From Tardiphaga robiniae (lineage in GTDB: Bacteria > Pseudomonadota > Alphaproteobacteria > Rhizobiales > Xanthobacteraceae), in assembly GCF_013359755.1 (NCBI RefSeq), contig NZ_JABMCJ010000083.1, forward strand, positions 248,001 through 312,000: DNA of 64,000 bases, read 5' to 3'. Position 1 is the first letter of the stretch, and the number at the start of each line of letters is the position of its first letter. Shown one piece after another: positions 1 through 64,000 of this stretch. The translations under genes and the position numbers were made by a program. The notes below the pieces were generated by a model. The model ran no database searches, was not told where the DNA came from, and worked only from the letters and a program-made list of their open reading frames with translations.

Positions 1-123
1 TCCATCGTGCACGGCTATTACGGCAAGCCGAATTCCTATTATTACCGCAACTATTACGGCACCCCGTCCGAGACGATCTTCAGCCGCGCGCCCTATGGCT
101 GCGGCTATTACGGCTATTGCTGA
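1..123 (+). CDS. 3' end of a small Tyr/Gly-rich, probably secreted protein (partial)
   Basis: The frame is open from the left edge and ends with TGA at 121-123, giving 40 residues rich in Tyr and Gly and ending CGYYGYC. The start lies outside the window. The C-terminus resembles that of the secreted protein at 6372-6692, which ends FGCNYRYC, so the two look like paralogues of a short exported family. No function is recognised. It sits just left of the second terminase pair, as its paralogue sits next to the capsid gene. Confidence 0.5.
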   Translation, partial: SIVHGYYGKPNSYYYRNYYGTPSETIFSRAPYGCGYYGYC

Positions 124-288
124 GCGCCGCGCGGAACAGGCGCGCCGCGGACGTCTCAGCGACGGCATTGTCTTGCGACAACATTGCCTGCGACATTGTG
201 ATAGTGGCGTCTCTCATTCTTGTGAACTGCATTTCCGAAACGCCTCCCTAGCTAGAGGGGTGCTTCAGAGCATCACGGGAAGCCGGTT

Positions 289-498
289 ATGGGAAAAGAA
301 GAAAAGACCGAAGCCGAACTTGAGGAAATGATCGCCCAGCGCATTGTTGTCGGCGGCGTCTATGTGTCGGTCCGCAGGGATGCCCTGCTCGGCTGGCGGC
401 CGATGGTGATCACCGCGCCGAAACACGCCACCTATGCGCAACAGCTCGCCGACGAAGTGGCCGTGGAACTGCGCAAGAAGTTCGTGCTGAAGGATTGA
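289..498 (+). CDS. hypothetical protein, 69 aa
   Basis: This is a short soluble protein with an acidic, Glu/Lys-rich N-terminus (MGKEEKTEAELEEM) and a Lys-rich end. A GGGAAG sequence lies about 7 bases before the ATG and supports the start. No family is recognised and no membrane segment or signal peptide is visible. It stands alone between the left-edge gene and a converging secreted-protein gene. Confidence 0.6.
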   Translation: MGKEEKTEAELEEMIAQRIVVGGVYVSVRRDALLGWRPMVITAPKHATYAQQLADEVAVELRKKFVLKD

Positions 499-579
499 CC
501 CTGTCCGCACCAGGAATTCCGGGCGCATGGTCCCATGCAGCAGTATCGCCTGCGGCAGCAGCCCATGCGCCCGTATCGG

Positions 580-891
580 CTAGTCCTTCTTCTCCGTCAC
601 ATTGCTGATCGTCTTGACGCCATTGCTCTCGGTATAGGTCACCGTGACGCGCTCGCCGGCATGCAGCGACTCCGGAACCGTGCGCAGCCTGAATTTCTCC
701 ACCGCGCCCGGCGTATTCGCGCCGACGGTTTCGCCAGCCGGCGCCTGCTTGATCACCACTTCGCTGGTGGTGCGATCGAGGATGGTGACGACCCCCGTGA
801 AGGTCTGGTCAGCAGCCTGAACTGCAGACCCCGCAAAGGCCCCCATCACGGCAATCACCGCCGCACACGCGACGCGTTCGGTCAGTCTCAT
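580..891 (-). CDS. small secreted hypothetical protein, 103 aa
   Basis: The start at 891 is chosen because GGGAGA lies 7 bases upstream and the protein then begins with a clean signal peptide (MRLTERVACAAVIAVMGAFAG, cleavage near AVQAA-DQTF). The mature part, about 75 residues, is polar and probably all-beta (FTGVVTILDRTTSEVVIKQ). It ends in a Glu/Lys-rich tail. It is probably periplasmic. No named family is recognised. It lies directly downstream of terminase copy 1, in the same orientation. Confidence 0.6.
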   Translation of the reverse strand: MRLTERVACAAVIAVMGAFAGSAVQAADQTFTGVVTILDRTTSEVVIKQAPAGETVGANTPGAVEKFRLRTVPESLHAGERVTVTYTESNGVKTISNVTEKKD

Positions 892-967
892 TGTCGTTCT
901 CCCAAAGCTTGCGTGAATGGAGGTAACGACGGCAGCGGGGGAATGGTTCCGTGGCTTCGCGCGATTG

Positions 968-2347
968 TCACAGCAGCCGTATGCGCGGCCCACCGCTGGT
1001 GAAACTGCTCATCAGCGAGGTAATCCCCCACACCATGGCGTCGAGCCTGTCAGGCGAACGCCCGCTCGACAGTCCCTCGACTCCGAAGTCGCACATCTCG
1101 TCTTCGAGGTCGGGGAAGCAGCCGACGTGTTTCACCTTGCCTTGCTCATAGAGCGCCGCCACCGGCTCGGCGCGCAGATATTTGCCGCGCGTCGCATGCA
1201 CTTCCTTCAGCGGCACCGTGTGATCGACTTCGCGCAGCACCGCGCGCACCATCTCGCCGCCCATATTCACTTCGGCAATGATGGTGTTGGCATTGAGCCG
1301 GCGATACAGCGCCACCGCCTTGCTGGCCCAGGCCGAGGGCGACAGGCCAGCCGCCGAGGCATCTTCCAGCACATAGAACCAGCCGCTCTCGGAACGCCCC
1401 ACCGCGACGATGCCGCAGGCATCGGCGCCCTTGCGCGAGGTGCCCGGTGGATCGATCGCCACAACGATTTTCGACAGCGCCGGCGGCTCCGTCACGCGGC
1501 ACGCCTCGATCAGCGCGCGCGACCATAGCGCATCCGGCCGATCCTCGATCAGCTCGCCATCCAGCTCCTGCCGTCCCATCCGCGTCCCGGCATAGCGACC
1601 GACCACCGCATCGAGAAAGGTCGGCGACAGATAATGCTTGTTGGCTATTGTCGGTGCCCGCGTCACCCGCGTGCGCGGGTCGACCAGCAGCCGCTTGATC
1701 AGTGGCAGCGGGCGCGGCGTTGTGGTGATCAACTGCCGCGGTCTCGCGCCAAGCCGCAGCCCAAACTGAAGCGTATCAAACGCCGCTTCGCCATAGCGCC
1801 ACTTGGCCAGTTCGTCACACCACGCCGCTTCGAATTGCGGACCGCGCAGGCTCTCCGGTTCATCGGCCGAGAACACCTGCGCGACGGCGCCATTCGGCCA
1901 TTCCAGCCGCCGACGGGACACGGTCCAGAGCGGCCGCTCGGCCTGTGGTGATGTGTGCAGGATACCGGACTCGCCCTCCACCATCACCTCGCGGGCGTCC
2001 TGCCAGGACTCCCCGACCAGCGCGATCCGGCGATGCGCGTGGTCGGCATATGGGGGAATCCCCAGAGCCATGGCCCGCACCCATTCGGCGCCGCAGCGGG
2101 TCTTGCCCGCACCGCGCCCGCCGAGATTCAGCCATGTCGTCCACGGCCCGCCATTGTTGCCGACATCGGCATGCTCCTGATGGCGATGAGCGAGGACGGC
2201 AAAATCATGATGGAGACGAAACTGCGCCGGCAGGTTCGTCTGGCTGAGCCAGGCCTGTGTCAGACCGGCTGCGGACAAACGCGTCAATGCGGCGCGCAAG
2301 CTCTCGACGGAATTCATCGGCATCGGAGGGCAATTGGTCGTGTTCAT
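968..2347 (-). CDS. phage/GTA-type terminase large subunit, copy 1
   Basis: This is a DNA-packaging motor protein of the Terminase_6 / GTA ORFG2 type, with an N-terminal ATPase and a C-terminal RNase H-like nuclease. A Walker A motif GGRGAGKTR is near residue 77 and a Walker B-like WCDELAKW follows. The nuclease has VVAIDPPGTSRKGAD, EVNMGGEMV and a final DRLDAMVWG. The start at 2347 was chosen because MNTTNCPPMPMNSVESL aligns with the N-terminus of the second copy (16629-17999). It overlaps the upstream small-subunit-like gene by 143 bases, as the other copy does by 131. The two proteins are clearly homologous but well diverged. No portal gene follows inside the window. Confidence 0.9.
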   Translation of the reverse strand: MNTTNCPPMPMNSVESLRAALTRLSAAGLTQAWLSQTNLPAQFRLHHDFAVLAHRHQEHADVGNNGGPWTTWLNLGGRGAGKTRCGAEWVRAMALGIPPYADHAHRRIALVGESWQDAREVMVEGESGILHTSPQAERPLWTVSRRRLEWPNGAVAQVFSADEPESLRGPQFEAAWCDELAKWRYGEAAFDTLQFGLRLGARPRQLITTTPRPLPLIKRLLVDPRTRVTRAPTIANKHYLSPTFLDAVVGRYAGTRMGRQELDGELIEDRPDALWSRALIEACRVTEPPALSKIVVAIDPPGTSRKGADACGIVAVGRSESGWFYVLEDASAAGLSPSAWASKAVALYRRLNANTIIAEVNMGGEMVRAVLREVDHTVPLKEVHATRGKYLRAEPVAALYEQGKVKHVGCFPDLEDEMCDFGVEGLSSGRSPDRLDAMVWGITSLMSSFTSGGPRIRLL

Positions 2348-2891
2348 CGGCGATCGAGCTCCCGGGCTCACGCAGGCGGCGCACCTTGAACAGCGTTTGC
2401 GTCAGCGCCGACAACGTGCGGGCAATCCGCTCTGCTTCAATGGTGCGGCGGGAGGTGCTGCCAGTTTCCGAACGCAGCCGTTCGACCTTTTCCAATTCCT
2501 TGGCAACCGCCAGCTCCAAGCGCAGCGCCAAGGACGGCTCGACGAGCGGCGTTGCCGCATCGGCAACGGAATTTTCCGAGACCGGCCGCTCATCGGAGTT
2601 ATCGCCATTCGTCGCAGCATCCAGAGCATGCGCGACCGCCAGATCAAGCTGCAACGCCGCCGGCAGATCCCGCGCCACCCGCTCCTTGCGAAGCAGCCAG
2701 CCATTTACACGCGCCAGTCGCTCTATGGTGCTGCGATGCACACCAAAATCGGCGGCAATGGCCTCCAGAGACTCATTGGATTCCTCGTAGCGCTGCCGCA
2801 CATTCTCGGTAGCCGCGGCGGTGAAGCCTCGCGCGCGCTGGATGGGCGGTTTGTTGACCATCTGCACGACCTGAGCAAGCGTGAGCGACAT
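2205..2891 (-). CDS. small terminase-like protein with HTH, copy 1
   Basis: The N-terminal part holds a helix-turn-helix (ESLEAIAADFGVHRSTIERLARVNGW), as expected of a DNA-recognising small terminase or GTA g1-type protein. The C-terminal half is helical and charged (EAERIARTLSALTQTLFKVRRL) and aligns with the C-terminus of the protein at 17869-18594. The gene overlaps the downstream large terminase by 143 bases. The start is uncertain: ATG at 2891 or at 2861, the latter with a weak AGG before it. The assignment to a terminase small subunit rests on position and HTH rather than on a named domain. Confidence 0.6.
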   Translation of the reverse strand: MSLTLAQVVQMVNKPPIQRARGFTAAATENVRQRYEESNESLEAIAADFGVHRSTIERLARVNGWLLRKERVARDLPAALQLDLAVAHALDAATNGDNSDERPVSENSVADAATPLVEPSLALRLELAVAKELEKVERLRSETGSTSRRTIEAERIARTLSALTQTLFKVRRLREPGSSIADEHDQLPSDADEFRRELARRIDAFVRSRSDTGLAQPDEPAGAVSSPS

Positions 2892-2908
2892 TAATTGATT
2901 GATGGGTA

Positions 2909-3139
2909 ACCGTGATGTACTCAGGACAGGGTAAGCCCGCACTGTTGCAAATTGCAGACCTTATCGCCTACGTCAGTCAACGCTGCGCAAGCGGTGGGCA
3001 TACACCAAACGATTCAAGAAGCTCTACGACCAGATCAAAGCTGAACAGAGCAAGCTTGGAATAGCGCCAGACGGCGGAATTGGAATTAACGTTCCAAACA
3101 GCGTTCGAGACTACATACCAGCAAGCTCAAGCTCGTAAT
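2909..3139 (+). pseudogene. frameshifted C-terminal remnant, possibly DUF3800
   Basis: Two overlapping + strand frames give protein-like sequence that joins across one frameshift near 2980-3000. The first reads SGQGKPALLQIADLIAYVSQ and the second RKRWAYTKRFKKLYDQIK, continuing to a stop at 3137-3139. The LQIADLIAYV motif resembles the C-terminal region of DUF3800 proteins, which often occur on mobile DNA. There is no 5' half, so this is a truncated relic. It overlaps the 5' end of the terminase small-subunit frame on the other strand, which marks a recombination junction. Confidence 0.4.
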
Positions 3140-3156
3140 TAGGCGTTTTGGATAGC

Positions 3157-3786
3157 ATGCTAGAAGTTTTCAAAGCTTACCCATTGGCCTATGTACTGCT
3201 GGTGGCGGCGCCTGTCATCGTCGGAATTTTTGGCGCCTTAGTTGGTCATGAGAACCTCGCAACCCGCCTAAGAAATGATAAACAAATAGATCGGATTGAG
3301 GCTCGCCAAAACGACGTGGCTACAGATGTAAAGCACCTTCGCGTGCCTGTTGAGACGATTCGACGTTACGAAGCACAGCTATCAGCTGCGGGGCAAGACT
3401 CTGAAGTATTGAAGCGTTTACTTATGCAATACGATCAACTTACATCGTCGATAACGAATTGGGAAAAATCTATCGGCCGAATTGATCAGGCGGAGCGAAT
3501 TGCGACGGCTGAGCACATTGTTAAAGAGATGCAGACCGTATTGCGGACGACCAAACTTAAACCTGGCCCCGGTGGAGACTTGCTTATAATTCAAACGGGC
3601 ACCAACACTTTTCGGGTTACTTTTGGAGTGCCTATGCGAGTCGCGCCAGATCTCAAATTTACAGATATTCCATCAGGGTCGACAGCGAACGTACTCGAGA
3701 AAACGAACCTTGGATTTGTCGTTATTTTCACTCCTAGCAACATTCTTGTTGAAACACTCAATTTTACAGCAAGCGCGGAGCTTTGA
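3157..3786 (+). CDS. membrane-anchored coiled-coil protein, unknown function, 209 aa
   Basis: One N-terminal membrane segment (LAYVLLVAAPVIVGIFGALV, about residues 9-28) is followed by a long charged helical region to about residue 130. A beta-rich C-terminal domain follows (FRVTFGVPMRVAPDLKFTD ... GFVVIFTPSN ... LNFTASAEL). ATG 3157 is preferred over TTG 3148, with GGA about 6 bases upstream. Codon use and base composition are visibly AT-richer than in the neighbouring head genes, suggesting recent transfer. The next gene is also a membrane protein on the same strand about 105 bases away. No named family is recognised. Confidence 0.65.
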   Translation: MLEVFKAYPLAYVLLVAAPVIVGIFGALVGHENLATRLRNDKQIDRIEARQNDVATDVKHLRVPVETIRRYEAQLSAAGQDSEVLKRLLMQYDQLTSSITNWEKSIGRIDQAERIATAEHIVKEMQTVLRTTKLKPGPGGDLLIIQTGTNTFRVTFGVPMRVAPDLKFTDIPSGSTANVLEKTNLGFVVIFTPSNILVETLNFTASAEL

Positions 3787-3890
3787 GCAGACGACGTTTC
3801 TTCAACTATAATCTTGAGTAGCGGTGGCGCTTGTTCCTGACCAAATGAACGATTCCGGCGTCTTTCTCTCAGCATACAGGAGCGGCGTTG

Positions 3891-4574
3891 ATGGCATCAA
3901 ACTCCACGGTCGGGCTCGGCATACTCGCATTAGCTATATTCACTCACTTCGCGAACCATACTCGCGACATGTACAAGGAAGGTCGCACCAAAAGCGTCTT
4001 TGGCGCACTTTTCCTCGCTACAATTCCCCTCTTCGCGTTTCTTTTCATATGGACAGCAAACGAAGGCCCTAGCGACATGCTACGGAATATAGTTCTTGGC
4101 TTAATAGGCGCGATTGCGGGTGCTTCCGCCTTAATTTGGCTAGGTTATTTCGTCGACAACAAAGCCAAGACTACGGTTGAAAAGGATGTTGCCAGCCCGC
4201 CCGTCAGCGCACCGGCGGTCCCGCCGACGTTGCCAGCAGCTGCTTCGAAGCAATTCACCACTCAGACCATACGCTCTCTCAAAGCGTTATATGATGGAAG
4301 GACGGCTCTCCAAGCGGACGCACTAGTGAGACCTTATAAAGGCCTCTGGATTAACACTACGGGAGAGGTGATACTCATTAATAGCAATCCCGCAGCCCTT
4401 CTGAAAAACGGGGATGATACAATAGAATGCTGGTTCGGAAAAGAATGGGCAAATGTTCTTGGGCGCTATGGGAAGTCTGATCCGATGCAGGTAATTGGAA
4501 AAATTTCTGAGGTACAGAATGGTGCTCAGATTTATCTTGCCGAGTGCGAGATTGTCGGCACTACACCTAACTAA
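3891..4574 (+). CDS. membrane protein with C-terminal OB-fold-like domain, 227 aa
   Basis: Three hydrophobic segments occupy about residues 7-20, 38-55 and 67-88. They are followed by a Pro/Ala-rich linker (VSAPAVPPTLPAAAS). The C-terminal domain (ALYDGRTALQADALVRPYKG ... INTTGEVILI ... VIGKISEVQN ... AECEIVG) resembles tRNA_anti-like OB-fold modules. The gene is AT-richer than its surroundings, like the one upstream, and the two may be one transferred unit. ATG 3891 is preferred over TTG 3888. The domain call is from pattern memory and is moderate; the function is unknown. Confidence 0.6.
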   Translation: MASNSTVGLGILALAIFTHFANHTRDMYKEGRTKSVFGALFLATIPLFAFLFIWTANEGPSDMLRNIVLGLIGAIAGASALIWLGYFVDNKAKTTVEKDVASPPVSAPAVPPTLPAAASKQFTTQTIRSLKALYDGRTALQADALVRPYKGLWINTTGEVILINSNPAALLKNGDDTIECWFGKEWANVLGRYGKSDPMQVIGKISEVQNGAQIYLAECEIVGTTPN

Positions 4575-4633
4575 CTAGCCCGATATTTTCGGAGGAGAGC
4601 GAGCACTCCATCGGAAGCCCCCCTTTGCCCCCC

Positions 4634-4870
4634 TCAACTCACAGCAAACTTTAGCACCTTGATCGCATCGAAGTCCTGTACCCCACCCCCGACCCGCTTG
4701 GTCGTGTAGAATAGCACATAGGGCTTGGCGCTGTAGGGATCGCGCAACACCCGCACGCGCTGGCGGTCTACGATCAGATAGCCGCGGCGAAAATCGCTGA
4801 ATGCGATGGACAGCGAGCTTGCGGCGACATACGGCATGTCCTTTGTGTAGGCCAGCGGAAACCGATCAGG
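4634..4870 (-). pseudogene. capsid gene 3' fragment, copy A
   Basis: This encodes only the last ~75 residues of an HK97 capsid protein (FPLAYTKDMPYVAAS ... GYLIVDRQRVRVLRDPYSAK ... DAIKVLKFAVS) and keeps the natural stop codon. It aligns with the end of the intact capsid gene (6729-7988). Similarity stops upstream of the FPL motif. It is one of three divergent copies in the same orientation (also 6045-6254). It is unlikely to make a useful protein unless an ATG at 4837 is used. Confidence 0.8.
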
Positions 4871-4933
4871 CCTGAGCGATCCCCGGCTGCGACCAAAGAT
4901 CGCTCAAGCGTTCGTGCGACATTTCTTAAAACG

Positions 4934-5866
4934 TCAGCTTCCAAACAGTGTCTTCGCAGACTCGTTGACCGTCTTATAGGTCGAAACCAACTGCCCCACG
5001 GTCGCAGCCAATGCTTCGGCTCCTTTGGCAAAATCCTCTTCCGTCTGCGCAGCAACCATCATATTGTTCGCTTGGCGTATTTTTTCAAATGCAGATTTTT
5101 CAATGTGTGGAATCTTATTCAGATAGTTTCTGTACTGCGTTCTGAACGTATAGTAGTTGCTATCGAGATCCACGACAGAAACCGGCTTTGATGGTTGAGC
5201 CATATAATCACGGATATAGATGAATTTTTCTCGCGTACACTCACGCCAGGCATTGACGTAGAGTTGTGCGCGATCTCCCACGATATGAAATCTCTCTTTC
5301 AATCGAGTAATCATCGCGTCGACCTTCGGCTGCATATCACGAGCCGTCTGCATGATTTTCCTGTTCGTAACGTTACTGTCGATGTCGTTAGCCAATTGAA
5401 TGACCGCACTCGATACCAAACTTACCGCCTTTGCTTCCTTTTCAAACACAACGCTATAGCCCGCGATTTCAGCTCCAGCAGCGATGATTCGATTGACAGC
5501 CGCGCGTTGGGCAACCCGCTTGCTCTTGTCTTGGTCAAACTGCGCAAGAGTATCGGCATAGGCGGATAGATTGTAGAGATCCGCTAGTCGAAGTTTAAGA
5601 AGAGCGGCTTCTTGCCGCTCGATGTCCTTTTTCTTGGTGTAGACTGGTGTGAGCCCGTCATTGTCAAGACAGGTTTCCTTCTTGTTAGACAAAAAATATA
5701 GCGTGGCGGATTGTTTGGCGAACTCGTCAGCGAGTTCCTGATCGAGCGCTGCGGCATCCGATGCAGTGGTCAAAAGTGCAGTAATCGGTGAACTAACGCC
5801 GGCAAGATTTGGTGAAGCACACCCCGACAGAAATGTTGCCGCAGTCAAAGCAATAAAATTTCTCAT
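4934..5866 (-). CDS. putative lipoprotein, unknown function, 310 aa
   Basis: The start at 5866 gives a short lipoprotein signal (MRNFIALTAATFLSGC) with Cys at about residue 16. The mature protein is mostly helical and charged, and contains CLDNDGLTPVYTKKKDIERQ and a long predicted helical repeat region (ALLKLRLADLYNLSAYADTL). It is probably anchored in the inner or outer membrane on the periplasmic side. The gene is AT-richer than the head genes. It lies exactly between capsid 3' fragments A and B, so it looks like inserted cargo. No family is recognised. Confidence 0.65.
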   Translation of the reverse strand: MRNFIALTAATFLSGCASPNLAGVSSPITALLTTASDAAALDQELADEFAKQSATLYFLSNKKETCLDNDGLTPVYTKKKDIERQEAALLKLRLADLYNLSAYADTLAQFDQDKSKRVAQRAAVNRIIAAGAEIAGYSVVFEKEAKAVSLVSSAVIQLANDIDSNVTNRKIMQTARDMQPKVDAMITRLKERFHIVGDRAQLYVNAWRECTREKFIYIRDYMAQPSKPVSVVDLDSNYYTFRTQYRNYLNKIPHIEKSAFEKIRQANNMMVAAQTEEDFAKGAEALAATVGQLVSTYKTVNESAKTLFGS

Positions 5867-6044
5867 AATATGGTCCTCCCCCGAAAACAATCTTCGCGAG
5901 CTTTCTCCAATCGGACCAACTAAAAGTAATGTTATTACCGTTATGCACAGCCCACGGCCGTACCTCGCACGGGTTCAGATCCCTTCAGATGCAAGTCGGC
6001 GCACCGCGCCGCCTTGCATACACTTCTTCATCCAATGCAACGCC

Positions 6045-6254
6045 TCAACTCACCGCAAACTTCAGCACCTTGATCGCATCGAAATCCTGCACCCCGCCGC
6101 CGACCCGCTTGGTCGTGTAGAACAACACATACGGCTTGGCGCTGGTGGGATCGCGCAGCACCCGCACGCCTTGGCGATCTACGCTTAGATAACCGCGCTT
6201 GAAATCGCCGAAGGCGATAGAGAGCGATCCGGCGGCAACGCCCGGCATGTCTGC
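6045..6254 (-). pseudogene. capsid gene 3' fragment, copy B
   Basis: This encodes the last ~70 residues of the capsid protein (ADMPGVAAGSLSIAFGDF ... SAKPYVLFYTTKRVGGG ... KVLKFAVS) and keeps the capsid stop codon. Similarity to the intact gene starts abruptly at the DMP motif. The sequence differs from both the intact gene and copy A at many third positions, so it is not a recent duplication. It separates the lipoprotein cargo gene from the small secreted protein gene at 6372-6692. Confidence 0.8.
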
Positions 6255-6371
6255 GATACAGGCCGCGCACATCAGATCAGCCTCGCACAAGCTCAGTCTG
6301 GCAATCATGCATCGCACAACCGTCGCCATCGCTCTCGCGCAGCGACGCGCCGATCAGAAGGAATGCCCGTC

Positions 6372-6692
6372 GTGCTGCGCCCGCTCGCCTTCGCCTGCAT
6401 CGCTGCTGCTGTGACGCTGCCGGCGGCAGCCGCCGATCTCTCGGGCACTCCGCGCTATGGCCGTGGTCAGGTGGTGGAGCCGGCACCGCTTGTTGGCGGC
6501 GGGCGTTTCCTTGCCGTCGAATCCCCGCCATTCGACAAGGTCACCACCTATTCGTCCCCGGGCGGAGCTCCAATTCAGGTTCACCGTTATTTCGGCCCGC
6601 CGCAGGTTTCCTATTACTACAGCCACTATGGTGTGCCGCCGGAGCTGCTTGTTGGCCGCCAGCAATTTGGCTGCAACTACCGCTATTGCTGA
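6372..6692 (+). CDS. small secreted Tyr/Gly/Pro-rich protein, 106 aa
   Basis: GTG at 6372 is preferred because AGAAGGA lies 8 bases upstream; ATG at 6363 sits inside that ribosome-binding site. The protein starts with a signal peptide ending LPAAAA-DLSG. The mature part has Pro/Gly/Tyr-rich stretches (YFGPPQVSYYYSHYGVPPEL) and ends GCNYRYC. Its tail matches the partial gene at the left edge of the window. It is probably periplasmic or surface-exposed. It is + strand cargo between capsid copy B and the intact capsid gene. Confidence 0.6.
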   Translation: MLRPLAFACIAAAVTLPAAAADLSGTPRYGRGQVVEPAPLVGGGRFLAVESPPFDKVTTYSSPGGAPIQVHRYFGPPQVSYYYSHYGVPPELLVGRQQFGCNYRYC

Positions 6693-6728
6693 ACCAGGCA
6701 ATGGCGGACGACAACACATCGCCCGCCC

Positions 6729-7988
6729 TCAGCTCACCGCAAACTTCAACACCTTGATCGCATCAAAGTCCTGCACGCCGCCGCCCACCCGCTTGGTGGT
6801 GTAGAACAGCACATAAGGTTTGGCGCTGTAGGGATCGCGCAGCACGCGGACGCCAACGCGGTCGACGATGAGATAACCACGCTGGAAATCGCCAAAGGCC
6901 AATGCGAGCGCATTTGCCGCGATGTCCGGCATGTCCTCCGCTTCCACAAGCGGGAACGTCATCAGCGTGGCGCGCCCTCCGGCCTGCGCCGGTGGCTGCC
7001 AGAGATAGGCTCCGGTGGAGTCCTTGAACTTGCGGATGGTCGCCTGGGTCTTGCGATTCATCACGAAGCTGCCGTTCTGGCGATAGCCCGCTTTCAGGCT
7101 GTAGATCAGATCGATCAGCACATCCGATGGGTTGGAAGCCGCAAACGCTCCCGCCGCGCCGGAGGCGATGTAACCGAGATTACCCCAGCTCCAGGATGCA
7201 TTGGCCACCGTGGTGTAGCTGAGAAATCCCTTCGGCTTGTTGACGCCGTCGCCTGCCACGAACGCCGCGCCTTCCTGCATGGCGAAGACCAGTTCGACTT
7301 CGGAGGCGATCCACTGGTCGAGATCGACCGCGCTATCATCGAGCAGCGTCGCGGTCGCTGCCGGCATGGCGTAAAGCTCCATCGCCGGAAATGACAGCGC
7401 GTCGAATGTCGCCGACGTCGTCTGCGTCCGCGCGTCGGTTTCGCCAACCCAGCCCGTCGCCGGTCCTGCCGTCATGAACGGCTTCTTGTAGACATTGCCC
7501 GAGATCTCGCGCACCGACGCAATGCTGCGGATCGGCGAGATCGCCATCACGCGCTGGTTGATCGCGTGTTCGAGCTCCACCGGCACCAGATAGCCACCGT
7601 CGGCATTGCTGCCGACCGACATAGCCTTGGTCTCGATCTGGCGCAGGCCATCGACATCGCCGGCACGCACATAGGCATCGAAGGCACTCTTGTGCTCGCG
7701 CGCCACGCCATCGCGCGGCTGCCGCCGGATGCCATCGATCGAGGGCCGCGCCTGGCGCAGCGCCAGATCATCGAGCCGCCGATGCTGCGCATCCAGCGCC
7801 CGGTTGATGCGATCGACTTTCTCCTCCAGCAGCACGTCGCCGCGCTTGTGCTCGATAACAGCCAGTCGCTCATCATTGGCGGCCTTGAATTCCTCGAAGG
7901 TGTGTCGCAACTCGTTATAGTCGTCGCGCGCGCCGGTCGAGAAGCCGGCTTTGTGCTCGGGAGCAGTGTCGGTGATATCGAAATTCAC
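6729..7988 (-). CDS. HK97-type major capsid protein
   Basis: A phage/GTA capsid protein of the HK97 fold, 419 aa. The N-terminal ~110 residues form a charged helical delta-domain-like region (EEFKAANDERLAVIEHKRGD). The capsid core follows (SVGSNADGGYLVPVELE, ISPIRSIASVREISG, GDGVNKPKGFLSY, FVMNRKTQATIRKFKD) and the conserved end RVLRDPYSAKPYVLFYTTKR. GTG at 7988 is chosen: GGAG lies 7 bases upstream and the protein then begins with FDITDTAPEHKA, matched by a duplicate 5' fragment at 8652. It is the counterpart of GTA g5. Tail genes do not follow; duplicated 3' ends and cargo do. Confidence 0.92.
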   Translation of the reverse strand: MNFDITDTAPEHKAGFSTGARDDYNELRHTFEEFKAANDERLAVIEHKRGDVLLEEKVDRINRALDAQHRRLDDLALRQARPSIDGIRRQPRDGVAREHKSAFDAYVRAGDVDGLRQIETKAMSVGSNADGGYLVPVELEHAINQRVMAISPIRSIASVREISGNVYKKPFMTAGPATGWVGETDARTQTTSATFDALSFPAMELYAMPAATATLLDDSAVDLDQWIASEVELVFAMQEGAAFVAGDGVNKPKGFLSYTTVANASWSWGNLGYIASGAAGAFAASNPSDVLIDLIYSLKAGYRQNGSFVMNRKTQATIRKFKDSTGAYLWQPPAQAGGRATLMTFPLVEAEDMPDIAANALALAFGDFQRGYLIVDRVGVRVLRDPYSAKPYVLFYTTKRVGGGVQDFDAIKVLKFAVS

Positions 7989-8203
7989 GGTGTTCTCCGG
8001 GGTTGAAGACGTCAGTCGTCTGGGTAGAGACATGGCGAAGCTGCACGCGCAACGACGTCGCGGACGTTCACTGGTCCTGAACGATCGGCTCAGGGCCGAT
8101 GGAACGGCCTAGCAGCGACATGAAATTTGATCTGGAACAGGGAACCCACTAGCCTGAACGGCGTTTAGGCTCGTCCGATAGAGTGACACACACGGAGTTG
8201 GCG

Positions 8204-8371
8204 ATGACGAAGCATGCGCAACCACCGATGACGAAATACGACCAGTTCCTGCAACAGGCACAGCAGGAAATGATCGCCTTCGAACAGCGCGAGAGCGCGT
8301 TCCGCAGGCAGGACCGCGAAGAACGCGCCGAGCGCCTGCATCTGCCGATCGATCGCGCTGAACTGCATTAG
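8204..8371 (+). CDS. hypothetical protein, 55 aa
   Basis: A short, highly charged helical protein (QQAQQEMIAFEQRESAFRRQ) with many Gln, Glu and Arg residues. GGAG about 7 bases before the ATG supports the start at 8204; an upstream in-frame ATG at 8183 is possible. No family is recognised. It lies on the strand opposite the capsid gene, between it and the duplicated capsid/protease fragment. Confidence 0.4.
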   Translation: MTKHAQPPMTKYDQFLQQAQQEMIAFEQRESAFRRQDREERAERLHLPIDRAELH

Positions 8372-8439
8372 AGCCGACTTGCTCTAGAGCGGTCCGCGCG
8401 TAGTGCGCGCTCCGCGGAGCGCAGCGTCGCAGCCGATTT

Positions 8440-8652
8440 TTCCCAGCGCCATTTTCCTTCCGGCGCGAGAGCGTAGCGAACAGGCCTGTGCAGGCCCGCG
8501 CGCTGCGCTCCCGCGCCGTGTCACCGACGCCGGTGCATCCGCGGCGCCGGCAAGACCTGTCCGATGTGAGCTTGCGAGGTTTGTCCATTCGCGCGCGGCA
8601 GCGCAAAGGCCGCCTTGTGCTCGGGCGCAGCGTCGGTGATGTCGTAGGTCAT
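8440..8652 (-). pseudogene. joined fragments: capsid 5' end then protease 3' end
   Basis: Reading leftward from 8652, ATG starts TYDITDAAPEHKAAF, which matches the first ~17 residues of the intact capsid (NFDITDTAPEHKAGF). From about 8580 down to 8440 the DNA instead matches the protease 3' region (9850-9960), for example gccggtgcatccgcggcgcc and gcgaacaggcct. The order capsid-5' then protease-3' is the reverse of the normal gene order, as expected at the junction of a tandem duplication. No intact protein is encoded. Confidence 0.7.
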
Positions 8653-8853
8653 GGTGTGGTTTCCGTTGGGGGTTCGTGAACGTTGGAGGAAATCGGGCAC
8701 GCGAACGCGCCGCGCGCGGCGTTGATTGGCGATGATCGAGGTCACTTGTCTCGGACGCGGCGGAACTGTGCGGAATGGCACAGACCCGCCTCCCCCGCTC
8801 TGCCTAGGCTGCTGCAAGCGGGGATTCGCCCCCGCCGCAAAGGGGGGAACGAC

Positions 8854-9765
8854 ATGCGCAACATCACCATGACTGGAATGCTCGCCGGCCTGGTCGCGGC
8901 CGGAGCCGCGCAAGCGGCCGATGTGACCGTCAAGGCACCGCGGCTGCCGCCGGCCGAGACCTCGTGGGTGCCGCACTCCGGCTTCTTCGTCGGCATCGGC
9001 GGCAGCGCCAATACGCTCGATTTCGGCACCCAGAATGTCTATGCGGTGGGGACGTCGGACGTCTTCACCAACGGCGTGCTGACCTCCTCGGGATCGGCCG
9101 CCGGCCCGGCGACGCTGTATCCGGACGACCGGGCGCAGATCGCCTTCTCGGCGCAGGGCGGCTACTTCTCCCGTTTCTCCGGCAGCGACTGGCTGTGGGG
9201 CGCCAAGTTCGGCTACAGCTATCTCGGCGCCAGTTCCAACATCCGCGCGGCGCTGCTGCCGCAGGTGGGATCGTTCACGCCGACCGGCACGAGCACGGTG
9301 GTGCCGTTCACAGGCAACGCGCTGGTGCAGTCCTACCAGATTCATATCGATCACCAGATGACGTTCGTGCCCTTCATCGGCCACGCGTTCGACCGCGGCT
9401 TCGTCTATCTCGGCGCCGGCCCAACGCTGACCCGGGTCCGCACCGACCTCAACGGCTTGATCGGCTTCGCCGACCTCAACGGCATCCGCACCGACGTCTC
9501 CGGCGCGCCGATCAACCTGACCAGCAAGAGCTGGGTGCTCGGCGGCGCCGCCATGATCGGCGCCACCTACTTCCTCGATCCGACCTGGTTCGTGGATGTG
9601 AACTACATGTTCGCCATGACCGAAAACAACACCGCGAACTATGCGAGCCCGTTCACCAATCCGAACGGCACCGGCGGCACCACCAACCAGGGCACCATGG
9701 TCGGCACCGCCGCCGCGCGGACCCAGACCCAGGCGATCACGATGACGATCAACAAACTGTTCTGA
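8854..9765 (+). CDS. outer-membrane beta-barrel protein (Omp25/31-like), 303 aa
   Basis: ATG 8854 follows AGGGGGG by 7 bases and gives a signal peptide ending AAGAAQA-ADV. The mature protein has alternating hydrophobic strands and glycine-rich turns (GFFVGIGGSANTL, WLWGAKFGYSYLG, FVYLGAGPTLTRV, SWVLGGAAMIGATYFL, WFVDVNYMFAM) and ends with a C-terminal phenylalanine, as barrels inserted by the BAM machinery do. It resembles opacity-type porins. It is inserted, on the opposite strand, between the protease gene and the duplicated capsid/protease fragment. Confidence 0.8.
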   Translation: MRNITMTGMLAGLVAAGAAQAADVTVKAPRLPPAETSWVPHSGFFVGIGGSANTLDFGTQNVYAVGTSDVFTNGVLTSSGSAAGPATLYPDDRAQIAFSAQGGYFSRFSGSDWLWGAKFGYSYLGASSNIRAALLPQVGSFTPTGTSTVVPFTGNALVQSYQIHIDHQMTFVPFIGHAFDRGFVYLGAGPTLTRVRTDLNGLIGFADLNGIRTDVSGAPINLTSKSWVLGGAAMIGATYFLDPTWFVDVNYMFAMTENNTANYASPFTNPNGTGGTTNQGTMVGTAAARTQTQAITMTINKLF

Positions 9766-9793
9766 GCGCGCATCGCGGCGCGGCGCGTTGTCC

Positions 9794-10510
9794 TTAGCGC
9801 CCGGCGAACCGGGCGTGGGCGGCGACGCCGTGCAGCGCGCGTTTGCGATCGGCGCGGGCGCGCAGCGAACAGGCCTGGACAGGTCCGCCCGCTTTGCGCC
9901 CACGCCGGATGACCAGCGCCGGTGCATCCGCGGCGCCGCTCAAATCGGTGCAATATGAGTCGATGACGTGTTGGCCGGTGAGCTGGGTCCAGTCGCGCTC
10001 GGCCTGATCGCGCAGGCGCGAGCGCGGCGCGTCCTTCACGGCACTCACCCGCGCGCCGTTCAGCAGCGGGAATGTGACGATGGACACTTCCCAGAGATCG
10101 ACCTGATAGAGTTTGCGCACCCGCGTCTTCGGCTCGATCTGGCCACGCTGGGTGCGATAGCCGATCGACAATCCGTCCACCGCACCGGCCTGCAGCAGCG
10201 CCAGCAATTCGCGGGCGCGTGTCACATCCGGGATCAGCCGGCCCCGCGCCCATAATCCGCGCAGGTCTTCCTTCATCTCGAGCCAGACGCCGACGGGCTC
10301 GGAGGGATCGTGCTGGAACAGCATCGGGATCTTGCGGAGACCCCGCTGCTTCAGCGTCTGCGTGAAGGCGCCGGGCATCACCATGTCGCGCGCCTGGTCG
10401 ATTTCGCCGAACAGGCTGGCATAGCCCTCGATCACGCCGTCCGGCGTAAGTGCGAGGCGCGCGGAGAATGGCTGGGGGGATGGCCAGGGAGATGGCAACG
10501 GGGCATGCAT
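9794..10510 (-). CDS. HK97 family prohead protease
   Basis: A serine protease (family S78, GTA g4-type) that matures the capsid. Domain features run from GVIEGYASLFGEIDQARDMV through LFQHDPSEPVGVW (catalytic His) to AVDGLSIGYRTQRG (catalytic Ser) and LWEVSIVTFPLL. The length, 238 aa, is normal, but the last ~50 residues are low-complexity Arg/Ala-rich. Part of that 3' end recurs at 8440-8580. The capsid gene it serves lies downstream but is separated by an inserted porin gene. Confidence 0.9.
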   Translation of the reverse strand: MHAPLPSPWPSPQPFSARLALTPDGVIEGYASLFGEIDQARDMVMPGAFTQTLKQRGLRKIPMLFQHDPSEPVGVWLEMKEDLRGLWARGRLIPDVTRARELLALLQAGAVDGLSIGYRTQRGQIEPKTRVRKLYQVDLWEVSIVTFPLLNGARVSAVKDAPRSRLRDQAERDWTQLTGQHVIDSYCTDLSGAADAPALVIRRGRKAGGPVQACSLRARADRKRALHGVAAHARFAGR

Positions 10511-10539
10511 CGGCGGCCTCGCAACATGCGGGGGAAGAA

Positions 10540-10770
10540 GAGAGAGGAGAGCAACAAGCTACGGCGGAGATGTCCCCTCTCCCCCGGGCGCAGCGCAGCC
10601 ACGCGAAGGCGGGGTCTGACGGACGAAGTCGTCCGCCATGGGTCAGGGAGAGGGGGCGCGACACGCGACGTCGCTTGCGGCGCCCTCTCCCGTCTCGAAT
10701 GCACGATGTGCATTCGATCCACCCTCTCCCGCGGCGCACGGCTGCGCCGTGCTGGGGGAGAGGGGAAGAA
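10540..10770. repeat. interspersed inverted-repeat element
   Basis: The gap upstream of the protease gene contains alternating short palindromes built around CCCTCTCCC/GGGAGAGGG. Examples are cctctcccccgggcgcagcg, tcagggagagggggcg, cgccctctcccgt and gctgggggagaggg. Such clusters are common between genes in Bradyrhizobium relatives. No protein with convincing codon use is visible here. Confidence 0.6.
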
Positions 10771-10776
10771 AGCGAA

Positions 10777-10959
10777 CTACACTTTCGCGCGCCGCGGCGG
10801 CTTCCGTCGCGCTGCCGGCTTCACCCGCGACTTCACAGCCAGGGCCTTGCGCTGCAACTGATCGAGATGGGCGAGAAATTCTCTGAAAACGCTGAGATGA
10901 TCCCTGCCCGCTTTGGTCTCCGGGCGGATCGAACGCATCACGTCGTGCAGACTGTCCAT
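10777..10959 (-). CDS. small basic protein in head cluster, 60 aa
   Basis: A short helical protein with an acidic/neutral N-terminus (MDSLHDVMRSIRPETKAGRD) and a strongly basic tail (AARRKPPRRAKV). The ATG follows AAAGGG by 7 bases, and that site overlaps the stop codon of the preceding gene (10972-11187), so the two are probably translationally coupled. It may be a head-cluster accessory protein that binds DNA or RNA. No family is recognised. Confidence 0.6.
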   Translation of the reverse strand: MDSLHDVMRSIRPETKAGRDHLSVFREFLAHLDQLQRKALAVKSRVKPAARRKPPRRAKV

Positions 10960-10971
10960 GGATGATCCCTT

Positions 10972-11187
10972 TCAGATGTCGTCGGTGTCGTCGCGCATGC
11001 GGTGGCGGCGATGTGCGCGGCGGTTGAAGCGTGCGAGCTGCCGCACGAATTCGTCGAAGCGGCGCGAGGCGCCGGCAAGTTCGCGCAGCGCGAACAAGGC
11101 CGCAGCGCTGGCCACGCTCGCCCACAGAAACAAAGCGAGATGCGCGAGGTCGCCGCGCTCGGTAAAGATGCGGATCAGTTCATCCAT
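10972..11187 (-). CDS. small membrane protein of head cluster (possible GTA g3.5 position), 71 aa
   Basis: A protein with one membrane segment (LAHLALFLWASVASAAALFAL, about residues 13-33) and a C-terminal Arg/His-rich tail ending MRDDTDDI. GGAAG lies 9 bases before the ATG. It occupies the place between portal and protease where GTA clusters carry a small gene (g3.5), but this equivalence is inferred from position only. Confidence 0.6.
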   Translation of the reverse strand: MDELIRIFTERGDLAHLALFLWASVASAAALFALRELAGASRRFDEFVRQLARFNRRAHRRHRMRDDTDDI

Positions 11188-11312
11188 GGCGATTGTACTT
11201 CCATCTTGCGCGCCCCCGCTGCCGCGTTCGCGCGTGCCGTCGAACCTTTCGGCTGACGCCGCCGACCAAGCAGCAACGCCGTCCCGGCTCCCTCGCCATC
11301 CGAGCACGACAC

Positions 11313-12392
11313 ATGTACCCGAACGCACGATCTGGCCTGTCCTTGCGCCTATCCTTGCGCCTGCCGTTTTGCAGCACGCTGATGGCAATGGCGCTGGCCG
11401 CCAGTGCCGCCGCAACGCCGACTTATGCCACTGCTGCCACACTGGCCGGCCCGGGCGGCGATTACGCCATGTGCCTGAAAGGCCGCAGCGTGAAGGCGAT
11501 GGCCGCCTGCGACCGCGCCATCGGGCTCGACTATTACCGCGGCGGCGATCTGGCGGCGCTGCATCGCAGCCGCTCGCTCTTGCATGAGACCTATAGCGAA
11601 ACGGATGCAGCCATCGCCGACGCCGACGCCGCCATCCGGCTCGAGCCGGACGACGCATCGGGCTACGCCATGCGCGGCCACCTCTGGCAGGTCATGAAAG
11701 TGTATGACCGGGCCATCGCCGATTTCAGCGCAGCCATTCGGCTGCGGCCCGACGATGCAGACTTCTACAAGGACCGCGGCAGCATCTGGTTCGACACCGC
11801 CAAACCGGACCAGGCCATTGCCGATTTCGATGCCGCGATCCGCCTCGCGCCGGACGACGCCTCCGCCCATGAGAGCCGCGCCCGGGCCTGGAAAGACAAG
11901 CACGATCTCGACCGGGCCATCGCCGATTACAGCGAAGCGATCCGGCTCGATCCCACCAATGCCGTGACAGTCTATTGGCGCGGCCGCACCTGGGACGACA
12001 AGGGCGACAGGGACCGCGCCATCGCCGATTTCGAGACAGCGATACGGATCAGCCCGGACTATCCCAGCGCCTATAACAGCCGCGGCGTCATCCACTACAT
12101 GCGGAACGATCTCGACCGCGCCATCGCCGATTTCGGCATGGCCATCAAGCTCGACCCCGAGTCCGAGCTCTATCTGTTCAACCGCGGCGCGGCCCTGATC
12201 GACAAGCACGAGCCGCTGCGCGCTATCGCCGATTTCGATGCCGTGCTGACGCACACGCCCGACAACGCCAAGGCGCTGTATTACCGCGGCGTGCAGAAAC
12301 GCGTGACCGGCGATGCCGAAGGCGCACTCAACGATATCGCCGAGGCGAACCGCATCGATCCCGACTGGGTCGCGGCACAAACCACACACTAG
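11313..12392 (+). CDS. secreted tetratricopeptide-repeat protein, 359 aa
   Basis: After a basic N-terminus and signal peptide (LPFCSTLMAMALAASAAATPTYA) the protein is made of about seven 34-residue TPR units. Recurring cores are DRAIADFSAAIRLRPDDA, DQAIADFDAAIRLAPDDA, DRAIADYSEAIRLDPTNA and DRAIADFETAIRISPDYP. TPRs bind protein partners, here probably in the periplasm. ATG 11313 is chosen because earlier in-frame ATGs would place a long Arg-rich stretch before the signal. The gene opposes the head genes and looks like cargo. The partner is unknown. Confidence 0.8.
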   Translation: MYPNARSGLSLRLSLRLPFCSTLMAMALAASAAATPTYATAATLAGPGGDYAMCLKGRSVKAMAACDRAIGLDYYRGGDLAALHRSRSLLHETYSETDAAIADADAAIRLEPDDASGYAMRGHLWQVMKVYDRAIADFSAAIRLRPDDADFYKDRGSIWFDTAKPDQAIADFDAAIRLAPDDASAHESRARAWKDKHDLDRAIADYSEAIRLDPTNAVTVYWRGRTWDDKGDRDRAIADFETAIRISPDYPSAYNSRGVIHYMRNDLDRAIADFGMAIKLDPESELYLFNRGAALIDKHEPLRAIADFDAVLTHTPDNAKALYYRGVQKRVTGDAEGALNDIAEANRIDPDWVAAQTTH

Positions 12393-12442
12393 ACGCCTTT
12401 GCAGGGGGCTGTTGCACGCAGCGCGATACGCGCCGATATCCG

Positions 12443-12592
12443 TCAGCGATCGCGGTGGACGTCCCAGTAATTGGTCACGCCTTCGTCGTGATTCCTGCCG
12501 CTGGGCGGCGCCCGCGGTGTGTGCAGGAAGGCGCGATATAGAACGGCGAGGATTCCGATCAGCAGCAGCAGCGGCAAGATCCAGTCCGGCAT
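12443..12592 (-). CDS. small single-span membrane protein, 49 aa
   Basis: It starts MPDWILPLLLLIGILAVLYR, one membrane helix, followed by a short polar tail (PRAPPSGRNHDEGVTNYWDV). GAAGGG 8 bases upstream supports ATG 12592 over 12598. No family is recognised. It is the last of a run of three same-strand small genes of unknown function. Confidence 0.5.
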   Translation of the reverse strand: MPDWILPLLLLIGILAVLYRAFLHTPRAPPSGRNHDEGVTNYWDVHRDR

Positions 12593-12614
12593 CGGCATGT
12601 CCCTTCGTGTGTTA

Positions 12615-13157
12615 CTAGGCCGCAAACAGCGGTTCCATCGGCTGGCCGTGGAGATCGCGCAGATCGTAAGCGGCGCCGAGCGTCACCAGCGCATGATGCA
12701 GCAGGCCGAACGGATCGGCGGGAATCCCGAGGCCGAGCTGTCGCTGCAGCAGCGGGCGATTGGTTTCGATGGCCGGATCGTTATCGATGGCGTCCGCGTC
12801 CAGGTCAGCGCCCTCGTCATCCAGCATTGCGCGCATCGCGGCCAGATCACCGTCGCAGCCCGATGCGATCTGTTCCCACCAGGGATGTTCGACAACGAGT
12901 TCGAGGAATTCCTGCAGGCTGGCGGCGACGATGCCGGCCTGCCCTTCGCTCGTCAGGTGCAATACATGCTTGATATCGCCGACCAGCGCGAAGACCCCGC
13001 CCGATCCGTTCTGCCCGACGACCTCGAACGGCTGCAGCGCGGTGACATCGATCCAGACCGGACCGTGGGATTGATTGTCCGTGACCGTGAATTCGAACGG
13101 CCACAACATGTCGCGCAGCGCCTGGCTGGCGCCGAGCATCGCCGGTGTCACAGTCAT
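12615..13157 (-). CDS. hypothetical acidic protein, 180 aa
   Basis: ATG 13157 is 5 bases after the stop of the upstream gene, and GGAG from that gene's end serves as its ribosome-binding site. The protein is acidic and soluble (MLDDEGADLDADAIDNDPAI) and Trp-containing (FLELVVEHPWWEQIASG). The fold might be SUKH/Knr4-like, but I cannot show that. It is probably translationally coupled to the membrane protein at 13163-13420. Confidence 0.6.
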   Translation of the reverse strand: MTVTPAMLGASQALRDMLWPFEFTVTDNQSHGPVWIDVTALQPFEVVGQNGSGGVFALVGDIKHVLHLTSEGQAGIVAASLQEFLELVVEHPWWEQIASGCDGDLAAMRAMLDDEGADLDADAIDNDPAIETNRPLLQRQLGLGIPADPFGLLHHALVTLGAAYDLRDLHGQPMEPLFAA

Positions 13158-13162
13158 GGCGA

Positions 13163-13420
13163 TCACTCCGTCCGCGTCGCCGCCGCGCGGCGCAGGCGCC
13201 AGAACCACACCAGTAGCAACCCACCAGCACCGATGCCGACAAGACCACCGATCACCAGTGCCTGCACGCGCTCAGTGCCGGATGACGACAGTGCCACGAC
13301 CGCGCCGGCCACGAGGCAGGTCGCTCCTACGGCGTCCCCGACCCATGGCCATCGCGCTGTCACCCAGCCCCAGACGAGCTCGGCAAAAAATTCGACGACG
13401 GTTTCGATGATCGAGGACAT
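13163..13420 (-). CDS. small two-span membrane protein, 85 aa
   Basis: Two hydrophobic helices are visible (VGDAVGATCLVAGAVVALSS and ALVIGGLVGIGAGGLLLVWF) after an amphipathic N-terminus, MSSIIETVVEFFAELVWGWV. The C-terminus is basic (RLRRAAATRTE). It is translated immediately before the 180-residue protein downstream, so the two may act together at the membrane. The function is unknown. Confidence 0.6.
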   Translation of the reverse strand: MSSIIETVVEFFAELVWGWVTARWPWVGDAVGATCLVAGAVVALSSSGTERVQALVIGGLVGIGAGGLLLVWFWRLRRAAATRTE

Positions 13421-13495
13421 GCCAGCGTGCCGGTTCAGTTGCGTTGCCGGTTAGGCGTCGCGGCGCGGTCTTTGGTTCAAGAGGTCATATCCGCC

Positions 13496-14176
13496 TCAAG
13501 GCGCCGGCGGCGCGGTGATCTCGATCAGCTCCACCGGCCCGCCCGGCAGCGCGTCATCGAACACGCCGATCACCAGCCGGCCTGTCTTCCAGGCATAGGT
13601 GTCAAGATTGCTGCGGCCCTGTTTCAGCAGCGGCCCATCGGCATGGCGGTCATGGCCGTGCACCACATGGCGCGCGCCCTCACCTGCGTCATGGCCGGAC
13701 GCGTCATCATCCGCATAGCGCTTGGTCATCAGCAATACCGGATCCTGCTGCGCCAGCGGCAGCGCGGGATCGACGCCGGCATGGACATAGACGCGATGCG
13801 CATCCATGTGCCACAGCGGCCGGCCATCGAGCCAGTCGATGTCATGCACCGGCACATCGGCGATGTCGCCGCCATAGGAGGCGAGCGCGGTATCGCCGCC
13901 TTTCGTCAGCCAGTTTGCCATCGCCACATCGCCGCGCAGCGCGGCGACCATCAGCGCATCGTGATTGCCCTTGAGCATCGCCAGCCGCAGGCCCGGCGCC
14001 ACCCCTGCCCGCAGCCGCGCAATGACGCGGCGGGAGTCCGGCCCCTTGTCGACATAGTCGCCGAGCACAATAAGCGTGGCGTTTTCACCGGCCCGATGCG
14101 TCTCGATCCGCAGCAGTGCCGCATCGAGCAAATCGCGTCGGCCGTGCAGATCAGGAATGACGTAGGTGCGGGGCAT
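13496..14176 (-). CDS. calcineurin-like Ser/Thr phosphoesterase
   Basis: A metallophosphoesterase of the PrpA/ApaH-like type. Motifs are PDLHGRRD near the N-terminus (GDxHG-like with P for G), GDYVDKGPDSRRV, LKGNHDALM and the C-terminal HVVHGHDRHAD, which together bind two metal ions. The start at 14176 puts MPRTYVIPDLHG at the N-terminus, as is usual in the family; the frame extends upstream to 14254 without good support. At 226 aa it is full length. It is an ordinary host-type gene within the disrupted head cluster. The substrate is unknown. Confidence 0.85.
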   Translation of the reverse strand: MPRTYVIPDLHGRRDLLDAALLRIETHRAGENATLIVLGDYVDKGPDSRRVIARLRAGVAPGLRLAMLKGNHDALMVAALRGDVAMANWLTKGGDTALASYGGDIADVPVHDIDWLDGRPLWHMDAHRVYVHAGVDPALPLAQQDPVLLMTKRYADDDASGHDAGEGARHVVHGHDRHADGPLLKQGRSNLDTYAWKTGRLVIGVFDDALPGGPVELIEITAPPAP

Positions 14177-14293
14177 CGCGCAATCATATCCCAACTGGCG
14201 CGATCTCTCCACCGGCGCAACTGGGCAGCGGTGATACGTCCCGTTCTCTGTCATTCATGTGACATGAGCCGCACGCTCCGTGCATTGCCAGAG

Positions 14294-14318
14294 AAAAAGC
14301 CCGGCACAAGGCCGGGCT
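14294..14318 (-). terminator. intrinsic terminator of the porin gene
   Basis: Arms AGCCCGGC (14298-14305) and GCCGGGCT (14311-14318) are separated by a five-base loop. On the minus strand the hairpin is followed by TTTTT. It lies about 30 bases past the stop codon of the porin gene at 14349-15179. Confidence 0.8.
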
Positions 14319-14348
14319 CTTACGTTTTCGGGATAAGATCTCAGGTCA

Positions 14349-15179
14349 TCAGTAGCGCGCAACCACCGGGCTGCCGAACTTGTAGTTCAAACCGACGCGC
14401 ACGGTATGGAATGTGAAATCCTGCGAGATGTTCTCGCGGTAGTTGAAGCCCGGCGGAGCGAAGGTGCTGCCCGGAATATAGGTCGAGTTATAGGAGATGC
14501 TGCCGAGGTCGGTGTAGAGATATTCGAGTTTCACCGTCCAGTTCGGCTGGAAGGCATGCTCGACGCCAGCGCCGACCGTCCAGCCGACCTTGGTTTCGCT
14601 GCCCGAGCCGGTCTTGTTGTAGCCATTGCTCGACAGCAGCGTCCAGCTGCCCTGCACATCGCCGACCGCCAGACCGCCGGTGGCGTACCACAGCGTATTG
14701 TTCACCGCGTAACCCAGGCGCGGACGCACGGTGGCGAACCAGTCGCTCTTGGTGGTCTCCGTGAAATTGCGGGTGATGAAGCCACCATTGAGGCCCGACA
14801 AGGCAATCGTCTTGCTCATGCCGGACGCGTTGATATCGGCCTCGAGGCCAAACACCCAGCTGCCGACCTGATAGTTGTAGCCGACCTGCCCACCGCCGAC
14901 CACGCCCTGCGGGCTGTAGCGCTGGTTGCTGAGGCCGATCAGTTCGTTGCGGAAAGCAGGCGATTCAATGGCCCAGCTGCTGGTCGGATCGAGAACCGTA
15001 TCGGCTCCGCTGCGACCGAAGCCGTAGCCGACATTGCCGCCGATATACCAGCCGGTCCAGCTGTAAACGGGATCGACCATCACCGGCGCTTTCGTGTATG
15101 GGCGCGGCGCCATATCAGCGGCCCATGCAGAGGTTGCGCTCAAGGCGAGAACCGAAGCTGCCAGAATGATCTTGTTCAC
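14349..15179 (-). CDS. outer-membrane beta-barrel protein (Omp25/31 family), 276 aa
   Basis: A signal peptide (LAASVLALSATSAWA-ADM) is followed by the family signature VYSWTGWYIGGNVGYGFGRSG, then repeated amphipathic strands (VGGGQVGYNYQVGSWVFGLE, WFATVRPRLGYAVNNTLWY, TVKLEYLYTDLGS) and the final strand VRVGLNYKF. This is the opacity-type porin family, abundant in rhizobia and Brucella. It has its own terminator (14294-14318). It is one of three barrels in this window and lies between portal and protease. Confidence 0.9.
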   Translation of the reverse strand: MNKIILAASVLALSATSAWAADMAPRPYTKAPVMVDPVYSWTGWYIGGNVGYGFGRSGADTVLDPTSSWAIESPAFRNELIGLSNQRYSPQGVVGGGQVGYNYQVGSWVFGLEADINASGMSKTIALSGLNGGFITRNFTETTKSDWFATVRPRLGYAVNNTLWYATGGLAVGDVQGSWTLLSSNGYNKTGSGSETKVGWTVGAGVEHAFQPNWTVKLEYLYTDLGSISYNSTYIPGSTFAPPGFNYRENISQDFTFHTVRVGLNYKFGSPVVARY

Positions 15180-15386
15180 GAGAATCTCCCAAGTCTGTCG
15201 TCTTATTATGTCAGCGATCCTAGGCCGCCCACGGCCCGAATGCTGTCACGCGACGGCAACACCCACGGTCAAACTCAACCCCTGATTGTGAACAAATGCG
15301 CAATACACTCCAGTACTGTTCGCGTCTGTCCATAACGTCGGGCGGGTCCGTCCGCACCGCTTGGAGAACGCGTTGCAGTCAGGCCC

Positions 15387-16592
15387 CTATCCCAGCCTGT
15401 CCCCGCCCTCCACCGGCGCATAGCCCACCGCTTCGCGTTTCTCGTTCAGCGTCAGGAAATCCGCGCTGCTGACGCGCTCCCATAGCGCGGTGCGATCGGC
15501 GGCGAGTGCATCCACGCGGTCGGTGTCGATGTCGATGCGGATGCCGTCGCCGAACGCGGGCGCCAGCCATTGCGCCAGCGCGTTGCCGGTGCGCGCCGCC
15601 AGCGGCAGCACGGTTTGGCGAAAGAACACGCGGTTGGCTTCCTGGAAATTCGCGAATGTATTGTCGCCGGGAATCCCCAGCAGCATCGGCGGCACGCCGA
15701 AAGCCAGCGCGATCTCGCGCGCGGCATTGTGCTTGGCCTCGAGGAAATCCATGTCCTTCGGCGTCAGCGACATCGCCTTCCAGTCGAGCCCGCCTTCCAG
15801 CAGCAGCGGCCGCCCGGCATTGGCGGCGCCCTGATAATTGCCCTCGAGTTCGCGCTTGAGGCGATCGAATTGCGGCTCGGACAGCACCGATCCCTCCGGT
15901 CCCGCATAGACCAGCGCCCCCGACGGCCGCGCCGCATTGTCGAGCAGCGCCTTGTTCCATTTCGACGAGGCGTTGTGGGTGTCGAGCGCGGTCGCGGCGG
16001 CGTCGATCGGCGCCAGACCATAGTGATCGTCGAGCGGATGAAAGAAGGTCAGATGCAGGATCGGCGGCACGCCGGACGCCTGCTGATCGAAGCGCACGCT
16101 GCGGCCGCCGACGCTGTAGTCATAGGCCTCGGCCCAGCCATCGCTGCCAGGCACGACTTTCATGCGGTCCGGCCGCAGCGCGTAGAGTTCGCGGACCTCG
16201 TGCTGCCGCACCTCGTGCTGTCGCACCTGCGTGTCGAGCGTGACGGCTTCGACATAGGCATTGCCGGCGAGCAGCAGATGCGCATAGAGCGTCTCGAAGA
16301 ACACCCCGCCATCCTGGCGCGGATTCGGCCGCGTCAGCAGCTGCGCCAGCGGATGCGCCTCGCGTTCCTGCGCGCCGTCGAAGACGAGAAAGCTGCAGGC
16401 CGCCGCATTCTCGGCGATCAGCCGGACGGCGCGGTGCACGATGGCATTCGACAGATAGCCCTCACGGGCGAGCGCCGCAAAATCCTTGGGTGTCCAGCGC
16501 GCACGCCCGCCGCTCTCGAATGCGAGCACGCGCGCGGTGCGCGACGCCTTCACTTCCGGCGCCGCCAGATAGGCTTTCAAGCGATCGAACAT
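15387..16592 (-). CDS. HK97-type phage portal protein
   Basis: The portal forms the dodecameric DNA gate of the capsid. Motifs typical of the family are present: LSNAIVHRAVRLIAENAA, FFETLYAHLLLAGNAYVEA, HYGLAPIDAAATALDTHNAS, NAARPSGALVYAG, LGIPGDNTFANFQEANRVFF and FLTLNEKREAVGYAP. ATG 16592 is preferred over TTG 16604, with GGAT about 8 bases upstream. The length, 401 aa, is normal. It follows TerL copy 2 after a 36-base gap. A 15-base tandem repeat (16196-16225) doubles VRQHE within the coding region. Confidence 0.92.
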   Translation of the reverse strand: MFDRLKAYLAAPEVKASRTARVLAFESGGRARWTPKDFAALAREGYLSNAIVHRAVRLIAENAAACSFLVFDGAQEREAHPLAQLLTRPNPRQDGGVFFETLYAHLLLAGNAYVEAVTLDTQVRQHEVRQHEVRELYALRPDRMKVVPGSDGWAEAYDYSVGGRSVRFDQQASGVPPILHLTFFHPLDDHYGLAPIDAAATALDTHNASSKWNKALLDNAARPSGALVYAGPEGSVLSEPQFDRLKRELEGNYQGAANAGRPLLLEGGLDWKAMSLTPKDMDFLEAKHNAAREIALAFGVPPMLLGIPGDNTFANFQEANRVFFRQTVLPLAARTGNALAQWLAPAFGDGIRIDIDTDRVDALAADRTALWERVSSADFLTLNEKREAVGYAPVEGGDRLG

Positions 16593-16628
16593 GATATGAT
16601 CCAATTCAACTGTGCACGGGACACGAGG

Positions 16629-17999
16629 TCACAACACCCTGATCCTTGGCCCATCCCCGCGCGGCACCAGCGCCAGCGAGGCGACAGCCCAGACCATGGC
16701 GTCGAGACGATCCGGCGAGTGCCCCGACGACAGCCCCGAACTTGCGAAGTCGCACATCTCGTCTTCGAGCGCGGCAAAACTGCCGACGTGTTTGACGCGG
16801 CCCTGCTCGTATAAGGTCGCCACCGGCTCGGCGCGTAGCCACTTGCCACGCAAGGCACGCACCGGCGTCACCGGCACGGTGTGATCCACTTCGTTGATCA
16901 CGCTGCGCACCATCTCGCCGCCCTGATTGACTTCCACCACCAGCGCATCGGCCTCCAGCCGGCGCCACAGTGCGATCGCCTTGTTGGCCCAGGCCGTCGG
17001 CGTCACCGACGAGACGGTGTCGTCGGCCAGCACATAGACGATGCCGCCCTCGGCGATCCCCGCGGCAACGATGCCGCAGCAGTCTGCGCGCTTGCCGGAC
17101 GACACCGGCGGATCGACCGCCACGACGATGCGTCGTAGCGGCGGTGCCTCGCGCACGCGGCACTGTTCGAGCAGCCCCCGCGACCACAATGCATCGGACC
17201 GATCCTCGATGATTTCGCCGTCGAGCTCCTGTCGGCCGAGCCGTGTGCCAGCATAGCGATCCATCACGCTCTGCAGAAACGTCGGCGCGAGGTTGAACGC
17301 ATTCACTACGGTTGCGGCGCGCGTCGTCACCGTCGTCGGATCGCCCATCAGGCGTTTCAGCAGCGCCGTCGGCCGCGGCGTCGTGGTGATCATCTGCCGC
17401 GGCCGGTGGCCCAGCCGCAGCCCGAATTGCAGCATGTCGAACGTGGCTTCGGCATAGCGCCACTTCGCCATCTCGTCCGACCATGCGCAGGAGAATTGCG
17501 GGCCGCGCAGGCTCTCGGGATCTTCCGCGGAGAATACCTGTGCGACGGCGCCGTTGCTCCATTCCAGCCGCTTGCGTGACGGCATCCAGACCGGGCGCTC
17601 GTGATCCGGATGCACACTGAGCAGCCCGGACACTCCCTCGATCATCACTTCACGCACGTCGTGTTCGGTTTCGCCAACAAGCGCAATACGACGGGCTTTT
17701 TCGTGCGCTAGTGGCGCCTGACCGAGCGCCTGCGCACGCACCCATTCGGCACCGGCGCGTGTCTTGCCTGCGCCTCGTCCGCCAATCATGAGCCATGTCA
17801 GCCACGGCGCACCATTCGGCGCGATGTCAGGCGGCACCTGATGCGCATGCGCGAAGACATTCCAGCACTCACTCAGGAAGCCTCTCTCGCCCCGCGTCAT
17901 TCCCGTCGACAGGAATTGGCGGTCGCCCGCCAAGCCGTCTTGCAAGACGTTCAGCAATGCGTCGACGGAGTTCGTCGAGGTCTCGGGGGCGGTCGTCAT
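16629..17999 (-). CDS. phage/GTA-type terminase large subunit, copy 2
   Basis: A packaging ATPase/nuclease of 456 aa. Walker A is IGGRGAGKTRAG near residue 72 and Walker B-like is WSDEMAKW. The nuclease has VVAVDPPVSSGKRAD, EVNQGGEMVRSV and DRLDAMVWAV. It overlaps the upstream small-subunit-like gene by 131 bases and is followed directly by the portal gene, so this is the copy in the canonical head operon. It is homologous along its whole length to 968-2347 but clearly diverged. Confidence 0.92.
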   Translation of the reverse strand: MTTAPETSTNSVDALLNVLQDGLAGDRQFLSTGMTRGERGFLSECWNVFAHAHQVPPDIAPNGAPWLTWLMIGGRGAGKTRAGAEWVRAQALGQAPLAHEKARRIALVGETEHDVREVMIEGVSGLLSVHPDHERPVWMPSRKRLEWSNGAVAQVFSAEDPESLRGPQFSCAWSDEMAKWRYAEATFDMLQFGLRLGHRPRQMITTTPRPTALLKRLMGDPTTVTTRAATVVNAFNLAPTFLQSVMDRYAGTRLGRQELDGEIIEDRSDALWSRGLLEQCRVREAPPLRRIVVAVDPPVSSGKRADCCGIVAAGIAEGGIVYVLADDTVSSVTPTAWANKAIALWRRLEADALVVEVNQGGEMVRSVINEVDHTVPVTPVRALRGKWLRAEPVATLYEQGRVKHVGSFAALEDEMCDFASSGLSSGHSPDRLDAMVWAVASLALVPRGDGPRIRVL

Positions 18000-18594
18000 C
18001 TTCGGCGGGCCTCTGTTCGTTGCCGCCCTGCACTTTCTTCAGTTCGGTCAATGTGCGCGCCAGGGAAGCCAGCGTGCGGGCGCGGCGCTCGGCCTCTGTG
18101 CGCAACGCTTCATTCAAGCGCCGGCGGCCAACGATCTTCTGGATCGAATCGAGTTCGCGTTCGATGGCTTGGGTAACGCGATCGGTCAGCGGCGCGTCAG
18201 GCGGCAAATCATTGAACCGATCGACGGCCGTTCGCCGTCTTGCACGCGGAGCGCTGGACCGCTTCTTGGTAACAGCTTTCATTGCGGCCGGTCGCTTCTT
18301 GATTTGAGTTGGAGGTATATCAACTTCAGCAGCGGATGCTGGTTTCGGCCTCCCCGGTCCGGCGAAGATGGTCGTTGCCGCAATCGTCCTCTTCCGGGCC
18401 GCCACGCTGGCCCGGATTTTTTCAGCGGCTGCTGCCATGGTGGCCGGGTCAACGGCGCTCCATGTTTTCTGTGAATTCTTTACTTTCGAGTTCTTGGAGC
18501 TCTTCTTCGCCGCCCTTGGTTTCCGCGCGGCCTTCACAACGACAGCAGCCCGCGCCGGCTTTCTCGCCGGGCGGGCTATTGGCTTTCTGACCAT
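17869..18594 (-). CDS. small terminase-like protein with basic N-terminus, copy 2
   Basis: The last ~110 residues (RVTQAIERELDSIQ ... EAERRARTLASLARTLTELK ... DLDELRRRIAERLARRL) align with the end of the protein at 2205-2891. The first ~120 residues are instead Lys/Ala/Pro/Arg-rich (ARKPARAAVVVKAARKPRAA) like histone-H1-type tails, and lack the helix-turn-helix of copy 1. It starts the head operon and overlaps TerL by 131 bases. The role in DNA recognition is inferred from position. Confidence 0.6.
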   Translation of the reverse strand: MVRKPIARPARKPARAAVVVKAARKPRAAKKSSKNSKVKNSQKTWSAVDPATMAAAAEKIRASVAARKRTIAATTIFAGPGRPKPASAAEVDIPPTQIKKRPAAMKAVTKKRSSAPRARRRTAVDRFNDLPPDAPLTDRVTQAIERELDSIQKIVGRRRLNEALRTEAERRARTLASLARTLTELKKVQGGNEQRPAEDDDRPRDLDELRRRIAERLARRLGGRPPIPVDGNDAGRERLPE

Positions 18595-18668
18595 GTTGGG
18601 AACTCGTTGCTGCTGTCAGTCGATCATGCCGGACTGACTGAAATTGATCGGCCGATCGCCGAAACCGA

Positions 18669-18836
18669 TCACGTCCTGAAGAACACAAACCAGACCACGC
18701 CGAGGATCAACACAGCGAGGCCGAGGCTGATCGCCAAAAGCGCGAGGATCGACGGGCCCGGTTCGGCCTGGCGTGCCTCCGTCGCGGATTCGACGATCTG
18801 CTCTTTTTGCTTGGTTGCCGAATTCCTGATTATCAT
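18669..18836 (-). CDS. small single-span membrane protein, 55 aa
   Basis: The start at 18836 gives a charged N-terminus (MIIRNSATKQKEQIVESATE) and one C-terminal membrane helix (ILALLAISLGLAVLILGVVW) ending VFFRT. It therefore looks like a tail-anchored inner-membrane protein. An upstream in-frame extension is Cys/Arg-rich and unlikely. No family is recognised. Confidence 0.5.
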   Translation of the reverse strand: MIIRNSATKQKEQIVESATEARQAEPGPSILALLAISLGLAVLILGVVWFVFFRT

Positions 18837-19117
18837 GGCACCCTCGTTTGGCTTGCTGTTGGATGCCGATGAGATTCCTTGCGGCACCGTATGGAAAGCA
18901 ACGCAGGATTTGGATCGATGTTCCGGGTATTCACCGCACACCGGGCTAAACAGCGCGGCGCAGATTCGCCGCCAATCAGCAGCGGCGTTTCCTGCGAACC
19001 CAATTGTGGAGCATGCCGCAAACCTACTTCGACAGCGCAACGCTGTCAAGGCTAAAAATCCTAGAATTTGAATTTAGTCCTGAAATCGGAATTTTGTCCG
19101 CGCGATCAACGCGCTGG

Positions 19118-19426
19118 CTATCGCGGCGGCTGCGACCACGCCGCTCCCGGCGCACCGGTGATCTTGCCGGGATAGTCGATATTGACCACGCAATTGCCGC
19201 GCAACGCAGTCGCGGCCTGCAGGCACTGCTGATAGTCGAAGAACCGGCAGATCTGCGGCACACTCCCCGGCCCGCGGGGGCCGCCGGTCAACACGCAGAA
19301 CGGCGGAATACCGGAGCTGGCCGCGACCGATGGCCGCGCCTGCGCAGAATCCACAGCCGGCAACGACGCCGACGCGATTGCAATCGCGGCCACAGCCCAT
19401 AGGAGCCTGCGAATCCTTGTTGTCAT
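19118..19426 (-). CDS. DUF3551 family secreted protein, 102 aa
   Basis: A signal peptide (LLWAVAAIAIASASLPAVDSAQA) is followed by PFCVLTGG ... ICRFFDYQQCLQAATALRGNCVVNIDY. The paired cysteines and the YQQCLQA...GNC core are typical of DUF3551, a family best known from Bradyrhizobium relatives. The protein should be periplasmic with disulphide bonds. A paralogue follows at 19456-19740. The function is unknown. Confidence 0.75.
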   Translation of the reverse strand: MTTRIRRLLWAVAAIAIASASLPAVDSAQARPSVAASSGIPPFCVLTGGPRGPGSVPQICRFFDYQQCLQAATALRGNCVVNIDYPGKITGAPGAAWSQPPR

Positions 19427-19455
19427 CGATGCGTCCTTCACGAGCGGACGATCAC

Positions 19456-19740
19456 TCACCGCGCGCGCCGGCGACGTTGTGGCGCCGGTTCCGCAGCAGC
19501 GCCGGCGCGATACTCGACGTTGCCCACGCAGTTGCCTCGCGTACCGACGGCAGCATTGATGCATTGCTGGTAGTCAGAAAAGATGCAGTTGCTGACATAG
19601 GAGGATTCGCCGTTGGCGCCACTCTGGGCGATGCAGAATTGCGCACCAGCCGCCGAGGCCGGCGTCGCTCCCGCGAGGATGAATGCCGCAAATCCCAAAC
19701 CGGCCAATGCCGAAAGCTTCAAACGCGAATTCAATGTCAT
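19456..19740 (-). CDS. DUF3551 family secreted protein, 94 aa
   Basis: A signal peptide (LKLSALAGLGFAAFILAGAT) precedes FCIAQSGANGESSYVSNCIF, SDYQQCINAAVGTRGNCVGN and an Arg-rich tail. The cysteine pattern and YQQC...GNC motif match the neighbour at 19118-19426, so they are tandem paralogues. ATG 19740 is chosen because GGA lies 8 bases upstream; 19749 is an alternative. The function is unknown. Confidence 0.75.
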   Translation of the reverse strand: MTLNSRLKLSALAGLGFAAFILAGATPASAAGAQFCIAQSGANGESSYVSNCIFSDYQQCINAAVGTRGNCVGNVEYRAGAAAEPAPQRRRRAR

Positions 19741-19904
19741 GATGGTCATCCATATGAAAATGCGCAGGCTCGAGGCCCGCGCACGATCATATAGGGTGCA
19801 GCACCCCAATCGATAGGACATTCACGACATTGCGTTTCGACAAGACAGCCATGTCTTTTGTCGATTGCAATGGCGGCGCCCGGCACCGGCCGGTCTTCGC
19901 GGCC

Positions 19905-20069
19905 CTATTTCAGCGAGGTATTCACGGCGGCGTAGCGCCCGTTCAGCGTGGTACCAAGGCCCTGCACAGCCACGATGATCGCGAGGCTGATGCCGGCAGC
20001 GATCAGCGCATATTCGATGGCCGTCGCACCAGACTCATCGTCGATAAATTTCGAAATCAAACGCAACAC
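19905..20069 (-). CDS. Flp/Fap-type pilin, 54 aa
   Basis: A GTG start at 20069 is supported by GAGGAG about 6 bases upstream. The protein reads LRLISKFIDDESGATAIEYA followed by one hydrophobic helix (LIAAGISLAIIVAVQGLG). The G-ATAIEY motif is the processing site and mature N-terminus of type IVb (Flp) pilins exported by the Tad system. No other tad genes are in the window, so this is an isolated pilin. A near-consensus CtrA box lies about 110 bases upstream. Confidence 0.85.
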   Translation of the reverse strand: MLRLISKFIDDESGATAIEYALIAAGISLAIIVAVQGLGTTLNGRYAAVNTSLK

Positions 20070-20179
20070 GAAAATCTCCTCATACGGCTGCGGATTTCTT
20101 CCACGCCGTCCCCTGAAAACTGAACTCAACCTAAGCGGCAGAGGTTGCAGGAAGGTTCACCAACAGGCTCAATTATGAA

Positions 20180-20195
20180 TTAATCGTGCGGTAAC
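20180..20195. promoter_or_regulatory. near-consensus CtrA-like box
   Basis: TTAA-TCGTGCG-GTAAC departs from TTAA-N7-TTAAC at one position. It lies between the Flp pilin gene (start 20069, minus) and the hydrolase gene (start 20300, plus). In Caulobacter the pilin gene pilA is a CtrA target, which makes the site worth noting. On sequence alone it is weak. Confidence 0.3.
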
Positions 20196-20299
20196 TATGT
20201 GTGCGCTCGCCCGGAGCAACGGGACTTGGGAGTATCGTGGGGCCGGGTATCGTCTGCATTTCAGCTTGCACTTAACCAGAAGTGTCGAGGCTTGTCCCA

Positions 20300-21787
20300 A
20301 TGGCATCTGAACCTGTCGCATGCTGCCAATCCGTCGCGGCGTTCATTCCCGAATTCGAGCATCTTGTCGTAGAGGTCATGAAGGAGTGGAAGGTCCCGGG
20401 CCTCGCCGTCGCTATCGTGCAAGACCTGGAGGTTGCGTTCGTTGGGACCTATGGCCTTCGCGATATCGCAGCCGGCCTGAACGTCACGACGGATACGCAG
20501 TTTCAAATCATGTCGGTCTCGAAGTCGTTCGCCGCTACGGGCCTGGCCCTCTTGGTTGACGAGCGGCGCATGGATTGGAAGAAGCCGGTGCGGGAATACA
20601 TCCCGGAATTCCGGCTCTATGACGCCGTTGCGAGCGACCGCGTCACGGTGCGCGACCTGCTATGCCACCATTCCGGATTGCCACGTCACGATTGGATCTG
20701 GTTGCCCGGCGATCTGTCACCCGCCCAAATGCTGGCAGCGCTGCGCTATCTCGAACCGAGCGCCGACATTCGCAGCGCCTTTCAGTACTCGAACCTCGGC
20801 TACCTCATTGCGAGCATGGTGGCCGAGCGCGTCAGCGGCCAGAGCTGGGCCGAATTCACCCGCTCGCTGACCGACAAGCTGGACATGAAGGTGACGTTCA
20901 CTGTGGAGGAGCTTGCCGCAGCTACCGACGCGGCCGTGCCCTACGGGATGATGGGAGACACTTGTCAGCGCACGAAACTCTGGCCCATCAGCGTGCCGGC
21001 TGCGGGCGGCATGAGCACGTCGATTGCAAGCTTCGCGAACTGGCTTCGTTTTCATCTCGGCCAGGGCGCGTTTGAAGGACAACGTCTTCTGTCATCCAGC
21101 CTGATACAGGAGCTCCAGAAGCCGCGGGTGCATGTCGGGGCAACCGGATTCGCCGACTACAGCGATGTGCATTACGGTTTCGGCTTCCGCTCGCACTGGT
21201 ATCGCGGAGAACGCGTGGTGTGGCACGGAGGCGGCTTCACCGGCACGAATGCGCTGATGATGATGTTGCCCGATCGCGGCGTCGGTGTCGCGGTGCTCGC
21301 CAATAATGGCATGACTCCGATACTCGCTCCGCACATCCTCGCGAATTATGTCTTCGACCGAGTCTGCGGCAAGGAACCGGTACCCTGCTTCGATCGCTTC
21401 CGCGAGCAACGCCGCAACTTCGTGACGCAATACGAGGCTTGGCTGCAGACCGGGAAAGCCGCGCCGACGCCGGCCACCGAGCCGCACCGTGACCTCGCGG
21501 ATTACGCCGGTGACTACGCGCATCCCGGCTACGGCCGGATGACGATCACGCATGCCCAAGGCAAATTGCATTGGGCGTTTCGCGGCATGTCGGAGCCGCT
21601 CACGCATCGAAACTCGGACACGTTCGAGCTGCCAGAGACACCTGCGTCGCCCGGCGGCCTGATGCCGAGCCGGCTTTCCCTCTCATTTTCCACCGGCGAA
21701 GACGGGAATATTGCGAGCGTGGCAGTCCCGCTCGAGCCGCTGGTCAAGGACATCGCCTTCACACGCGTGGCAGCGGAACATTTCTGA
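20300..21787 (+). CDS. beta-lactamase-fold serine hydrolase (class C / Lact. esterase type), 495 aa
   Basis: The protein has the three active-site motifs of the serine beta-lactamase/DD-peptidase superfamily: SVSK (residues 72-75), YSN (163-165) and WHGGG (about 308-312, in place of KTG). After about residue 400 a lipocalin-like C-terminal domain is likely (DLADYAGDYAHPGYGRMTIT). There is no signal peptide, so it probably acts in the cytoplasm as an esterase or peptidase rather than as a resistance enzyme. GTG 20282 is an alternative start. Confidence 0.8.
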   Translation: MASEPVACCQSVAAFIPEFEHLVVEVMKEWKVPGLAVAIVQDLEVAFVGTYGLRDIAAGLNVTTDTQFQIMSVSKSFAATGLALLVDERRMDWKKPVREYIPEFRLYDAVASDRVTVRDLLCHHSGLPRHDWIWLPGDLSPAQMLAALRYLEPSADIRSAFQYSNLGYLIASMVAERVSGQSWAEFTRSLTDKLDMKVTFTVEELAAATDAAVPYGMMGDTCQRTKLWPISVPAAGGMSTSIASFANWLRFHLGQGAFEGQRLLSSSLIQELQKPRVHVGATGFADYSDVHYGFGFRSHWYRGERVVWHGGGFTGTNALMMMLPDRGVGVAVLANNGMTPILAPHILANYVFDRVCGKEPVPCFDRFREQRRNFVTQYEAWLQTGKAAPTPATEPHRDLADYAGDYAHPGYGRMTITHAQGKLHWAFRGMSEPLTHRNSDTFELPETPASPGGLMPSRLSLSFSTGEDGNIASVAVPLEPLVKDIAFTRVAAEHF

Positions 21788-21806
21788 AGTCGGATGACGG
21801 CTTCGC

Positions 21807-23420
21807 CTACTCCGAAACCAGCGACGGCTTCGCCTTTGCCGGCCCTGCCAGCGGGCGTTCTTCCATCAGCAGCAGGAACAGTGTCGACAGCGCCAGCAGG
21901 GCTGCCGCAGCTTCGAACACATAGCGGAAGGCGCTGACCATATCGCTGGCCGCGATCGGATGCGTGCTGGCGGCATGCTCGCCTGAGATCGAGATGTCCG
22001 TGCCGAGCGCCATCAGGAGAATGGTGGTGAAGGCGGCGACGGTGAACGACGCCATCAGCGCGCGGAAGAAGTTCATGGCGCCGGTCGCGGTCCCGATCTG
22101 CGGGCGTGGCACGGCGTTCTGGATCGACACCAGGCTGACCGGAAATGCCGTGCCGAGCCCGATGGAGAACAGGCCGAGCATCGTGAGCAGCGCCCAGAGT
22201 GGCAGCGGCGTCGCGAGCGCCAGCAGCAGACCCATCAGCGCCGACATGGCGGTGCCGGCGATCGCCACGCGCTTGTAGTGTTTCGCCTTGGTCATCATGT
22301 GGCCGGCAAAGGCAGCGCCGCCGACTGACACCGCCGCGATCGGGATCAGCGCAACGCCGGCTTGACCTGCAGTCAGGCCGTAGACCACTTCGTAATAGAG
22401 CGGCATGTGTACGGTCAGCCCGAGCATCGCACCCATCGCGCAGCCGCCGGCGGCCATCGCGAAAGGCACCACCGAGCCCGACATCAGCGGTAACGGCAGG
22501 AACGGCTCATCGTGATGGATCGCATGCCAGATGAAGGCGAAACCCATCACCGCTGCTGCGCCGATCATCGCGACGATGGTCGGCGACGCCCAGGAGAATT
22601 TGGTGCCGCCCCATGTCAGCACCAGCATGAAGACGACGGCTGAAGCCATCAGCAGCATGCCGCCGAGCCAGTCGACCTTGCGGCGGCGATGAAACACCGG
22701 AAGCTTTTTCATCTTCGGCAACAGCAGCGCCAGCGATCCCACACCGAGCGGAATATTGATCCAGAAAATCATCGACCAGTGCAGATGCTCGGCGAACAGC
22801 CCGCCAATGATCGGGCCGCCGATGCCGGCCGCGACCCACACACCGCTGAAATAAGCCTGATACTGGCCGCGCTCACGCGGCGACACCACGTCGGAAATCA
22901 CCACCTGCACGATGGGCAGGATGCCGCCGCCGCCGAGGCCCTGCAAAGCGCGCGCGATAATGAGCACGATCATGTTCGGCGCCAATGCGCACATGATCGA
23001 GCCGACCATGAACAGCGACATCGCGGTGATGATCATCGCGCGGCGACCATAGATATCGCTGAGCGTGCCGAACACGGGCGCCACTGCAGTCGATGCCAGC
23101 AGATAGGCGGTGATCACCCAGGACAGATTGTTCACATCGGCGAATTGCCGGCCGATGGTCGGCAGCGCGGTGGCGACGATGGTCTGGTCGAGCGCTGCCA
23201 GGAACATGGTCAGCAGCAGGCTCATCAGGATGGTGCGGACTTCGGCGGGGGTCAGCGGCGCCTTCACGACAGCAGGCGCGTCGCCGGGTTCGATTACTTC
23301 TGTGGGAATCCGCGACAGTTCCTGCGCGATTTCGTCCGACAGGAGCTCATCCGACGAGATTTCCTCGGGCAATACCTGATCATCGGCCGCTGACCGGCTC
23401 TGTCGCTCGAACTTGTTCAT
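21807..23420 (-). CDS. DHA2-family multidrug efflux transporter (MFS), 537 aa
   Basis: A long acidic cytoplasmic N-terminus precedes about 14 membrane helices. Family motifs are visible: LDQTIVATALPTIG, WVITAYLLASTAVAPVFGTL, SDIYGRRAMI (motif A) and RALQGLGGGGILPIVQVVIS, with motif C-like GVWVAAGIGGPIIGGL. This is the proton-driven EmrB/QacA type of exporter in the inner membrane. There is no adjacent EmrA or regulator gene; the converging neighbour is the beta-lactamase-fold hydrolase. Confidence 0.9.
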   Translation of the reverse strand: MNKFERQSRSAADDQVLPEEISSDELLSDEIAQELSRIPTEVIEPGDAPAVVKAPLTPAEVRTILMSLLLTMFLAALDQTIVATALPTIGRQFADVNNLSWVITAYLLASTAVAPVFGTLSDIYGRRAMIITAMSLFMVGSIMCALAPNMIVLIIARALQGLGGGGILPIVQVVISDVVSPRERGQYQAYFSGVWVAAGIGGPIIGGLFAEHLHWSMIFWINIPLGVGSLALLLPKMKKLPVFHRRRKVDWLGGMLLMASAVVFMLVLTWGGTKFSWASPTIVAMIGAAAVMGFAFIWHAIHHDEPFLPLPLMSGSVVPFAMAAGGCAMGAMLGLTVHMPLYYEVVYGLTAGQAGVALIPIAAVSVGGAAFAGHMMTKAKHYKRVAIAGTAMSALMGLLLALATPLPLWALLTMLGLFSIGLGTAFPVSLVSIQNAVPRPQIGTATGAMNFFRALMASFTVAAFTTILLMALGTDISISGEHAASTHPIAASDMVSAFRYVFEAAAALLALSTLFLLLMEERPLAGPAKAKPSLVSE

Positions 23421-23613
23421 GAAACTTCGGATTCAAGGGATTTGGGAGGTAACCGGAGAGCCAGAACGGCGCGACCTTCCGCGCGCAGACTCTCTTTGGA
23501 AGAAATCTATTCCCCTGCCCCGTGCAGCAACAGTTGTTTCCTTGCATGGGAGCGTCCCGCGGCGATCATCTGACCGTCATATGCGCGTGATCGAACACCG
23601 CGCGCCGCGGATT

Positions 23614-24126
23614 CTACGCCGGCCGCTTCTTCAGCTTCGCCTTGCGCGGCAGCAGCGCCGGCCAGGTCACGATGTGATCCTGCAGCTCGTCGTCGGAGAT
23701 CGTGTCCTCGCTGCCCTCGACCCGCCCGCGGACCGATACGCCGGCTTCATGGACGGTGTCGGCGCTGCCCGAGATCAGCGGGTGCCACCAGTAGAGATCG
23801 CGGCCCTCGGCCGCGAGCTTGTAGCCGCAGCTCGGCGGCAGCCAGCTCAGCGTGCGGACATTGTCGGGGGTCAGCCGCACGCAATCGGGAACATGGTCGG
23901 AGCGGTTCGGATAATCCTTGCAGGCGCAAAGACCCGCATCGAGCAATCGGCAGGACACATGGGTATAATAGATCTTGCCGGTATCCTCGTCTTCCAGCTT
24001 TTCCAGACAGCAGCGCCCGCAGCCGTCGCACAGGCTTTCCCACTCGGCGCCGGACATCTCTTCCAACGTCTTGGTTTTCCAGAACATTCCCTCCTGTGCG
24101 GAAGGACGCGGGGGACGCGCGGTCAT
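23614..24126 (-). CDS. YcgN-family cysteine-cluster protein, 170 aa
   Basis: The signature [20 protein letters not shown], followed by [26 protein letters not shown] and WWHPLISG, identifies the YcgN/UPF0260 family. Its conserved cysteines probably bind metal or an Fe-S cluster. ATG 24126 is used; ATG 24087 ([11 protein letters not shown]) is equally plausible and closer to the usual family N-terminus. The cellular role of the family is not established. Confidence 0.85.
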
Positions 24127-24372
24127 GCGATTTGAATCAATCCAGGTTGCGGCGAAACGCCCTTCTAGGAGTTGCGGTGCAGGCTCTGCAAGCAACATCG
24201 TGTCGGCCGGCTCGCAAACAAGGGCAAAACCGGCAAGCTGTTAGCCCTGTCGTGCAAATGATAAGCAATGCCATTGGTTTATCCGCCCTGCTCGGCTAGA
24301 ACTTGAACGACTCTCCGGCGGCCGCAAACCTGCCGCCGGGTTGCCGCATTATTTCAGCATGACGTCCGCGCG

Positions 24373-26706
24373 GTGCCGGTGGGTGCACGCGAGCGCTGCA
24401 ACAAACCAAGGGCCCCTGTGCCTCAGATCGTGCCATCCCGTTGGAAGACCAAGTTCCGGCATTTCCTGCTGGATCTGGATGCGCGCATCGATTCCGGCCT
24501 GTTCTCGTCCGGCCGCGGCACCCGCGAACTCTGGGAACGCTACTCGACCTTCATGGATCGCTTCTATGTCGGTCGCTGGAAGCGCTGGGTGTTCATCGAG
24601 CCACTGTCGGAAATGGCCACCATCGGCCTCGGCGGTCTCATCCTCATGCTCGCTTTGGCGCAGCCGGCGTTTCGCGAAACCGCCGATGAAGACTGGCTGA
24701 AGAAATCCGACCTCGCGGTCACGTTCCTCGATCGCTACGGCAATCCGATCGGCAGCCGCGGCATCAAGCACAACGACTCCATTCCGCTGGAAGATTTCCC
24801 GGACAATTTGATCAAGGCCACCCTCGCCACCGAGGACCGCCGCTTCTACGATCACTTCGGCATCGACATCGCCGGCACCGCGCGCGCTCTGGTCACCAAT
24901 GCGCAGGCCGGCGGCGTGCGCCAGGGCGGTTCGTCGCTGACGCAGCAGCTCGCGAAGAACCTGTTCCTGTCGAACGAACGCACCATCGAGCGCAAGGTCA
25001 ACGAAGCGTTTCTGGCGATCTGGCTGGAAACCCGCCTGACCAAGAACGAAATTCTGAAGCTCTATCTCGACCGCGCTTACATGGGCGGCGGCACGTTCGG
25101 CGTCGACGGCGCAGCGCATTTCTATTTCAACAAATCCGCGCGCGACGTGAACCTCGCGGAAGCCGCGATGCTCGCCGGCCTGTTCAAGGCCCCAACCAAA
25201 TACGCGCCGCATATCAACCTGCCCGCCGCGCGCGCCCGCGCCAACGTGGTGCTCGACAACCTCGTCGATGCCGGCTTCATGACCGAGGGTCAGGTGTTCG
25301 GTGCGCGGCGCAATCCCGCCGTCGCCGTCGATCGTCGTCAGGAAATCTCGCCGAACTACTATCTCGACTGGGCCTTCGACGAGATGCGCAAGCTCGTCGA
25401 TACATTCCCGAAATCCTATGTCGAACGCGTCTTCGTGGTCCGCACCGCCATCGACATGAATGTGCAGCGCGCCGCCGAAGCCGCCGTGGAAAACCAGCTT
25501 CGCCAGTTCGGCCGCGACTATCACGCGACGCAGGCTGCCACCGTGGTGTCGGACCTCGAAGGCGGCGTCCGCGCCATGGTGGGTGGCCGCGACTACGGCG
25601 CAAGCCAGTTCAACCGCGCGGTGGACGCGATGCGCCAGCCCGGCTCCTCGTTCAAGCCCTATGTCTACACGACGGCATTGCTCAACGGTTACAAGCCGAC
25701 CTCGATCATCCTCGACGGCCCGGTCTGTATCGGCAACTGGTGCCCGCAGAACTATGGCCACTCCTATTCCGGCAATGTCACGCTGACGCAGGCCATCACC
25801 CGTTCGATCAATGTCGTGCCAGTGAAGATTTCGATTGCGCTCGGCAAGGGCGCGCAGAATCCGGCCAAGGCCGGCCGCGTCAAGATCGTGGAGACCGCGC
25901 GCCGCTTCGGCATCACGGCGCCGTTGCTCGATACGCCGTCGCTGCCGATCGGCTCCACCGAAGTCACCGTGCTCGAACACGCCGTCGCCTATGCGACTTT
26001 CCCGAACAAGGGGCGCTCGTCGAAGCCGCATGCGGTGCTGGAAGTGCGCACCGGCGCAGGCGACCTCGTCTGGCGCTTCGACCGGGATGGTCCGAAACAG
26101 TTGCAAGCCATCCCCGCCTCCGTCGCCTCCGATATGGCCGGCATGATGAGTCACGTGGTCAGCGAAGGCACCGCGCGCCGCGCTGCACTGGACGGCATTC
26201 CGACAGCAGGCAAGACCGGCACCACGAATGCGTATCGCGACGCCTGGTTCGTCGGCTACACCGGCAACTTCAGCTGTGCAGTCTGGTACGGCAATGACGA
26301 CTACTCGCCGACCAACCGCATGACCGGCGGCTCGCTGCCGGCGCAGACATGGCACGACATCATGGTCGCTGCCCATCAGGGCATCGAGATCAAGGAAATC
26401 CCGGGTGTCGGCGCAGGTACCAAGAATCCTGCCGCAGCCGCCTCATCCGTCACGGCCGCCAACGCGCAGGATGCTAAGCCCGGCCCGCCGCCGGTGCTGA
26501 CGCGCCGCGGCGCCGACGTTCTGCTGCGTGTCGAGAAGCTGCTCGACGACGCCGGCAAGACCGCCGGCCGCACATCATCCAACGAACCGTTGAAGCCCCG
26601 CGCCTCCTCCGCGTTGGCCTTCCCCGAGAGCTACGCGTCGGCGAATGATGCACCGGATGCCAAAACGACCACATCCGCAACCGCCCCCGCGTCGCGCAAG
26701 AACTGA
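24373..26706 (+). CDS. class A penicillin-binding protein (PBP1-type)
   Basis: A bifunctional peptidoglycan synthase. A membrane helix is at about 82-100. The GT51 transglycosylase domain has ATEDRRFYDHFGID (catalytic Glu near 154), GGSSLTQQLAKN and RKVNEAFLAIWLE. The transpeptidase domain has SSFK (425-428), SIN (478-480) and KTGTT (614-618). The C-terminal ~110 residues are Ala/Pro/Thr-rich and disordered. The start used is GTG 24373; GTG 24418 is an alternative. Two DUF1214/DUF1254 genes follow within about 25 bases, suggesting an operon. Confidence 0.93.
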   Translation: MPVGARERCNKPRAPVPQIVPSRWKTKFRHFLLDLDARIDSGLFSSGRGTRELWERYSTFMDRFYVGRWKRWVFIEPLSEMATIGLGGLILMLALAQPAFRETADEDWLKKSDLAVTFLDRYGNPIGSRGIKHNDSIPLEDFPDNLIKATLATEDRRFYDHFGIDIAGTARALVTNAQAGGVRQGGSSLTQQLAKNLFLSNERTIERKVNEAFLAIWLETRLTKNEILKLYLDRAYMGGGTFGVDGAAHFYFNKSARDVNLAEAAMLAGLFKAPTKYAPHINLPAARARANVVLDNLVDAGFMTEGQVFGARRNPAVAVDRRQEISPNYYLDWAFDEMRKLVDTFPKSYVERVFVVRTAIDMNVQRAAEAAVENQLRQFGRDYHATQAATVVSDLEGGVRAMVGGRDYGASQFNRAVDAMRQPGSSFKPYVYTTALLNGYKPTSIILDGPVCIGNWCPQNYGHSYSGNVTLTQAITRSINVVPVKISIALGKGAQNPAKAGRVKIVETARRFGITAPLLDTPSLPIGSTEVTVLEHAVAYATFPNKGRSSKPHAVLEVRTGAGDLVWRFDRDGPKQLQAIPASVASDMAGMMSHVVSEGTARRAALDGIPTAGKTGTTNAYRDAWFVGYTGNFSCAVWYGNDDYSPTNRMTGGSLPAQTWHDIMVAAHQGIEIKEIPGVGAGTKNPAAAASSVTAANAQDAKPGPPPVLTRRGADVLLRVEKLLDDAGKTAGRTSSNEPLKPRASSALAFPESYASANDAPDAKTTTSATAPASRKN

Positions 26707-26730
26707 AGCTGCTATCATGACGGTGCGCAC

Positions 26731-27309
26731 GTGCGGCTGATCTTCCTCACGCTTCTGGCGCTCGCGATCGCCACTGCTGTCGGTCTCGGCCTGACCTGGA
26801 CCACCGCGACCCGCGGCACAGACCTTGGCACACTCACCATCGGTGCATGGACGGCGCGCCCGCGCACCGGCACCAGCGAGATCGATCCCTATGCGCGTGC
26901 GTCCATTGCACGGTCGGGCGAATTGCCGATCGGCACGGGCGACGGCGTCACCTTCACTGCCACCGCCGACGACAAGAAAAAGCCGCTGGACGGTCGCTGC
27001 GATATCGTCGTGTCAGGCGTGACACCGGCTGCGCGTTTCTGGACGCTCTCGCTCTATGACACCAAGGGCCGTCTGGTGCCCAACACATTGCAGCGCTACG
27101 GCTTCACCAGCCAGGAAGTGGTGCGCAATGCCGACGGCGCGTTCGAGATCCGCATCGCTGCACGCTCGCGCGCGGGCAACTGGCTGCCGACATCAGCGCT
27201 GGAACGCTATGTGTTGATGCTGCGGCTGTACGATACGCCGGTTGGCGTTGCCACCCGGACGCAGAAAGACGCACCGATGCCCGCCATCGCCACGGTGAGC
27301 TGCCCATGA
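26731..27309 (+). CDS. DUF1214 domain protein, 192 aa
   Basis: A GTG start is followed by one N-terminal membrane anchor (LIFLTLLALAIATAVGLGL). The periplasmic domain (FWTLSLYDTKGRLVPN ... GYFTSQEV-like GFTSQEVVRNADGAFEIRI ... WLPTSALERYVLMLRLYDTP) matches DUF1214, which usually pairs with DUF1254. Here the partner is the next gene, overlapping by 4 bases (ATGA). The position after PBP1 suggests an envelope role, but the family function is unknown. Confidence 0.85.
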   Translation: MRLIFLTLLALAIATAVGLGLTWTTATRGTDLGTLTIGAWTARPRTGTSEIDPYARASIARSGELPIGTGDGVTFTATADDKKKPLDGRCDIVVSGVTPAARFWTLSLYDTKGRLVPNTLQRYGFTSQEVVRNADGAFEIRIAARSRAGNWLPTSALERYVLMLRLYDTPVGVATRTQKDAPMPAIATVSCP

Positions 27310-27884
27310 TCCGGCTGATGTTCGCGCTCATCGGTGGTGTCGTGCTTGGCGGCATCGTGCATCTTGTCAGCGTGCTGGCGCTGCCGCGTATCGCGACGCA
27401 GGACGCCTATTCGCGCCTCGCTTCGGTAACGAAAGAAAATGCGGTGACAGCATTGCCGCAGACCGAGCCGGCCAATGCGCTGCTGCCATTCATGGACCCG
27501 GCCTTCGCCATGGCGGTCTGCCGCTACGACCTGGCCAAAGGACCGATCAAGCTCACCGTGCCGGTCAGCCAGTCCTACACGTCGGTGTCGTTCTATACCC
27601 GCAGCGACGTCGCTTACTACGCGATCAACGACCGCTCCGCCGGCCGCCGCGTCATCGAGCTCGATCTGATGACCGAGGCGCAGCACGAAGCCCTGCCCGA
27701 GGAAGAGGACGTCACGTCCGCCGACCGCCTCATCATCGACTCGCCGACCGCGACCGGCCTGATCGTACTGAAGGCGCTCGCCGCCGAACCCGGCCTGATG
27801 ATCCAGGCCCAGGCATCCCTCGCCGCATCGAATTGTCGGGTGCAGACCGATCCGCCGGCTGCGCCGGTGAAAGGCAAGCGCTGA
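27306..27884 (+). CDS. DUF1254 domain protein, 192 aa
   Basis: An N-terminal membrane helix (LMFALIGGVVLGGIVHLVSV) precedes a domain reading FMDPAFAMAVCRYDLAKGPI, SYTSVSFYTRSDVAYYAIND and RLIIDSPTATGLIVLKALA, consistent with DUF1254. Its ATG overlaps the stop of the DUF1214 gene (ATGA), so the two are translationally coupled and probably form a complex. This is a known split arrangement in Bradyrhizobium relatives. Confidence 0.85.
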   Translation: MIRLMFALIGGVVLGGIVHLVSVLALPRIATQDAYSRLASVTKENAVTALPQTEPANALLPFMDPAFAMAVCRYDLAKGPIKLTVPVSQSYTSVSFYTRSDVAYYAINDRSAGRRVIELDLMTEAQHEALPEEEDVTSADRLIIDSPTATGLIVLKALAAEPGLMIQAQASLAASNCRVQTDPPAAPVKGKR

Positions 27885-27898
27885 TAAGCGATCGTCAT

Positions 27899-27983
27899 CG
27901 TAGGATGGGTAGAGCGTCTTCGCGAAACCCATCATGTCGTCGTGTGTATTTGATGGGTTTCGCTGCGCTCTACCCATCCTACG
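27899..27983. repeat. long inverted repeat between convergent genes
   Basis: Arms of 18 bases (CGTAGGATGGGTAGAGCG at 27899-27916 and its complement at 27966-27983), with a second inner pair (gaaacccatca / tgatgggtttc), fold into one long stem. It fills the space between converging genes ending at 27884 and 27988, so it may act as a bidirectional terminator. It belongs to a repeat type common in Bradyrhizobium relatives. Confidence 0.75.
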
Positions 27984-27987
27984 TGCG

Positions 27988-29127
27988 CTATCCCGTAGCC
28001 AGCGGCGTGCCGATATCCGCCACGAGCTTCACGAGATCGGCCTGCCGTGACCTGCCGGTCTTGGCGTAGATCCGGTTGAGATGTGTCTTCAGCGTATTCT
28101 CCGAGATCCCGAGCGAAGTGGCCGTCTGGGACGGGTTGAGCCCCTTTCCGGCGCTCACGAGCACGCGCGCTTCGGCGGGCGTGAGCTCGAACAGCGTTGT
28201 CAACACGGCCTCCGGCATTGGAGAGGCCGAGGTCGTTGTCGAGACGAAGACGGCCGCACATGCGGGGCGAAAAGCGGCGCGCGCCGTACCAGCGGTCAAA
28301 GGCAGGACATAGGCGACCGCGGGCGGTTGTCCTGCCGCCGACACCGGCAAGCCAATGCCTTTGGCGCCGAGCGAGAGGTCCGAGGCAGCGCTTGCGATCG
28401 CCTGCAGCAAGGCGTCGCCCATCAATGCGTTCTGTGCCTGAATGGTTCGCCCCTGACGCAGGATCGGACCATCAGTTGCGAACATGCGTTCGGCACTTGC
28501 ATTGGCATGGAGCACCGATCCGGCCGCGTCGGTCAACACGACGGGCACCGCGAGGTTCTCAAGCGATTCACGAAACAGCTGCGCGGTCACGCGCACGTCA
28601 TCGAGCAGGTCGCTGATCATCGCGGCCCTGCGCAAATGCGGAGACAGCAAGGTCAGAAACCGTTGATCCTCGGCAGATACGGCAGCCTTGTCCGCCCAGG
28701 TGGTGCAGCCGAGCAGACCGATGCGGTCCGGCGTGTGGACGAATTTGACAATGCACCCTTCCCGCAATCCCTGCGGTCCGGCCCAATTACGAAAGAAAGC
28801 GGTCTGCTGCAATTCACTTTCGGGCATCAGTGAGAGCGTGGATACGGGCGTATCGATATCGCCGACCACTGCAGCCTTCAGGCCCGGAATATCATCGAAA
28901 CTGTAGTCCTGCAGCGCGCGCATGCGCTCGGCATCCCAGGGCGATTGGGCAGCAAACCGGCCGTGATTGTCCGACGTGCCAGCGAGCGCAATCGTGGTGT
29001 AGGCCGCATCCATCGTCTGTGTGATGCGGGTGAGAACACGCGACCATCCCTCACGGTTCAGAACGCAGTCGTAGATATCTCCGATGATTGAAGAGAGTAC
29101 GTCATTGTCGACAACGTCCATGAACAT
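27988..29127 (-). CDS. LuxR-family regulator with PAS-like domain, 379 aa
   Basis: The C-terminal ~65 residues form a LuxR-type helix-turn-helix (ELTPAEARVLVSAGKGLNPS, LGISENTLKTHLNRIYAKTG). The middle part (LENLAVPVVLTDAAGSVLHA, NASAERMF) is PAS-like. The N-terminal ~180 residues (IIGDIYDCVLNREGWSRVL) are typical of a group of alphaproteobacterial LuxR regulators. There is no receiver domain, so it is not a classical response regulator. ATG 29127 is chosen; a longer frame to 29364 would run into the divergent porin gene. Confidence 0.8.
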   Translation of the reverse strand: MFMDVVDNDVLSSIIGDIYDCVLNREGWSRVLTRITQTMDAAYTTIALAGTSDNHGRFAAQSPWDAERMRALQDYSFDDIPGLKAAVVGDIDTPVSTLSLMPESELQQTAFFRNWAGPQGLREGCIVKFVHTPDRIGLLGCTTWADKAAVSAEDQRFLTLLSPHLRRAAMISDLLDDVRVTAQLFRESLENLAVPVVLTDAAGSVLHANASAERMFATDGPILRQGRTIQAQNALMGDALLQAIASAASDLSLGAKGIGLPVSAAGQPPAVAYVLPLTAGTARAAFRPACAAVFVSTTTSASPMPEAVLTTLFELTPAEARVLVSAGKGLNPSQTATSLGISENTLKTHLNRIYAKTGRSRQADLVKLVADIGTPLATG

Positions 29128-29363
29128 TCCAAATCCGTGATTGCGCGCGCTCTGGTGTGGCAGAGCGAGATCGAAGTCAATTTCCGGACGCGCACACGCA
29201 GCATATTTTACCACATCATACTTCAGGGTGACGACACGAAATCCCGCAGCGCTTAGCAGTAGCGATGGCGACTCTGGGCTGTTCGGAGGGCGCATATGGG
29301 GGCCTGCTTGCCTGATCGCCCCCGCATGTCTGGAATTCTCGTCTCGAAGTGCTGGAGAACTCA

Positions 29364-30185
29364 ATGTCGAAATCCGCTAAGTTGGCCTGCGTAATCGGCT
29401 GCATTCTGCTTGCGTCAACGCCCGTGCTGGCCGCGGACAATCTCGCTCAACCGCACTACAAGGCGGCAGTGTCCCCACAAATCGTGACATGGACAGGCGC
29501 CTATATCGGCGCCACCTTGGGCTATGGCTGGACCGAAAGTGCGTCCACCATTACGGCCATCGACACGATCATCACGCCATTTTTCCTGTCGCAGGGCACG
29601 ATGCCCCGGTCGCTCAATTCCCGCTTTGATGGATTCATCGGTGGCGCTGAGATCGGCTACAACTGGCAGATCGACCGTTGGGTAACAGGTCTGGAAACAG
29701 ACTTGTCCTATTCGAAAATGGGCGCGGGCGTCACTTATTACGCCCCGGAGATTGGTGCCAATCCGGAAACCCTGACCAGCCATAACACCGAGCTGAGCTG
29801 GTTTGGTACCGCGCGTGCACGATTGGGCTATCTGGTGACACCGGAGACATTATTCTTCGCTACCGGCGGTCTGGCCTACGGCCACGTGAAAGTCTCGTCC
29901 ACTCTTGTGCCGGAGCCGACATTTCCATGTGCCCGGAACGCTCTCTGCTCCGCAGGGTCTGCATCGGAGACACGGATCGGCTGGGCGATCGGCGGCGGCG
30001 TGGAATCGAAGATCGCATCGAACTGGACAGCGAAGGTCGAATATCTGCATTTCGATCTCGGAACGATCAGCGATACGACGTTAAGCAAGGCCACCTTCGC
30101 GGCATGGCCAGGAAAGCCGATCATGGGCGTTAATTCGGACATCACAGGCAATATCGTCCGCATCGGCGTGAATTATCAGCTGTAA
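29364..30185 (+). CDS. outer-membrane beta-barrel protein (Omp25/31 family), 273 aa
   Basis: A signal peptide (CVIGCILLASTPVLA-ADN) is followed by WTGAYIGATLGYGWTESAST, FIGGAEIGYNWQIDRWVTGL, ARARLGYLVTPETLFFATGG, WTAKVEYLHFDLG and the last strand IVRIGVNYQL. This is an opacity-type porin like 14349-15179. ATG 29364 gives the clean signal peptide. It diverges from the LuxR gene, which could regulate it; that link is positional only. Confidence 0.88.
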   Translation: MSKSAKLACVIGCILLASTPVLAADNLAQPHYKAAVSPQIVTWTGAYIGATLGYGWTESASTITAIDTIITPFFLSQGTMPRSLNSRFDGFIGGAEIGYNWQIDRWVTGLETDLSYSKMGAGVTYYAPEIGANPETLTSHNTELSWFGTARARLGYLVTPETLFFATGGLAYGHVKVSSTLVPEPTFPCARNALCSAGSASETRIGWAIGGGVESKIASNWTAKVEYLHFDLGTISDTTLSKATFAAWPGKPIMGVNSDITGNIVRIGVNYQL

Positions 30186-30318
30186 GACGACCTCGGCGTG
30201 ACGTTTTTCCGCATAGAAAACGTCCAGAGAGCCCTCTGGCGTAATCTGCCTGCAATCTCCCGCAGCGAAGCTCCGCATCCATCGTCGACCCACGAATCGG
30301 CGCGAATGCGGAGCCTCC

Positions 30319-31299
30319 ATGCAACACGACCAAGAGCCGTCCGATACGGCCGTCGGCCATTTCCTGTCCCTGATCTGGTGGCCGCTGCTGTATTTCGGCG
30401 CGCTGACGGGCGCATGGTTTGCCTTCGCGAGCACCGCACCGATCCTCTGGTTCAATGTCGTCTATGCAGCGCTGCTGCTGACGATTGTGCTGCTCGAACG
30501 CATGACGCCGCATCGCGCCGAATGGCTGGAGCATGATGGCGAAACGCTGAGTGACATCGGTCACACGCTGCTGACCAAGGGGGCGGCGCAACTGGCCGTC
30601 GCGGCCACTGCGATCGTACCGATGGCGGTGGCTACCGTGACGCGCGCGGACGATCATGCCTCGCATCTGTGGCCCACGCACTGGCCGCTGATCGCGCAGA
30701 TCGTGCTCGCGCTGGTGGTTGCCGAATTCGGCCTCTACTGGTCACACCGGATCGCGCATGAAAACCTGTTCTTCTGGCGCTTTCATGCGCTTCATCACAG
30801 CGTGGTCCGGCTCTGGGTGGTGAATACTGGACGCTTCCACGTGATCGACTCGCTGATCAAGATGGCGCTCAGCCAGGCGCCGCTCTATCTGCTAGATGCG
30901 CCGCTGCCAGTCTTCCTCTGGGTCGGCGCCGTGACGGCCATCACCGGCCTGCTCACCCATTGCAACGTGGAGACGCGCACGGCGCTGTTCGATCCGATCT
31001 TCGCGACGCCAAAACTGCATCGCTGGCATCATTCGAAGACGCTGACGGAAGGCAACAGCAACTATTGCGAGAACATCATGGTGTGGGACCATGTGTTCGG
31101 CACCTATCTCAATCCCGCCAAGGCGTCACCGGACCGGCTCGGCATCAGCGGCAAGGTTGCATCGGATTTTCTGGGACAGATCGTGCAGCCGTTTTCGCGC
31201 AAGGGCGCGCGGCAGATTCTTGGCCGTCAAACCGTGCCGGACGATCAGGTGAAGCCAGTGGAAAAGTCCGACGCCGTAGCGCGGATCAGCGAAGCGTAA
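30319..31299 (+). CDS. fatty acid hydroxylase / sterol desaturase superfamily protein, 326 aa
   Basis: An integral-membrane di-iron oxygenase. Histidine boxes are visible as HRIAHE, HALHHS and HRWHHS, with an additional HCN...T motif before the last. Four or more membrane helices flank them (WWPLLYFGALTGAWFAF, VVYAALLLTIVLL, IAQIVLALVVAEFGLYW). Family members hydroxylate or desaturate lipids, including sterols, carotenoids and sphingolipids. The substrate here cannot be told; no biosynthetic cluster surrounds it. Confidence 0.88.
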   Translation: MQHDQEPSDTAVGHFLSLIWWPLLYFGALTGAWFAFASTAPILWFNVVYAALLLTIVLLERMTPHRAEWLEHDGETLSDIGHTLLTKGAAQLAVAATAIVPMAVATVTRADDHASHLWPTHWPLIAQIVLALVVAEFGLYWSHRIAHENLFFWRFHALHHSVVRLWVVNTGRFHVIDSLIKMALSQAPLYLLDAPLPVFLWVGAVTAITGLLTHCNVETRTALFDPIFATPKLHRWHHSKTLTEGNSNYCENIMVWDHVFGTYLNPAKASPDRLGISGKVASDFLGQIVQPFSRKGARQILGRQTVPDDQVKPVEKSDAVARISEA

Positions 31300-31331
31300 T
31301 CCGCCCTACACTTCCAGCCCTACACGTCCAG

Positions 31332-32123
31332 CTATCCGCCGACCTGGAGCACCTTGCCGGGGCGCACCGGCGTGAGGCTGCCGGCCATTGCCGTGGTCTG
31401 CGCCGCCAATTCGCCGATCAGCATATCGGCGCTGGACGCCATGCCATCGGGGGCGTGGATCACCATGCGTTCCAGCGCCCACTTATAGGACGACACCCGG
31501 CGCTGCAGGCATTGCTCGACCCACTGCACGATCAGCGCGTTCTCATCCATGCGTGCGATGGCGTCGGCGCGCTCCTTCGGCTCCAGCGCCGACACCAGCT
31601 TCAGGCTGGCATTACGTTTGCGATCGAGTTCGACGACCTTTGCAGCCGTCGCATAAAATCCCTCGAAACGCAGGATGTCGTCGCGCGCGTCGTCCATCAG
31701 CACGCTGTAGCGCGACGTATGCGAGCGATGTGGCTCGTCGATCAGCAGCCGACCATAGGCCGTGCGATCGAAGGTGACGTTCTGCCGCCATGGCGACGCG
31801 ATCGGCTTGTAGTCGCCGAACACACTCTTCCACAGCGGGCGCGAATGCGGCGGCTCGATCAGCGGATAAGCGAGATCGCGCATCTGGCGCTCGAGATCGG
31901 TGAGCTGGAATTCCGACGACTTCAGGCCGACGCTGCCGGTTGCCTCGACGCCGATCCAGCGATGCATGTCGTCGGTCACCGCATTGTTGCGGGTACGGCC
32001 GAAATCGCCGCCGGCGCAGCCGCCGAGCGTGCTGCCGATCAAACTCGCAAGTATCAAACACGGCGCAAGAAACGACGTCTTGCGCCGAAGCCGTATCCGG
32101 TTCGGATGGGATATCGCCGACAT
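31332..32123 (-). CDS. putative lipoprotein, 263 aa
   Basis: The start at 32123 gives a basic N-region (NRIRLRRKTSFLAP), a hydrophobic core (CLILASLIGSTLGG) and a lipobox Cys in LGGCAGG. The mature protein has charged, helical regions (FQLTDLERQMRDLAYPLIEP, RYSVLMDDARDDILRFEGFY) and no recognised domain. It follows the small gene at 32140-32346 by 16 bases and is probably co-transcribed with it, downstream of a perfect CtrA-like box. Confidence 0.75.
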   Translation of the reverse strand: MSAISHPNRIRLRRKTSFLAPCLILASLIGSTLGGCAGGDFGRTRNNAVTDDMHRWIGVEATGSVGLKSSEFQLTDLERQMRDLAYPLIEPPHSRPLWKSVFGDYKPIASPWRQNVTFDRTAYGRLLIDEPHRSHTSRYSVLMDDARDDILRFEGFYATAAKVVELDRKRNASLKLVSALEPKERADAIARMDENALIVQWVEQCLQRRVSSYKWALERMVIHAPDGMASSADMLIGELAAQTTAMAGSLTPVRPGKVLQVGG

Positions 32124-32139
32124 CAGGATCAATCCGGAA

Positions 32140-32346
32140 TCAGGAACGGGCGCGGCGCTTGCGGCGGCGTCCCGGCGCAGTGCCCTCTTCCGGGCCGCTG
32201 CCGCCATTGCTGTCGTCGATCTGACGCTCGATTCGGATCACCGGCAGGATCAGGATTTCGGCGGAGGTTTCGCGGGGAGATGGCGCCACATTCACGCCCA
32301 GCCTGCGCGCTGCCGCATCCGCCGGGAACTTGATGATGGTGCTCAT
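32140..32346 (-). CDS. hypothetical protein, 68 aa
   Basis: A small, soluble protein beginning MSTIIKFPADAAARRLGVNV and ending in a strongly basic tail (GRRRKRRARS). It is the first gene of a likely two-gene unit with the lipoprotein at 31332-32123. A TTAA-N7-TTAAC box lies 65 bases upstream of its start. No family is recognised. Confidence 0.6.
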   Translation of the reverse strand: MSTIIKFPADAAARRLGVNVAPSPRETSAEILILPVIRIERQIDDSNGGSGPEEGTAPGRRRKRRARS

Positions 32347-32410
32347 TATCCAGTCTCTCCGCGCCGCTTCGCCCGTTTTGCCGACGCATGGTCATTAAGG
32401 ACATTCATGG

Positions 32411-32426
32411 TTAACAGCATGTTAAC
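32411..32426. promoter_or_regulatory. CtrA-like box 1
   Basis: TTAA (32411-32414), CAGCATG, then TTAAC (32422-32426) is a perfect match to the TTAA-N7-TTAAC consensus of the cell-cycle regulator CtrA. It is 65 bases before the start of the minus-strand gene at 32346. Confidence 0.6.
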
Positions 32427-32553
32427 GCCACAGGTATCGTCGAAGCAACGGTTCGTTGATGCCGCGCGATGTCAACGAACGCGCGCTCCACTCGCACCCG
32501 CATCGTTGAACCGACTCGTCGGAATCAGATCTGCCTCGGTCAGAGGCCCATGG

Positions 32554-32568
32554 TTAAACACATATTAA
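32554..32568. promoter_or_regulatory. CtrA-like box 2
   Basis: TTAA (32554-32557), ACACATA, TTAA (32565-32568) is a second perfect TTAA-N7-TTAA match in the same divergent intergenic region. It is 48 bases before the ATG of the DUF2336 gene at 32616. Confidence 0.6.
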
Positions 32569-32615
32569 TGCGTCCGCGATAATTTGAGGCAAGGTTCCCT
32601 TAGTAAGCGTATGAC

Positions 32616-33593
32616 ATGCCTGCCTCACCTCCAATGTTTCCGGGCTTTGACGGATTGCTGACGCTCTCGCGTCGCGAAGGTGTGGACGTGCGACCGACCT
32701 TGCTGCGCGTGCTGACGGATCTTTATGTCCAGGCACCGAACCATACGATCGACGAAGAGAAGCAGTTCGTCGAACTCACCGCGCGCCTGATCGATCAGGT
32801 CGACGACGCCACCCGCGCCGCGGTGCGTGCGCGGCTGTCGATCTATCCGAACACCCCGCGCGCAATCCTCAACCGGCTCAATCTGCTCCCGACCGAACCC
32901 GGCCAATCGGTGCCGCTCGCGCAGCCCATTTCCGCCGCAGAATCTCCCGCGCCGCCCGTGAAGCAGCCGAGCGAAGCGCAGATGCGTGTCGCCGCCAATA
33001 TGGCCATGGCGCCCAGGGACGCGTCCGAGATCAGTACGCTGTTCTTTGCCGCATCGAGCAGCGAGCGTGCGCAGATCCTGCATAACCTCGCCGAAACGCC
33101 GCTGCGATCCTCCGCCCGAATTCCGCAAGCGCGCGCCGCGCGCGCCATGCACATTCTTGAAATGGCCGCCTTCGCCGAAGACCGCGACAACTTTGCGCGC
33201 GAGCTGAGCGAAGCCTTGATGCTGCCCGCCGCCATTGCCGAGCAGGTCGTCAGTGATCCCGGCGGTGAGCCCCTCGCCTGCTGCGCCAAGGCGCTCGGCA
33301 TGCGGAGCGACATCTTCCAGCGTGTCCTGCTGTTCCTCAATCCGGAATTCGGCACCTCGGTGACGAACGTCTACCGGATCGCGCGGATGTATGACGTGCT
33401 GAGCGAACGCTCGGCGCTGATCATGGTGGCCGCCTGGCGCGGCGCGCATATGGCCGCGACGCGCGCCAAGTTCCGCCCCGCGCTCTATGACGACGAACGC
33501 CAGCGCGCGCGGCCGAGCGTGCAACAGGCAAGGCTGAGCGTTCAGCCGGGTGTCGATATCACGCGCGTGACGCGGAATTCGTCGGGCCGTTAA
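32616..33593 (+). CDS. DUF2336 domain protein, 325 aa
   Basis: A cytoplasmic helical-repeat protein. The N-terminal FDGLLTLSRREGVDVRPTLL and RVLTDLYVQAPNHTIDEEKQ, followed by HEAT-like helices and ALGMRSDIFQRVLLFLNPE, match the alphaproteobacterial DUF2336 family. Two perfect CtrA-like boxes precede it, so cell-cycle control is likely. The molecular function of the family is not known to me. Confidence 0.8.
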   Translation: MPASPPMFPGFDGLLTLSRREGVDVRPTLLRVLTDLYVQAPNHTIDEEKQFVELTARLIDQVDDATRAAVRARLSIYPNTPRAILNRLNLLPTEPGQSVPLAQPISAAESPAPPVKQPSEAQMRVAANMAMAPRDASEISTLFFAASSSERAQILHNLAETPLRSSARIPQARAARAMHILEMAAFAEDRDNFARELSEALMLPAAIAEQVVSDPGGEPLACCAKALGMRSDIFQRVLLFLNPEFGTSVTNVYRIARMYDVLSERSALIMVAAWRGAHMAATRAKFRPALYDDERQRARPSVQQARLSVQPGVDITRVTRNSSGR

Positions 33594-33647
33594 AATTGAA
33601 GCTTTGAAGGCGTCGGGAAAGATACGCTTTTGCGGTAGTCTGCCCCG

Positions 33648-34058
33648 ATGAGCGTTCTGCCACTGCCCAAATGGGTTCGAAACACTCGCAGAACGATCCT
33701 ATGCGTCGGCATCGGATGGCCCGCGATTGCCTACATGATTTCCCTCGGCCATCCCGCAGGCGGAATCTGGTTCGCGATAGGCAGCATATTTCTGGCAATA
33801 ATCTTTCTTCCGGGGGTCCTGCTTCTAACGTTCGTGCTCCCGACCTACAGAAGCAGGATCATCGCAATTCCCCCGCTTCTACTTTTTATCTTCTGGCTGA
33901 TATCCCGCCAGTCACACACCTATGACGGCTTCTCGCTACCGGTCCCAATGCTGCTTTGGATCTGCACTTTCATGGCGATTGCGATGCTTATTCCGCAATG
34001 GTCGAGCATTGAGCTGGCAGCCCGACGGCTTTTTCGCCGGCAAACCACTTGGTATTGA
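33648..34058 (+). CDS. small polytopic membrane protein, 136 aa
   Basis: Four hydrophobic helices are visible (TILCVGIGWPAIAYMISLG, IWFAIGSIFLAIIFLPGVLL, IIAIPPLLLFIFWLI, MLLWICTFMAIAMLI) with a basic C-terminus (RRLFRRQTTWY). Its base composition is slightly AT-richer than its neighbours. No family is recognised. It converges with the DUF1491 gene 10 bases away. Confidence 0.6.
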   Translation: MSVLPLPKWVRNTRRTILCVGIGWPAIAYMISLGHPAGGIWFAIGSIFLAIIFLPGVLLLTFVLPTYRSRIIAIPPLLLFIFWLISRQSHTYDGFSLPVPMLLWICTFMAIAMLIPQWSSIELAARRLFRRQTTWY

Positions 34059-34068
34059 AGAGCTGATC

Positions 34069-34416
34069 CTAGCCCTTCGCCAGCTCCAGAAAATGCCGTC
34101 CGGCTTTGTCCTCAGTCTCGACGATCCAGACGTCGGGATCGAACGAGATCTCCTTCTGCAGGCGCTCTTCGATCTTGCGTTCTTCGACGGGCTGCGGCGG
34201 TGAGGCTGCGAAGACGCGATCCACAGGGCGGCTCTCGTCATAGGCGCTTTGCGGCGCCGGCGTGTAAAGCATCGCGGTGCCATCCAGCAGCGCGACCTTC
34301 ACGAACACGGCGCCTGCTTCCTCTGCACCACGACGGCGCACGGCGCCGAACACGCCCTCGGTCTGGCAGCGGCGCAGATAGGCTGCGACCCAAATGGCTG
34401 ACTTCAATCGTGACAT
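34069..34416 (-). CDS. DUF1491 family protein, 115 aa
   Basis: The sequence RLKSAIWVAAYLRRCQTEGV, AGAVFVKVALLDGTAMLYTP, EERLQKEISFDPDVWIVETE and DKAGRHFLEL is typical of DUF1491, a small alphaproteobacterial family of unknown role. The length is full for the family. It is divergent from the toxin-antitoxin operon. Confidence 0.85.
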   Translation of the reverse strand: MSRLKSAIWVAAYLRRCQTEGVFGAVRRRGAEEAGAVFVKVALLDGTAMLYTPAPQSAYDESRPVDRVFAASPPQPVEERKIEERLQKEISFDPDVWIVETEDKAGRHFLELAKG

Positions 34417-34491
34417 CTGAGCCCTTGATTACTCCAAAGAACGAGATTGCGAGGTGACTTCGAGACCGAGGACCAAGCCCGAAATGCGCAA

Positions 34492-34527
34492 TTGACGCGA
34501 CGCCCATTTATAGTATTATGACTATAA
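34492..34527 (+). promoter_or_regulatory. promoter and palindromic operator of the toxin-antitoxin operon
   Basis: A -35 TTGACG (34492-34497) is separated by 16 bases from a -10 TATTAT (34514-34519). The inverted repeat TTATAGT (34508-34514) / ACTATAA (34521-34527) straddles the -10, the expected place for autorepression by the XRE antitoxin. Confidence 0.6.
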
Positions 34528-34557
34528 TGCGCAACGTCGCCCGGCATCAATATCAGA

Positions 34558-34992
34558 ATGTCACCCACCGACACACCCTTGGAATTCGTGGGGTCGTCGA
34601 AAGACGATCTTTCGAAGTTTCCGGTGCCCGTGAAGGTATGCATTGGTTTTGCTCTGCGTGCGGCCCAGAAAGGCAAGAAGCACCCGGATGCGAGGCCTTT
34701 GAAGGGCTTCCACGGCGCAGGCGTTGTGGAGATCGTCTCTGATTTTGATGGCGATACGTTTCGCGCGGTCTACACCATCAAACTGAAGGGCATAGTCTAC
34801 GTTCTCCACGCGTTTCAGAAGAAGTCGAAATCCGGGATCCAGACCCCTAAGACCGAGATTGACCTGATCAAATCCCGTCTAAAAGACGCAATGGCGCTTT
34901 ACGAAGAAGCCATGGAGGGCAGCAATGAAAAAGCCAGCAAGCACAAAGAGCAGCGGCAACGTATTCGCCGACCTCGGCCTGCCAAACGCTGA
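34558..34992 (+). CDS. HigB/RelE-like toxin (Gp49 type), 144 aa
   Basis: A likely ribosome-dependent mRNA interferase. Core motifs of the phage-derived Gp49/RelE group are DTFRAVYTIKLKGIVYVLHA and FQKKSKSGIQTPKTEIDLIK. The C-terminus is very basic (RQRIRRPRPAKR) and its last 68 bases overlap the antitoxin gene in another frame. The toxin-first order matches higBA-type loci. The start has only a weak ribosome-binding site. The assignment rests on motif plus operon partner. Confidence 0.82.
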   Translation: MSPTDTPLEFVGSSKDDLSKFPVPVKVCIGFALRAAQKGKKHPDARPLKGFHGAGVVEIVSDFDGDTFRAVYTIKLKGIVYVLHAFQKKSKSGIQTPKTEIDLIKSRLKDAMALYEEAMEGSNEKASKHKEQRQRIRRPRPAKR

Positions 34993-35248
34993 TGAGCATC
35001 TCATCAAGGCAGAGATCGTTCTCGGCATTGCCGCACGCATCAAAAGCAAGGGACTGACCCAGGCACAGGCATCCAAGCTGATTGGCCTTGCCCAGCCCGA
35101 CGTCTCTAAGCTGCTGCGCGGACAGTTCAGCGGCTACTCTTATGAGCGCCTGTTTGGATTTCTCGTTGCCCTCGGCGAGCGCGTCAAAATCGAGGTGTCG
35201 GACGCGAAGACGAAGAAGCAGGCACGCGTCGAACTCGAAATGTCGTGA
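34925..35248 (+). CDS. HigA-like XRE-family antitoxin, 107 aa
   Basis: A helix-turn-helix protein (KGLTQAQASKLIGLAQPDVS, KLLRGQFSGYSYERLFGFLV) of the COG5606 type that usually partners Gp49-like toxins. Its start lies 68 bases inside the toxin gene, so translation is coupled. The HTH probably binds the palindrome at 34508-34527. The N-terminal NVFADLGLPNADEHLIKAE is typical of the family. Confidence 0.88.
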   Translation: MKKPASTKSSGNVFADLGLPNADEHLIKAEIVLGIAARIKSKGLTQAQASKLIGLAQPDVSKLLRGQFSGYSYERLFGFLVALGERVKIEVSDAKTKKQARVELEMS

Positions 35249-35279
35249 ACCGCATCGCCGGGCCAGCAGCCCGGCAGCG

Positions 35280-36008
35280 CTAGTCGATCGCGCGCCCGGT
35301 GACGGTGGCGAGTTCGCGCACCATGCGATCGGACACCTGCCCGGTCACCGGCAGCTTGCGTTCGCGCTCGAAGCGCTGGATCGCAGCCGCAGTGTCCGAG
35401 CCGACATTGCCGGTCGGCTTGAGCTGACCATAGCCGTATTCGGTGAGCGCACGCTGAACAGCGGCGACGCGGCGGGTATTGGTGATGAGATCGCCAAGCG
35501 GATCGGTGCGGGTTGCATTCGGGATCGCCGCAGGCGGGCGCGCCACAGCGCCCGTGGTCGCCGGTGACGCCGGTGGTGCCGGCGCCTTCAGGAGATTGCC
35601 GACCGGATCAGCCGCGCGCTGCTCGACGGGCTTGGCGGCGAGCGACGGCTTCGGCTCGTTGGCGCTGTTGACCGGCTTGGAATCCAGCATGCGGGAATCG
35701 AGTTTGGTGTCCGACGACGCAGCATCCAGTGGACGCGGCTTGGGCAGCGGATTGGCGACCTGCGCCGGTGCCGGAAACGCAACGACGGTGCTGGATCCGA
35801 ACATCGGCGACGGATGATGCCCCTTCTGCAGGAAAATGGCATTGGCGATGATGGCGCTGACCGCGGCGAACGCGATCAGGCCGGCGACCATGTCCTTCGG
35901 GCTGTGCAGCAGCACGCGCAGGACGATACCGCGCTCCGCGGGCTCGTCGACGATGGCGACGGCGCGGCCGCGTTTGGACTTGGTCGCTTTGGAACTGGCT
36001 TTAGGCAC
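35280..36008 (-). CDS. membrane-anchored peptidoglycan-binding protein, 242 aa
   Basis: A basic cytoplasmic tail and one membrane helix (MVAGLIAFAAVSAIIANAIF, about residues 40-59) are followed by a Pro/Ala/Ser-rich periplasmic linker. A C-terminal PG_binding_1 domain follows (RVAAVQRALTEYGYGQLKPT, GNVGSDTAAAIQRFERERKL, VSDRMVRELATVTG). It overlaps the kinase gene upstream by 8 bases and is probably co-transcribed with it. Confidence 0.85.
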   Translation of the reverse strand: MPKASSKATKSKRGRAVAIVDEPAERGIVLRVLLHSPKDMVAGLIAFAAVSAIIANAIFLQKGHHPSPMFGSSTVVAFPAPAQVANPLPKPRPLDAASSDTKLDSRMLDSKPVNSANEPKPSLAAKPVEQRAADPVGNLLKAPAPPASPATTGAVARPPAAIPNATRTDPLGDLITNTRRVAAVQRALTEYGYGQLKPTGNVGSDTAAAIQRFERERKLPVTGQVSDRMVRELATVTGRAID

Positions 36009-37842
36009 TCTTCTTCACCTGATGGGCTTGGTCGGACGGCGCGGTGCGCGCCGCGGGATTCAAGATCGCGATATTGCTGACGTGTTCAGCCTGCGGCGTA
36101 AACTCCAGCGGCAGCGCGATTGTGATGGTGGTGCCTTCGTCGATCCGGCTCTGCACCTGCATCTCGCCACCATGCATGCCGACGAGGCTCTTCACAATGG
36201 ACAGGCCGAGGCCGGTGCCCTCGTGGCGCCGCTGATAGGTCTTGCCGGCCTGGAAGAACGGATCGCCGATGCGTGCGAGATCGTCCGATGCAATGCCGAC
36301 GCCGGTATCACTGACGCGCAGCATCAAGCGCGATCCTTCGACGCCCGCTGCCACGGTGACGCTGCCGCCGCGCTCGGTGAACTTGATGGCATTGGACACG
36401 AGGTTGAGCAGTATCTGGCGGAATGCGCGCGGATCGCCGTTGACCTCAGGCAGATCCTTCGGCGCATCGGTGATGAGATCGATGCCGTTCTCGCGCGCCT
36501 TCAGCGCCAGCAGATTGCAGCAATTGATCAGCGCGGGACGTGGGGCGAACGGCTCCGGCGAAATCTCGAAGTGGCCGGATTCCAGCTTCGACATATCGAG
36601 GATGCCATTGACGACTGACAGCAGGTGCTGGCCGGAATCGTTAATGAGCTGGGCATATTCCTTGCGCTTGGTCGCATCGAGCATCATCAGCTCTTCCTGC
36701 ACCAGCATGTCGGAGAAGCCGATAATGGCATTCAGCGGCGTACGCAGCTCGTGGCTCATGGTGGCGAGGAAGCGCGTCTTCGACGCATCGGCGCGCTCGG
36801 CTTCGATGCGGGCCTGCGCCAATGCCTCTTCCTGCAGCTTGCGGTCGGTGACATCGCGCAGCACCGCGACGACTTCCGCATCGGCATTGGGCGACGAGAT
36901 ATCAGCGCCCTGCTCCAGCGGCCGGCAGCGCATCTCGACCCAGATGAATTCGGCGCCAGACGGACGCATGCGATCATTGCCGCGCACAACATCGCGGCGC
37001 AGGCGGAATTCGACGGAGCGGGCTTCGCCGCCGCGTGCGGCGTCGGACAGAGCCGTGAGATAGGCCGGGCGATCCGCAACATGGACGCGATCGAACAGGC
37101 CATGGCCGAGCAATCGCTGCACGGGCGCACCGATCAGTGCTTCAGCTGCCGGCGAAATGAACTGCACGGCGCCATTGTGACGATGACGCGAGATCACGTC
37201 GCTCATATTGCGCGCCAGCAGGCGATAGCGGTCTTCCTCGACATAGAGCAGCGAGACGCTGGTGCGCGCCAGCGACTCCGCGCCGAAGGCCAGACCTGCT
37301 GCATAGATGGTGGCGGAGGCAATACCAAAGCCCATGAAGACGCCGTGGCCGGCGACACCGGCTTCGGATACGGGCAACCAATCAAGGCTGGTCAGTACGA
37401 TGAGAATGCTGACGCAAGACAGCGCCAGCGCCGATGCAAAGGCAACGATACGGCGCGACGCCGAGAGTGCCGCCTCGATCGGTACCACGACAAGCCAGAT
37501 CGCAGCGAACGAATTGATGCCACCGGTGGAGATCGCCATCATCATCACGAGGCTGGCGAGTGCGATGGACGACAACACCTGTGCGCTTTCATAGCGACCG
37601 GTACGCGACAGAAAATATGAGCAGAGGATCGGCGCCATCAGCCAGGCGAAAGCTGCGACCTCGATCGCGTTCGGCGCGCCGCGCAGCGCGAGATAGACAG
37701 GAAAAGCCGCAAGGGCCGCAAGACTGCCGAGCAGACGCGGGGCCATGAATGCGCGATGACGCGCGCTCGTCAGCGCATCGTAGCGCACTGAAGGGTGCAG
37801 CATGGCATCAAGGCAGTCGCGGATGATGGTCGATACTGTCAC
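36001..37842 (-). CDS. membrane sensor histidine kinase with PAS domain (DivJ-like), 613 aa
   Basis: Five to six membrane helices lie in residues 33-190, then a PAS domain (about 203-340), HisKA with FLATMSHELRTPLNAIIGFS (His near 364) and HATPase motifs N (ILLNLVSNAIKF), G1 (VSDTGVGI) and G2 (GTGLGLSIVKSLV). The start is GTG 37842. The layout and HisKA sequence recall DivJ/PleC-type kinases of the cell-cycle pathway, but that assignment is inference. A TTAG-N7-TTAA near-CtrA box lies about 80 bases upstream (37924-37938). Confidence 0.85.
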   Translation of the reverse strand: MTVSTIIRDCLDAMLHPSVRYDALTSARHRAFMAPRLLGSLAALAAFPVYLALRGAPNAIEVAAFAWLMAPILCSYFLSRTGRYESAQVLSSIALASLVMMMAISTGGINSFAAIWLVVVPIEAALSASRRIVAFASALALSCVSILIVLTSLDWLPVSEAGVAGHGVFMGFGIASATIYAAGLAFGAESLARTSVSLLYVEEDRYRLLARNMSDVISRHRHNGAVQFISPAAEALIGAPVQRLLGHGLFDRVHVADRPAYLTALSDAARGGEARSVEFRLRRDVVRGNDRMRPSGAEFIWVEMRCRPLEQGADISSPNADAEVVAVLRDVTDRKLQEEALAQARIEAERADASKTRFLATMSHELRTPLNAIIGFSDMLVQEELMMLDATKRKEYAQLINDSGQHLLSVVNGILDMSKLESGHFEISPEPFAPRPALINCCNLLALKARENGIDLITDAPKDLPEVNGDPRAFRQILLNLVSNAIKFTERGGSVTVAAGVEGSRLMLRVSDTGVGIASDDLARIGDPFFQAGKTYQRRHEGTGLGLSIVKSLVGMHGGEMQVQSRIDEGTTITIALPLEFTPQAEHVSNIAILNPAARTAPSDQAHQVKKSA

Positions 37843-38250
37843 TGGTCTCGCTTCGGCTTGATCGTCAATTCAGACGCGCCGAAACGCCTCCTTTTATCGT
37901 TGCGCCAACGTGTCAGAGCGACATTAAGCGAACACTAAAGTGACCGCCGCGTTCGCCATGCCTGACGTGTAAGTGCTGATTTAAGAGGAGTTTTCGCGTT
38001 TCCATTCGACAACGATGGTGAACGAGTAGTTTCCATCGCCACATCCATATGGTTTCGAAAGTGTGCATCCCCAACATCGTGTCGGAAAACGCACGAACAG
38101 CTCATCAATGGAAAATTTACGCCAAACCGAATGAAGCGAATTTTCGTCGATTTAACCGCATCGCAAATACTTGCAATTTATCGACTGCTGCTAACTTCGA
38201 TCCCAATTGCGACAAATCGCAACGGTTCGAAGAGACTAACGGGGTTCGCG
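37843..38250. other. 408-base intergenic region, AT-richer
   Basis: This divergent region between the sensor kinase and the DUF5330 gene is AT-richer than its neighbours. It holds a near-CtrA box (37924-37938, TTAA-GCGAACA-CTAA on the plus strand). No RNA gene or convincing protein was seen; an in-frame extension of the DUF5330 gene to 38131 exists but precedes the obvious membrane start. Confidence 0.4.
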
Positions 38251-38640
38251 ATGTTCTTCCTGCTTCGCATGGCATTCTGGCTCGGGCTCGTGCTCGTGCT
38301 GCTGCCGAGGGACAAGACGCCGGAATCGGACAAGCTGCCGCAGATCGGCGCGTCCGATGCGGTATCGGCTGCGAGTGCGGCGATGTCCGACATGGCTCAA
38401 TTCTGCAAGCGCCAGCCGGCAACCTGCGAAGTCGGCGGCCATGCGGCCACCGTGATCGGCGAACGAGCCAAGGACGGCGCGAAGAAAATCTACCAGATCA
38501 TCACCGAGAAGAAGCCCGATACCACCGGCTCAATCGGTGGCGAAGGCGAAGATCAGGGCGCGGTCGCCATGGCCCGGCCCGACACGCTCACCCAGGACGA
38601 CCTCGCCGCCGAATGGCAGCCCCCCACCGCTGCTCCCTAA
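38251..38640 (+). CDS. DUF5330-like small membrane protein, 129 aa
   Basis: The start at 38251 gives a membrane anchor (MFFLLRMAFWLGLVLVLLPR) followed by a domain with two cysteines (MAQFCKRQPATCEVGGHAAT) and GAKKIYQIITEK, as in DUF5330 proteins of Rhizobiales. The last ~45 residues are acidic and disordered. It is probably periplasmic. The function is unknown. Confidence 0.7.
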   Translation: MFFLLRMAFWLGLVLVLLPRDKTPESDKLPQIGASDAVSAASAAMSDMAQFCKRQPATCEVGGHAATVIGERAKDGAKKIYQIITEKKPDTTGSIGGEGEDQGAVAMARPDTLTQDDLAAEWQPPTAAP

Positions 38641-38732
38641 ACGGCTGATTGCGGCGGATAATTACCGCAAACGGCGGTCGCTTTCGGCGCTGTTCGTCCC
38701 TATATAGGGCCTGACATTGCTTGCAGGCCCCG

Positions 38733-39167
38733 ATGACCACGATTGACGATATCCGCGATAATTTCGAGCTACTCGAGGACTGGGACGACCGCTACCGGTA
38801 CGTCATCGAACTCGGGCGCAGCCTCACGCCGATGCCGGATGAGGAACATTCCTCCGCCAACAAGGTCAACGGCTGCGCGAGCCAGGTCTGGCTGTCGCGC
38901 CAGGTCGCCCGCGACCACGGCACGCCGGTGCTCAGCTATCTCGGCGACAGCGACGCACATATCGTCCGCGGGCTGATCGCGATCCTGCTGACGCTGTATT
39001 CGGGCCGCAAGGCCGAGGATATTCTGGCCACCGACGCCATCAAGGTATTCGACGAGCTCGGCTTCAAGGAACACCTCACGCCGCAGCGCTCCAACGGCCT
39101 GCGCGCCATGGTCGAGCGCATCCGCCGGGACGCCACCGAGACCCTGGCAGATGCAACCAGGGCGTGA
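38733..39167 (+). CDS. sufE: SufE-family sulfur acceptor protein
   Basis: SufE takes sulfur from the cysteine desulfurase SufS for Fe-S cluster assembly. The signature NKVNGCASQVWLSRQV contains the acceptor Cys, and TIDDIRDNFELLEDWDDRYR is the typical N-terminus. At 144 aa it is full length. ATG 38733 is chosen. No other suf genes are nearby, which is common for stand-alone sufE in this group. Confidence 0.92.
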   Translation: MTTIDDIRDNFELLEDWDDRYRYVIELGRSLTPMPDEEHSSANKVNGCASQVWLSRQVARDHGTPVLSYLGDSDAHIVRGLIAILLTLYSGRKAEDILATDAIKVFDELGFKEHLTPQRSNGLRAMVERIRRDATETLADATRA

Positions 39168-39245
39168 CCCCATAGGCTCGAGCGGCTGCGGGTGCTGCAC
39201 CAACGCCCGCCAGTATCCACTGATCGGAGCGCAGCTGAGGCCCGT

Positions 39246-40457
39246 TTACCGGGCTTCAGCCCCAAGCGCGCCCGACCGAGCTCTCGCCTGCAGCCGGGAC
39301 ACCGCCTCGGCCAAAGGAACGTCGGCCTGTGAGCCGTCGCGCTCGCGCAGGCTCACCCGGCCGTCCCTCATCTCGCGCCCGCCGACGATCGCCATCACCG
39401 GCACCGCCATGTCGTGCGCTGCCACGATGCGCCGTGAAAGCGTATCGGCGCCGTCATAGGCAATGGCCCTAATCCCTGCATCCTCGAACGCCGCCACGAC
39501 GTCAGCGCCGTATCCGGCCTGGTCTTTCGAAATCGGCGCAACGGCGACCTGATCCGGCGACAACCAGAAAGGAAGCACGCCGCCGTGGTGCTCGAGCAGG
39601 ATCGCGATCATGCGGCCAAGCGATCCGAAGATGGCATGGTGGATCATCAGGGGCCTCGCGCGGCTGCCGTCGGCCGCGATGTAGGACGCGTCGAGCCGCT
39701 GCGGGAGAACGCTGTCGAGCTGCACCGTGCCGCACTGCCAGGATCGTCCCAGCCGGTCGCGCAACGCGAATTCCAGCTTCGGTCCGTAGAACGCGCCTTC
39801 GCCAGGATTGATGTGAGGCGCGAGGCCGCATTGCCGCGCGGCATCGCCGAGCTTCGCCTCCGACCAATCCCACGTCGCGTCGTCGCCAGCGCGCACCGGT
39901 GGCCGCGTCGACAGCGCCACTTCGTAGTCGGGAAAGCCGAGGTCGCGATACACCTCGCCCAGCAAAGCGATGAAGCGCGCGACTTCGTCCTCCACGTCCT
40001 GCTCGCGGCAGAACACATGCGCGTCGTCCTGCTCGAAGGCGCGCGTTCGCATGATGCCGTGGAGCGCACCGGATGGCTCGTTGCGGTGACAAGCGCCAAA
40101 CTCGGCATAGCGGATTGGAAGCTCTCGCCACGAGCGCAGACCCTTGTTGAAGATCTGCACGTGGCAAGGGCACGACATCGGCTTCAGCGCCATCGCCAAT
40201 TCGCCGTCATCGACCCGGAACATGTGCTCGCGGAATTTGTCCCAGTGGCCGCTGCGGCTCCAGAAGTCCTTTGGCAGCAGCTGTGGCGTTTGGACCTCGA
40301 CATAGCCGGCTCTGCGCATCTTGCGCCGGAGATAGTCCTCCAGCACGCGGTAGATCGCATAGCCGCGCGGATGCCAGAACACCATGCCCGGCGCATCGTC
40401 CTGCAGGTGCCAGAGTTTGAGTTGTACGCCGAGATTTCTGTGGTCGAGATCGTCCAT
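39246..40457 (-). CDS. thrS: short threonyl-tRNA synthetase lacking TGS and editing domains, 403 aa
   Basis: A class II synthetase that charges tRNA-Thr. It begins at the catalytic domain (HRNLGVQLKLWHLQDDAPGM), so the N-terminal TGS and proofreading domains of normal ThrRS (about 640 aa) are absent. The zinc/threonine ligands remain: Cys in MSCPCHVQIF, His in QDDAHVFC and His in MIHHAIFGS. Motif 3 is SLGRMIAILLEH and the anticodon-binding domain is complete (VAVAPISKDQAGYGADVVAA, VPVMAIVGGREM). TAAGGA precedes the ATG. The 5' leader holds a Thr-codon attenuator. It is presumably a second ThrRS. Confidence 0.92.
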   Translation of the reverse strand: MDDLDHRNLGVQLKLWHLQDDAPGMVFWHPRGYAIYRVLEDYLRRKMRRAGYVEVQTPQLLPKDFWSRSGHWDKFREHMFRVDDGELAMALKPMSCPCHVQIFNKGLRSWRELPIRYAEFGACHRNEPSGALHGIMRTRAFEQDDAHVFCREQDVEDEVARFIALLGEVYRDLGFPDYEVALSTRPPVRAGDDATWDWSEAKLGDAARQCGLAPHINPGEGAFYGPKLEFALRDRLGRSWQCGTVQLDSVLPQRLDASYIAADGSRARPLMIHHAIFGSLGRMIAILLEHHGGVLPFWLSPDQVAVAPISKDQAGYGADVVAAFEDAGIRAIAYDGADTLSRRIVAAHDMAVPVMAIVGGREMRDGRVSLRERDGSQADVPLAEAVSRLQARARSGALGAEAR

Positions 40458-40500
40458 GGCTGTGTTCCTTACGAGGGGAAAAAGCGCGGACGGGGATCAT

Positions 40501-40542
40501 CAAAAACAGAAAAGGCCCCGTCCGTCGCCGGCGGGGCCTTTT
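40501..40542 (-). terminator. attenuator terminator upstream of thrS
   Basis: Perfect 11-base arms AAAAGGCCCCG (RNA 5' arm, plus 40532-40542 complement) and CGGGGCCTTTT (plus 40510-40520 complement) with an 11-base loop are followed on the minus strand by the U-rich run TTTTCTGTTTTT. It lies between the Thr-rich leader peptide and the thrS ribosome-binding site, so it can only serve to stop transcription before thrS. Confidence 0.85.
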
Positions 40543-40563
40543 CTGGGTGAAGTACGCTTGTCT

Positions 40564-40641
40564 CTAGCGCGCGCGACCAGAAGGCGATCCGCCGTGAGCG
40601 GTCGCCGTGGTGGTCAATGCAGCTGATCGAAGCTTGTTCAT
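40564..40641 (-). CDS. threonine-rich leader peptide controlling thrS, 25 aa
   Basis: ATG 40641 to TAG 40564 encodes a 25-residue peptide containing ALTTTATAHGG: four threonine codons (ACC, ACC, ACG, ACC) at positions 10, 11, 12 and 14. It is followed 21 bases later by the terminator hairpin. GGCGACC at codons 12-14 can pair with GGATCGCC at codons 18-20. GCCTTCTGG at codons 19-22 can instead pair with CCAGAAAAGGC, which contains the 5' arm of the terminator. This is the layout of ribosome-mediated attenuation by uncharged tRNA-Thr. Confidence 0.75.
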   Translation of the reverse strand: MNKLRSAALTTTATAHGGSPSGRAR

Positions 40642-40647
40642 GCGCTG

Positions 40648-40676
40648 TATATGGCGGCAAAACGCGCAGGCGTCAA
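40648..40676 (-). promoter_or_regulatory. promoter of the leader peptide and thrS
   Basis: TTGACG (40671-40676) and CATATA (40648-40653) are separated by exactly 17 bases on the minus strand. The A of the leader ATG is 7 bases past the -10, the usual start-site distance, so the leader mRNA may be leaderless. Confidence 0.7.
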
Positions 40677-40790
40677 CGAAAGCTGCTTGGCGTCGCGGCA
40701 TCGATGATGCGCCTATGAGCGCCGCCACGACCTGGCCGTCGTCAAGCTCGCATCCATCCTCATCTGGCTGCGCGCTATCGACTCCGCAGC

Positions 40791-41387
40791 CTAGCTCTCG
40801 AACGTTGCATCATCTGCGAGCCAGGTTCGCACTTTCGATGGCTGTCCCCTGACCTCACTGGCGAAGCCGTAATGCCGCGCGAGGCGATCCAGCGCGAGTT
40901 GCAGCACGACCTTGGCGGAGCGCGCCGGCCAGTTGCGTTCGCGCTCGATGTCTTCGAGGCCGCGCAGAAAACAGCACACGTCCATCAGAACCCCTGAAAA
41001 CTCGGGCCCGCAAGCATCCAGCGCCTGACTGACGCGCTGGCGCGCTGTCATCATGATATCCGTCATCTCGCCGGGACTGCTGCCGGCCCCGCGTGGTCGG
41101 CCGCCGGTCGGCGCGGCCCAGTTCGCCGTCATGCGCGGCGCCATGTTGCCGCGCGTGAAATCGGCGCGCAGCTTTTCGCCGGCGATGAACTGATGCGGGC
41201 TGATCATGCTGCGGCCATCGCGGCCCTTGCGCCGGGCCAGCCAGCCGAGCGGGCTTTCACTGTCATTGACGAGAACGCTGGCGACGCCGTCCTCGGTGAG
41301 GATCTGTCGCGTCTCCAGCGACAGATGCTGCGCGCGATGGTGATCGACGCGGTCGGGATGCCTGGTGGTGCTGCGGGACGTTTTCAT
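40791..41387 (-). CDS. DUF6456 family protein, 198 aa
   Basis: The C-terminal region (QRVSQALDACGPEFSGVLMD, VCCFLRGLEDIERERNWPAR, SAKVVLQLALDRLARHYGF) matches DUF6456, found across Rhizobiales and related to helical DNA-binding-like domains. The N-terminus is basic (MKTSRSTTRHPDRVDHHRAQ). Near residue 60 it has GWLARRKGRDGRSMISPHQF, also conserved in the family. ATG 41387 is chosen over 41402. It may act in gene regulation; this is not established. Confidence 0.8.
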   Translation of the reverse strand: MKTSRSTTRHPDRVDHHRAQHLSLETRQILTEDGVASVLVNDSESPLGWLARRKGRDGRSMISPHQFIAGEKLRADFTRGNMAPRMTANWAAPTGGRPRGAGSSPGEMTDIMMTARQRVSQALDACGPEFSGVLMDVCCFLRGLEDIERERNWPARSAKVVLQLALDRLARHYGFASEVRGQPSKVRTWLADDATFES

Positions 41388-41599
41388 CGTGAGCGACTCC
41401 ATTTAGGATAATAAGCTCACATCCCGAATGGCCCGGCAAGCAGAATTTTAGACTTTATTCCTTCCTGGGCTTTTATTCAAAAGAACCAATGCCTTCGCAC
41501 GATCGCTCAAAGCCGCGGCGTTGAGAAAGCAGGTTTCCGGCGGCGACTGCGATTGATCCGCGGCCGGCGCGCGCGAAGAGTTCATCGCAGTCCTCGACA

Positions 41600-41714
41600 A
41601 CGACCTGCGGGCAAAGCCCTCCCCCATCGTCCGACAGATCACGTCCAGAATTCGCGGCACGGCATCGATGCGCGGGATGGCCTCAACGTCCGCTTGAAAG
41701 TCTCCCGTCATACC
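41600..41714 (-). pseudogene. degenerate GAF-domain fragment
   Basis: About 38 residues reading AGMTGDFQADVEAIPRIDAV and ILDVICRTMGEGFA resemble the start of GAF domains in bacterial sensor kinases. After this the frame breaks down into low-quality sequence, and no kinase domain follows. It lies in a 540-base gap (41388-41927) between DUF6456 and MucR; the rest of that gap holds short imperfect CAGGTCAC-type direct repeats near 41885-41935 and nothing else recognisable. Confidence 0.35.
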
Positions 41715-41927
41715 CGCCAAGTTCACGTATCGCCTGCCTGTGGCGTCACACACCAATTGCGCGTGGCGGGAGATGTATCCCGCATCCAGACGTAGAACTT
41801 TCTTCGTCTCCGATTTGTTCTATATTGGTTCCGGCGGATGGAACCTGACTTTATTGCTTAGCTTTACTTGTGCGGATTACTTGCGGGATCACTCGCCCAG
41901 ATCGCTTGCTCAGGTCACCTGTTCAGG

Positions 41928-42341
41928 TCACTTGCGCCGGCGGCGCTGCTGACCCAGCCCCATTTTCTTGGCGAGCTGCGAACGCGCCACCGCATAGTTC
42001 GGCGCGACCATCGGATAGTCGGCCGGCAGGCCCCATTTCTCGCGATACTGTTCCGGCGTCATCGCGTACTGCGTGCGCAGATGGCGCTTCAACGACTTGA
42101 AGCGCTTGCCGTCCTCGAGACAGACCAGATATTCGGCGGTCATCGATTTCTTGACGGACACCGCCGGTTTGGCCGGCTCCGCCGCGACCTCCGGCCGGCC
42201 GTTCGACACCCGCACCAAGGCGGCGTGAACCTGACCGATCAGCGCCGGCAGCTCGGACGCCGGTGTTGGATTGTGACCGACATAGGCCGACACGATCGTC
42301 GCAGTGAGATCGATGAAGCTCTTGCCGGCGATGTCGTTCAT
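41928..42341 (-). CDS. mucR: MucR/Ros-family transcriptional regulator, 137 aa
   Basis: A DNA-binding regulator of exopolysaccharide, motility and cell-cycle genes in rhizobia and Brucella. The finger region YLVCLEDGKRFKSLKRHLRT is followed by YREKWGLPADYPMVAPNYA, RSQLAKKMGLG and a basic tail. The usual CxxC...HxxxH set is incomplete: the second Cys is Asp and the HLRTHY histidine is Gln, so zinc binding may be altered. Its N-terminal helix pair (LTATIVSAYVGHNPTPASEL) matches the oligomerisation region. Confidence 0.9.
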   Translation of the reverse strand: MNDIAGKSFIDLTATIVSAYVGHNPTPASELPALIGQVHAALVRVSNGRPEVAAEPAKPAVSVKKSMTAEYLVCLEDGKRFKSLKRHLRTQYAMTPEQYREKWGLPADYPMVAPNYAVARSQLAKKMGLGQQRRRRK

Positions 42342-42504
42342 GGTCCGTCGTCTTTCAAGGATTGGAGCCGCACTTTACTTGACAATCATGCGGGCATTAC
42401 AGCCACGAGGGCAATAACAACGTATAGCGCGCCGGTTTCATTCTGCGTGCAAGATTAGTCGAGATCAGCTGAAAGTGACCGCCAACGGAAATGGCTGAAC
42501 GGCA

Positions 42505-43368
42505 TCAGCCCCTGTTGTCGAGATGCTCACGCAACTCGTCGATCGAGGCGAAGCGCATCATGCCTTCGGGCATCTGCGCCTCGATGGAGCCGTCGGAATA
42601 CAGCGAATAGGCCATGCCATCGACGACCCCCGATTTCAGCACGGTGACGTCCGATGCCTGCGGCGGCTCTTCAGCCGGCGTCGGCGGAACGTAGCGATCC
42701 GGGATCAGCGCGGCGTCCGGCAGCTTGTCGCTTGGCGAGGACGAGGTACGGGCGGCGCGGCGGATCGCGTCGGAGCGCGACCGATCCGGCTGCGGCCAGG
42801 CATCCTCGAAACTCTTCGGCTGCTCGGCGGGCGCCTCCGGCGTTGGCATGGCCGCCTCGAATGCGGCTTCGGCCTCGGCCCTCTCCCGCTCCCGGCGCGA
42901 TGACTGGAACAGCAGATTGCGACGCTTCGGCTCCTCAGGCACCGGTGCCTCGGCGGCAGCGGACGCAAGCCGCTCGCGGTCGCGCAGCACTTCGTCCTGC
43001 CACGGGGGAACACCTGGCTCCGGAACGATAGGTCGCGCGGCCGGCTGGTCACGGCTGAACAGCGGGGCCGGCGCGGGCGCGTCATCGGCCTCCTCTGCGT
43101 CCTCCCCCGGAACTGGCGGCAACTTCAGTTCCCGGCGCGGCAGCCGGGGCGACGGAACCGGTTCATCGATCTCGCCCTGCGGCCCAAACTTCTTCAGTTC
43201 GCCGACGGCGAGCGCCATGCTCACCATGATCAGGCCGGTGCAGGCGCCGACCGTTCCAGTCAGGATCAGGGTATTGCCGAAGCCGAATTCCTTGACCGGA
43301 ATGCCGAAGCCGATCGCGGCAAGGCCCGCCAGAATGACCCCGATCCCGGCAATCAGCAGCAATTTCAT
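42505..43368 (-). CDS. membrane protein with long disordered region, 287 aa
   Basis: Two N-terminal membrane helices (LLLIAGIGVILAGLAAIGFG, LILTGTVGACTGLIMVSMAL) precede a long Pro/Glu/Arg-rich cytoplasmic stretch. A small conserved C-terminal domain follows (VVDGMAYSLYSDGSIEAQMP, MMRFASIDELREHLDNRG). ATG 43368 is chosen. Similar proteins are common in Bradyrhizobium relatives, without a known role. Confidence 0.75.
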   Translation of the reverse strand: MKLLLIAGIGVILAGLAAIGFGIPVKEFGFGNTLILTGTVGACTGLIMVSMALAVGELKKFGPQGEIDEPVPSPRLPRRELKLPPVPGEDAEEADDAPAPAPLFSRDQPAARPIVPEPGVPPWQDEVLRDRERLASAAAEAPVPEEPKRRNLLFQSSRRERERAEAEAAFEAAMPTPEAPAEQPKSFEDAWPQPDRSRSDAIRRAARTSSSPSDKLPDAALIPDRYVPPTPAEEPPQASDVTVLKSGVVDGMAYSLYSDGSIEAQMPEGMMRFASIDELREHLDNRG

Positions 43369-43718
43369 AGTCTTCGAACTCCTCGACGGACCACTCGCGA
43401 GTCTCGTCATGGGTGCCACGATAGCGTCATATTGCGTGCACCGCCAAACGGCATTTTGCGTTCATCCCTTGTACATCGGCCTGGTGGTACGTTTTGCGAG
43501 AGTTTTCTTCCACCGGAGACAACAGGTTTGGGAAGCCATGCCGATCTATCCCTAAACGGTAAAGCTTTTACCTTGTCCTGTTTATTGCAACGCATTAAGA
43601 AACTTCAGCCACAATTCTCAATTACTTCAAAAGAGAAGTGCGCTATATCGATGCCGGGGAAACGAGGCTCAAAGAGCGCTAAAGCCGAGCCATTGGGGAC
43701 ACCGGGTTATCCATCGCC
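43369..43718. other. 350-base divergent intergenic region
   Basis: It separates the minus-strand membrane protein from the plus-strand GT39-like gene and is AT-richer around 43550-43640. No RNA gene, repeat or convincing small protein was seen. The promoters of both genes should lie here. Confidence 0.3.
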
Positions 43719-45368
43719 ATGTCATCGATTACGACTGCGGCCATCGACACGCCAGTAAGGCGCTCGGTGGAACGGACGTGTGACGACCTCGCCATCCTGG
43801 CGCTTGTCGTTGTCAGTATCGTCGCAAGCTTCACGTTCCGGGACTACGGTCTCGGATGGGACGACTATACCCACGCTGAATATGCCGATCTTCTATTGAA
43901 GATGTACGGGTCGGGCTTCACCGACACCGGCGCTTTGTCGTTTGCAAATCTCTACATGTATGGCGGCGGCTTCGATATGGCCGCGGCGCTGCTGCACAAG
44001 ATCATCCCGCTGGAGCTGTTCGAGACGCGACGCCTGCTCGGCGCGATCGTCGGCGTCATCGGCCTCGGCGTCACCTGGCGCCTCGGGCGCCGCGTCGCCG
44101 GCCCCGTGGGCGGCCTCGCCGCGCTGCTGCTGCTGGCGCTGTGCCCGACCTTCTACGGCCATATGTTCATGAACCCAAAGGATGCGCCTTTCGCTGTGGC
44201 GATGGTCATCCTGATGCTCGGGCTGGTGCGCCTGGCGCAGGAATATCCGAATCCGTCGCCGCGCACGGTCCTGATCCTCGGCCTCGGTGCCGGCTGCGCG
44301 ATCGGCTGCCGCATTCTCGCCGGCCTGACGCTGATCTACGCAGTGATCGGTTTCATGCCTCTGTGGATCGAGGATGTCCGCACCAATGGCGTGCGCGAAA
44401 GCGTGCACCGCTTGCTGCATGTGCTCTACGTGCTGCTGCCGGGCCTCGCTTTCGGCTATCTGATCATGGGCCTGATCTGGCCGTGGTCGATTCTCGAGCC
44501 CGCCAATCCGCTGCGCGCACTGGGCTACTTCTCTCACTTCTTCGAGAAGCCGTGGAAGGAGATGTTCGACGGCGCGATGATCTCGGTGCCGGACATGCCG
44601 TGGTCCTATCTGCCGACGCTGTTCGCGCTGCAGCTTCCGGAAGTGCTGCTCAGCCTCACCTTCGGCGGCATCGCGCTGACCATCATGTCGCTGTCGCGCG
44701 GCACCGTGCCGGCACGTCGCAAGACCATCCTGTTGATGCTGACCTTTGCGGCCACATTGCCGCTGGTAATCGCCATGGTGAAGCGCCCAGCGCTGTATAA
44801 CGGCATCCGGCATTTCATCTTCGTGCTCCCACCGATGGCTGTGCTCGGCGGCGCGGCTTTCGCGGCGCTGATGGATTGGCTGCGCGTCAATCATCGCGGC
44901 GCGCAAGCGGCTGCCGTCGCCGTGTTCTCCTTCGGCCTGATGCTGCCGACGGCCGAGATGATCCGGCTGCATCCGTATCAGTACACCCACTTCAACTACA
45001 TCGCCGGCACCGTTCGCCAGGCCGATGCGCTGTACATGCTGGACTATTGGGGCCTTGCGCTGAAGCAGGCCTCCGATGCGCTGCGCGAGCAGATCATTGA
45101 GCGCCAGGAAAGCCCGCCGGTCGGCCGCAAGTGGAAGGTCGCCGTGTGCGGCCCGCAGCGTCCGGCACAGGTCGCGCTCGGTCCCGACTTCACCATCGGC
45201 TGGGACAGCCAGTCGGCCGACTTTGCGATGACGCTTGGCGAGTTCTACTGCAAGGGCCTCACCGCCCCCGTGATTGCCGAGATCAAGCGCGACGACGTCG
45301 TCTTCGCCAAAGTCTACGACATCCGCGGCAGCAGCATTTCGAGCCTGCTCGCGATCCCCGCGCCGTAA
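43719..45368 (+). CDS. GT39-like membrane glycosyltransferase, 549 aa
   Basis: A polytopic protein with about 10-12 helices. After the first helix comes GLGWDDYTHAEYADLLLKMY, the acidic D-D motif in the first periplasmic loop where PMT/ArnT-type enzymes bind a lipid-linked sugar. Further motifs are FYGHMFMNPKDAPFAVAM and GCAIGCRILAGLTLIYAVIG. A periplasmic C-terminal domain starts near residue 430. It probably transfers a sugar from a polyprenyl carrier; the acceptor is unknown. There is no polysaccharide cluster around it. Confidence 0.75.
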   Translation: MSSITTAAIDTPVRRSVERTCDDLAILALVVVSIVASFTFRDYGLGWDDYTHAEYADLLLKMYGSGFTDTGALSFANLYMYGGGFDMAAALLHKIIPLELFETRRLLGAIVGVIGLGVTWRLGRRVAGPVGGLAALLLLALCPTFYGHMFMNPKDAPFAVAMVILMLGLVRLAQEYPNPSPRTVLILGLGAGCAIGCRILAGLTLIYAVIGFMPLWIEDVRTNGVRESVHRLLHVLYVLLPGLAFGYLIMGLIWPWSILEPANPLRALGYFSHFFEKPWKEMFDGAMISVPDMPWSYLPTLFALQLPEVLLSLTFGGIALTIMSLSRGTVPARRKTILLMLTFAATLPLVIAMVKRPALYNGIRHFIFVLPPMAVLGGAAFAALMDWLRVNHRGAQAAAVAVFSFGLMLPTAEMIRLHPYQYTHFNYIAGTVRQADALYMLDYWGLALKQASDALREQIIERQESPPVGRKWKVAVCGPQRPAQVALGPDFTIGWDSQSADFAMTLGEFYCKGLTAPVIAEIKRDDVVFAKVYDIRGSSISSLLAIPAP

Positions 45369-45399
45369 AATTCTGCGTTAGTACTAAGTTCCAAGTTTT

Positions 45400-45430
45400 C
45401 GTCATGCCCGGCCTTGTGCCGGCCATGACG
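45400..45430. repeat. palindromic repeat between convergent genes
   Basis: CGTCATGCCCGGC...GCCGGCCATGACG forms a near-perfect stem of about 13 bases. It lies between converging genes ending at 45368 and 45471 and may terminate transcription from both sides. Confidence 0.65.
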
Positions 45431-45470
45431 ACTCTTGTTGTTCATGGCCTGTGTCGGCCCGCGTCGTTGA

Positions 45471-46184
45471 CTAACGCGCCGCCTGAAACCTGATGTCGCC
45501 GTTGTTCAGAAAACACGTCTTGCTGAACAGGCCGAGATCGACAGGATTCGGCAACCGGACGTCGTCCAGATCAGGACATGGCTTCACAGCCGGATCGTAG
45601 GACCGGTGGATCTGCGAGATGAAGACGAAGATCAGCCCGCGTTCCCTCGCGAATGACTGCAGCGCGCGCACCTGCACCATCAATGCCGGGTTCTCGCGTT
45701 TCTGATCGAGCAGTTGCAGATAGTCGATCACCACAAGCGTGCCGCGCGGCGCGTCCGCTAGTTTCCGGGCGACGTAGTCCGCGCAGATGTCGTCGGAATT
45801 ATCGAATGCGAACAGCGTATCGAAACGCCCCCGCTCCACGCCGATGGCACTGAAACGGTCCAGCACGTCCTTTTCGCCGTATTCCAGCGAAAAGAACACG
45901 CTGCGATGGCCGGATTGCATCGCCTCCACGGCGAGCTTCAGGCTCATCAGCGTCTTGCCATGGCCCGGGCGCGCGCCGACCAGCACGAGATCACCAGGAG
46001 ACAGTTGCTCGAACAGTTTCGCGGCAGGTGTCACCGAAGACATCCGCGCCACCAGCAGGCTCCAGGCAGCAAAGCCTTCTCGCACGGCGATCCGGTCGAG
46101 TGCCTCGTGCAGCGGAATGTTATCGGCGCGGGAGAGAAGCCTGGCCTTGCGCTTCAATTGATAAACAGGCGCAGAAAGACGCAT
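45471..46184 (-). CDS. DnaB-like RecA-fold ATPase without primase-binding domain, 237 aa
   Basis: A Walker A GARPGHGKTLMSLKLA near residue 70, FFSLEYGEKDVLDRF and a Walker B-like TLVVIDYLQLLDQK place it with the DnaB C-terminal domain, plus the late FVFISQIHRS. It lacks the DnaB N-terminal domain. Instead it has ~45 residues (LLSRADNIPLHEALDRIAVR, EGFAAWSLL) resembling short antitoxin or DNA-associated modules. At 237 aa it is about half a replicative helicase. A role in DNA metabolism is probable but unproven. Confidence 0.75.
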   Translation of the reverse strand: MRLSAPVYQLKRKARLLSRADNIPLHEALDRIAVREGFAAWSLLVARMSSVTPAAKLFEQLSPGDLVLVGARPGHGKTLMSLKLAVEAMQSGHRSVFFSLEYGEKDVLDRFSAIGVERGRFDTLFAFDNSDDICADYVARKLADAPRGTLVVIDYLQLLDQKRENPALMVQVRALQSFARERGLIFVFISQIHRSYDPAVKPCPDLDDVRLPNPVDLGLFSKTCFLNNGDIRFQAAR

Positions 46185-46414
46185 TGTGAGAACCTCCTGG
46201 TGCGAGCGTTGTCACAACCCCTCCTTATGCTTGATGCTCGAACAGTTGGTTCGGTGATCAGAGAGCCCGGTATGATCGATACTTTCCCGCTGGAGGGGGG
46301 AGGCGTGGGCCGCGCCAGAATCAGAGTGTAGCGCAATCCCCTTCCCCGCGAAATTGCGGACTTCCAATCGCCCGCCATCAATTCTCCCTCTTCGCCCGCG
46401 AATGACACGCCATG

Positions 46415-47281
46415 ATGATCAATCGACGAACATTGCTGGCGGCTGCGCCGGCGCTCATGGCGTGGCCGGCCTTTGCCAAGGAAACGGCAAAGGACGCGCC
46501 GGCAGCGTTGCAAGCCTATGAACGCGACACCGGCGGGCGGATCGGCGTCTATGCCGAAAACCTCAAGACGGGCGCAAAGATCGCGTGGCGCGCCCATGAG
46601 CGCTTCGTGATGTGCAGCACGTTCAAGGCCTCGCTCGCCGCCTGCGTTCTCGCCCGCATCGACCGCGGCGAAGACAAGCCCGATCAGATGATTGCCTATG
46701 CCGCTGCAGACCTTCTGCAATATGCACCGGTCGCGCGCGACAATCTTGCCAAGGGCGCGCTCTCGGTCGCCGACATGTGCAAGGCCATCGTCGAACTCAG
46801 CGACAACACCTGCGCCAACATGCTGCTGGCGCGCGTCGGCGGTCCGGCCGCCCTCACCGCCTTCTGGACCAAGACCGGCGACGGCGTCTCGCGCCTCGAT
46901 CACAACGAGCCGCTATTGAACCGGTCGCGTCCCGGCAATCCGCAGGACACGACCACGCCTGCCGCGATGGCCGGCAACGTCAAACGCTTCGTCACCGGCA
47001 ATGTGCTGACGCCCACGTCGCGCGATCAGCTCACCGACTGGATGGTGAACTGCAAGACCGGCGACAAGCGCCTGCGCGCCGGGTTGCCGAAGACATGGAA
47101 GATCGGGGACAAGACCGGCAATAACGGCAAGGACGCCGCCGGCGACATCGCCGTGACTTGGCCGAAGCCGGACCAGCCCGTCGTCATCGCCGCCTATACG
47201 CAGGGCGGCACGCCGACGACTCCGCAATTGGAGACGGTGTTCACGGCGATTGGCGAGATGGTCGGGCGGCAACTGGGATAG
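46415..47281 (+). CDS. class A beta-lactamase, 288 aa
   Basis: An exported serine beta-lactamase. The N-terminus INRRTLLAAAPALMAWPAFA is Tat-like (Arg-Arg before the hydrophobic core). Catalytic motifs are complete: STFK (68-71), SDN (129-131), Glu165 in NEPLLN and KTG (233-235). The length is normal. No regulator gene of the AmpR/BlaI type is adjacent, so expression may be constitutive. Its 3' end overlaps the convergent EamA gene by 41 bases. The substrate range cannot be judged from sequence. Confidence 0.93.
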   Translation: MINRRTLLAAAPALMAWPAFAKETAKDAPAALQAYERDTGGRIGVYAENLKTGAKIAWRAHERFVMCSTFKASLAACVLARIDRGEDKPDQMIAYAAADLLQYAPVARDNLAKGALSVADMCKAIVELSDNTCANMLLARVGGPAALTAFWTKTGDGVSRLDHNEPLLNRSRPGNPQDTTTPAAMAGNVKRFVTGNVLTPTSRDQLTDWMVNCKTGDKRLRAGLPKTWKIGDKTGNNGKDAAGDIAVTWPKPDQPVVIAAYTQGGTPTTPQLETVFTAIGEMVGRQLG

Positions 47282-48197
47282 GCTGCGTCGTCGGCACAAC
47301 ATCTGGCTTCCGGCGCGACATCGTTCCGATGACGATCCCGCCAAGGATCATGGCCATCGCTGCGATCAGCGACAGCTCGATCGCCTCGCCCAGCACCAGC
47401 GCGGAAATCGCAACGCCCATTACCGGCGTTGCCAGCAGACCGAGCGACGTAATGGTCGCCGGCAGGCTGCGGTTGATGATCACCATCGCCCAATGCGCCA
47501 GCGCCGTGCCGAAGATCCCGCCGAACAGCAATGCGCCGACGAGTTCGCGCGTCCAGGCGATATCGGGGACGCCTTCGCGGATCAGCGCCAGCGATGTCAG
47601 CAGCACGCTCGCGAGCAGCGCCTGCCAGAACACGAGTTGAAACGGCTCGGAGATCCAGCGGTGGCCGCGGACATAGACGATATTCGCCGCCCAGCACAAA
47701 GCCGCGAGCAACAGCAGCCCGCTGCCGATCAGCGCGTTGCCGTTGCTCCAGTCGAACGCCGACGGGTTGAACATGACCGCGATGCCGGCAAGCCCGAGCA
47801 CGATGCCCGCGAGACGTTCTCGCGGAACGGGTTCGCGCAGCAGCAACCACGCGGCGGGCGCGACCCAGAGCGGCGTGGTGTAGCCGAGGACGATGGAGCG
47901 CCCGACCGGCACGAATTGCAGGCCGAAGGCAACGAGCACCGAGAATAGGCCCATATGCAGCACCGCGACACTGACGATCACAGGCATGTCGCCGCGCCGC
48001 GGCACGATGAATTGCCGGCGCGCCAGCGTAATCGCCGCAAGAGCGAGCGTGGCAACGATCGCGCGGATCGCCACCGACCACAGCGGCGAAATGTGCTGCA
48101 CCAGAAATTTCGTCAGCGTCCAGTTCAGCCCCCACATGGTCACGACGACGGCAAACAAAAGCAGCGCCGTGCGGCGCGACAGGGGATATTCGGACAT
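47241..48197 (-). CDS. EamA-family (DMT) transporter, 318 aa
   Basis: Ten membrane helices in two EamA repeats (LLLFAVVVTMWGLNWTLTKF ... GLLLLAALCWAANIVYVRGH), with WLLLREPVPRERLAGIVLGL and LVLGEAIELSLIAAMAMILG at the ends of each repeat, as usual. Such transporters export amino acids or metabolites. It is divergent from a MocR regulator, a common pairing in which the regulator controls the exporter. Its 3' end overlaps the beta-lactamase gene by 41 bases on the other strand. Confidence 0.9.
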   Translation of the reverse strand: MSEYPLSRRTALLLFAVVVTMWGLNWTLTKFLVQHISPLWSVAIRAIVATLALAAITLARRQFIVPRRGDMPVIVSVAVLHMGLFSVLVAFGLQFVPVGRSIVLGYTTPLWVAPAAWLLLREPVPRERLAGIVLGLAGIAVMFNPSAFDWSNGNALIGSGLLLLAALCWAANIVYVRGHRWISEPFQLVFWQALLASVLLTSLALIREGVPDIAWTRELVGALLFGGIFGTALAHWAMVIINRSLPATITSLGLLATPVMGVAISALVLGEAIELSLIAAMAMILGGIVIGTMSRRKPDVVPTTQPIPVAARPSRQSP

Positions 48198-48252
48198 GGC
48201 TTCATCTCACGGCTTCGGTGCATGGCGCACTCGACAGACCGAGGACACTAGG

Positions 48253-48289
48253 TTTTACTGGCCCCAATCAAAGATCCATTCCAGTAAAA
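48253..48289. promoter_or_regulatory. inverted-repeat operator between EamA and MocR genes
   Basis: TTTTACTGG (48253-48261) and its complement CCAGTAAAA (48281-48289) are 19 bases apart, with a further partial CCAGTTT half-site just before the MocR start. Being the only strong symmetry in the divergent region, it is the likely MocR binding site. Confidence 0.55.
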
Positions 48290-48306
48290 ATGACTGAGCC
48301 AGTTTA

Positions 48307-49803
48307 ATGGGCGACATTCTCGCAGGGCTGATCGATATCGCTCGCGGATCCGCGAGCGGCGAGACGTTGACGCGGCAGCTCTATGATCAGCTCCGTGCGG
48401 CGATCCTGAGCGGCGCGCTGCCGCCGGGCCATCGCCTGCCGTCGAGCCGCGACTGCGCGCAGCAGCTCGGCCTCGCCCGCAACACCGTCTCGTCCGTCAT
48501 CGATCAGTTGGCCATGGAAGGCTATCTCGACGTCGCGCAGGGACGACGCCCGACGGTCGCCGCCGCTGAGCGCAAGGCGTTGCTGACCGGGCCCAACATT
48601 GCCGGCAAGACGCCGAAGCCGCTCGGCCTGTCGCGCTGGGCCGAGCGCGTGCAGAAGTCGGATTGGCCGTTCATCAACAAAGGGCGGCCACTGCTGTTGG
48701 CCCCGGCGCTGGCAGATGCGCGGCTGTTTCCCCACGACATCTGGGCGCGCTGCCTGCGCCGCGCGGCGCGACGCGGATCGACCGGCGATCCCGCCATCAA
48801 TCGCGCCTCGTTGCGCAACGCCCTGCTCCGCCATCTCATCGCCTATCGCGGCGTGCGGGCCGAGGCACGACAGATCATCCTGATGCCATCGGCGCAGTCT
48901 GCGCTTGAACTCATCGCGCGCGTGTTACTCGATGCCGGCGATCTCGCCTGGGTCGAAAGCCCCGGCTATGGCGGCGCATATGCGGCGCTCAATGCGGCCG
49001 GCGCGACCATGCGCGGCATTTCGCTGGATGGCAGCGGCCTCTCCATCAAAGGCCGGCGCGATCGCCCGCGGCTGATCTTCGTGACCCCGTCGCATCAGCA
49101 CCCCACCGGACGGCTGATGCCTGTGAGCCGGCGGCAGCAATTGCTTGCATTTGCCAATGACATCGGGGCTGCCATCGTCGAGGACGACTATGACAGCGAA
49201 TTCCACTATGACGGCCGCCCCGTCGCCGCCCTGCAAGGCCTCGATGACAGCGGCCGCGTGTTCTATGTGGGCACGTTCTCGAAACCGATGTTCGCGGATG
49301 TGCGCAGCGGCTACGCCATCGTGCCGCCGGATCTTGCCGACCTGTTCGAAAAGGCGCAGCGCCACGGCAGCCATATCGTGCCGGCGCCGGTGCAGGATGC
49401 GCTGGCCGAATTCATCGACGACGGTCACTTCGCGGCGCATATCCGCAAGATGACGCGTGTCTATCGCAGCAGGCGCGATCACCTGCTGCAGGCACTGCAA
49501 GTTCATGCCGGCGATCACCTGACGATCGAACCGCCGGCCGGCGGCATGCAGTTGCTCGCCCATCTCGATCTCGATCGCGACGACCGCGCCATTTCGGCAC
49601 GACTTGCCGAGCTCGGCGTGACCGGCCGCCCGCTATCGATGTATTTCACCGGACCTGTGGCCGGCCAGGGATTGTTCATGGGCTTTTCCGCCTGGAACGA
49701 ACAGGAGATCGACAAGGCCGCCGCCATCGTCGGACAGGTGCTGCGCGCCACAGCTCCGCCACGCGGCCGCTCCGGCAAGGCACCGAAGCGGCCGAAGGGC
49801 TGA
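48307..49803 (+). CDS. MocR-family regulator (GntR HTH + aminotransferase-like domain), 498 aa
   Basis: The N-terminal winged helix (LTRQLYDQLRAAILSGALPP, LPSSRDCAQQLGLARNTVSS) is GntR-type. From about residue 110 a fold-type I aminotransferase domain follows (SALELIARVLLDAGDLAWVE, VTPSHQHPTGRLMPVSRRQQ, VEDDYDSEFHYDGRP). The PLP lysine is in YVGTFSKPMFADVR. Such proteins sense PLP or amine-derived ligands. Divergence from the EamA exporter and the inverted repeat between them suggest control of that gene and of itself. Confidence 0.92.
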   Translation: MGDILAGLIDIARGSASGETLTRQLYDQLRAAILSGALPPGHRLPSSRDCAQQLGLARNTVSSVIDQLAMEGYLDVAQGRRPTVAAAERKALLTGPNIAGKTPKPLGLSRWAERVQKSDWPFINKGRPLLLAPALADARLFPHDIWARCLRRAARRGSTGDPAINRASLRNALLRHLIAYRGVRAEARQIILMPSAQSALELIARVLLDAGDLAWVESPGYGGAYAALNAAGATMRGISLDGSGLSIKGRRDRPRLIFVTPSHQHPTGRLMPVSRRQQLLAFANDIGAAIVEDDYDSEFHYDGRPVAALQGLDDSGRVFYVGTFSKPMFADVRSGYAIVPPDLADLFEKAQRHGSHIVPAPVQDALAEFIDDGHFAAHIRKMTRVYRSRRDHLLQALQVHAGDHLTIEPPAGGMQLLAHLDLDRDDRAISARLAELGVTGRPLSMYFTGPVAGQGLFMGFSAWNEQEIDKAAAIVGQVLRATAPPRGRSGKAPKRPKG

Positions 49804-49810
49804 CGCGTTC

Positions 49811-50179
49811 CTATGCAGCCGCGAGCTTCTTCTCGACGGCCAGCGCCGCCGGCAGCGGTCGCCACAGCACCGTCATTTCCTCTATGAGGCCGGCATCGTT
49901 CAGACGCCAGTAGTCGACGCCATCGAGTCGTTCACTACCGACGGTGATGCCGAAGAATGCCGAAACATGTTCCAGCCCCTGCAGGATCTCACGGAAGTCG
50001 AATGCGTCGACGACACCCAGCAGCGCTGTCACCACCGGCCGGATCGCAGCCTTGCCTCTGAAGGGCTCGGCAGCGAGTGGTGTCTTCAGCACGATGTCGT
50101 CGGCCATATGCGAGAGCATGGCATCGAGGTCTTTGCGCTGCATCGCTTGGGTAAATGCATGGATGTGCGTGAGGTTCAT
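49811..50179 (-). CDS. SnoaL/NTF2-like protein, 122 aa
   Basis: A small alpha+beta barrel protein: FTQAMQRKDLDAMLSHMADD, IVLKTPLAAEPFRGKAAIRP and DYWRLNDAGLIEEMTVLWRP are typical of SnoaL-like/ketosteroid-isomerase-fold proteins. ATG 50179 is chosen because AAAGG sits about 9 bases upstream. It is the second gene after the PfpI gene on the same strand, about 42 bases downstream, and could share its transcript. Confidence 0.75.
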   Translation of the reverse strand: MNLTHIHAFTQAMQRKDLDAMLSHMADDIVLKTPLAAEPFRGKAAIRPVVTALLGVVDAFDFREILQGLEHVSAFFGITVGSERLDGVDYWRLNDAGLIEEMTVLWRPLPAALAVEKKLAAA

Positions 50180-50221
50180 GATCATGATCCTTTCGATCAT
50201 ATTAGAAGCGGCTTGCGCAAC

Positions 50222-50938
50222 TCACTCCGCCGCTGTCGGCACGATGATGCCAAGCTTCGTCGCGATTCGTTGTGCGGTGGCCTCGCGTTGCGCGGTGATC
50301 TTCGCCACCGACTGACGGGTCTGCGCCAGCACCGTCGCCGGTGCGGTTTCGGGCGTGCCGCTGTTGAACGGCGGCTGTGGCGCATATTCCATGAACAGCT
50401 GAATTCCCTGCGCCACCTCGTCGCCGCGCAGTTCTGCAGCCAGACGCAGCGCGCCATCGATGCCCGACGTCACGCCGGCGGCGAAGATCCAGTCGCCGTC
50501 GATCACCACGCGCTCGTTGACCGGCGTTGCGCCAAAATAGCGCAGCAGATGAAACGACGCCCAATGCGTGGTCGCGCGGCGGCCCATCAGCAATCCCGCA
50601 GCGCCGCAGATCAGCGCGCCGGTGCAGACCGAGAAGACGCGCGCATGTCCGGCCTGTGCGCGGATCCAGTCGAGCACGACCGTATCGTCCATCAGCGCCT
50701 CCTGACCGAAGCCGCCGGGCACATGCAGCACGTCGAGCTGGGGCGCGTCGCCAATGGCGGCATCCGGCGTAATACGGAGCCCCCTGTAGTCGCGCACGGG
50801 ATCGGTGGTCTTGCCATAGATTCGATAGGTCGAATTCGGGATCCGCGACAGCACTTCGAACGGGCCGGTGAGATCGATCTGGTCAAGCCCCTCAAACAAC
50901 AGCGAGCCGATCTGGAGATGTTGGTCTGGCGGGATCAT
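50222..50938 (-). CDS. DJ-1/PfpI-family protein (isonitrile-hydratase-like), 238 aa
   Basis: A class I glutamine-amidotransferase-like fold: IGSLLFEGLDQIDLTGPFEV, HVPGGFGQEALMDD, RVFSVCTGALICGAAGLLMG (nucleophile Cys in SVCTGA), RRATTHWASFHLL and FAAGVTSGIDGALRLAAEL. This arrangement is closest to InhA/ThiJ-type isonitrile hydratases. The start at 50938 leaves a short divergent region to the GlxA-type regulator gene, which is probably its controller. Confidence 0.85.
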   Translation of the reverse strand: MIPPDQHLQIGSLLFEGLDQIDLTGPFEVLSRIPNSTYRIYGKTTDPVRDYRGLRITPDAAIGDAPQLDVLHVPGGFGQEALMDDTVVLDWIRAQAGHARVFSVCTGALICGAAGLLMGRRATTHWASFHLLRYFGATPVNERVVIDGDWIFAAGVTSGIDGALRLAAELRGDEVAQGIQLFMEYAPQPPFNSGTPETAPATVLAQTRQSVAKITAQREATAQRIATKLGIIVPTAAE

Positions 50939-50999
50939 GGAATGCTCCAAGCATTTGTGAATGGACAAGCCGAACCTAGCCCGGCACAGTCTGGCGAAT

Positions 51000-52004
51000 A
51001 TGCCAAAGACCCCTCGTTCTCCGCCAAACTCTGTTGCGACGGTTCCGCGCGTTATCGACGTGCTGGCGTTCCCGTCGGTGCAACTGCTCGACGTGTCCGG
51101 CCCGCTGCAGGTCTTCGCCACGGTCAATGAGATCGTGCAACGCAAGGGACAACCTGCGCCCTATAGGCTGCGCGTGATCGCGCGCGGCGGCCATAGTGTG
51201 ACCGCCTCTGCCGGACTTGGCCTCGCCGTGAGCGATCTGCCGCGCCAGGCCGAACCGATCGACACGCTGTTGATTGCCGGCGGTCCTGGCGTCCATGCCG
51301 CCGCTTCCGATCCCGCTATGGTCGCCTGGGTGCGCAAGCGCGCGGCCAAGGCGCGGCGCACCGCCTCGGTCTGCACCGGCGCCTTCCTGCTCGCCTCAAC
51401 CGGCCTACTGGACGGCCGCCGTGCCGCGACCCACTGGTCCTGGTGTTCCGAACTGGCGCAGCGCTTCCCCGACGTGCATGTGGAGTCCGATCCGATCTTC
51501 GTGCGCGACGGCGCGTTCTGGACGTCAGCTGGCGTGACCGCTGGGATCGATCTCACGCTGGCATTGGTGGAGGAAGACCTCGGGCGCAGCGTCGCGCTCA
51601 TGGTGGCGCGTCACCTCGTGGTGTTTCTCAAGCGCCCCGGCGGCCAGTCGCAATTCAGCGCGGCATTGTCGCTGCAGACCGCGGACGACAAGTTCGGCGC
51701 GCTGCATGACTGGATCGGCAAGCATCTCGCCGACGATATCTCGCTGCCCATGCTGGCCGAACAGGCCGGCATGAGCGAACGCAGCTTCAGCCGGCACTAT
51801 GCGGACGCCACCGGCATCACGCCCGCCCGCGCCGTCGAGCAGTTGCGCGTCGAAGCCGCACGGCGGCTGCTCTCGGAAACGAAACTGCCGGTGAAACGCA
51901 TTTCGCAACGCTGCGGCTTCGGTTCCGAAGAAACCATGCGACGCAGCTTCCTGCGATTGCTTTCTACCACGCCGCAGGACTATCGCGCGCGTTTCAGTTC
52001 CTGA
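51000..52004 (+). CDS. GlxA-type AraC regulator with DJ-1/PfpI domain, 334 aa
   Basis: The N-terminal ~190 residues form a PfpI-like sensor (VIDVLAFPSVQLLDVSGPLQ, TLLIAGGPGVHAA, TASVCTGAFLLASTGLLDGR, RAATHWSWCSELA, TSAGVTAGIDLTLALVEED). The C-terminal AraC domain follows (PMLAEQAGMSERSFSRHYAD, VKRISQRCGFGSEETMRRSF). ATG 50961 is an alternative start that would leave only 22 bases to the divergent PfpI gene. The paired architecture suggests it regulates that gene. Confidence 0.9.
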   Translation: MPKTPRSPPNSVATVPRVIDVLAFPSVQLLDVSGPLQVFATVNEIVQRKGQPAPYRLRVIARGGHSVTASAGLGLAVSDLPRQAEPIDTLLIAGGPGVHAAASDPAMVAWVRKRAAKARRTASVCTGAFLLASTGLLDGRRAATHWSWCSELAQRFPDVHVESDPIFVRDGAFWTSAGVTAGIDLTLALVEEDLGRSVALMVARHLVVFLKRPGGQSQFSAALSLQTADDKFGALHDWIGKHLADDISLPMLAEQAGMSERSFSRHYADATGITPARAVEQLRVEAARRLLSETKLPVKRISQRCGFGSEETMRRSFLRLLSTTPQDYRARFSS

Positions 52005-52143
52005 ATGTCGCGATCGGGCCTTCTGCCACCCTGGTAAGCATGTCTGCCGCGCAAACCGTCCGGCTTGCTGCCGCAACAGGGCGGGATTAGGCTGGCATCA
52101 GCCAAACGCCAAAACACTGCCAGTCAATCCGGGAGCACTCACC

Positions 52144-52923
52144 ATGTCACCAGCCGAAGCCCGCCTCAAGGAAGTGCCATCGCATATGAGCGAGGGTGAA
52201 TGGGCCCAGCGCGTCAATCTCGCCGCTGCCTATCGCCTCGTTGCGCTCTACGGCTGGGACGATCTCATCGACACCCACATCTCCGCCCGCGTGCCCGGCC
52301 CCGACCATCACTTCCTGATCAATCCCTATGGCCTGATCTTCGAAGAGATCACGGCATCGTCGCTGGTCAAGGTCGATCTCGACGGCAACCAGCTGTCCGA
52401 AAGCGAATACAGCATCAACCCGGCCGGCTTCACCATCCATTCGGCAATCCACGAAGTCCGCGAAGACGCCGGCTGCGTGATGCATCTGCACACGCCGGAC
52501 GGCACCGCAGTGGCCTCCTGCATGGAGGGCCTGCAGCCCCTGAACCAGACTGCTCAGCTCGTGATCCCCGAACTCGCCTATCACGACTATGAAGGCGTCG
52601 CGCTCGATCACGACGAACGCCCCCGCCTGCAGAAGGATCTCGGCACCAAGAACGCCATGCTGCTGCGCAATCACGGCACGCTGACCGTCGGCCGCTCGGT
52701 CGCCTCGGCGTTCGAGCGCATGTATTATCTGGAACGTGCCTGCACCATGCAGGTCCGCACCCGGATGCTCGGCCCGACCGCCTATCCGGTCGACCAGATC
52801 GTCATCGACAAGAACGCCGCGTTGGTGGGCAACCCCGACAAGGCCGAATTGCGCTCGACCAAGCTGGTCTGGCCGCCGATGCTGCGCAAGCTCGACCGCC
52901 GCGATCCGTCTTACAAAACCTGA
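52144..52923 (+). CDS. class II aldolase/adducin family protein, 259 aa
   Basis: A zinc-binding aldolase-fold protein: YGWDDLIDTHISARVPGPDH, INPYGLIFEEITASSLVKVD, AGFTIHSAIHE, VMHLHTPDGTAVASC (HxH zinc motif) and LLRNHGTLTVGRSV (third His). Family members cleave sugar phosphates or act on related hydroxy-acids; the substrate is not evident. It stands alone and is followed by its own terminator. Confidence 0.9.
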   Translation: MSPAEARLKEVPSHMSEGEWAQRVNLAAAYRLVALYGWDDLIDTHISARVPGPDHHFLINPYGLIFEEITASSLVKVDLDGNQLSESEYSINPAGFTIHSAIHEVREDAGCVMHLHTPDGTAVASCMEGLQPLNQTAQLVIPELAYHDYEGVALDHDERPRLQKDLGTKNAMLLRNHGTLTVGRSVASAFERMYYLERACTMQVRTRMLGPTAYPVDQIVIDKNAALVGNPDKAELRSTKLVWPPMLRKLDRRDPSYKT

Positions 52924-52967
52924 GATTTGGTGCTATAGAGAGGTTACATACCTCTACACAGTGATTC

Positions 52968-53000
52968 AAAACGCCGTCCAATTCCGGGCGGCGTTTTTTT
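52968..53000 (+). terminator. intrinsic terminator of the class II aldolase gene
   Basis: AAACGCCGTCC and GGGCGGCGTTT form a stem with an AATTCC loop, followed by TTTTTTT. It lies about 45 bases past the stop codon at 52923. Confidence 0.8.
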
Positions 53001-53016
53001 ACGCGTCAACCACACT

Positions 53017-53157
53017 CGTCATTCCGGGGCGTGTGCGGCGGCAGCCGCACGCGAACCCGGAATCTCGGCATGAGAGTCTCCGATAGAGAGCCAGGCCACA
53101 TCGGGATTCCGGGTTCAGCCCCGTCGCCTGCGGCGTCGGTTCTGCCCCGGAATGACG
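53017..53157. repeat. interspersed inverted-repeat element
   Basis: CGTCATTCCGGGGC (53017-53030) is repeated inverted as GCCCCGGAATGACG (53144-53157). Two inner inverted pairs built on ATTCCGGG/CCCGGAAT lie between. This is a compound palindrome of the type scattered through Bradyrhizobium and Rhodopseudomonas genomes. Confidence 0.75.
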
Positions 53158-53164
53158 GGATTAA

Positions 53165-53380
53165 TCACGGCCGCATAAACGCAAAGTCCGTGTCGGGATC
53201 GCAATTGTCCGCAACGAAACGCAGCTCCGACTGTACGTCAGCCGTGGTCCTTGTCTCCAGATACTTCGAGACCACGAGATTCACGAGGGAGCGACAGACG
53301 CTATCCTGATCGACCCCGGCGGCTTGTGCGGCGGCCATGGCCGCAGAAAAATGAGACTGCGCAATTTCGGATGCGGACAC
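53165..53380 (-). CDS. small acidic hypothetical protein, 71 aa
   Basis: A soluble, Ala-rich helical protein (SASEIAQSHFSAAMAAAQAA) ending in SELRFVADNCDPDTDFAFMR. The plausible codon use and a start near AGGGAGAGAA support a real gene. No family is recognised; it stands between two repeat elements. Confidence 0.6.
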   Translation of the reverse strand: MSASEIAQSHFSAAMAAAQAAGVDQDSVCRSLVNLVVSKYLETRTTADVQSELRFVADNCDPDTDFAFMRP

Positions 53381-53479
53381 GGCGTTCTCTCCCTTTTTTG
53401 TCTTGTCGTTGGATCAAGAAACATCTGCGCTGCCCTTGATGTACCTCAACCCCGGCAACGGACAGCCGCATCCTCACTT

Positions 53480-53584
53480 GTCGTCACCCGGCTTGACCGG
53501 GTGACCCAGTATACATTGTAGCTGCAGTGTTTACTGGATCGCCCGGTCCTCGCGCGCAAGTGCGCGCCAGGCCAGGCGATGACA
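53480..53584. repeat. interspersed inverted-repeat element
   Basis: GTCACCCGG-CTTGA-CCGGGTGAC (53483-53504 region) is a palindrome. TGTCGTCACC at the left end and GGCGATGACA at the right end form outer arms. It lies just past the end of the M20 peptidase gene and may stop its transcription. Confidence 0.65.
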
Positions 53585-53594
53585 GTGAGAGCGT

Positions 53595-54998
53595 TTAACG
53601 CGGCACATCCGCCAGCGCCGCAATGATCCGCGCCCACGACCGGATGCCCTTGTGGAAGCTCTTGAGGTCGTACTTCTCGTTCGGCGAATGGATATTGTCG
53701 TCATCGAGGCCGAAGCCGATCAGGAGCGAGTCCAGACCGAGCGTGCGCTTGAAATCCGCGACGATGGGAATCGACGCACCTGAGCCGATCAGCAGCGCCT
53801 GCTTGCCCCATTCGTCGGTCAGCGCATCGCGCGCCGCCGCCAGCGGCTTCATATTCCAGTCGAGCGCGATCGCCGGCGCATTGGAATGATCGAGAAACTC
53901 CGCGGTGCAATCGCCGGGCAATTGCGACGTGACGAAAGCACGGAACGCATCGCGGATCTTGCCGGGGTTCTGGCCCTCGACGATGCGGAACGAAACCTTG
54001 GCGGAGGCATGCGAGGCGATCACCGTCTTGGAGCCCTCGCCCGTATAACCGCCGACGATGCCGTTGATGTCACATGTGGGGCGCGACGTGATCTGTTCGA
54101 TCAGTTCGCGGCCTGTCTCGCCTGCCGGAATGGAGAGACCGATCGGCTTGAGGAAGCTCTCCGCGGTGAGACCGAGGCCCTTCCACTGCGCCAGAATATC
54201 GGCAGGCAAATCCTTCACGCCATCATAGAAGCCGGGAATGGTGATGCGGCCATTGTCGTCATGCAGCTTGCCGAGAATATTGGTCAGCACGCGGATCGGA
54301 TTGCGCGCACCGCCGCCATAGATGCCGGAATGCAGATCGCGGTTGGCTGCAGTGATCTTCACCTCTTCATAGACGAGACCGCGCAGCGACGTGGTGATCG
54401 CCGGGGTCGACGGGTCCCACATGCCGGTGTCGCAGACCACCGCGAAATCGGCGGCGAGATCCTTCTTGTTGGCTTCGAGGAACGGCACGAAATTCTTCGA
54501 GCCGACCTCCTCTTCGCCTTCGATGCAGATGGTGAGATCGATCGGCAGCGAGCCCGTGACATTCACCCAGGCGCGGCAGGCTTCCACGAAGGTCGAGAGC
54601 TGGCCCTTGTCGTCCTGCGCGCCGCGCGCAACGATGATGTCGCGGCCATCGGCATGTTTGGTGACGACCGGCTCAAACGGCGGACGATGCCACAGGTTCA
54701 GCGGATCAACCGGCTGAACGTCATAATGACCATAGAACAGAACATGCGGCCGCTTGCCGGTGTTGCCCTTGGCGGTCGCGACGATGGCGGGATGGCCCGC
54801 CGTCGGCCGTACCTCGGCGTTGAAGCCCAGGCTCTCGATCTCGCCGGCCAGATGCTTTGCCGCCGCCTTGCAGTCCTCGGCGTAAGCCGGATCGGCGGAA
54901 ATCGACTGGATCCGCAACAGCGCGAACAACCGCTCCAGGGCCTTGTCGAAATCGGCATCGACGCGATCGAGAACGGATGCAAGCTGCGTATTGGACAT
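53595..54998 (-). CDS. M20-family dipeptidase/peptidase, 467 aa
   Basis: A two-metal exopeptidase. The metal ligands are in VLFYGHYDVQPVDPLNLW (HYD), GAQDDKGQLSTF, EGEEEVGSKNF (catalytic Glu and ligand), VVCDTG and the C-terminal ENYDL-like SPNEKYDLKSFHKG. A dimerisation/lid domain lies at about 190-350 (REPLHSG-like NRDLHSGIYGGGARNP). It matches the CNDP/ArgE-type dipeptidases and is full length. There is no signal peptide, so it is cytoplasmic and probably acts on peptides from uptake or turnover. Confidence 0.93.
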   Translation of the reverse strand: MSNTQLASVLDRVDADFDKALERLFALLRIQSISADPAYAEDCKAAAKHLAGEIESLGFNAEVRPTAGHPAIVATAKGNTGKRPHVLFYGHYDVQPVDPLNLWHRPPFEPVVTKHADGRDIIVARGAQDDKGQLSTFVEACRAWVNVTGSLPIDLTICIEGEEEVGSKNFVPFLEANKKDLAADFAVVCDTGMWDPSTPAITTSLRGLVYEEVKITAANRDLHSGIYGGGARNPIRVLTNILGKLHDDNGRITIPGFYDGVKDLPADILAQWKGLGLTAESFLKPIGLSIPAGETGRELIEQITSRPTCDINGIVGGYTGEGSKTVIASHASAKVSFRIVEGQNPGKIRDAFRAFVTSQLPGDCTAEFLDHSNAPAIALDWNMKPLAAARDALTDEWGKQALLIGSGASIPIVADFKRTLGLDSLLIGFGLDDDNIHSPNEKYDLKSFHKGIRSWARIIAALADVPR

Positions 54999-55010
54999 GA
55001 GCGAATTTCC

Positions 55011-56303
55011 TTAAGCGTGGTGGTCCGGAATTTCGGTGGAATCTAGCAGCACCGGCGGGTGGTGCATATGCCAGATCAATCCGCCAGCGAGGATGGCCGT
55101 TGCCAGCAGATTATTGCCCCAGGCCTGCAGCATGGCCGGGAATACCGGGATCGACAGCGCCATCAGCATGCCAATGATGCCAAGCAGCCACCATGTCCCG
55201 GTCCGTACATTCGGCCTGGGATCATCGGCGGCGCGATGCATCAACACAGTGAGCGGCAGGAACAGCCACATGAAGTAATATTGCCGCGCCAGCGGCGATG
55301 CCACCGTCATCAGGCAGAACAGGATGCCGAGTTCTTCGGCACGTGAGCGCGGCGTGAGTTTCGATCGCGGCAAAAGCGACCAGATGAAGCCGAGGCCGAT
55401 CAGACCTGACACCGCGAGCACGATCAGGTTCGCGGTTTTGTAGCTGACATCGATCACGTTCATCGTGGCCGATCCACGCTTGCGATCATCCTGGAAATAA
55501 TCGATCGGCCGCACCAGGCGATGCGTCATCGCGATGATCGACTGATTGACCCAGGACCAGTTCTGTTCGTCGCGCTGGCCGAACCCCTTCTCGGAGCTGG
55601 AGCCGACCATTTCCGTGTACCAGGTCTTCACCTCGGCCGCATTGCGCTCGAAGCCGCGAAACGGCGCCGGCACCACATAGAGCAACAGCAGCGTGCAGAT
55701 GATCATGCTGGCCGAGGCCGCCCAGTGCCGCCGCCAGATCAGATAGGGTAGCACCGCCACCGGAAACACCTTGATAGCGGTTGCCAGCGCGAACATGCTG
55801 CCGCCGAGCCACGGCCGATCCTTCTGCATCCACCAGAAGCCGAGCAGCATCATCGCCAGCAGCACGAGATTGGGCTGGCCGAGATCGTACATGTCGAACA
55901 CGAAGGTGATGGTCGCAAAGCCCGGCAGCGCCGCGAGCCAGGCCGCCGGAATCTTCTTCGAGCCGGTCATGGCATTGGACAGCTGGCTGGTGATCGCCCA
56001 GGCCGCCGAATTCAGGATCGAGAGCAAGAGATAAAGCGGGATCTTGCCGAACCAGCTCGGCAGCGCCAGCAAAACCGCGGACAGCGGCGGATAGATGAAG
56101 TCCAGCGCACCATTGGTCTTGGCCTCATAGAGCGGCGCACCATGCAGCACCTGCCGCCCCGCCCAGAACCACAGCGCGTAGTCCTTGGTCTTGCCGTTGC
56201 CGAAGATTTCCGGAACGAGCACATCCGCCGTCAGCAGGACGCAGGTGATCAGGAACAGCACGTCGAGCGGCTGCCGCAAGGACGGCCACCGCAAAACCGG
56301 CAT
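55011..56303 (-). CDS. GT87-like (DUF2029) membrane glycosyltransferase, 430 aa
   Basis: A polytopic protein with about 10 helices. FGNGKTKDYALWFWAGRQVL, the D-containing loop after the first helix, then ALDFIYPPLSAVLLALPSWF and YDLGQPNLVLLAMMLLGFW are typical of the GT87/DUF2029 (PimE-like) mannosyltransferase family. It probably uses a polyprenyl-phosphate sugar. ATG 56303 is preferred over 56342. The acceptor is unknown. It follows the HerA-like gene in the same direction after about 140 bases. Confidence 0.8.
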   Translation of the reverse strand: MPVLRWPSLRQPLDVLFLITCVLLTADVLVPEIFGNGKTKDYALWFWAGRQVLHGAPLYEAKTNGALDFIYPPLSAVLLALPSWFGKIPLYLLLSILNSAAWAITSQLSNAMTGSKKIPAAWLAALPGFATITFVFDMYDLGQPNLVLLAMMLLGFWWMQKDRPWLGGSMFALATAIKVFPVAVLPYLIWRRHWAASASMIICTLLLLYVVPAPFRGFERNAAEVKTWYTEMVGSSSEKGFGQRDEQNWSWVNQSIIAMTHRLVRPIDYFQDDRKRGSATMNVIDVSYKTANLIVLAVSGLIGLGFIWSLLPRSKLTPRSRAEELGILFCLMTVASPLARQYYFMWLFLPLTVLMHRAADDPRPNVRTGTWWLLGIIGMLMALSIPVFPAMLQAWGNNLLATAILAGGLIWHMHHPPVLLDSTEIPDHHA

Positions 56304-56442
56304 TTCGCCGTCACTTTTCGTCACTTCGCAGTCCCGCTTCAAAGACGCGCCAAGGCAGCGCGTTCAGACCGCGGTGGGTAGCAGATGGCGCCGGGACCTG
56401 CAAAGCCGCGGGCGGGTGCATAATGGACAGTCTGGACGGTCC

Positions 56443-58071
56443 TTACCGCTTCAAAATCCCGCCAAGCGTCCCGCGCACGATCTCGCGGCCGATCGAGCTT
56501 CCCAGCGAGCCGCCCACCTGCTTGCCGATATTGGCGACGATGCCACCGACGACCTTGTTGGTCACGCTGCGGGTGACGCTCCGCGCAATCACCTGGCCGG
56601 TGGAGAGCCGGTTACGGCCGGTATTGGTGCCGAAGATGGTGCCGACGATCGCACCGAGCTGGCCCAAAAATCCACCACCACCGCCGCCACCGCCCGCCGC
56701 GTCGCCAGCCTCAGCCGGCGTCGCCGCCGTGCCGGCGATGCGCTTCTGCAGCGTCTCGTAGGCGGATTCGGAATCGATCGCGGTGTCGTATTTGCCCTTC
56801 ACCGGGCTCGCCGCGAGGATCGCCTTGCGCTCCTCAGGCGTGATCGGCCCGATACGTGCGGTCGGCGGACGCACCATGATGCGTTCGACCATCGCAGGCG
56901 TGCCGTTGCCTTCGAGGAACGAGACCAGTGCCTCGCCCTTGCCGAGTTCGGTGATGACCGTGGCCGTGTCGAGTTTCGGATTGGCACGGAAGGTCTGTGC
57001 TGCCGCCTGCACCGCCTTCTGGTCCCGCGGCGTGAAGGCGCGCAGAGCGTGCTGAACGCGGTTACCAAGCTGGGCGAGTACGCGATCGGGCACATCGATC
57101 GGGTTCTGGGTGACGAAATAGACGCCGACACCCTTGGAGCGGATCAGGCGCACCACCTGTTCGATCTTGTCGAGCAGCGCCTTCGGCGCATCGTTGAACA
57201 AGAGATGCGCTTCGTCGAAGAAGAACACCAGTTTGGGCTTCGGCAGATCGCCGACTTCGGGCAATTCCTCAAACAATTCCGAGAGCAGCCACAGCAGGAA
57301 GGTTGCGTAAAGCCGCGGGCTCGACATCAGCTTGTCGGCGACCAGGATATTGACCATGCCGCGGCCGTCGCGGTCGGTCTTGAGAAAATCTTTCAGCTCC
57401 AGTGCCGGCTCGCCGAAGAATTTATCGGCGCCCTGGTTCTCCAGCACGAGCAATTGGCGCTGGATGGTGCCGATTGTCGCCTTGGTGACGTTTCCGAAGC
57501 TCAAGGCCGACTTGCGGACATCGGCAAGCGGATCGACCTCGTCCTTCTTGGCGGTCATCGGCACGATGGCATCGAGCAGCGCGCGCAGATCCTTCATGTC
57601 GAGCAGCGTCAGGCCGTTCTCGTCGGCGACGCGGAAGGCGACGTTGAGCACGCCTTCCTGCACATCGTTGAGATCGAGCAGCCGCGCCAGCAGCAGTGGC
57701 CCCATCTCCGAAATGGTCGCGCGCACCGGATGGCCCTGCTCGCCGAACACGTCCCAGAACACGGTCGAGAACTGATCGGGCTGGAACGTCAGCGCCATCT
57801 CCTTGGCGCGCTGCAAAATGAAGTCCTTGCCTTCGCCGACTTCGGCGATACCCGAGAGGTCGCCCTTGATGTCCGCAGCGAAGACAGGCACACCGGCACG
57901 TGCAAAGCCCTCCGCCATCACCTGCAGCGATACGGTTTTACCTGTTCCCGTCGCGCCCGTGACGAGACCGTGGCGATTGCCGAGGGCCAACGTCAGCCAT
58001 GCCGGTTGGTCGCCCTTGCCGATGAAGATCTTGCCGTCGGTATCGCCTGACTTCAGTTCGGTGGTCGCCAT
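56443..58071 (-). CDS. HerA-like ATPase (DUF853), 542 aa
   Basis: A RecA/FtsK-like ATPase. The N-terminal [20 protein letters not shown] leads to Walker [20 protein letters not shown], then [16 protein letters not shown], Walker [19 protein letters not shown] and [13 protein letters not shown] Gly-rich linker (GGGGGGGG near residue 475) precedes a C-terminal ~60-residue Gly/Ser/Thr-rich helical tail. This is the bacterial DUF853/YjgR group; its role is unclear. It is not next to NurA or defence genes, so it is probably a housekeeping protein. Confidence 0.88.
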
Positions 58072-58439
58072 CGGATCGCCTCTGTCGCGCGCATCAAGAA
58101 AAAGATTTCAAAAAAATTTGCGGCTCACCATGATCTTACCGCATCTTGGCGAGCGATTGAAACGCAAAGCGTTCCCGCCACACCTGAAACCCGTCCGTCG
58201 TTCCCACGGACGAAACACAAGCCGTATCTTTTTGCTCTTTCCAAAGTACGGCGCTGTCGCATCTGCGAACAATTGACCAAAATTTCACGTTTGCTCTTGC
58301 ATTGGTGCAACACTCGATACGCGATCACACTGAATCGCACGTCGGGCGAGTTGGCGCGCTTGTAATTCGAATCACAGCGGCTCAAGATCACTTTTCAACA
58401 TAAGGGCATCGGCACTCAACCGATGTGAGGCGGGGCATC
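58072..58439. other. 368-base divergent intergenic region
   Basis: This lies between the HerA-like gene (minus) and the gene at 58440 (plus). It is AT-richer than its surroundings, particularly 58095-58150 and 58230-58320. No RNA gene, repeat or convincing short protein was found; only promoters are expected. Confidence 0.3.
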
Positions 58440-58805
58440 ATGGACGAATTGATCAAAGCGCTGACCGCAAAGGTCGGCATCGACGAAGCTGTGGCTGAAA
58501 AGGCTGTCGGCATTATCTTGGGGTTCCTGCGCAAGGAAGCACCGGCCGCGCCGGTCAATGCGCTCATCGAAAAAATTCCGGGTGCGGATGCGGCCATCGC
58601 ATCGTCAGAGGGCGGTGGTGGATTGAGCAGCCTGATGGGCGGCGGCATCATGGCCCTGGGCAGCAAGCTGATGGGTCTCGGCCTCGGCATGGGCGAGATC
58701 CAGAGCGTCGCGCGCGAGCTGTTCAAGTTCGGCCGCGAGAAGATCGGCGCGGATGCCATGGACGAGATCGTTGCCGGCACACCTGGCCTGAGCCAGTTCT
58801 CCTGA
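58440..58805 (+). CDS. hypothetical helical protein (DUF2267/YidB-like), 121 aa
   Basis: MDELIKALTAKVGIDEAVAE KAVGIILGFL is an amphipathic helical region of the type seen in DUF2267-like proteins. A Gly-rich stretch (SSEGGGGLSSLMGGGIMALG) and a final helix (EIQSVARELFKFGREKIGAD) follow. GAGGCGGGG precedes ATG 58440. The family call is tentative and the role is unknown. Confidence 0.65.
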   Translation: MDELIKALTAKVGIDEAVAEKAVGIILGFLRKEAPAAPVNALIEKIPGADAAIASSEGGGGLSSLMGGGIMALGSKLMGLGLGMGEIQSVARELFKFGREKIGADAMDEIVAGTPGLSQFS

Positions 58806-58879
58806 CCGTCTGTTACGTCAGCAGCCGCGCGTAAGCGTCCAGCATCTTCATACGTCCGATCTTCATACGTCTGAGTACC

Positions 58880-59287
58880 ATGACATATCCCATCTCCAAG
58901 ATTGACGGTTTGACGGCCTTCGCCGCGACCAAACTGAAAAAGGCAGGCATCCGCACCATGGAAGGGCTGCTGGACGCCGCTCACTCCGCGAAGTGCCGCA
59001 AGGAACTCGCTGCCAAGACCGGGTTCAGCGAACAGCAGCTGCTCGAATGGGCGAACCTCGCCGACTACCTGCGCATCCCCGGCATGGGCAAGGCCAAGGC
59101 TGAACTGCTCCGCGCCTCCGGCGTCAACACGGTACGCGAATTGACCCACCGCAACCCGTCCCGCCTTGCTCAGGCGATGCGCGACGCCAACGACAAGCGC
59201 AAGCTGGTCCGGGTGATGCCCTCGGAGAAGTCCGTCGGCGACCTGATCGAAAGGGCCCGCCAGCTGCCGCTGAAGATTTCGTATTGA
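58880..59287 (+). CDS. DUF4332 helix-hairpin-helix protein, 135 aa
   Basis: Two helix-hairpin-helix-like segments are visible (ISKIDGLTAFAATKLKKAGI and YLRIPGMGKAKAELLRASGV), with KTGFSEQQLLEWANLADYLR between, as in DUF4332. The fold suggests nucleic-acid or protein binding. It lies about 75 bases after the preceding gene in the same direction. Confidence 0.8.
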   Translation: MTYPISKIDGLTAFAATKLKKAGIRTMEGLLDAAHSAKCRKELAAKTGFSEQQLLEWANLADYLRIPGMGKAKAELLRASGVNTVRELTHRNPSRLAQAMRDANDKRKLVRVMPSEKSVGDLIERARQLPLKISY

Positions 59288-59308
59288 GGCCGGACCCGGT
59301 CTCTCAGC

Positions 59309-59430
59309 TGTCGTCCCCGCGCAGGCGGGGACCCATAGCCACCGAAGATTTGATAAAAGCGCTGTGGGCACGTCTCTGTTCTAACTTTGACGTCCGTGGT
59401 TATGGATCCCCGCTTTCGCGGGGATGACAG
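59309..59430. repeat. interspersed inverted-repeat element
   Basis: TGTCGTCCCCGCG at the left end and CGCGGGGATGACA at the right end form outer arms, each with its own local palindrome (CCCCGCGCAGGCGGGG, CCCCGCTTTCGCGGGG). An ATG at 59424 lies inside the right arm and so is unlikely to be the folP start. Confidence 0.75.
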
Positions 59431-59435
59431 CCGAG

Positions 59436-60338
59436 ATGGCCGGCAACCACCTCGATCTTGACTCCCTCCCCCCGACCGCGCAAAGCGACCTCATGATCGC
59501 GCGTCCGACCACGTCTGCTCCGACCGCCCACCCGGTGCTGGCCGCGCTGCTGGCATCGCCGGTGCCTGCCGTGATGGGCATCCTGAATGTCACCCCGGAT
59601 TCCTTCTCCGATGGCGGCCAGTTCGATGCCCCGGAGCTCGCGCTGGCGCAGGCGCGGCGGATGATCGCCGAGGGCGCCGGGATCATCGACATCGGCGCCG
59701 AGTCCACACGGCCCTATGGGTCCCGGCCGGTCACTGCCGATGAAGAGTGGGCGCGGCTCTTGCCGGTGCTGGCTGACGTCGTCGCGCTCGGCACGCCGGT
59801 GTCGATCGACAGCATGAAGGCGTCCGTCGTCGCCAAAGCGCTCGCCGCCGGCGTCGCCATCGCCAATGACATCTGGGGCCTGCAGCGCGATCCCGACATG
59901 GCGCGCGTCATCGCCGAGCACAGCGCGCCTGTCGTCGTCATGCATAACCGCGACGACGTCGATGGCAGCATCGATATCGTCGCCGACATGAAAAGCTTCT
60001 TCGCACGCTCGCTGGAGATCGCCGCCAGGGCCGGCATCCCTGCGGGCCACATCGTACTCGACCCCGGTATCGGCTTCGGCAAGACGCCTGAGCAGAGCAT
60101 GATTGCGCTGGCGCGGTTCGACGCGCTGACCAGTTTCGGCCTGCCTGTACTGATCGCCGCCTCGCGCAAGAAATTCATATCGACCGTCGTACCGTCGGAG
60201 CCACAGCAGCGCATTGGCGGATCGCTCGCCGCGCATCTGCTCGCGGTGCGGCACGGCGCCAAGATCGTCCGCGCCCATGACGTCGCGGAAACCGTTCAGG
60301 CGCTGCGCGTCACCGCAGCCATCGAGGAACTAAGATGA
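59436..60338 (+). CDS. folP: dihydropteroate synthase
   Basis: It joins 4-aminobenzoate to the pterin diphosphate in folate synthesis and is the sulfonamide target. Signatures are PAVMGILNVTPDSFSDGGQF, GAGIIDIGAESTRPYGSRPV, VSIDSMKASV, ANDIWGLQ and VLDPGIGFGKTPEQS, with the KFxS loop RKKFISTV near the end. ATG 59436 is used because ATG 59424 lies in a repeat; ATG 59493 is also possible. It overlaps folB by 4 bases, so the three fol genes form an operon. Confidence 0.95.
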   Translation: MAGNHLDLDSLPPTAQSDLMIARPTTSAPTAHPVLAALLASPVPAVMGILNVTPDSFSDGGQFDAPELALAQARRMIAEGAGIIDIGAESTRPYGSRPVTADEEWARLLPVLADVVALGTPVSIDSMKASVVAKALAAGVAIANDIWGLQRDPDMARVIAEHSAPVVVMHNRDDVDGSIDIVADMKSFFARSLEIAARAGIPAGHIVLDPGIGFGKTPEQSMIALARFDALTSFGLPVLIAASRKKFISTVVPSEPQQRIGGSLAAHLLAVRHGAKIVRAHDVAETVQALRVTAAIEELR

Positions 60339-60700
60339 CCGACATGATCTTCATCAAGGGCGTATCCGTGCATGCCCATCACGGCGTGCTCGATTACGAA
60401 GGCGTCGTCGGGCAGCGCTTCGTCATCGATCTCGAACTCGACGCCGATATCGACCTTGCCTCGCGCACCGACCGCCTTGCCGATACCGTGTCCTATGCCA
60501 ATGTCGTCGCCACCGCTATCGCCGCTTTCAAGGACACCAATTACAAGCTGCTGGAACGCGCCGCCGGTGCGGTGGCCGATGCGGTGCTCGCGGATTTTCC
60601 GCGCATCAGCTCGGTCAAGGTCACCGTGCACAAGCCGCACGCGCCGATCGCCGCGATCTTCGACGATGTCGGCGTGGTGCTGCGCAGATCGCGGGCGTAA
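60335..60700 (+). CDS. folB: dihydroneopterin aldolase
   Basis: It converts dihydroneopterin to the hydroxymethyl pterin used by FolK. Motifs are IKGVSVHAHHGVLDYEGVVG (catalytic region), RFVIDLELDADIDLASRTD, DTVSYANVV, LLERAAGAVADAVLADFPRI and VTVHKPHAPIAAIFDDVGV. Its ATG overlaps the folP stop (ATGA), showing translational coupling. The length of 121 aa is normal. Confidence 0.95.
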   Translation: MTDMIFIKGVSVHAHHGVLDYEGVVGQRFVIDLELDADIDLASRTDRLADTVSYANVVATAIAAFKDTNYKLLERAAGAVADAVLADFPRISSVKVTVHKPHAPIAAIFDDVGVVLRRSRA

Positions 60701-60703
60701 CCG

Positions 60704-61195
60704 ATGGCCAGCGTCCTCATCGCGCTCGGCGGCAATGTCGGCGATGTCCGCATGACCTTCCGCAAGGCGATCGGCAATATCTGCGGCATGACGCAGGCCG
60801 CGTTGATCGAACGCTCGGCAGACTACAGCACGCCGCCGGTGGGAGATGTGCCGCAGGACCACTTCGTCAATGCGGCAATCGAGATCGAGACCGAACTCGA
60901 TCCGCACGCGCTGTTGTTCACGCTGCACAGGATCGAACACAAGTTCGGCCGCAACCGCGTTGCCGAGGGGCACTGGGGTCCGCGGCCGCTCGATCTCGAC
61001 ATGATCGCCTATGACGACGTGGTCATCGCCAAGCCGGAACTGCACCTCCCCCACCCGCGCGCCACTACCCGCGCCTTCGTCCTGGTGCCGCTGGCCGAGA
61101 TCGCCCCGGACCGGATGATATCAGGCAAGACCGTTGCCGAGCATCTGAAGGCCCTCTCAACCGACGGCATCGAGAAGCTGCCGGATCTGGATTGA
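60704..61195 (+). CDS. folK: HPPK, hydroxymethyldihydropterin pyrophosphokinase
   Basis: It adds diphosphate to the pterin before FolP acts. ALGGNVGDVRMTFRKAIGN is the N-terminal ALGSNxG-type motif, then YSTPPVGDVPQDHFVNAAIE and the signature WGPRPLDLDMIAYDD and LPHPRATTRAFVLVPLAEI. It begins three bases after folB ends. The order folP-folB-folK is typical of alphaproteobacteria. Confidence 0.95.
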   Translation: MASVLIALGGNVGDVRMTFRKAIGNICGMTQAALIERSADYSTPPVGDVPQDHFVNAAIEIETELDPHALLFTLHRIEHKFGRNRVAEGHWGPRPLDLDMIAYDDVVIAKPELHLPHPRATTRAFVLVPLAEIAPDRMISGKTVAEHLKALSTDGIEKLPDLD

Positions 61196-61432
61196 TCTCT
61201 TTCACCTCTCCCGTTTGCGACAGGAGTGGTTGTCTAATTCTCCAATAGCCAGCATGCCGCTGAGAATTTGACGGATCGCTTAACCTTGGCGCCATCGCGC
61301 GTGCACGTTGAGTGCGGTCAGCAACTTTCGCCTTTAAATCCGCATATGAGCAGTTCTCCAGCCCTTCACCGTGGTTTAAGAGAGGGCACAAATGAAGATA
61401 TCCTCCTCTGCTGGAGGTTAGGTACGTAGAAT

Positions 61433-62103
61433 ATGGCCGAGCGGCGTCCGTCAGTCCTTCTCGTCGAAGACGAAGTCTTTGTGCAGACGCTTCTCGCTGC
61501 GTATCTGGAGAAGGAGGGCATCTCGGTGACCGTCGTATCGACTGCAGCCGAAATGCGTGCAGCGTTGCGATTGCCTGGGCAACCGATCGATGCAATCGCT
61601 CTCGATCTTGGTCTTCCCGATGAAGAGGGGCTCGCTCTCCTCCGACAGCTCCGGACACGGCTGAATATACCGATCTGCATCACCACGCGGGACAGCTCTG
61701 CCGCCAGCCGTAACGTCGCGGCTGAGCTGGGGGTCGACGACTATCTGGTGAAGCCGTTCCACCCACGACAACTCATCGCCAGCCTGATGAGACTGCTGGG
61801 CAGAAATAGTGGGAAGAGCGCGCCAATTCGATTTGAAGGATGGTCGCTCGATAACGGTGCCCGCATCTTGACGAACCCACAAGGGCACCCCCTTCCCTTG
61901 ACACCCGCTGAATTCGATGTGCTGGCAGCGCTGCTGATCGCCGAAGGGCGTACGATATCGCGTGCGCGTCTGCTGGATGCGATCGGGTCCGACAGCAGCA
62001 GTGAGTCGTCGCGCATGGTGGACGTGGTTGTCAGCAGCCTGCGGCGCAAACTAGGCGATCCTTCGCGTATGCCCCGTTTGATCGTCACCGTACCCGGCGT
62101 CGG

Positions 62104-62131
<28 letters not shown>
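61433..62131 (+). CDS. OmpR-family response regulator, 232 aa
   Basis: The receiver domain has VLLVEDEVFVQTLLAAYLEK, the phospho-acceptor Asp in AIALDLGLPDEEGL and Lys in VDDYLVKPFHPRQL. The winged-helix domain has LPLTPAEFDVLAALLIAEGR, SRARLLDAI and VVSSLRRKLGDPSRMPRLIV. It resembles TorR-type regulators. The convergent gene encodes a TorS-like hybrid kinase with phosphotransfer domain, overlapping by 28 bases, so the two probably form one phosphorelay. Confidence 0.92.

Positions 62132-64000
<1,869 letters not shown>

Follow-up and report, generated by a model that had tools for sequence, protein, structure and literature searches.

A putative ribosome-mediated threonine attenuator upstream of a short, editing-less threonyl-tRNA synthetase gene in Tardiphaga robiniae and other bacteria

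Introduction

The genome of Tardiphaga robiniae encodes a single full-length threonyl-tRNA synthetase (ThrRS; G000:C57) together with a short one, and the locus of the short gene raises the question of what controls it. The gene lies in the 64,000-nucleotide stretch of DNA analysed here, which we call the window (contig NZ_JABMCJ010000083.1, positions 248,001 to 312,000). An initial annotation proposed that a leader peptide rich in Thr codons and a terminator form an attenuator in front of it. Comparison of this locus with its counterparts in other genomes suggests that the short gene, here named thrS2, is very probably controlled by a ribosome-mediated transcription attenuator that senses the charging of Thr-tRNA, and that the product is an auxiliary ThrRS lacking the editing domain.

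Results

The short ThrRS

The thrS2 gene (39246..40457, minus strand), identified by profile searches and alignment, is preceded by the Shine-Dalgarno sequence AAGGA (40466..40470, minus strand) and codes for a protein of 403 residues. Its domains are PF00587 and PF03129 alone, corresponding to the catalytic core and the anticodon-binding domain, and a domain search found neither an editing (tRNA_SAD) nor a TGS domain. The protein passes the curated cut-off of TIGR00418 (445.9 bits against 383.65), and with the full-length enzyme elsewhere in the genome the description of a second, editing-less ThrRS holds. Class II motif 2 and the residues that we take to be the zinc ligands are intact in all 16 aligned short proteins, so the enzyme looks active. 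Most rows of this alignment (window 39249-40457) carry MSCP(C/A/G)H at the position where housekeeping bacterial ThrRSs usually have MNCPGH, a difference that may bear on the choice of amino acid. The tRNA_SAD domain occurs twice in the genome, once in the full-length ThrRS and once in a 935-codon frame that, going by its size, is presumably AlaRS; because both copies sit in long frames, no free-standing editing domain of this family is seen in the genome.

Leader peptide and promoter

Upstream of thrS2 and on the same strand is a leader peptide gene of 25 codons and a stop (minus strand, from the ATG at 40641 to the last base of the stop at 40564), with the sequence MNKLRSAALTTTATAHGGSPSGRAR and no Shine-Dalgarno sequence. 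Direct reading confirms the Thr codons first noted at positions 10, 11, 12 and 14 (40600..40614, minus strand), which would act as the sensor and also lie within arm 1 of a hairpin between segments 1 and 2. Taken for this one leader, and with an assumed 5.3% Thr, the enrichment has a binomial probability of 0.0028. A -35 box, TTGACG (40671..40676, minus strand), starts 35 nt ahead of the leader ATG, and a weak putative -10 box, CATATA (40648..40653, minus strand), follows it after 17 nt. The initial annotation of a strong promoter is thus overstated: the TTGACG box is good and its position is conserved, but the -10 box is weak and a consensus scan finds no promoter scoring 9/12.

The distance between promoter and start codon is a conserved feature of the related loci described below. 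Of 41 distinct leaders, 38 have a TTGAC box 35-39 nt upstream of their ATG (L009, L011 and L164 do not), and just one has a Shine-Dalgarno-like tetramer within the 20 nt immediately ahead of it. Given the usual sigma-70 spacing, a TTGAC so placed directs initiation to the leader ATG or near it, and in the window the start site is predicted at the A of the leader or within about 2 nt of it. Since the distance is nearly fixed and the tetramer is found in one leader, the leader mRNA is probably leaderless. There are precedents among related bacteria: the available portions of published reports describe a Sinorhizobium meliloti trpL RNA that starts at the leader AUG (PMC7298713; PMC10117765) and 320 start sites located 0 to 10 nt before start codons in Bradyrhizobium japonicum (PMC4842269).

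RNA pairings

The pairing segments that had been proposed are present at the codons assigned to them, and folding and covariation indicate how they would be used. Segment 2 (GGCGGATCGCCTTCTGGTC; 40575..40593, minus strand) can pair with segment 1 or with segment 3, and segment 3 (CCAGAAAAGGCCCCGCC; 40530..40546, minus strand) can pair with segment 2 to form an antiterminator or with segment 4 to form an intrinsic terminator. The terminator hairpin (3:4; 40507..40545, minus strand) has a stem that folding gives as 17 bp, with a GCGA loop and one bulged A at 40521, in place of the 11 bp originally counted. It is followed by a U tract (40506-40502, minus strand) and ends 49 nt upstream of thrS2. 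Its core motif, with two free positions, occurs once in the 6.3 Mb genome. A simple terminator scan misses the hairpin as a minus-strand terminator and reports, within it, a terminator on the plus strand. The leader region as a whole folds at -80.6 kcal/mol, compared with -62.6 +/- 4.4 for shuffled sequences (z -4.07; 0/200 as low), and the 1:2 hairpin appears in single-sequence folds.

The antiterminator was first read as GCCTTCTGG:CCAGAAAAGGC, a pairing that is present but forms part of a larger helix, in which GGCGG(G) also pairs with CCGCC in the 5' arm of the terminator. The 2:3 helix in the window joins GGCGG with CCGCC and GCCUU-CUGG with CCAG-AA-AAGGC. When leaders are folded with the 3' arm of the terminator removed, the long 2:3 helix forms in 18 of 19; the sole exception is L013, in which the cut fell before segment 3. 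An Rfam search returns no family at the gathering threshold, and a match to the RF00506 Thr_leader below its cut-off of 55 (22.7 bits on the right strand) was set aside because the wrong strand scores higher, at 24.9 bits.

Conservation among relatives

Short ThrRSs were found by protein search without use of the leader, and the leaders were then read upstream. The collections searched were named genomes, the family, class and phylum of T. robiniae, and the family of genome G774, whose members we call Burkholderia relatives: the L155 leader is identical to that of L039 (Burkholderia sp. BCC0506), and in the protein tree the family is interspersed with named Burkholderia and Paraburkholderia. 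A leader and terminator of this kind stand upstream of thrS2 at all 43 loci read, which represent 41 distinct leaders, there being two identical pairs. These counts leave out three loci cut by contig ends (L026, L092 and L114), other matches on cut contigs, and L002, L116, L146 and L147, which repeat L085, L085, L088 and L089 respectively. The named hosts include Bradyrhizobium, an Azospirillaceae MAG, Inquilinus, Acidocella, Burkholderia, Paraburkholderia and Citreicoccus (Myxococcota).

The short ThrRS is rare. It is present in 5 of 198 genomes of the same family (matches of at least 92% identity), at least 7 of 289 in the class, 8 of 398 in the phylum (of nine that passed the E-value, one, in G304, proved to be full-length) and 16 of the 249 Burkholderia relatives, to which can be added a G989 copy apparently split between contigs. 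A plasmid search gave 86 records, and the related ThrRS is below 60% identity in all 86.

The 12 codons before segment 2 include between three and nine Thr codons in all 41 leaders, and at least four in 39 of them; conservation of these codons and of the pairing in close relatives was the refuting test attached to the original proposal, and both are found. ACC and ACG together account for 235 of the 252 leader Thr codons. The clade to which the window belongs is poorer in Thr codons than most, with three or four, and 13 of 17 clusters have five to nine. We note that L120 has just three, which are scattered, and that L161 (G1013:C2) has an extra G in the G run of its leader, shifting the frame past the Thr codons.

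Covariation

Comparison of the loci establishes that segments 2 and 3 covary. In the 41-row alignment 80.1% of antiterminator cells are paired, and 9 of 14 pairs have changed on both sides, a number reached by 3 of 500 shuffles. The covariation score is 0.226, compared with 0.106 +/- 0.013 for shuffled alignments (0/500) and at most 0.162 for slid versions of the helix. The inner helix of six pairs is 92.3% paired over the 41 rows, and the outer helix, with 70.9% of its cells paired, has changes on both sides in all eight of its pairs. In a swap test with 17 clusters, cognate 2:3 extensions out-pair those exchanged between clusters, a result equalled by 107 of 20000 permutations; the 1:2 hairpin coevolves weakly (1094/20000).

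The signal is smaller for the terminator, which is 93.0% paired and scores 0.136 against 0.079 when shuffled (0/500), and still 0.128 when slid by +1. Its core is nearly invariant, with 3 of 13 pairs changed on both sides, a number that 300 of 500 shuffles reach. An RNAalifold consensus from the same alignment consists of the terminator and a short local helix without the antiterminator, the two pairings being mutually exclusive. Together, the leaders of the relatives and the covariation of the antiterminator support the attenuator logic first proposed for the window.

A possible second layer downstream of the terminator

A further element, segment 5 (CCCCGTCCGCGC; 40484..40495, minus strand), is complementary to the 3' arm of the terminator and may have a role of its own, as suggested by a duplex energy of -25.6 kcal/mol compared with -15.0 +/- 2.3 for shuffled sequences (0/200). 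In 27 of 41 loci no more than 10 of 200 shuffles equal the complementarity between the arm and a downstream element; in the other 14 more shuffles do so, the arm of L120 having been wrongly set in this comparison. A related element, CUCCGU, masks the ribosome-binding site by pairing in the Burkholderia relatives; the mean unpaired value of the site is 0.04 and 0.01 in their two main clusters, compared with 0.27 and 0.34 for shuffled sequences. Over 39 loci (L008 and L120 lack a scorable Shine-Dalgarno), the site is hidden in 12, with no more than 3 of 60 shuffles giving so low a value, and a freed terminator arm opens it in only 10 and closes it in one. The site is not hidden in the eight loci of the window's clade (0.49 unpaired, 0.41 shuffled), and the swap test between arm and element is weak (1747/20000). 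A two-level switch is thus possible elsewhere and is unsupported for the window.

Evolution of thrS2 and its leader

A tree of 52 proteins was built with 28 of the 43 short loci as input, of which L029 was lost to a motif filter, and the remaining 27 short ThrRSs form a single group (100/100) apart from the full-length enzymes. Alphaproteobacterial and betaproteobacterial sequences are intermixed within it, and transfer between the two classes is therefore suggested. The housekeeping thrS genes of 10 genomes have no such leader (best match 10.4 bits, partial). A thrS2-type Thr leader scoring 101.5 bits does precede a second full-length thrS in genome G851 (L228/L215; G851:C2:853225-855339), the product of which has editing and TGS domains and groups with the housekeeping ThrRSs of its family.

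A more varied picture is obtained with a covariance model of the leader, which at E-values up to 0.01 finds matches in 98 of 289 genomes of the class and 142 of 249 Burkholderia relatives, many of them weak and covering the terminator part alone. At 10 of 33 such loci that were re-read, the downstream gene carries the motif A(I/V)VGATGAVG, and the two checked (L177 and L184) are aspartate-semialdehyde dehydrogenases (asd). These ten asd-like loci (L172, L173, L176, L177, L181, L182, L184, L188, L189 and L192) are all alphaproteobacterial; their leaders repeatedly contain Thr, Lys and Met codons, and 8 of the 10 have TTGAC or TTTAC 35-39 nt before the ATG. Nine loci in Burkholderia relatives (L216-L224) have short leaders with at least five Thr codons before small hydrolase-like genes, of which the one checked, L216, gives NCBIfam hydrolase matches below the cut-off.

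Two loci of the same 249 genomes, L208 and L209 (G1025:C25 and G867:C2), have, ahead of an MFS gene, a leader of the thrS2 type together with sequence that looks like the start of the thrS2 coding region. The best NCBIfam match of the L209 protein is the efflux pump MdtH, at 59.5 bits far below the cut-off of 469. A third copy, L207 in G973, is decayed, with its coding part largely gone. Because related leaders precede asd-like, hydrolase-like and MFS genes, the thrS2 leader can be placed in a wider set of attenuators, and it seems to have been captured by other genes.

Discussion

The arrangement suggests how thrS2 would be controlled. Transcription would start at or beside the leader ATG, and the leader would probably be translated as a leaderless mRNA. 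With plentiful Thr-tRNA, the ribosome would pass the Thr codons and reach the stop, where it would mask segment 2 over its 3' half; the terminator would then form from segments 3 and 4. When Thr-tRNA is short, the ribosome would stall at codons 10-14 and cover segment 1, leaving segment 2 (GGCGGATCGCCTTCTGG) free to pair with segment 3 (CCAGAAAAGGCCCCGCC); the terminator would be blocked and thrS2 transcribed. As to why a cell would want thrS2 when threonine is short, the simplest reading, we infer, is that it would be a general backup for times when the housekeeping ThrRS or threonine fails.

Several other explanations of the locus can be considered. One is that thrS2 is a zinc-deficiency paralogue governed by Zur and that the leader is incidental. 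Using what we take to be the Zur box, a scan of the window found no Zur-like palindrome near 40457-40720, its 17 loose matches all lying elsewhere, and the lack of a box at the promoter rules against Zur control; moreover, the feature conserved upstream of thrS2 is the Thr leader. According to the portions of the literature available, ThrRS paralogues belong to known or predicted Zur regulons in Anabaena and in some beta- and gammaproteobacteria (PMC2770081, PMC4787780, PMC6103462), and the retention of zinc ligands in 16 of 16 short proteins counts against Zur control as well, though Zur-regulated ThrRSs retain them too (PMC2770081). On balance we regard zinc control as very improbable. Equally hard to credit is the view that the leader acts mainly in trans as a small RNA or peptide, in the manner of rnTrpL and peTrpL, with control of thrS2 secondary. 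S. meliloti rnTrpL is indeed described, in the text available, as a leaderless attenuator RNA with trans functions (PMC7298713), but here the leader precedes thrS2 at 43 of 43 loci, and the antiterminator, which serves control in cis, covaries.

A different possibility accepts the attenuator and assigns it to self-defence, an inhibitor-tolerant thrS2 being induced when an antibiotic blocks the housekeeping ThrRS, in the manner of the auxiliary TrpRS of Streptomyces. A Thr sensor would register such inhibition, the distribution of thrS2 is sporadic, and the MFS genes with a thrS2-type leader, present in 2 of 249 Burkholderia relatives (G867 and G1025; the G973 copy is decayed), include the one with the distant resemblance to MdtH. 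The inhibitor-tolerant ThrRS ObaO, as described in the part of the report available, is marked by Gly463 to Ser, shown to give tolerance, and Leu489 to Met (PMC11252418), but in the short ThrRSs these positions are unchanged, FYGPK being present in all 16 proteins and Leu in 15, with Met in the other (L013), and resistance of the ObaO type is rejected. The retained zinc ligands and equivalents of Gly463 and Leu489 thus point to neither zinc loss nor tolerance of the ObaO type. A ThrRS inhibitor may be countered by other means, and we consider self-defence as the purpose of the attenuator rather unlikely.

The preferred reading, an attenuator sensing Thr-tRNA charging and serving a backup ThrRS, can be extended in a way that would join the observations on spread and capture, and this extension we hold to be unlikely. 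The leader would be a mobile device that reports ThrRS failure and moves from gene to gene: a single thrS2 clade would have reached Alphaproteobacteria, Burkholderia relatives and also a myxobacterium, after which its leader would have been acquired by a gene of efflux type and by a full-length second thrS distinct from thrS2. Control might perhaps act at two levels, in that formation of the antiterminator would free the 3' arm of the terminator to pair with the CUCCGU/CCCCGUCCG element, which would otherwise hide the ribosome-binding site in Burkholderia relatives. A ThrRS without editing whose synthesis is confined to threonine shortage could also purposely raise serine misincorporation.

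The mechanism itself, as read from the sequence, is ordinary ribosome-mediated attenuation, and what is new is the target gene, its wide distribution among bacterial groups and the fact that other genes have captured the leader. The novelty seen in the initial annotation accordingly stands for the target and not for the logic, for which attenuation of an auxiliary Streptomyces TrpRS is a precedent; the geometry around the start codon, the fuller antiterminator, the distribution and the capture go beyond that annotation. Among the titles and abstracts of the literature searched, we did not find a leader-peptide attenuator before thrS, and the available text of a survey of premature terminators does not contain the word thrS and mentions ThrRS once, as the self-regulating Escherichia coli enzyme (PMC2965389). 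Proteobacterial thrS paralogues thereby gain a form of control not named in the titles and abstracts searched, and the role of an editing-free ThrRS becomes testable by asking when it is made. A leader-peptide sensor appears to have been reused by genes of quite different kinds, and further attenuators of this sort in Alphaproteobacteria and Burkholderia relatives can be sought simply by their leaderless geometry.

Closest to this system is the auxiliary, antibiotic-resistant TrpRS of Streptomyces, which Vecchione and Sello are said to have placed under ribosome-mediated attenuation in 2010. Like it, thrS2 codes for a spare aminoacyl-tRNA synthetase that is very probably under this form of control, but the amino acid, the enzyme and the phylum differ, and whereas the Streptomyces TrpRS is antibiotic-resistant, thrS2 lacks the ObaO resistance residues. 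The leader of the enterobacterial threonine operon (RF00506) has Thr codons in its leader peptide and terminator/antiterminator logic, and controls biosynthesis; the thrS2 leader is alike in codons and logic and differs in its target, which is thrS and not biosynthesis. The thrS and thrZ genes of Bacillus subtilis are reportedly controlled by transcriptional antitermination, described by Putzer in 1992, and their control is that of the T-box, a tRNA-binding riboswitch. A second ThrRS under its own control is thus found in B. subtilis (thrZ), in Anabaena (T2) and here, but the regulator is a tRNA-binding riboswitch in the first, a zinc repressor in the second and very probably a leader peptide in the third. 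The Anabaena enzyme (thrS2/T2), as far as the available text describes it, is under Zur, impaired in editing and about full length, with two bands near 75 kDa (PMC4787780), whereas the thrS2 product described here is short (403 residues). S. meliloti trpLE(G), from the portions of the reports available (PMC7298713, PMC10117765), is likewise a ribosome-dependent attenuator whose RNA begins at the leader AUG, as that of thrS2 probably does. It has Trp codons, a biosynthetic gene as its target and demonstrated roles in trans, whereas the leader described here has Thr codons and precedes thrS2.
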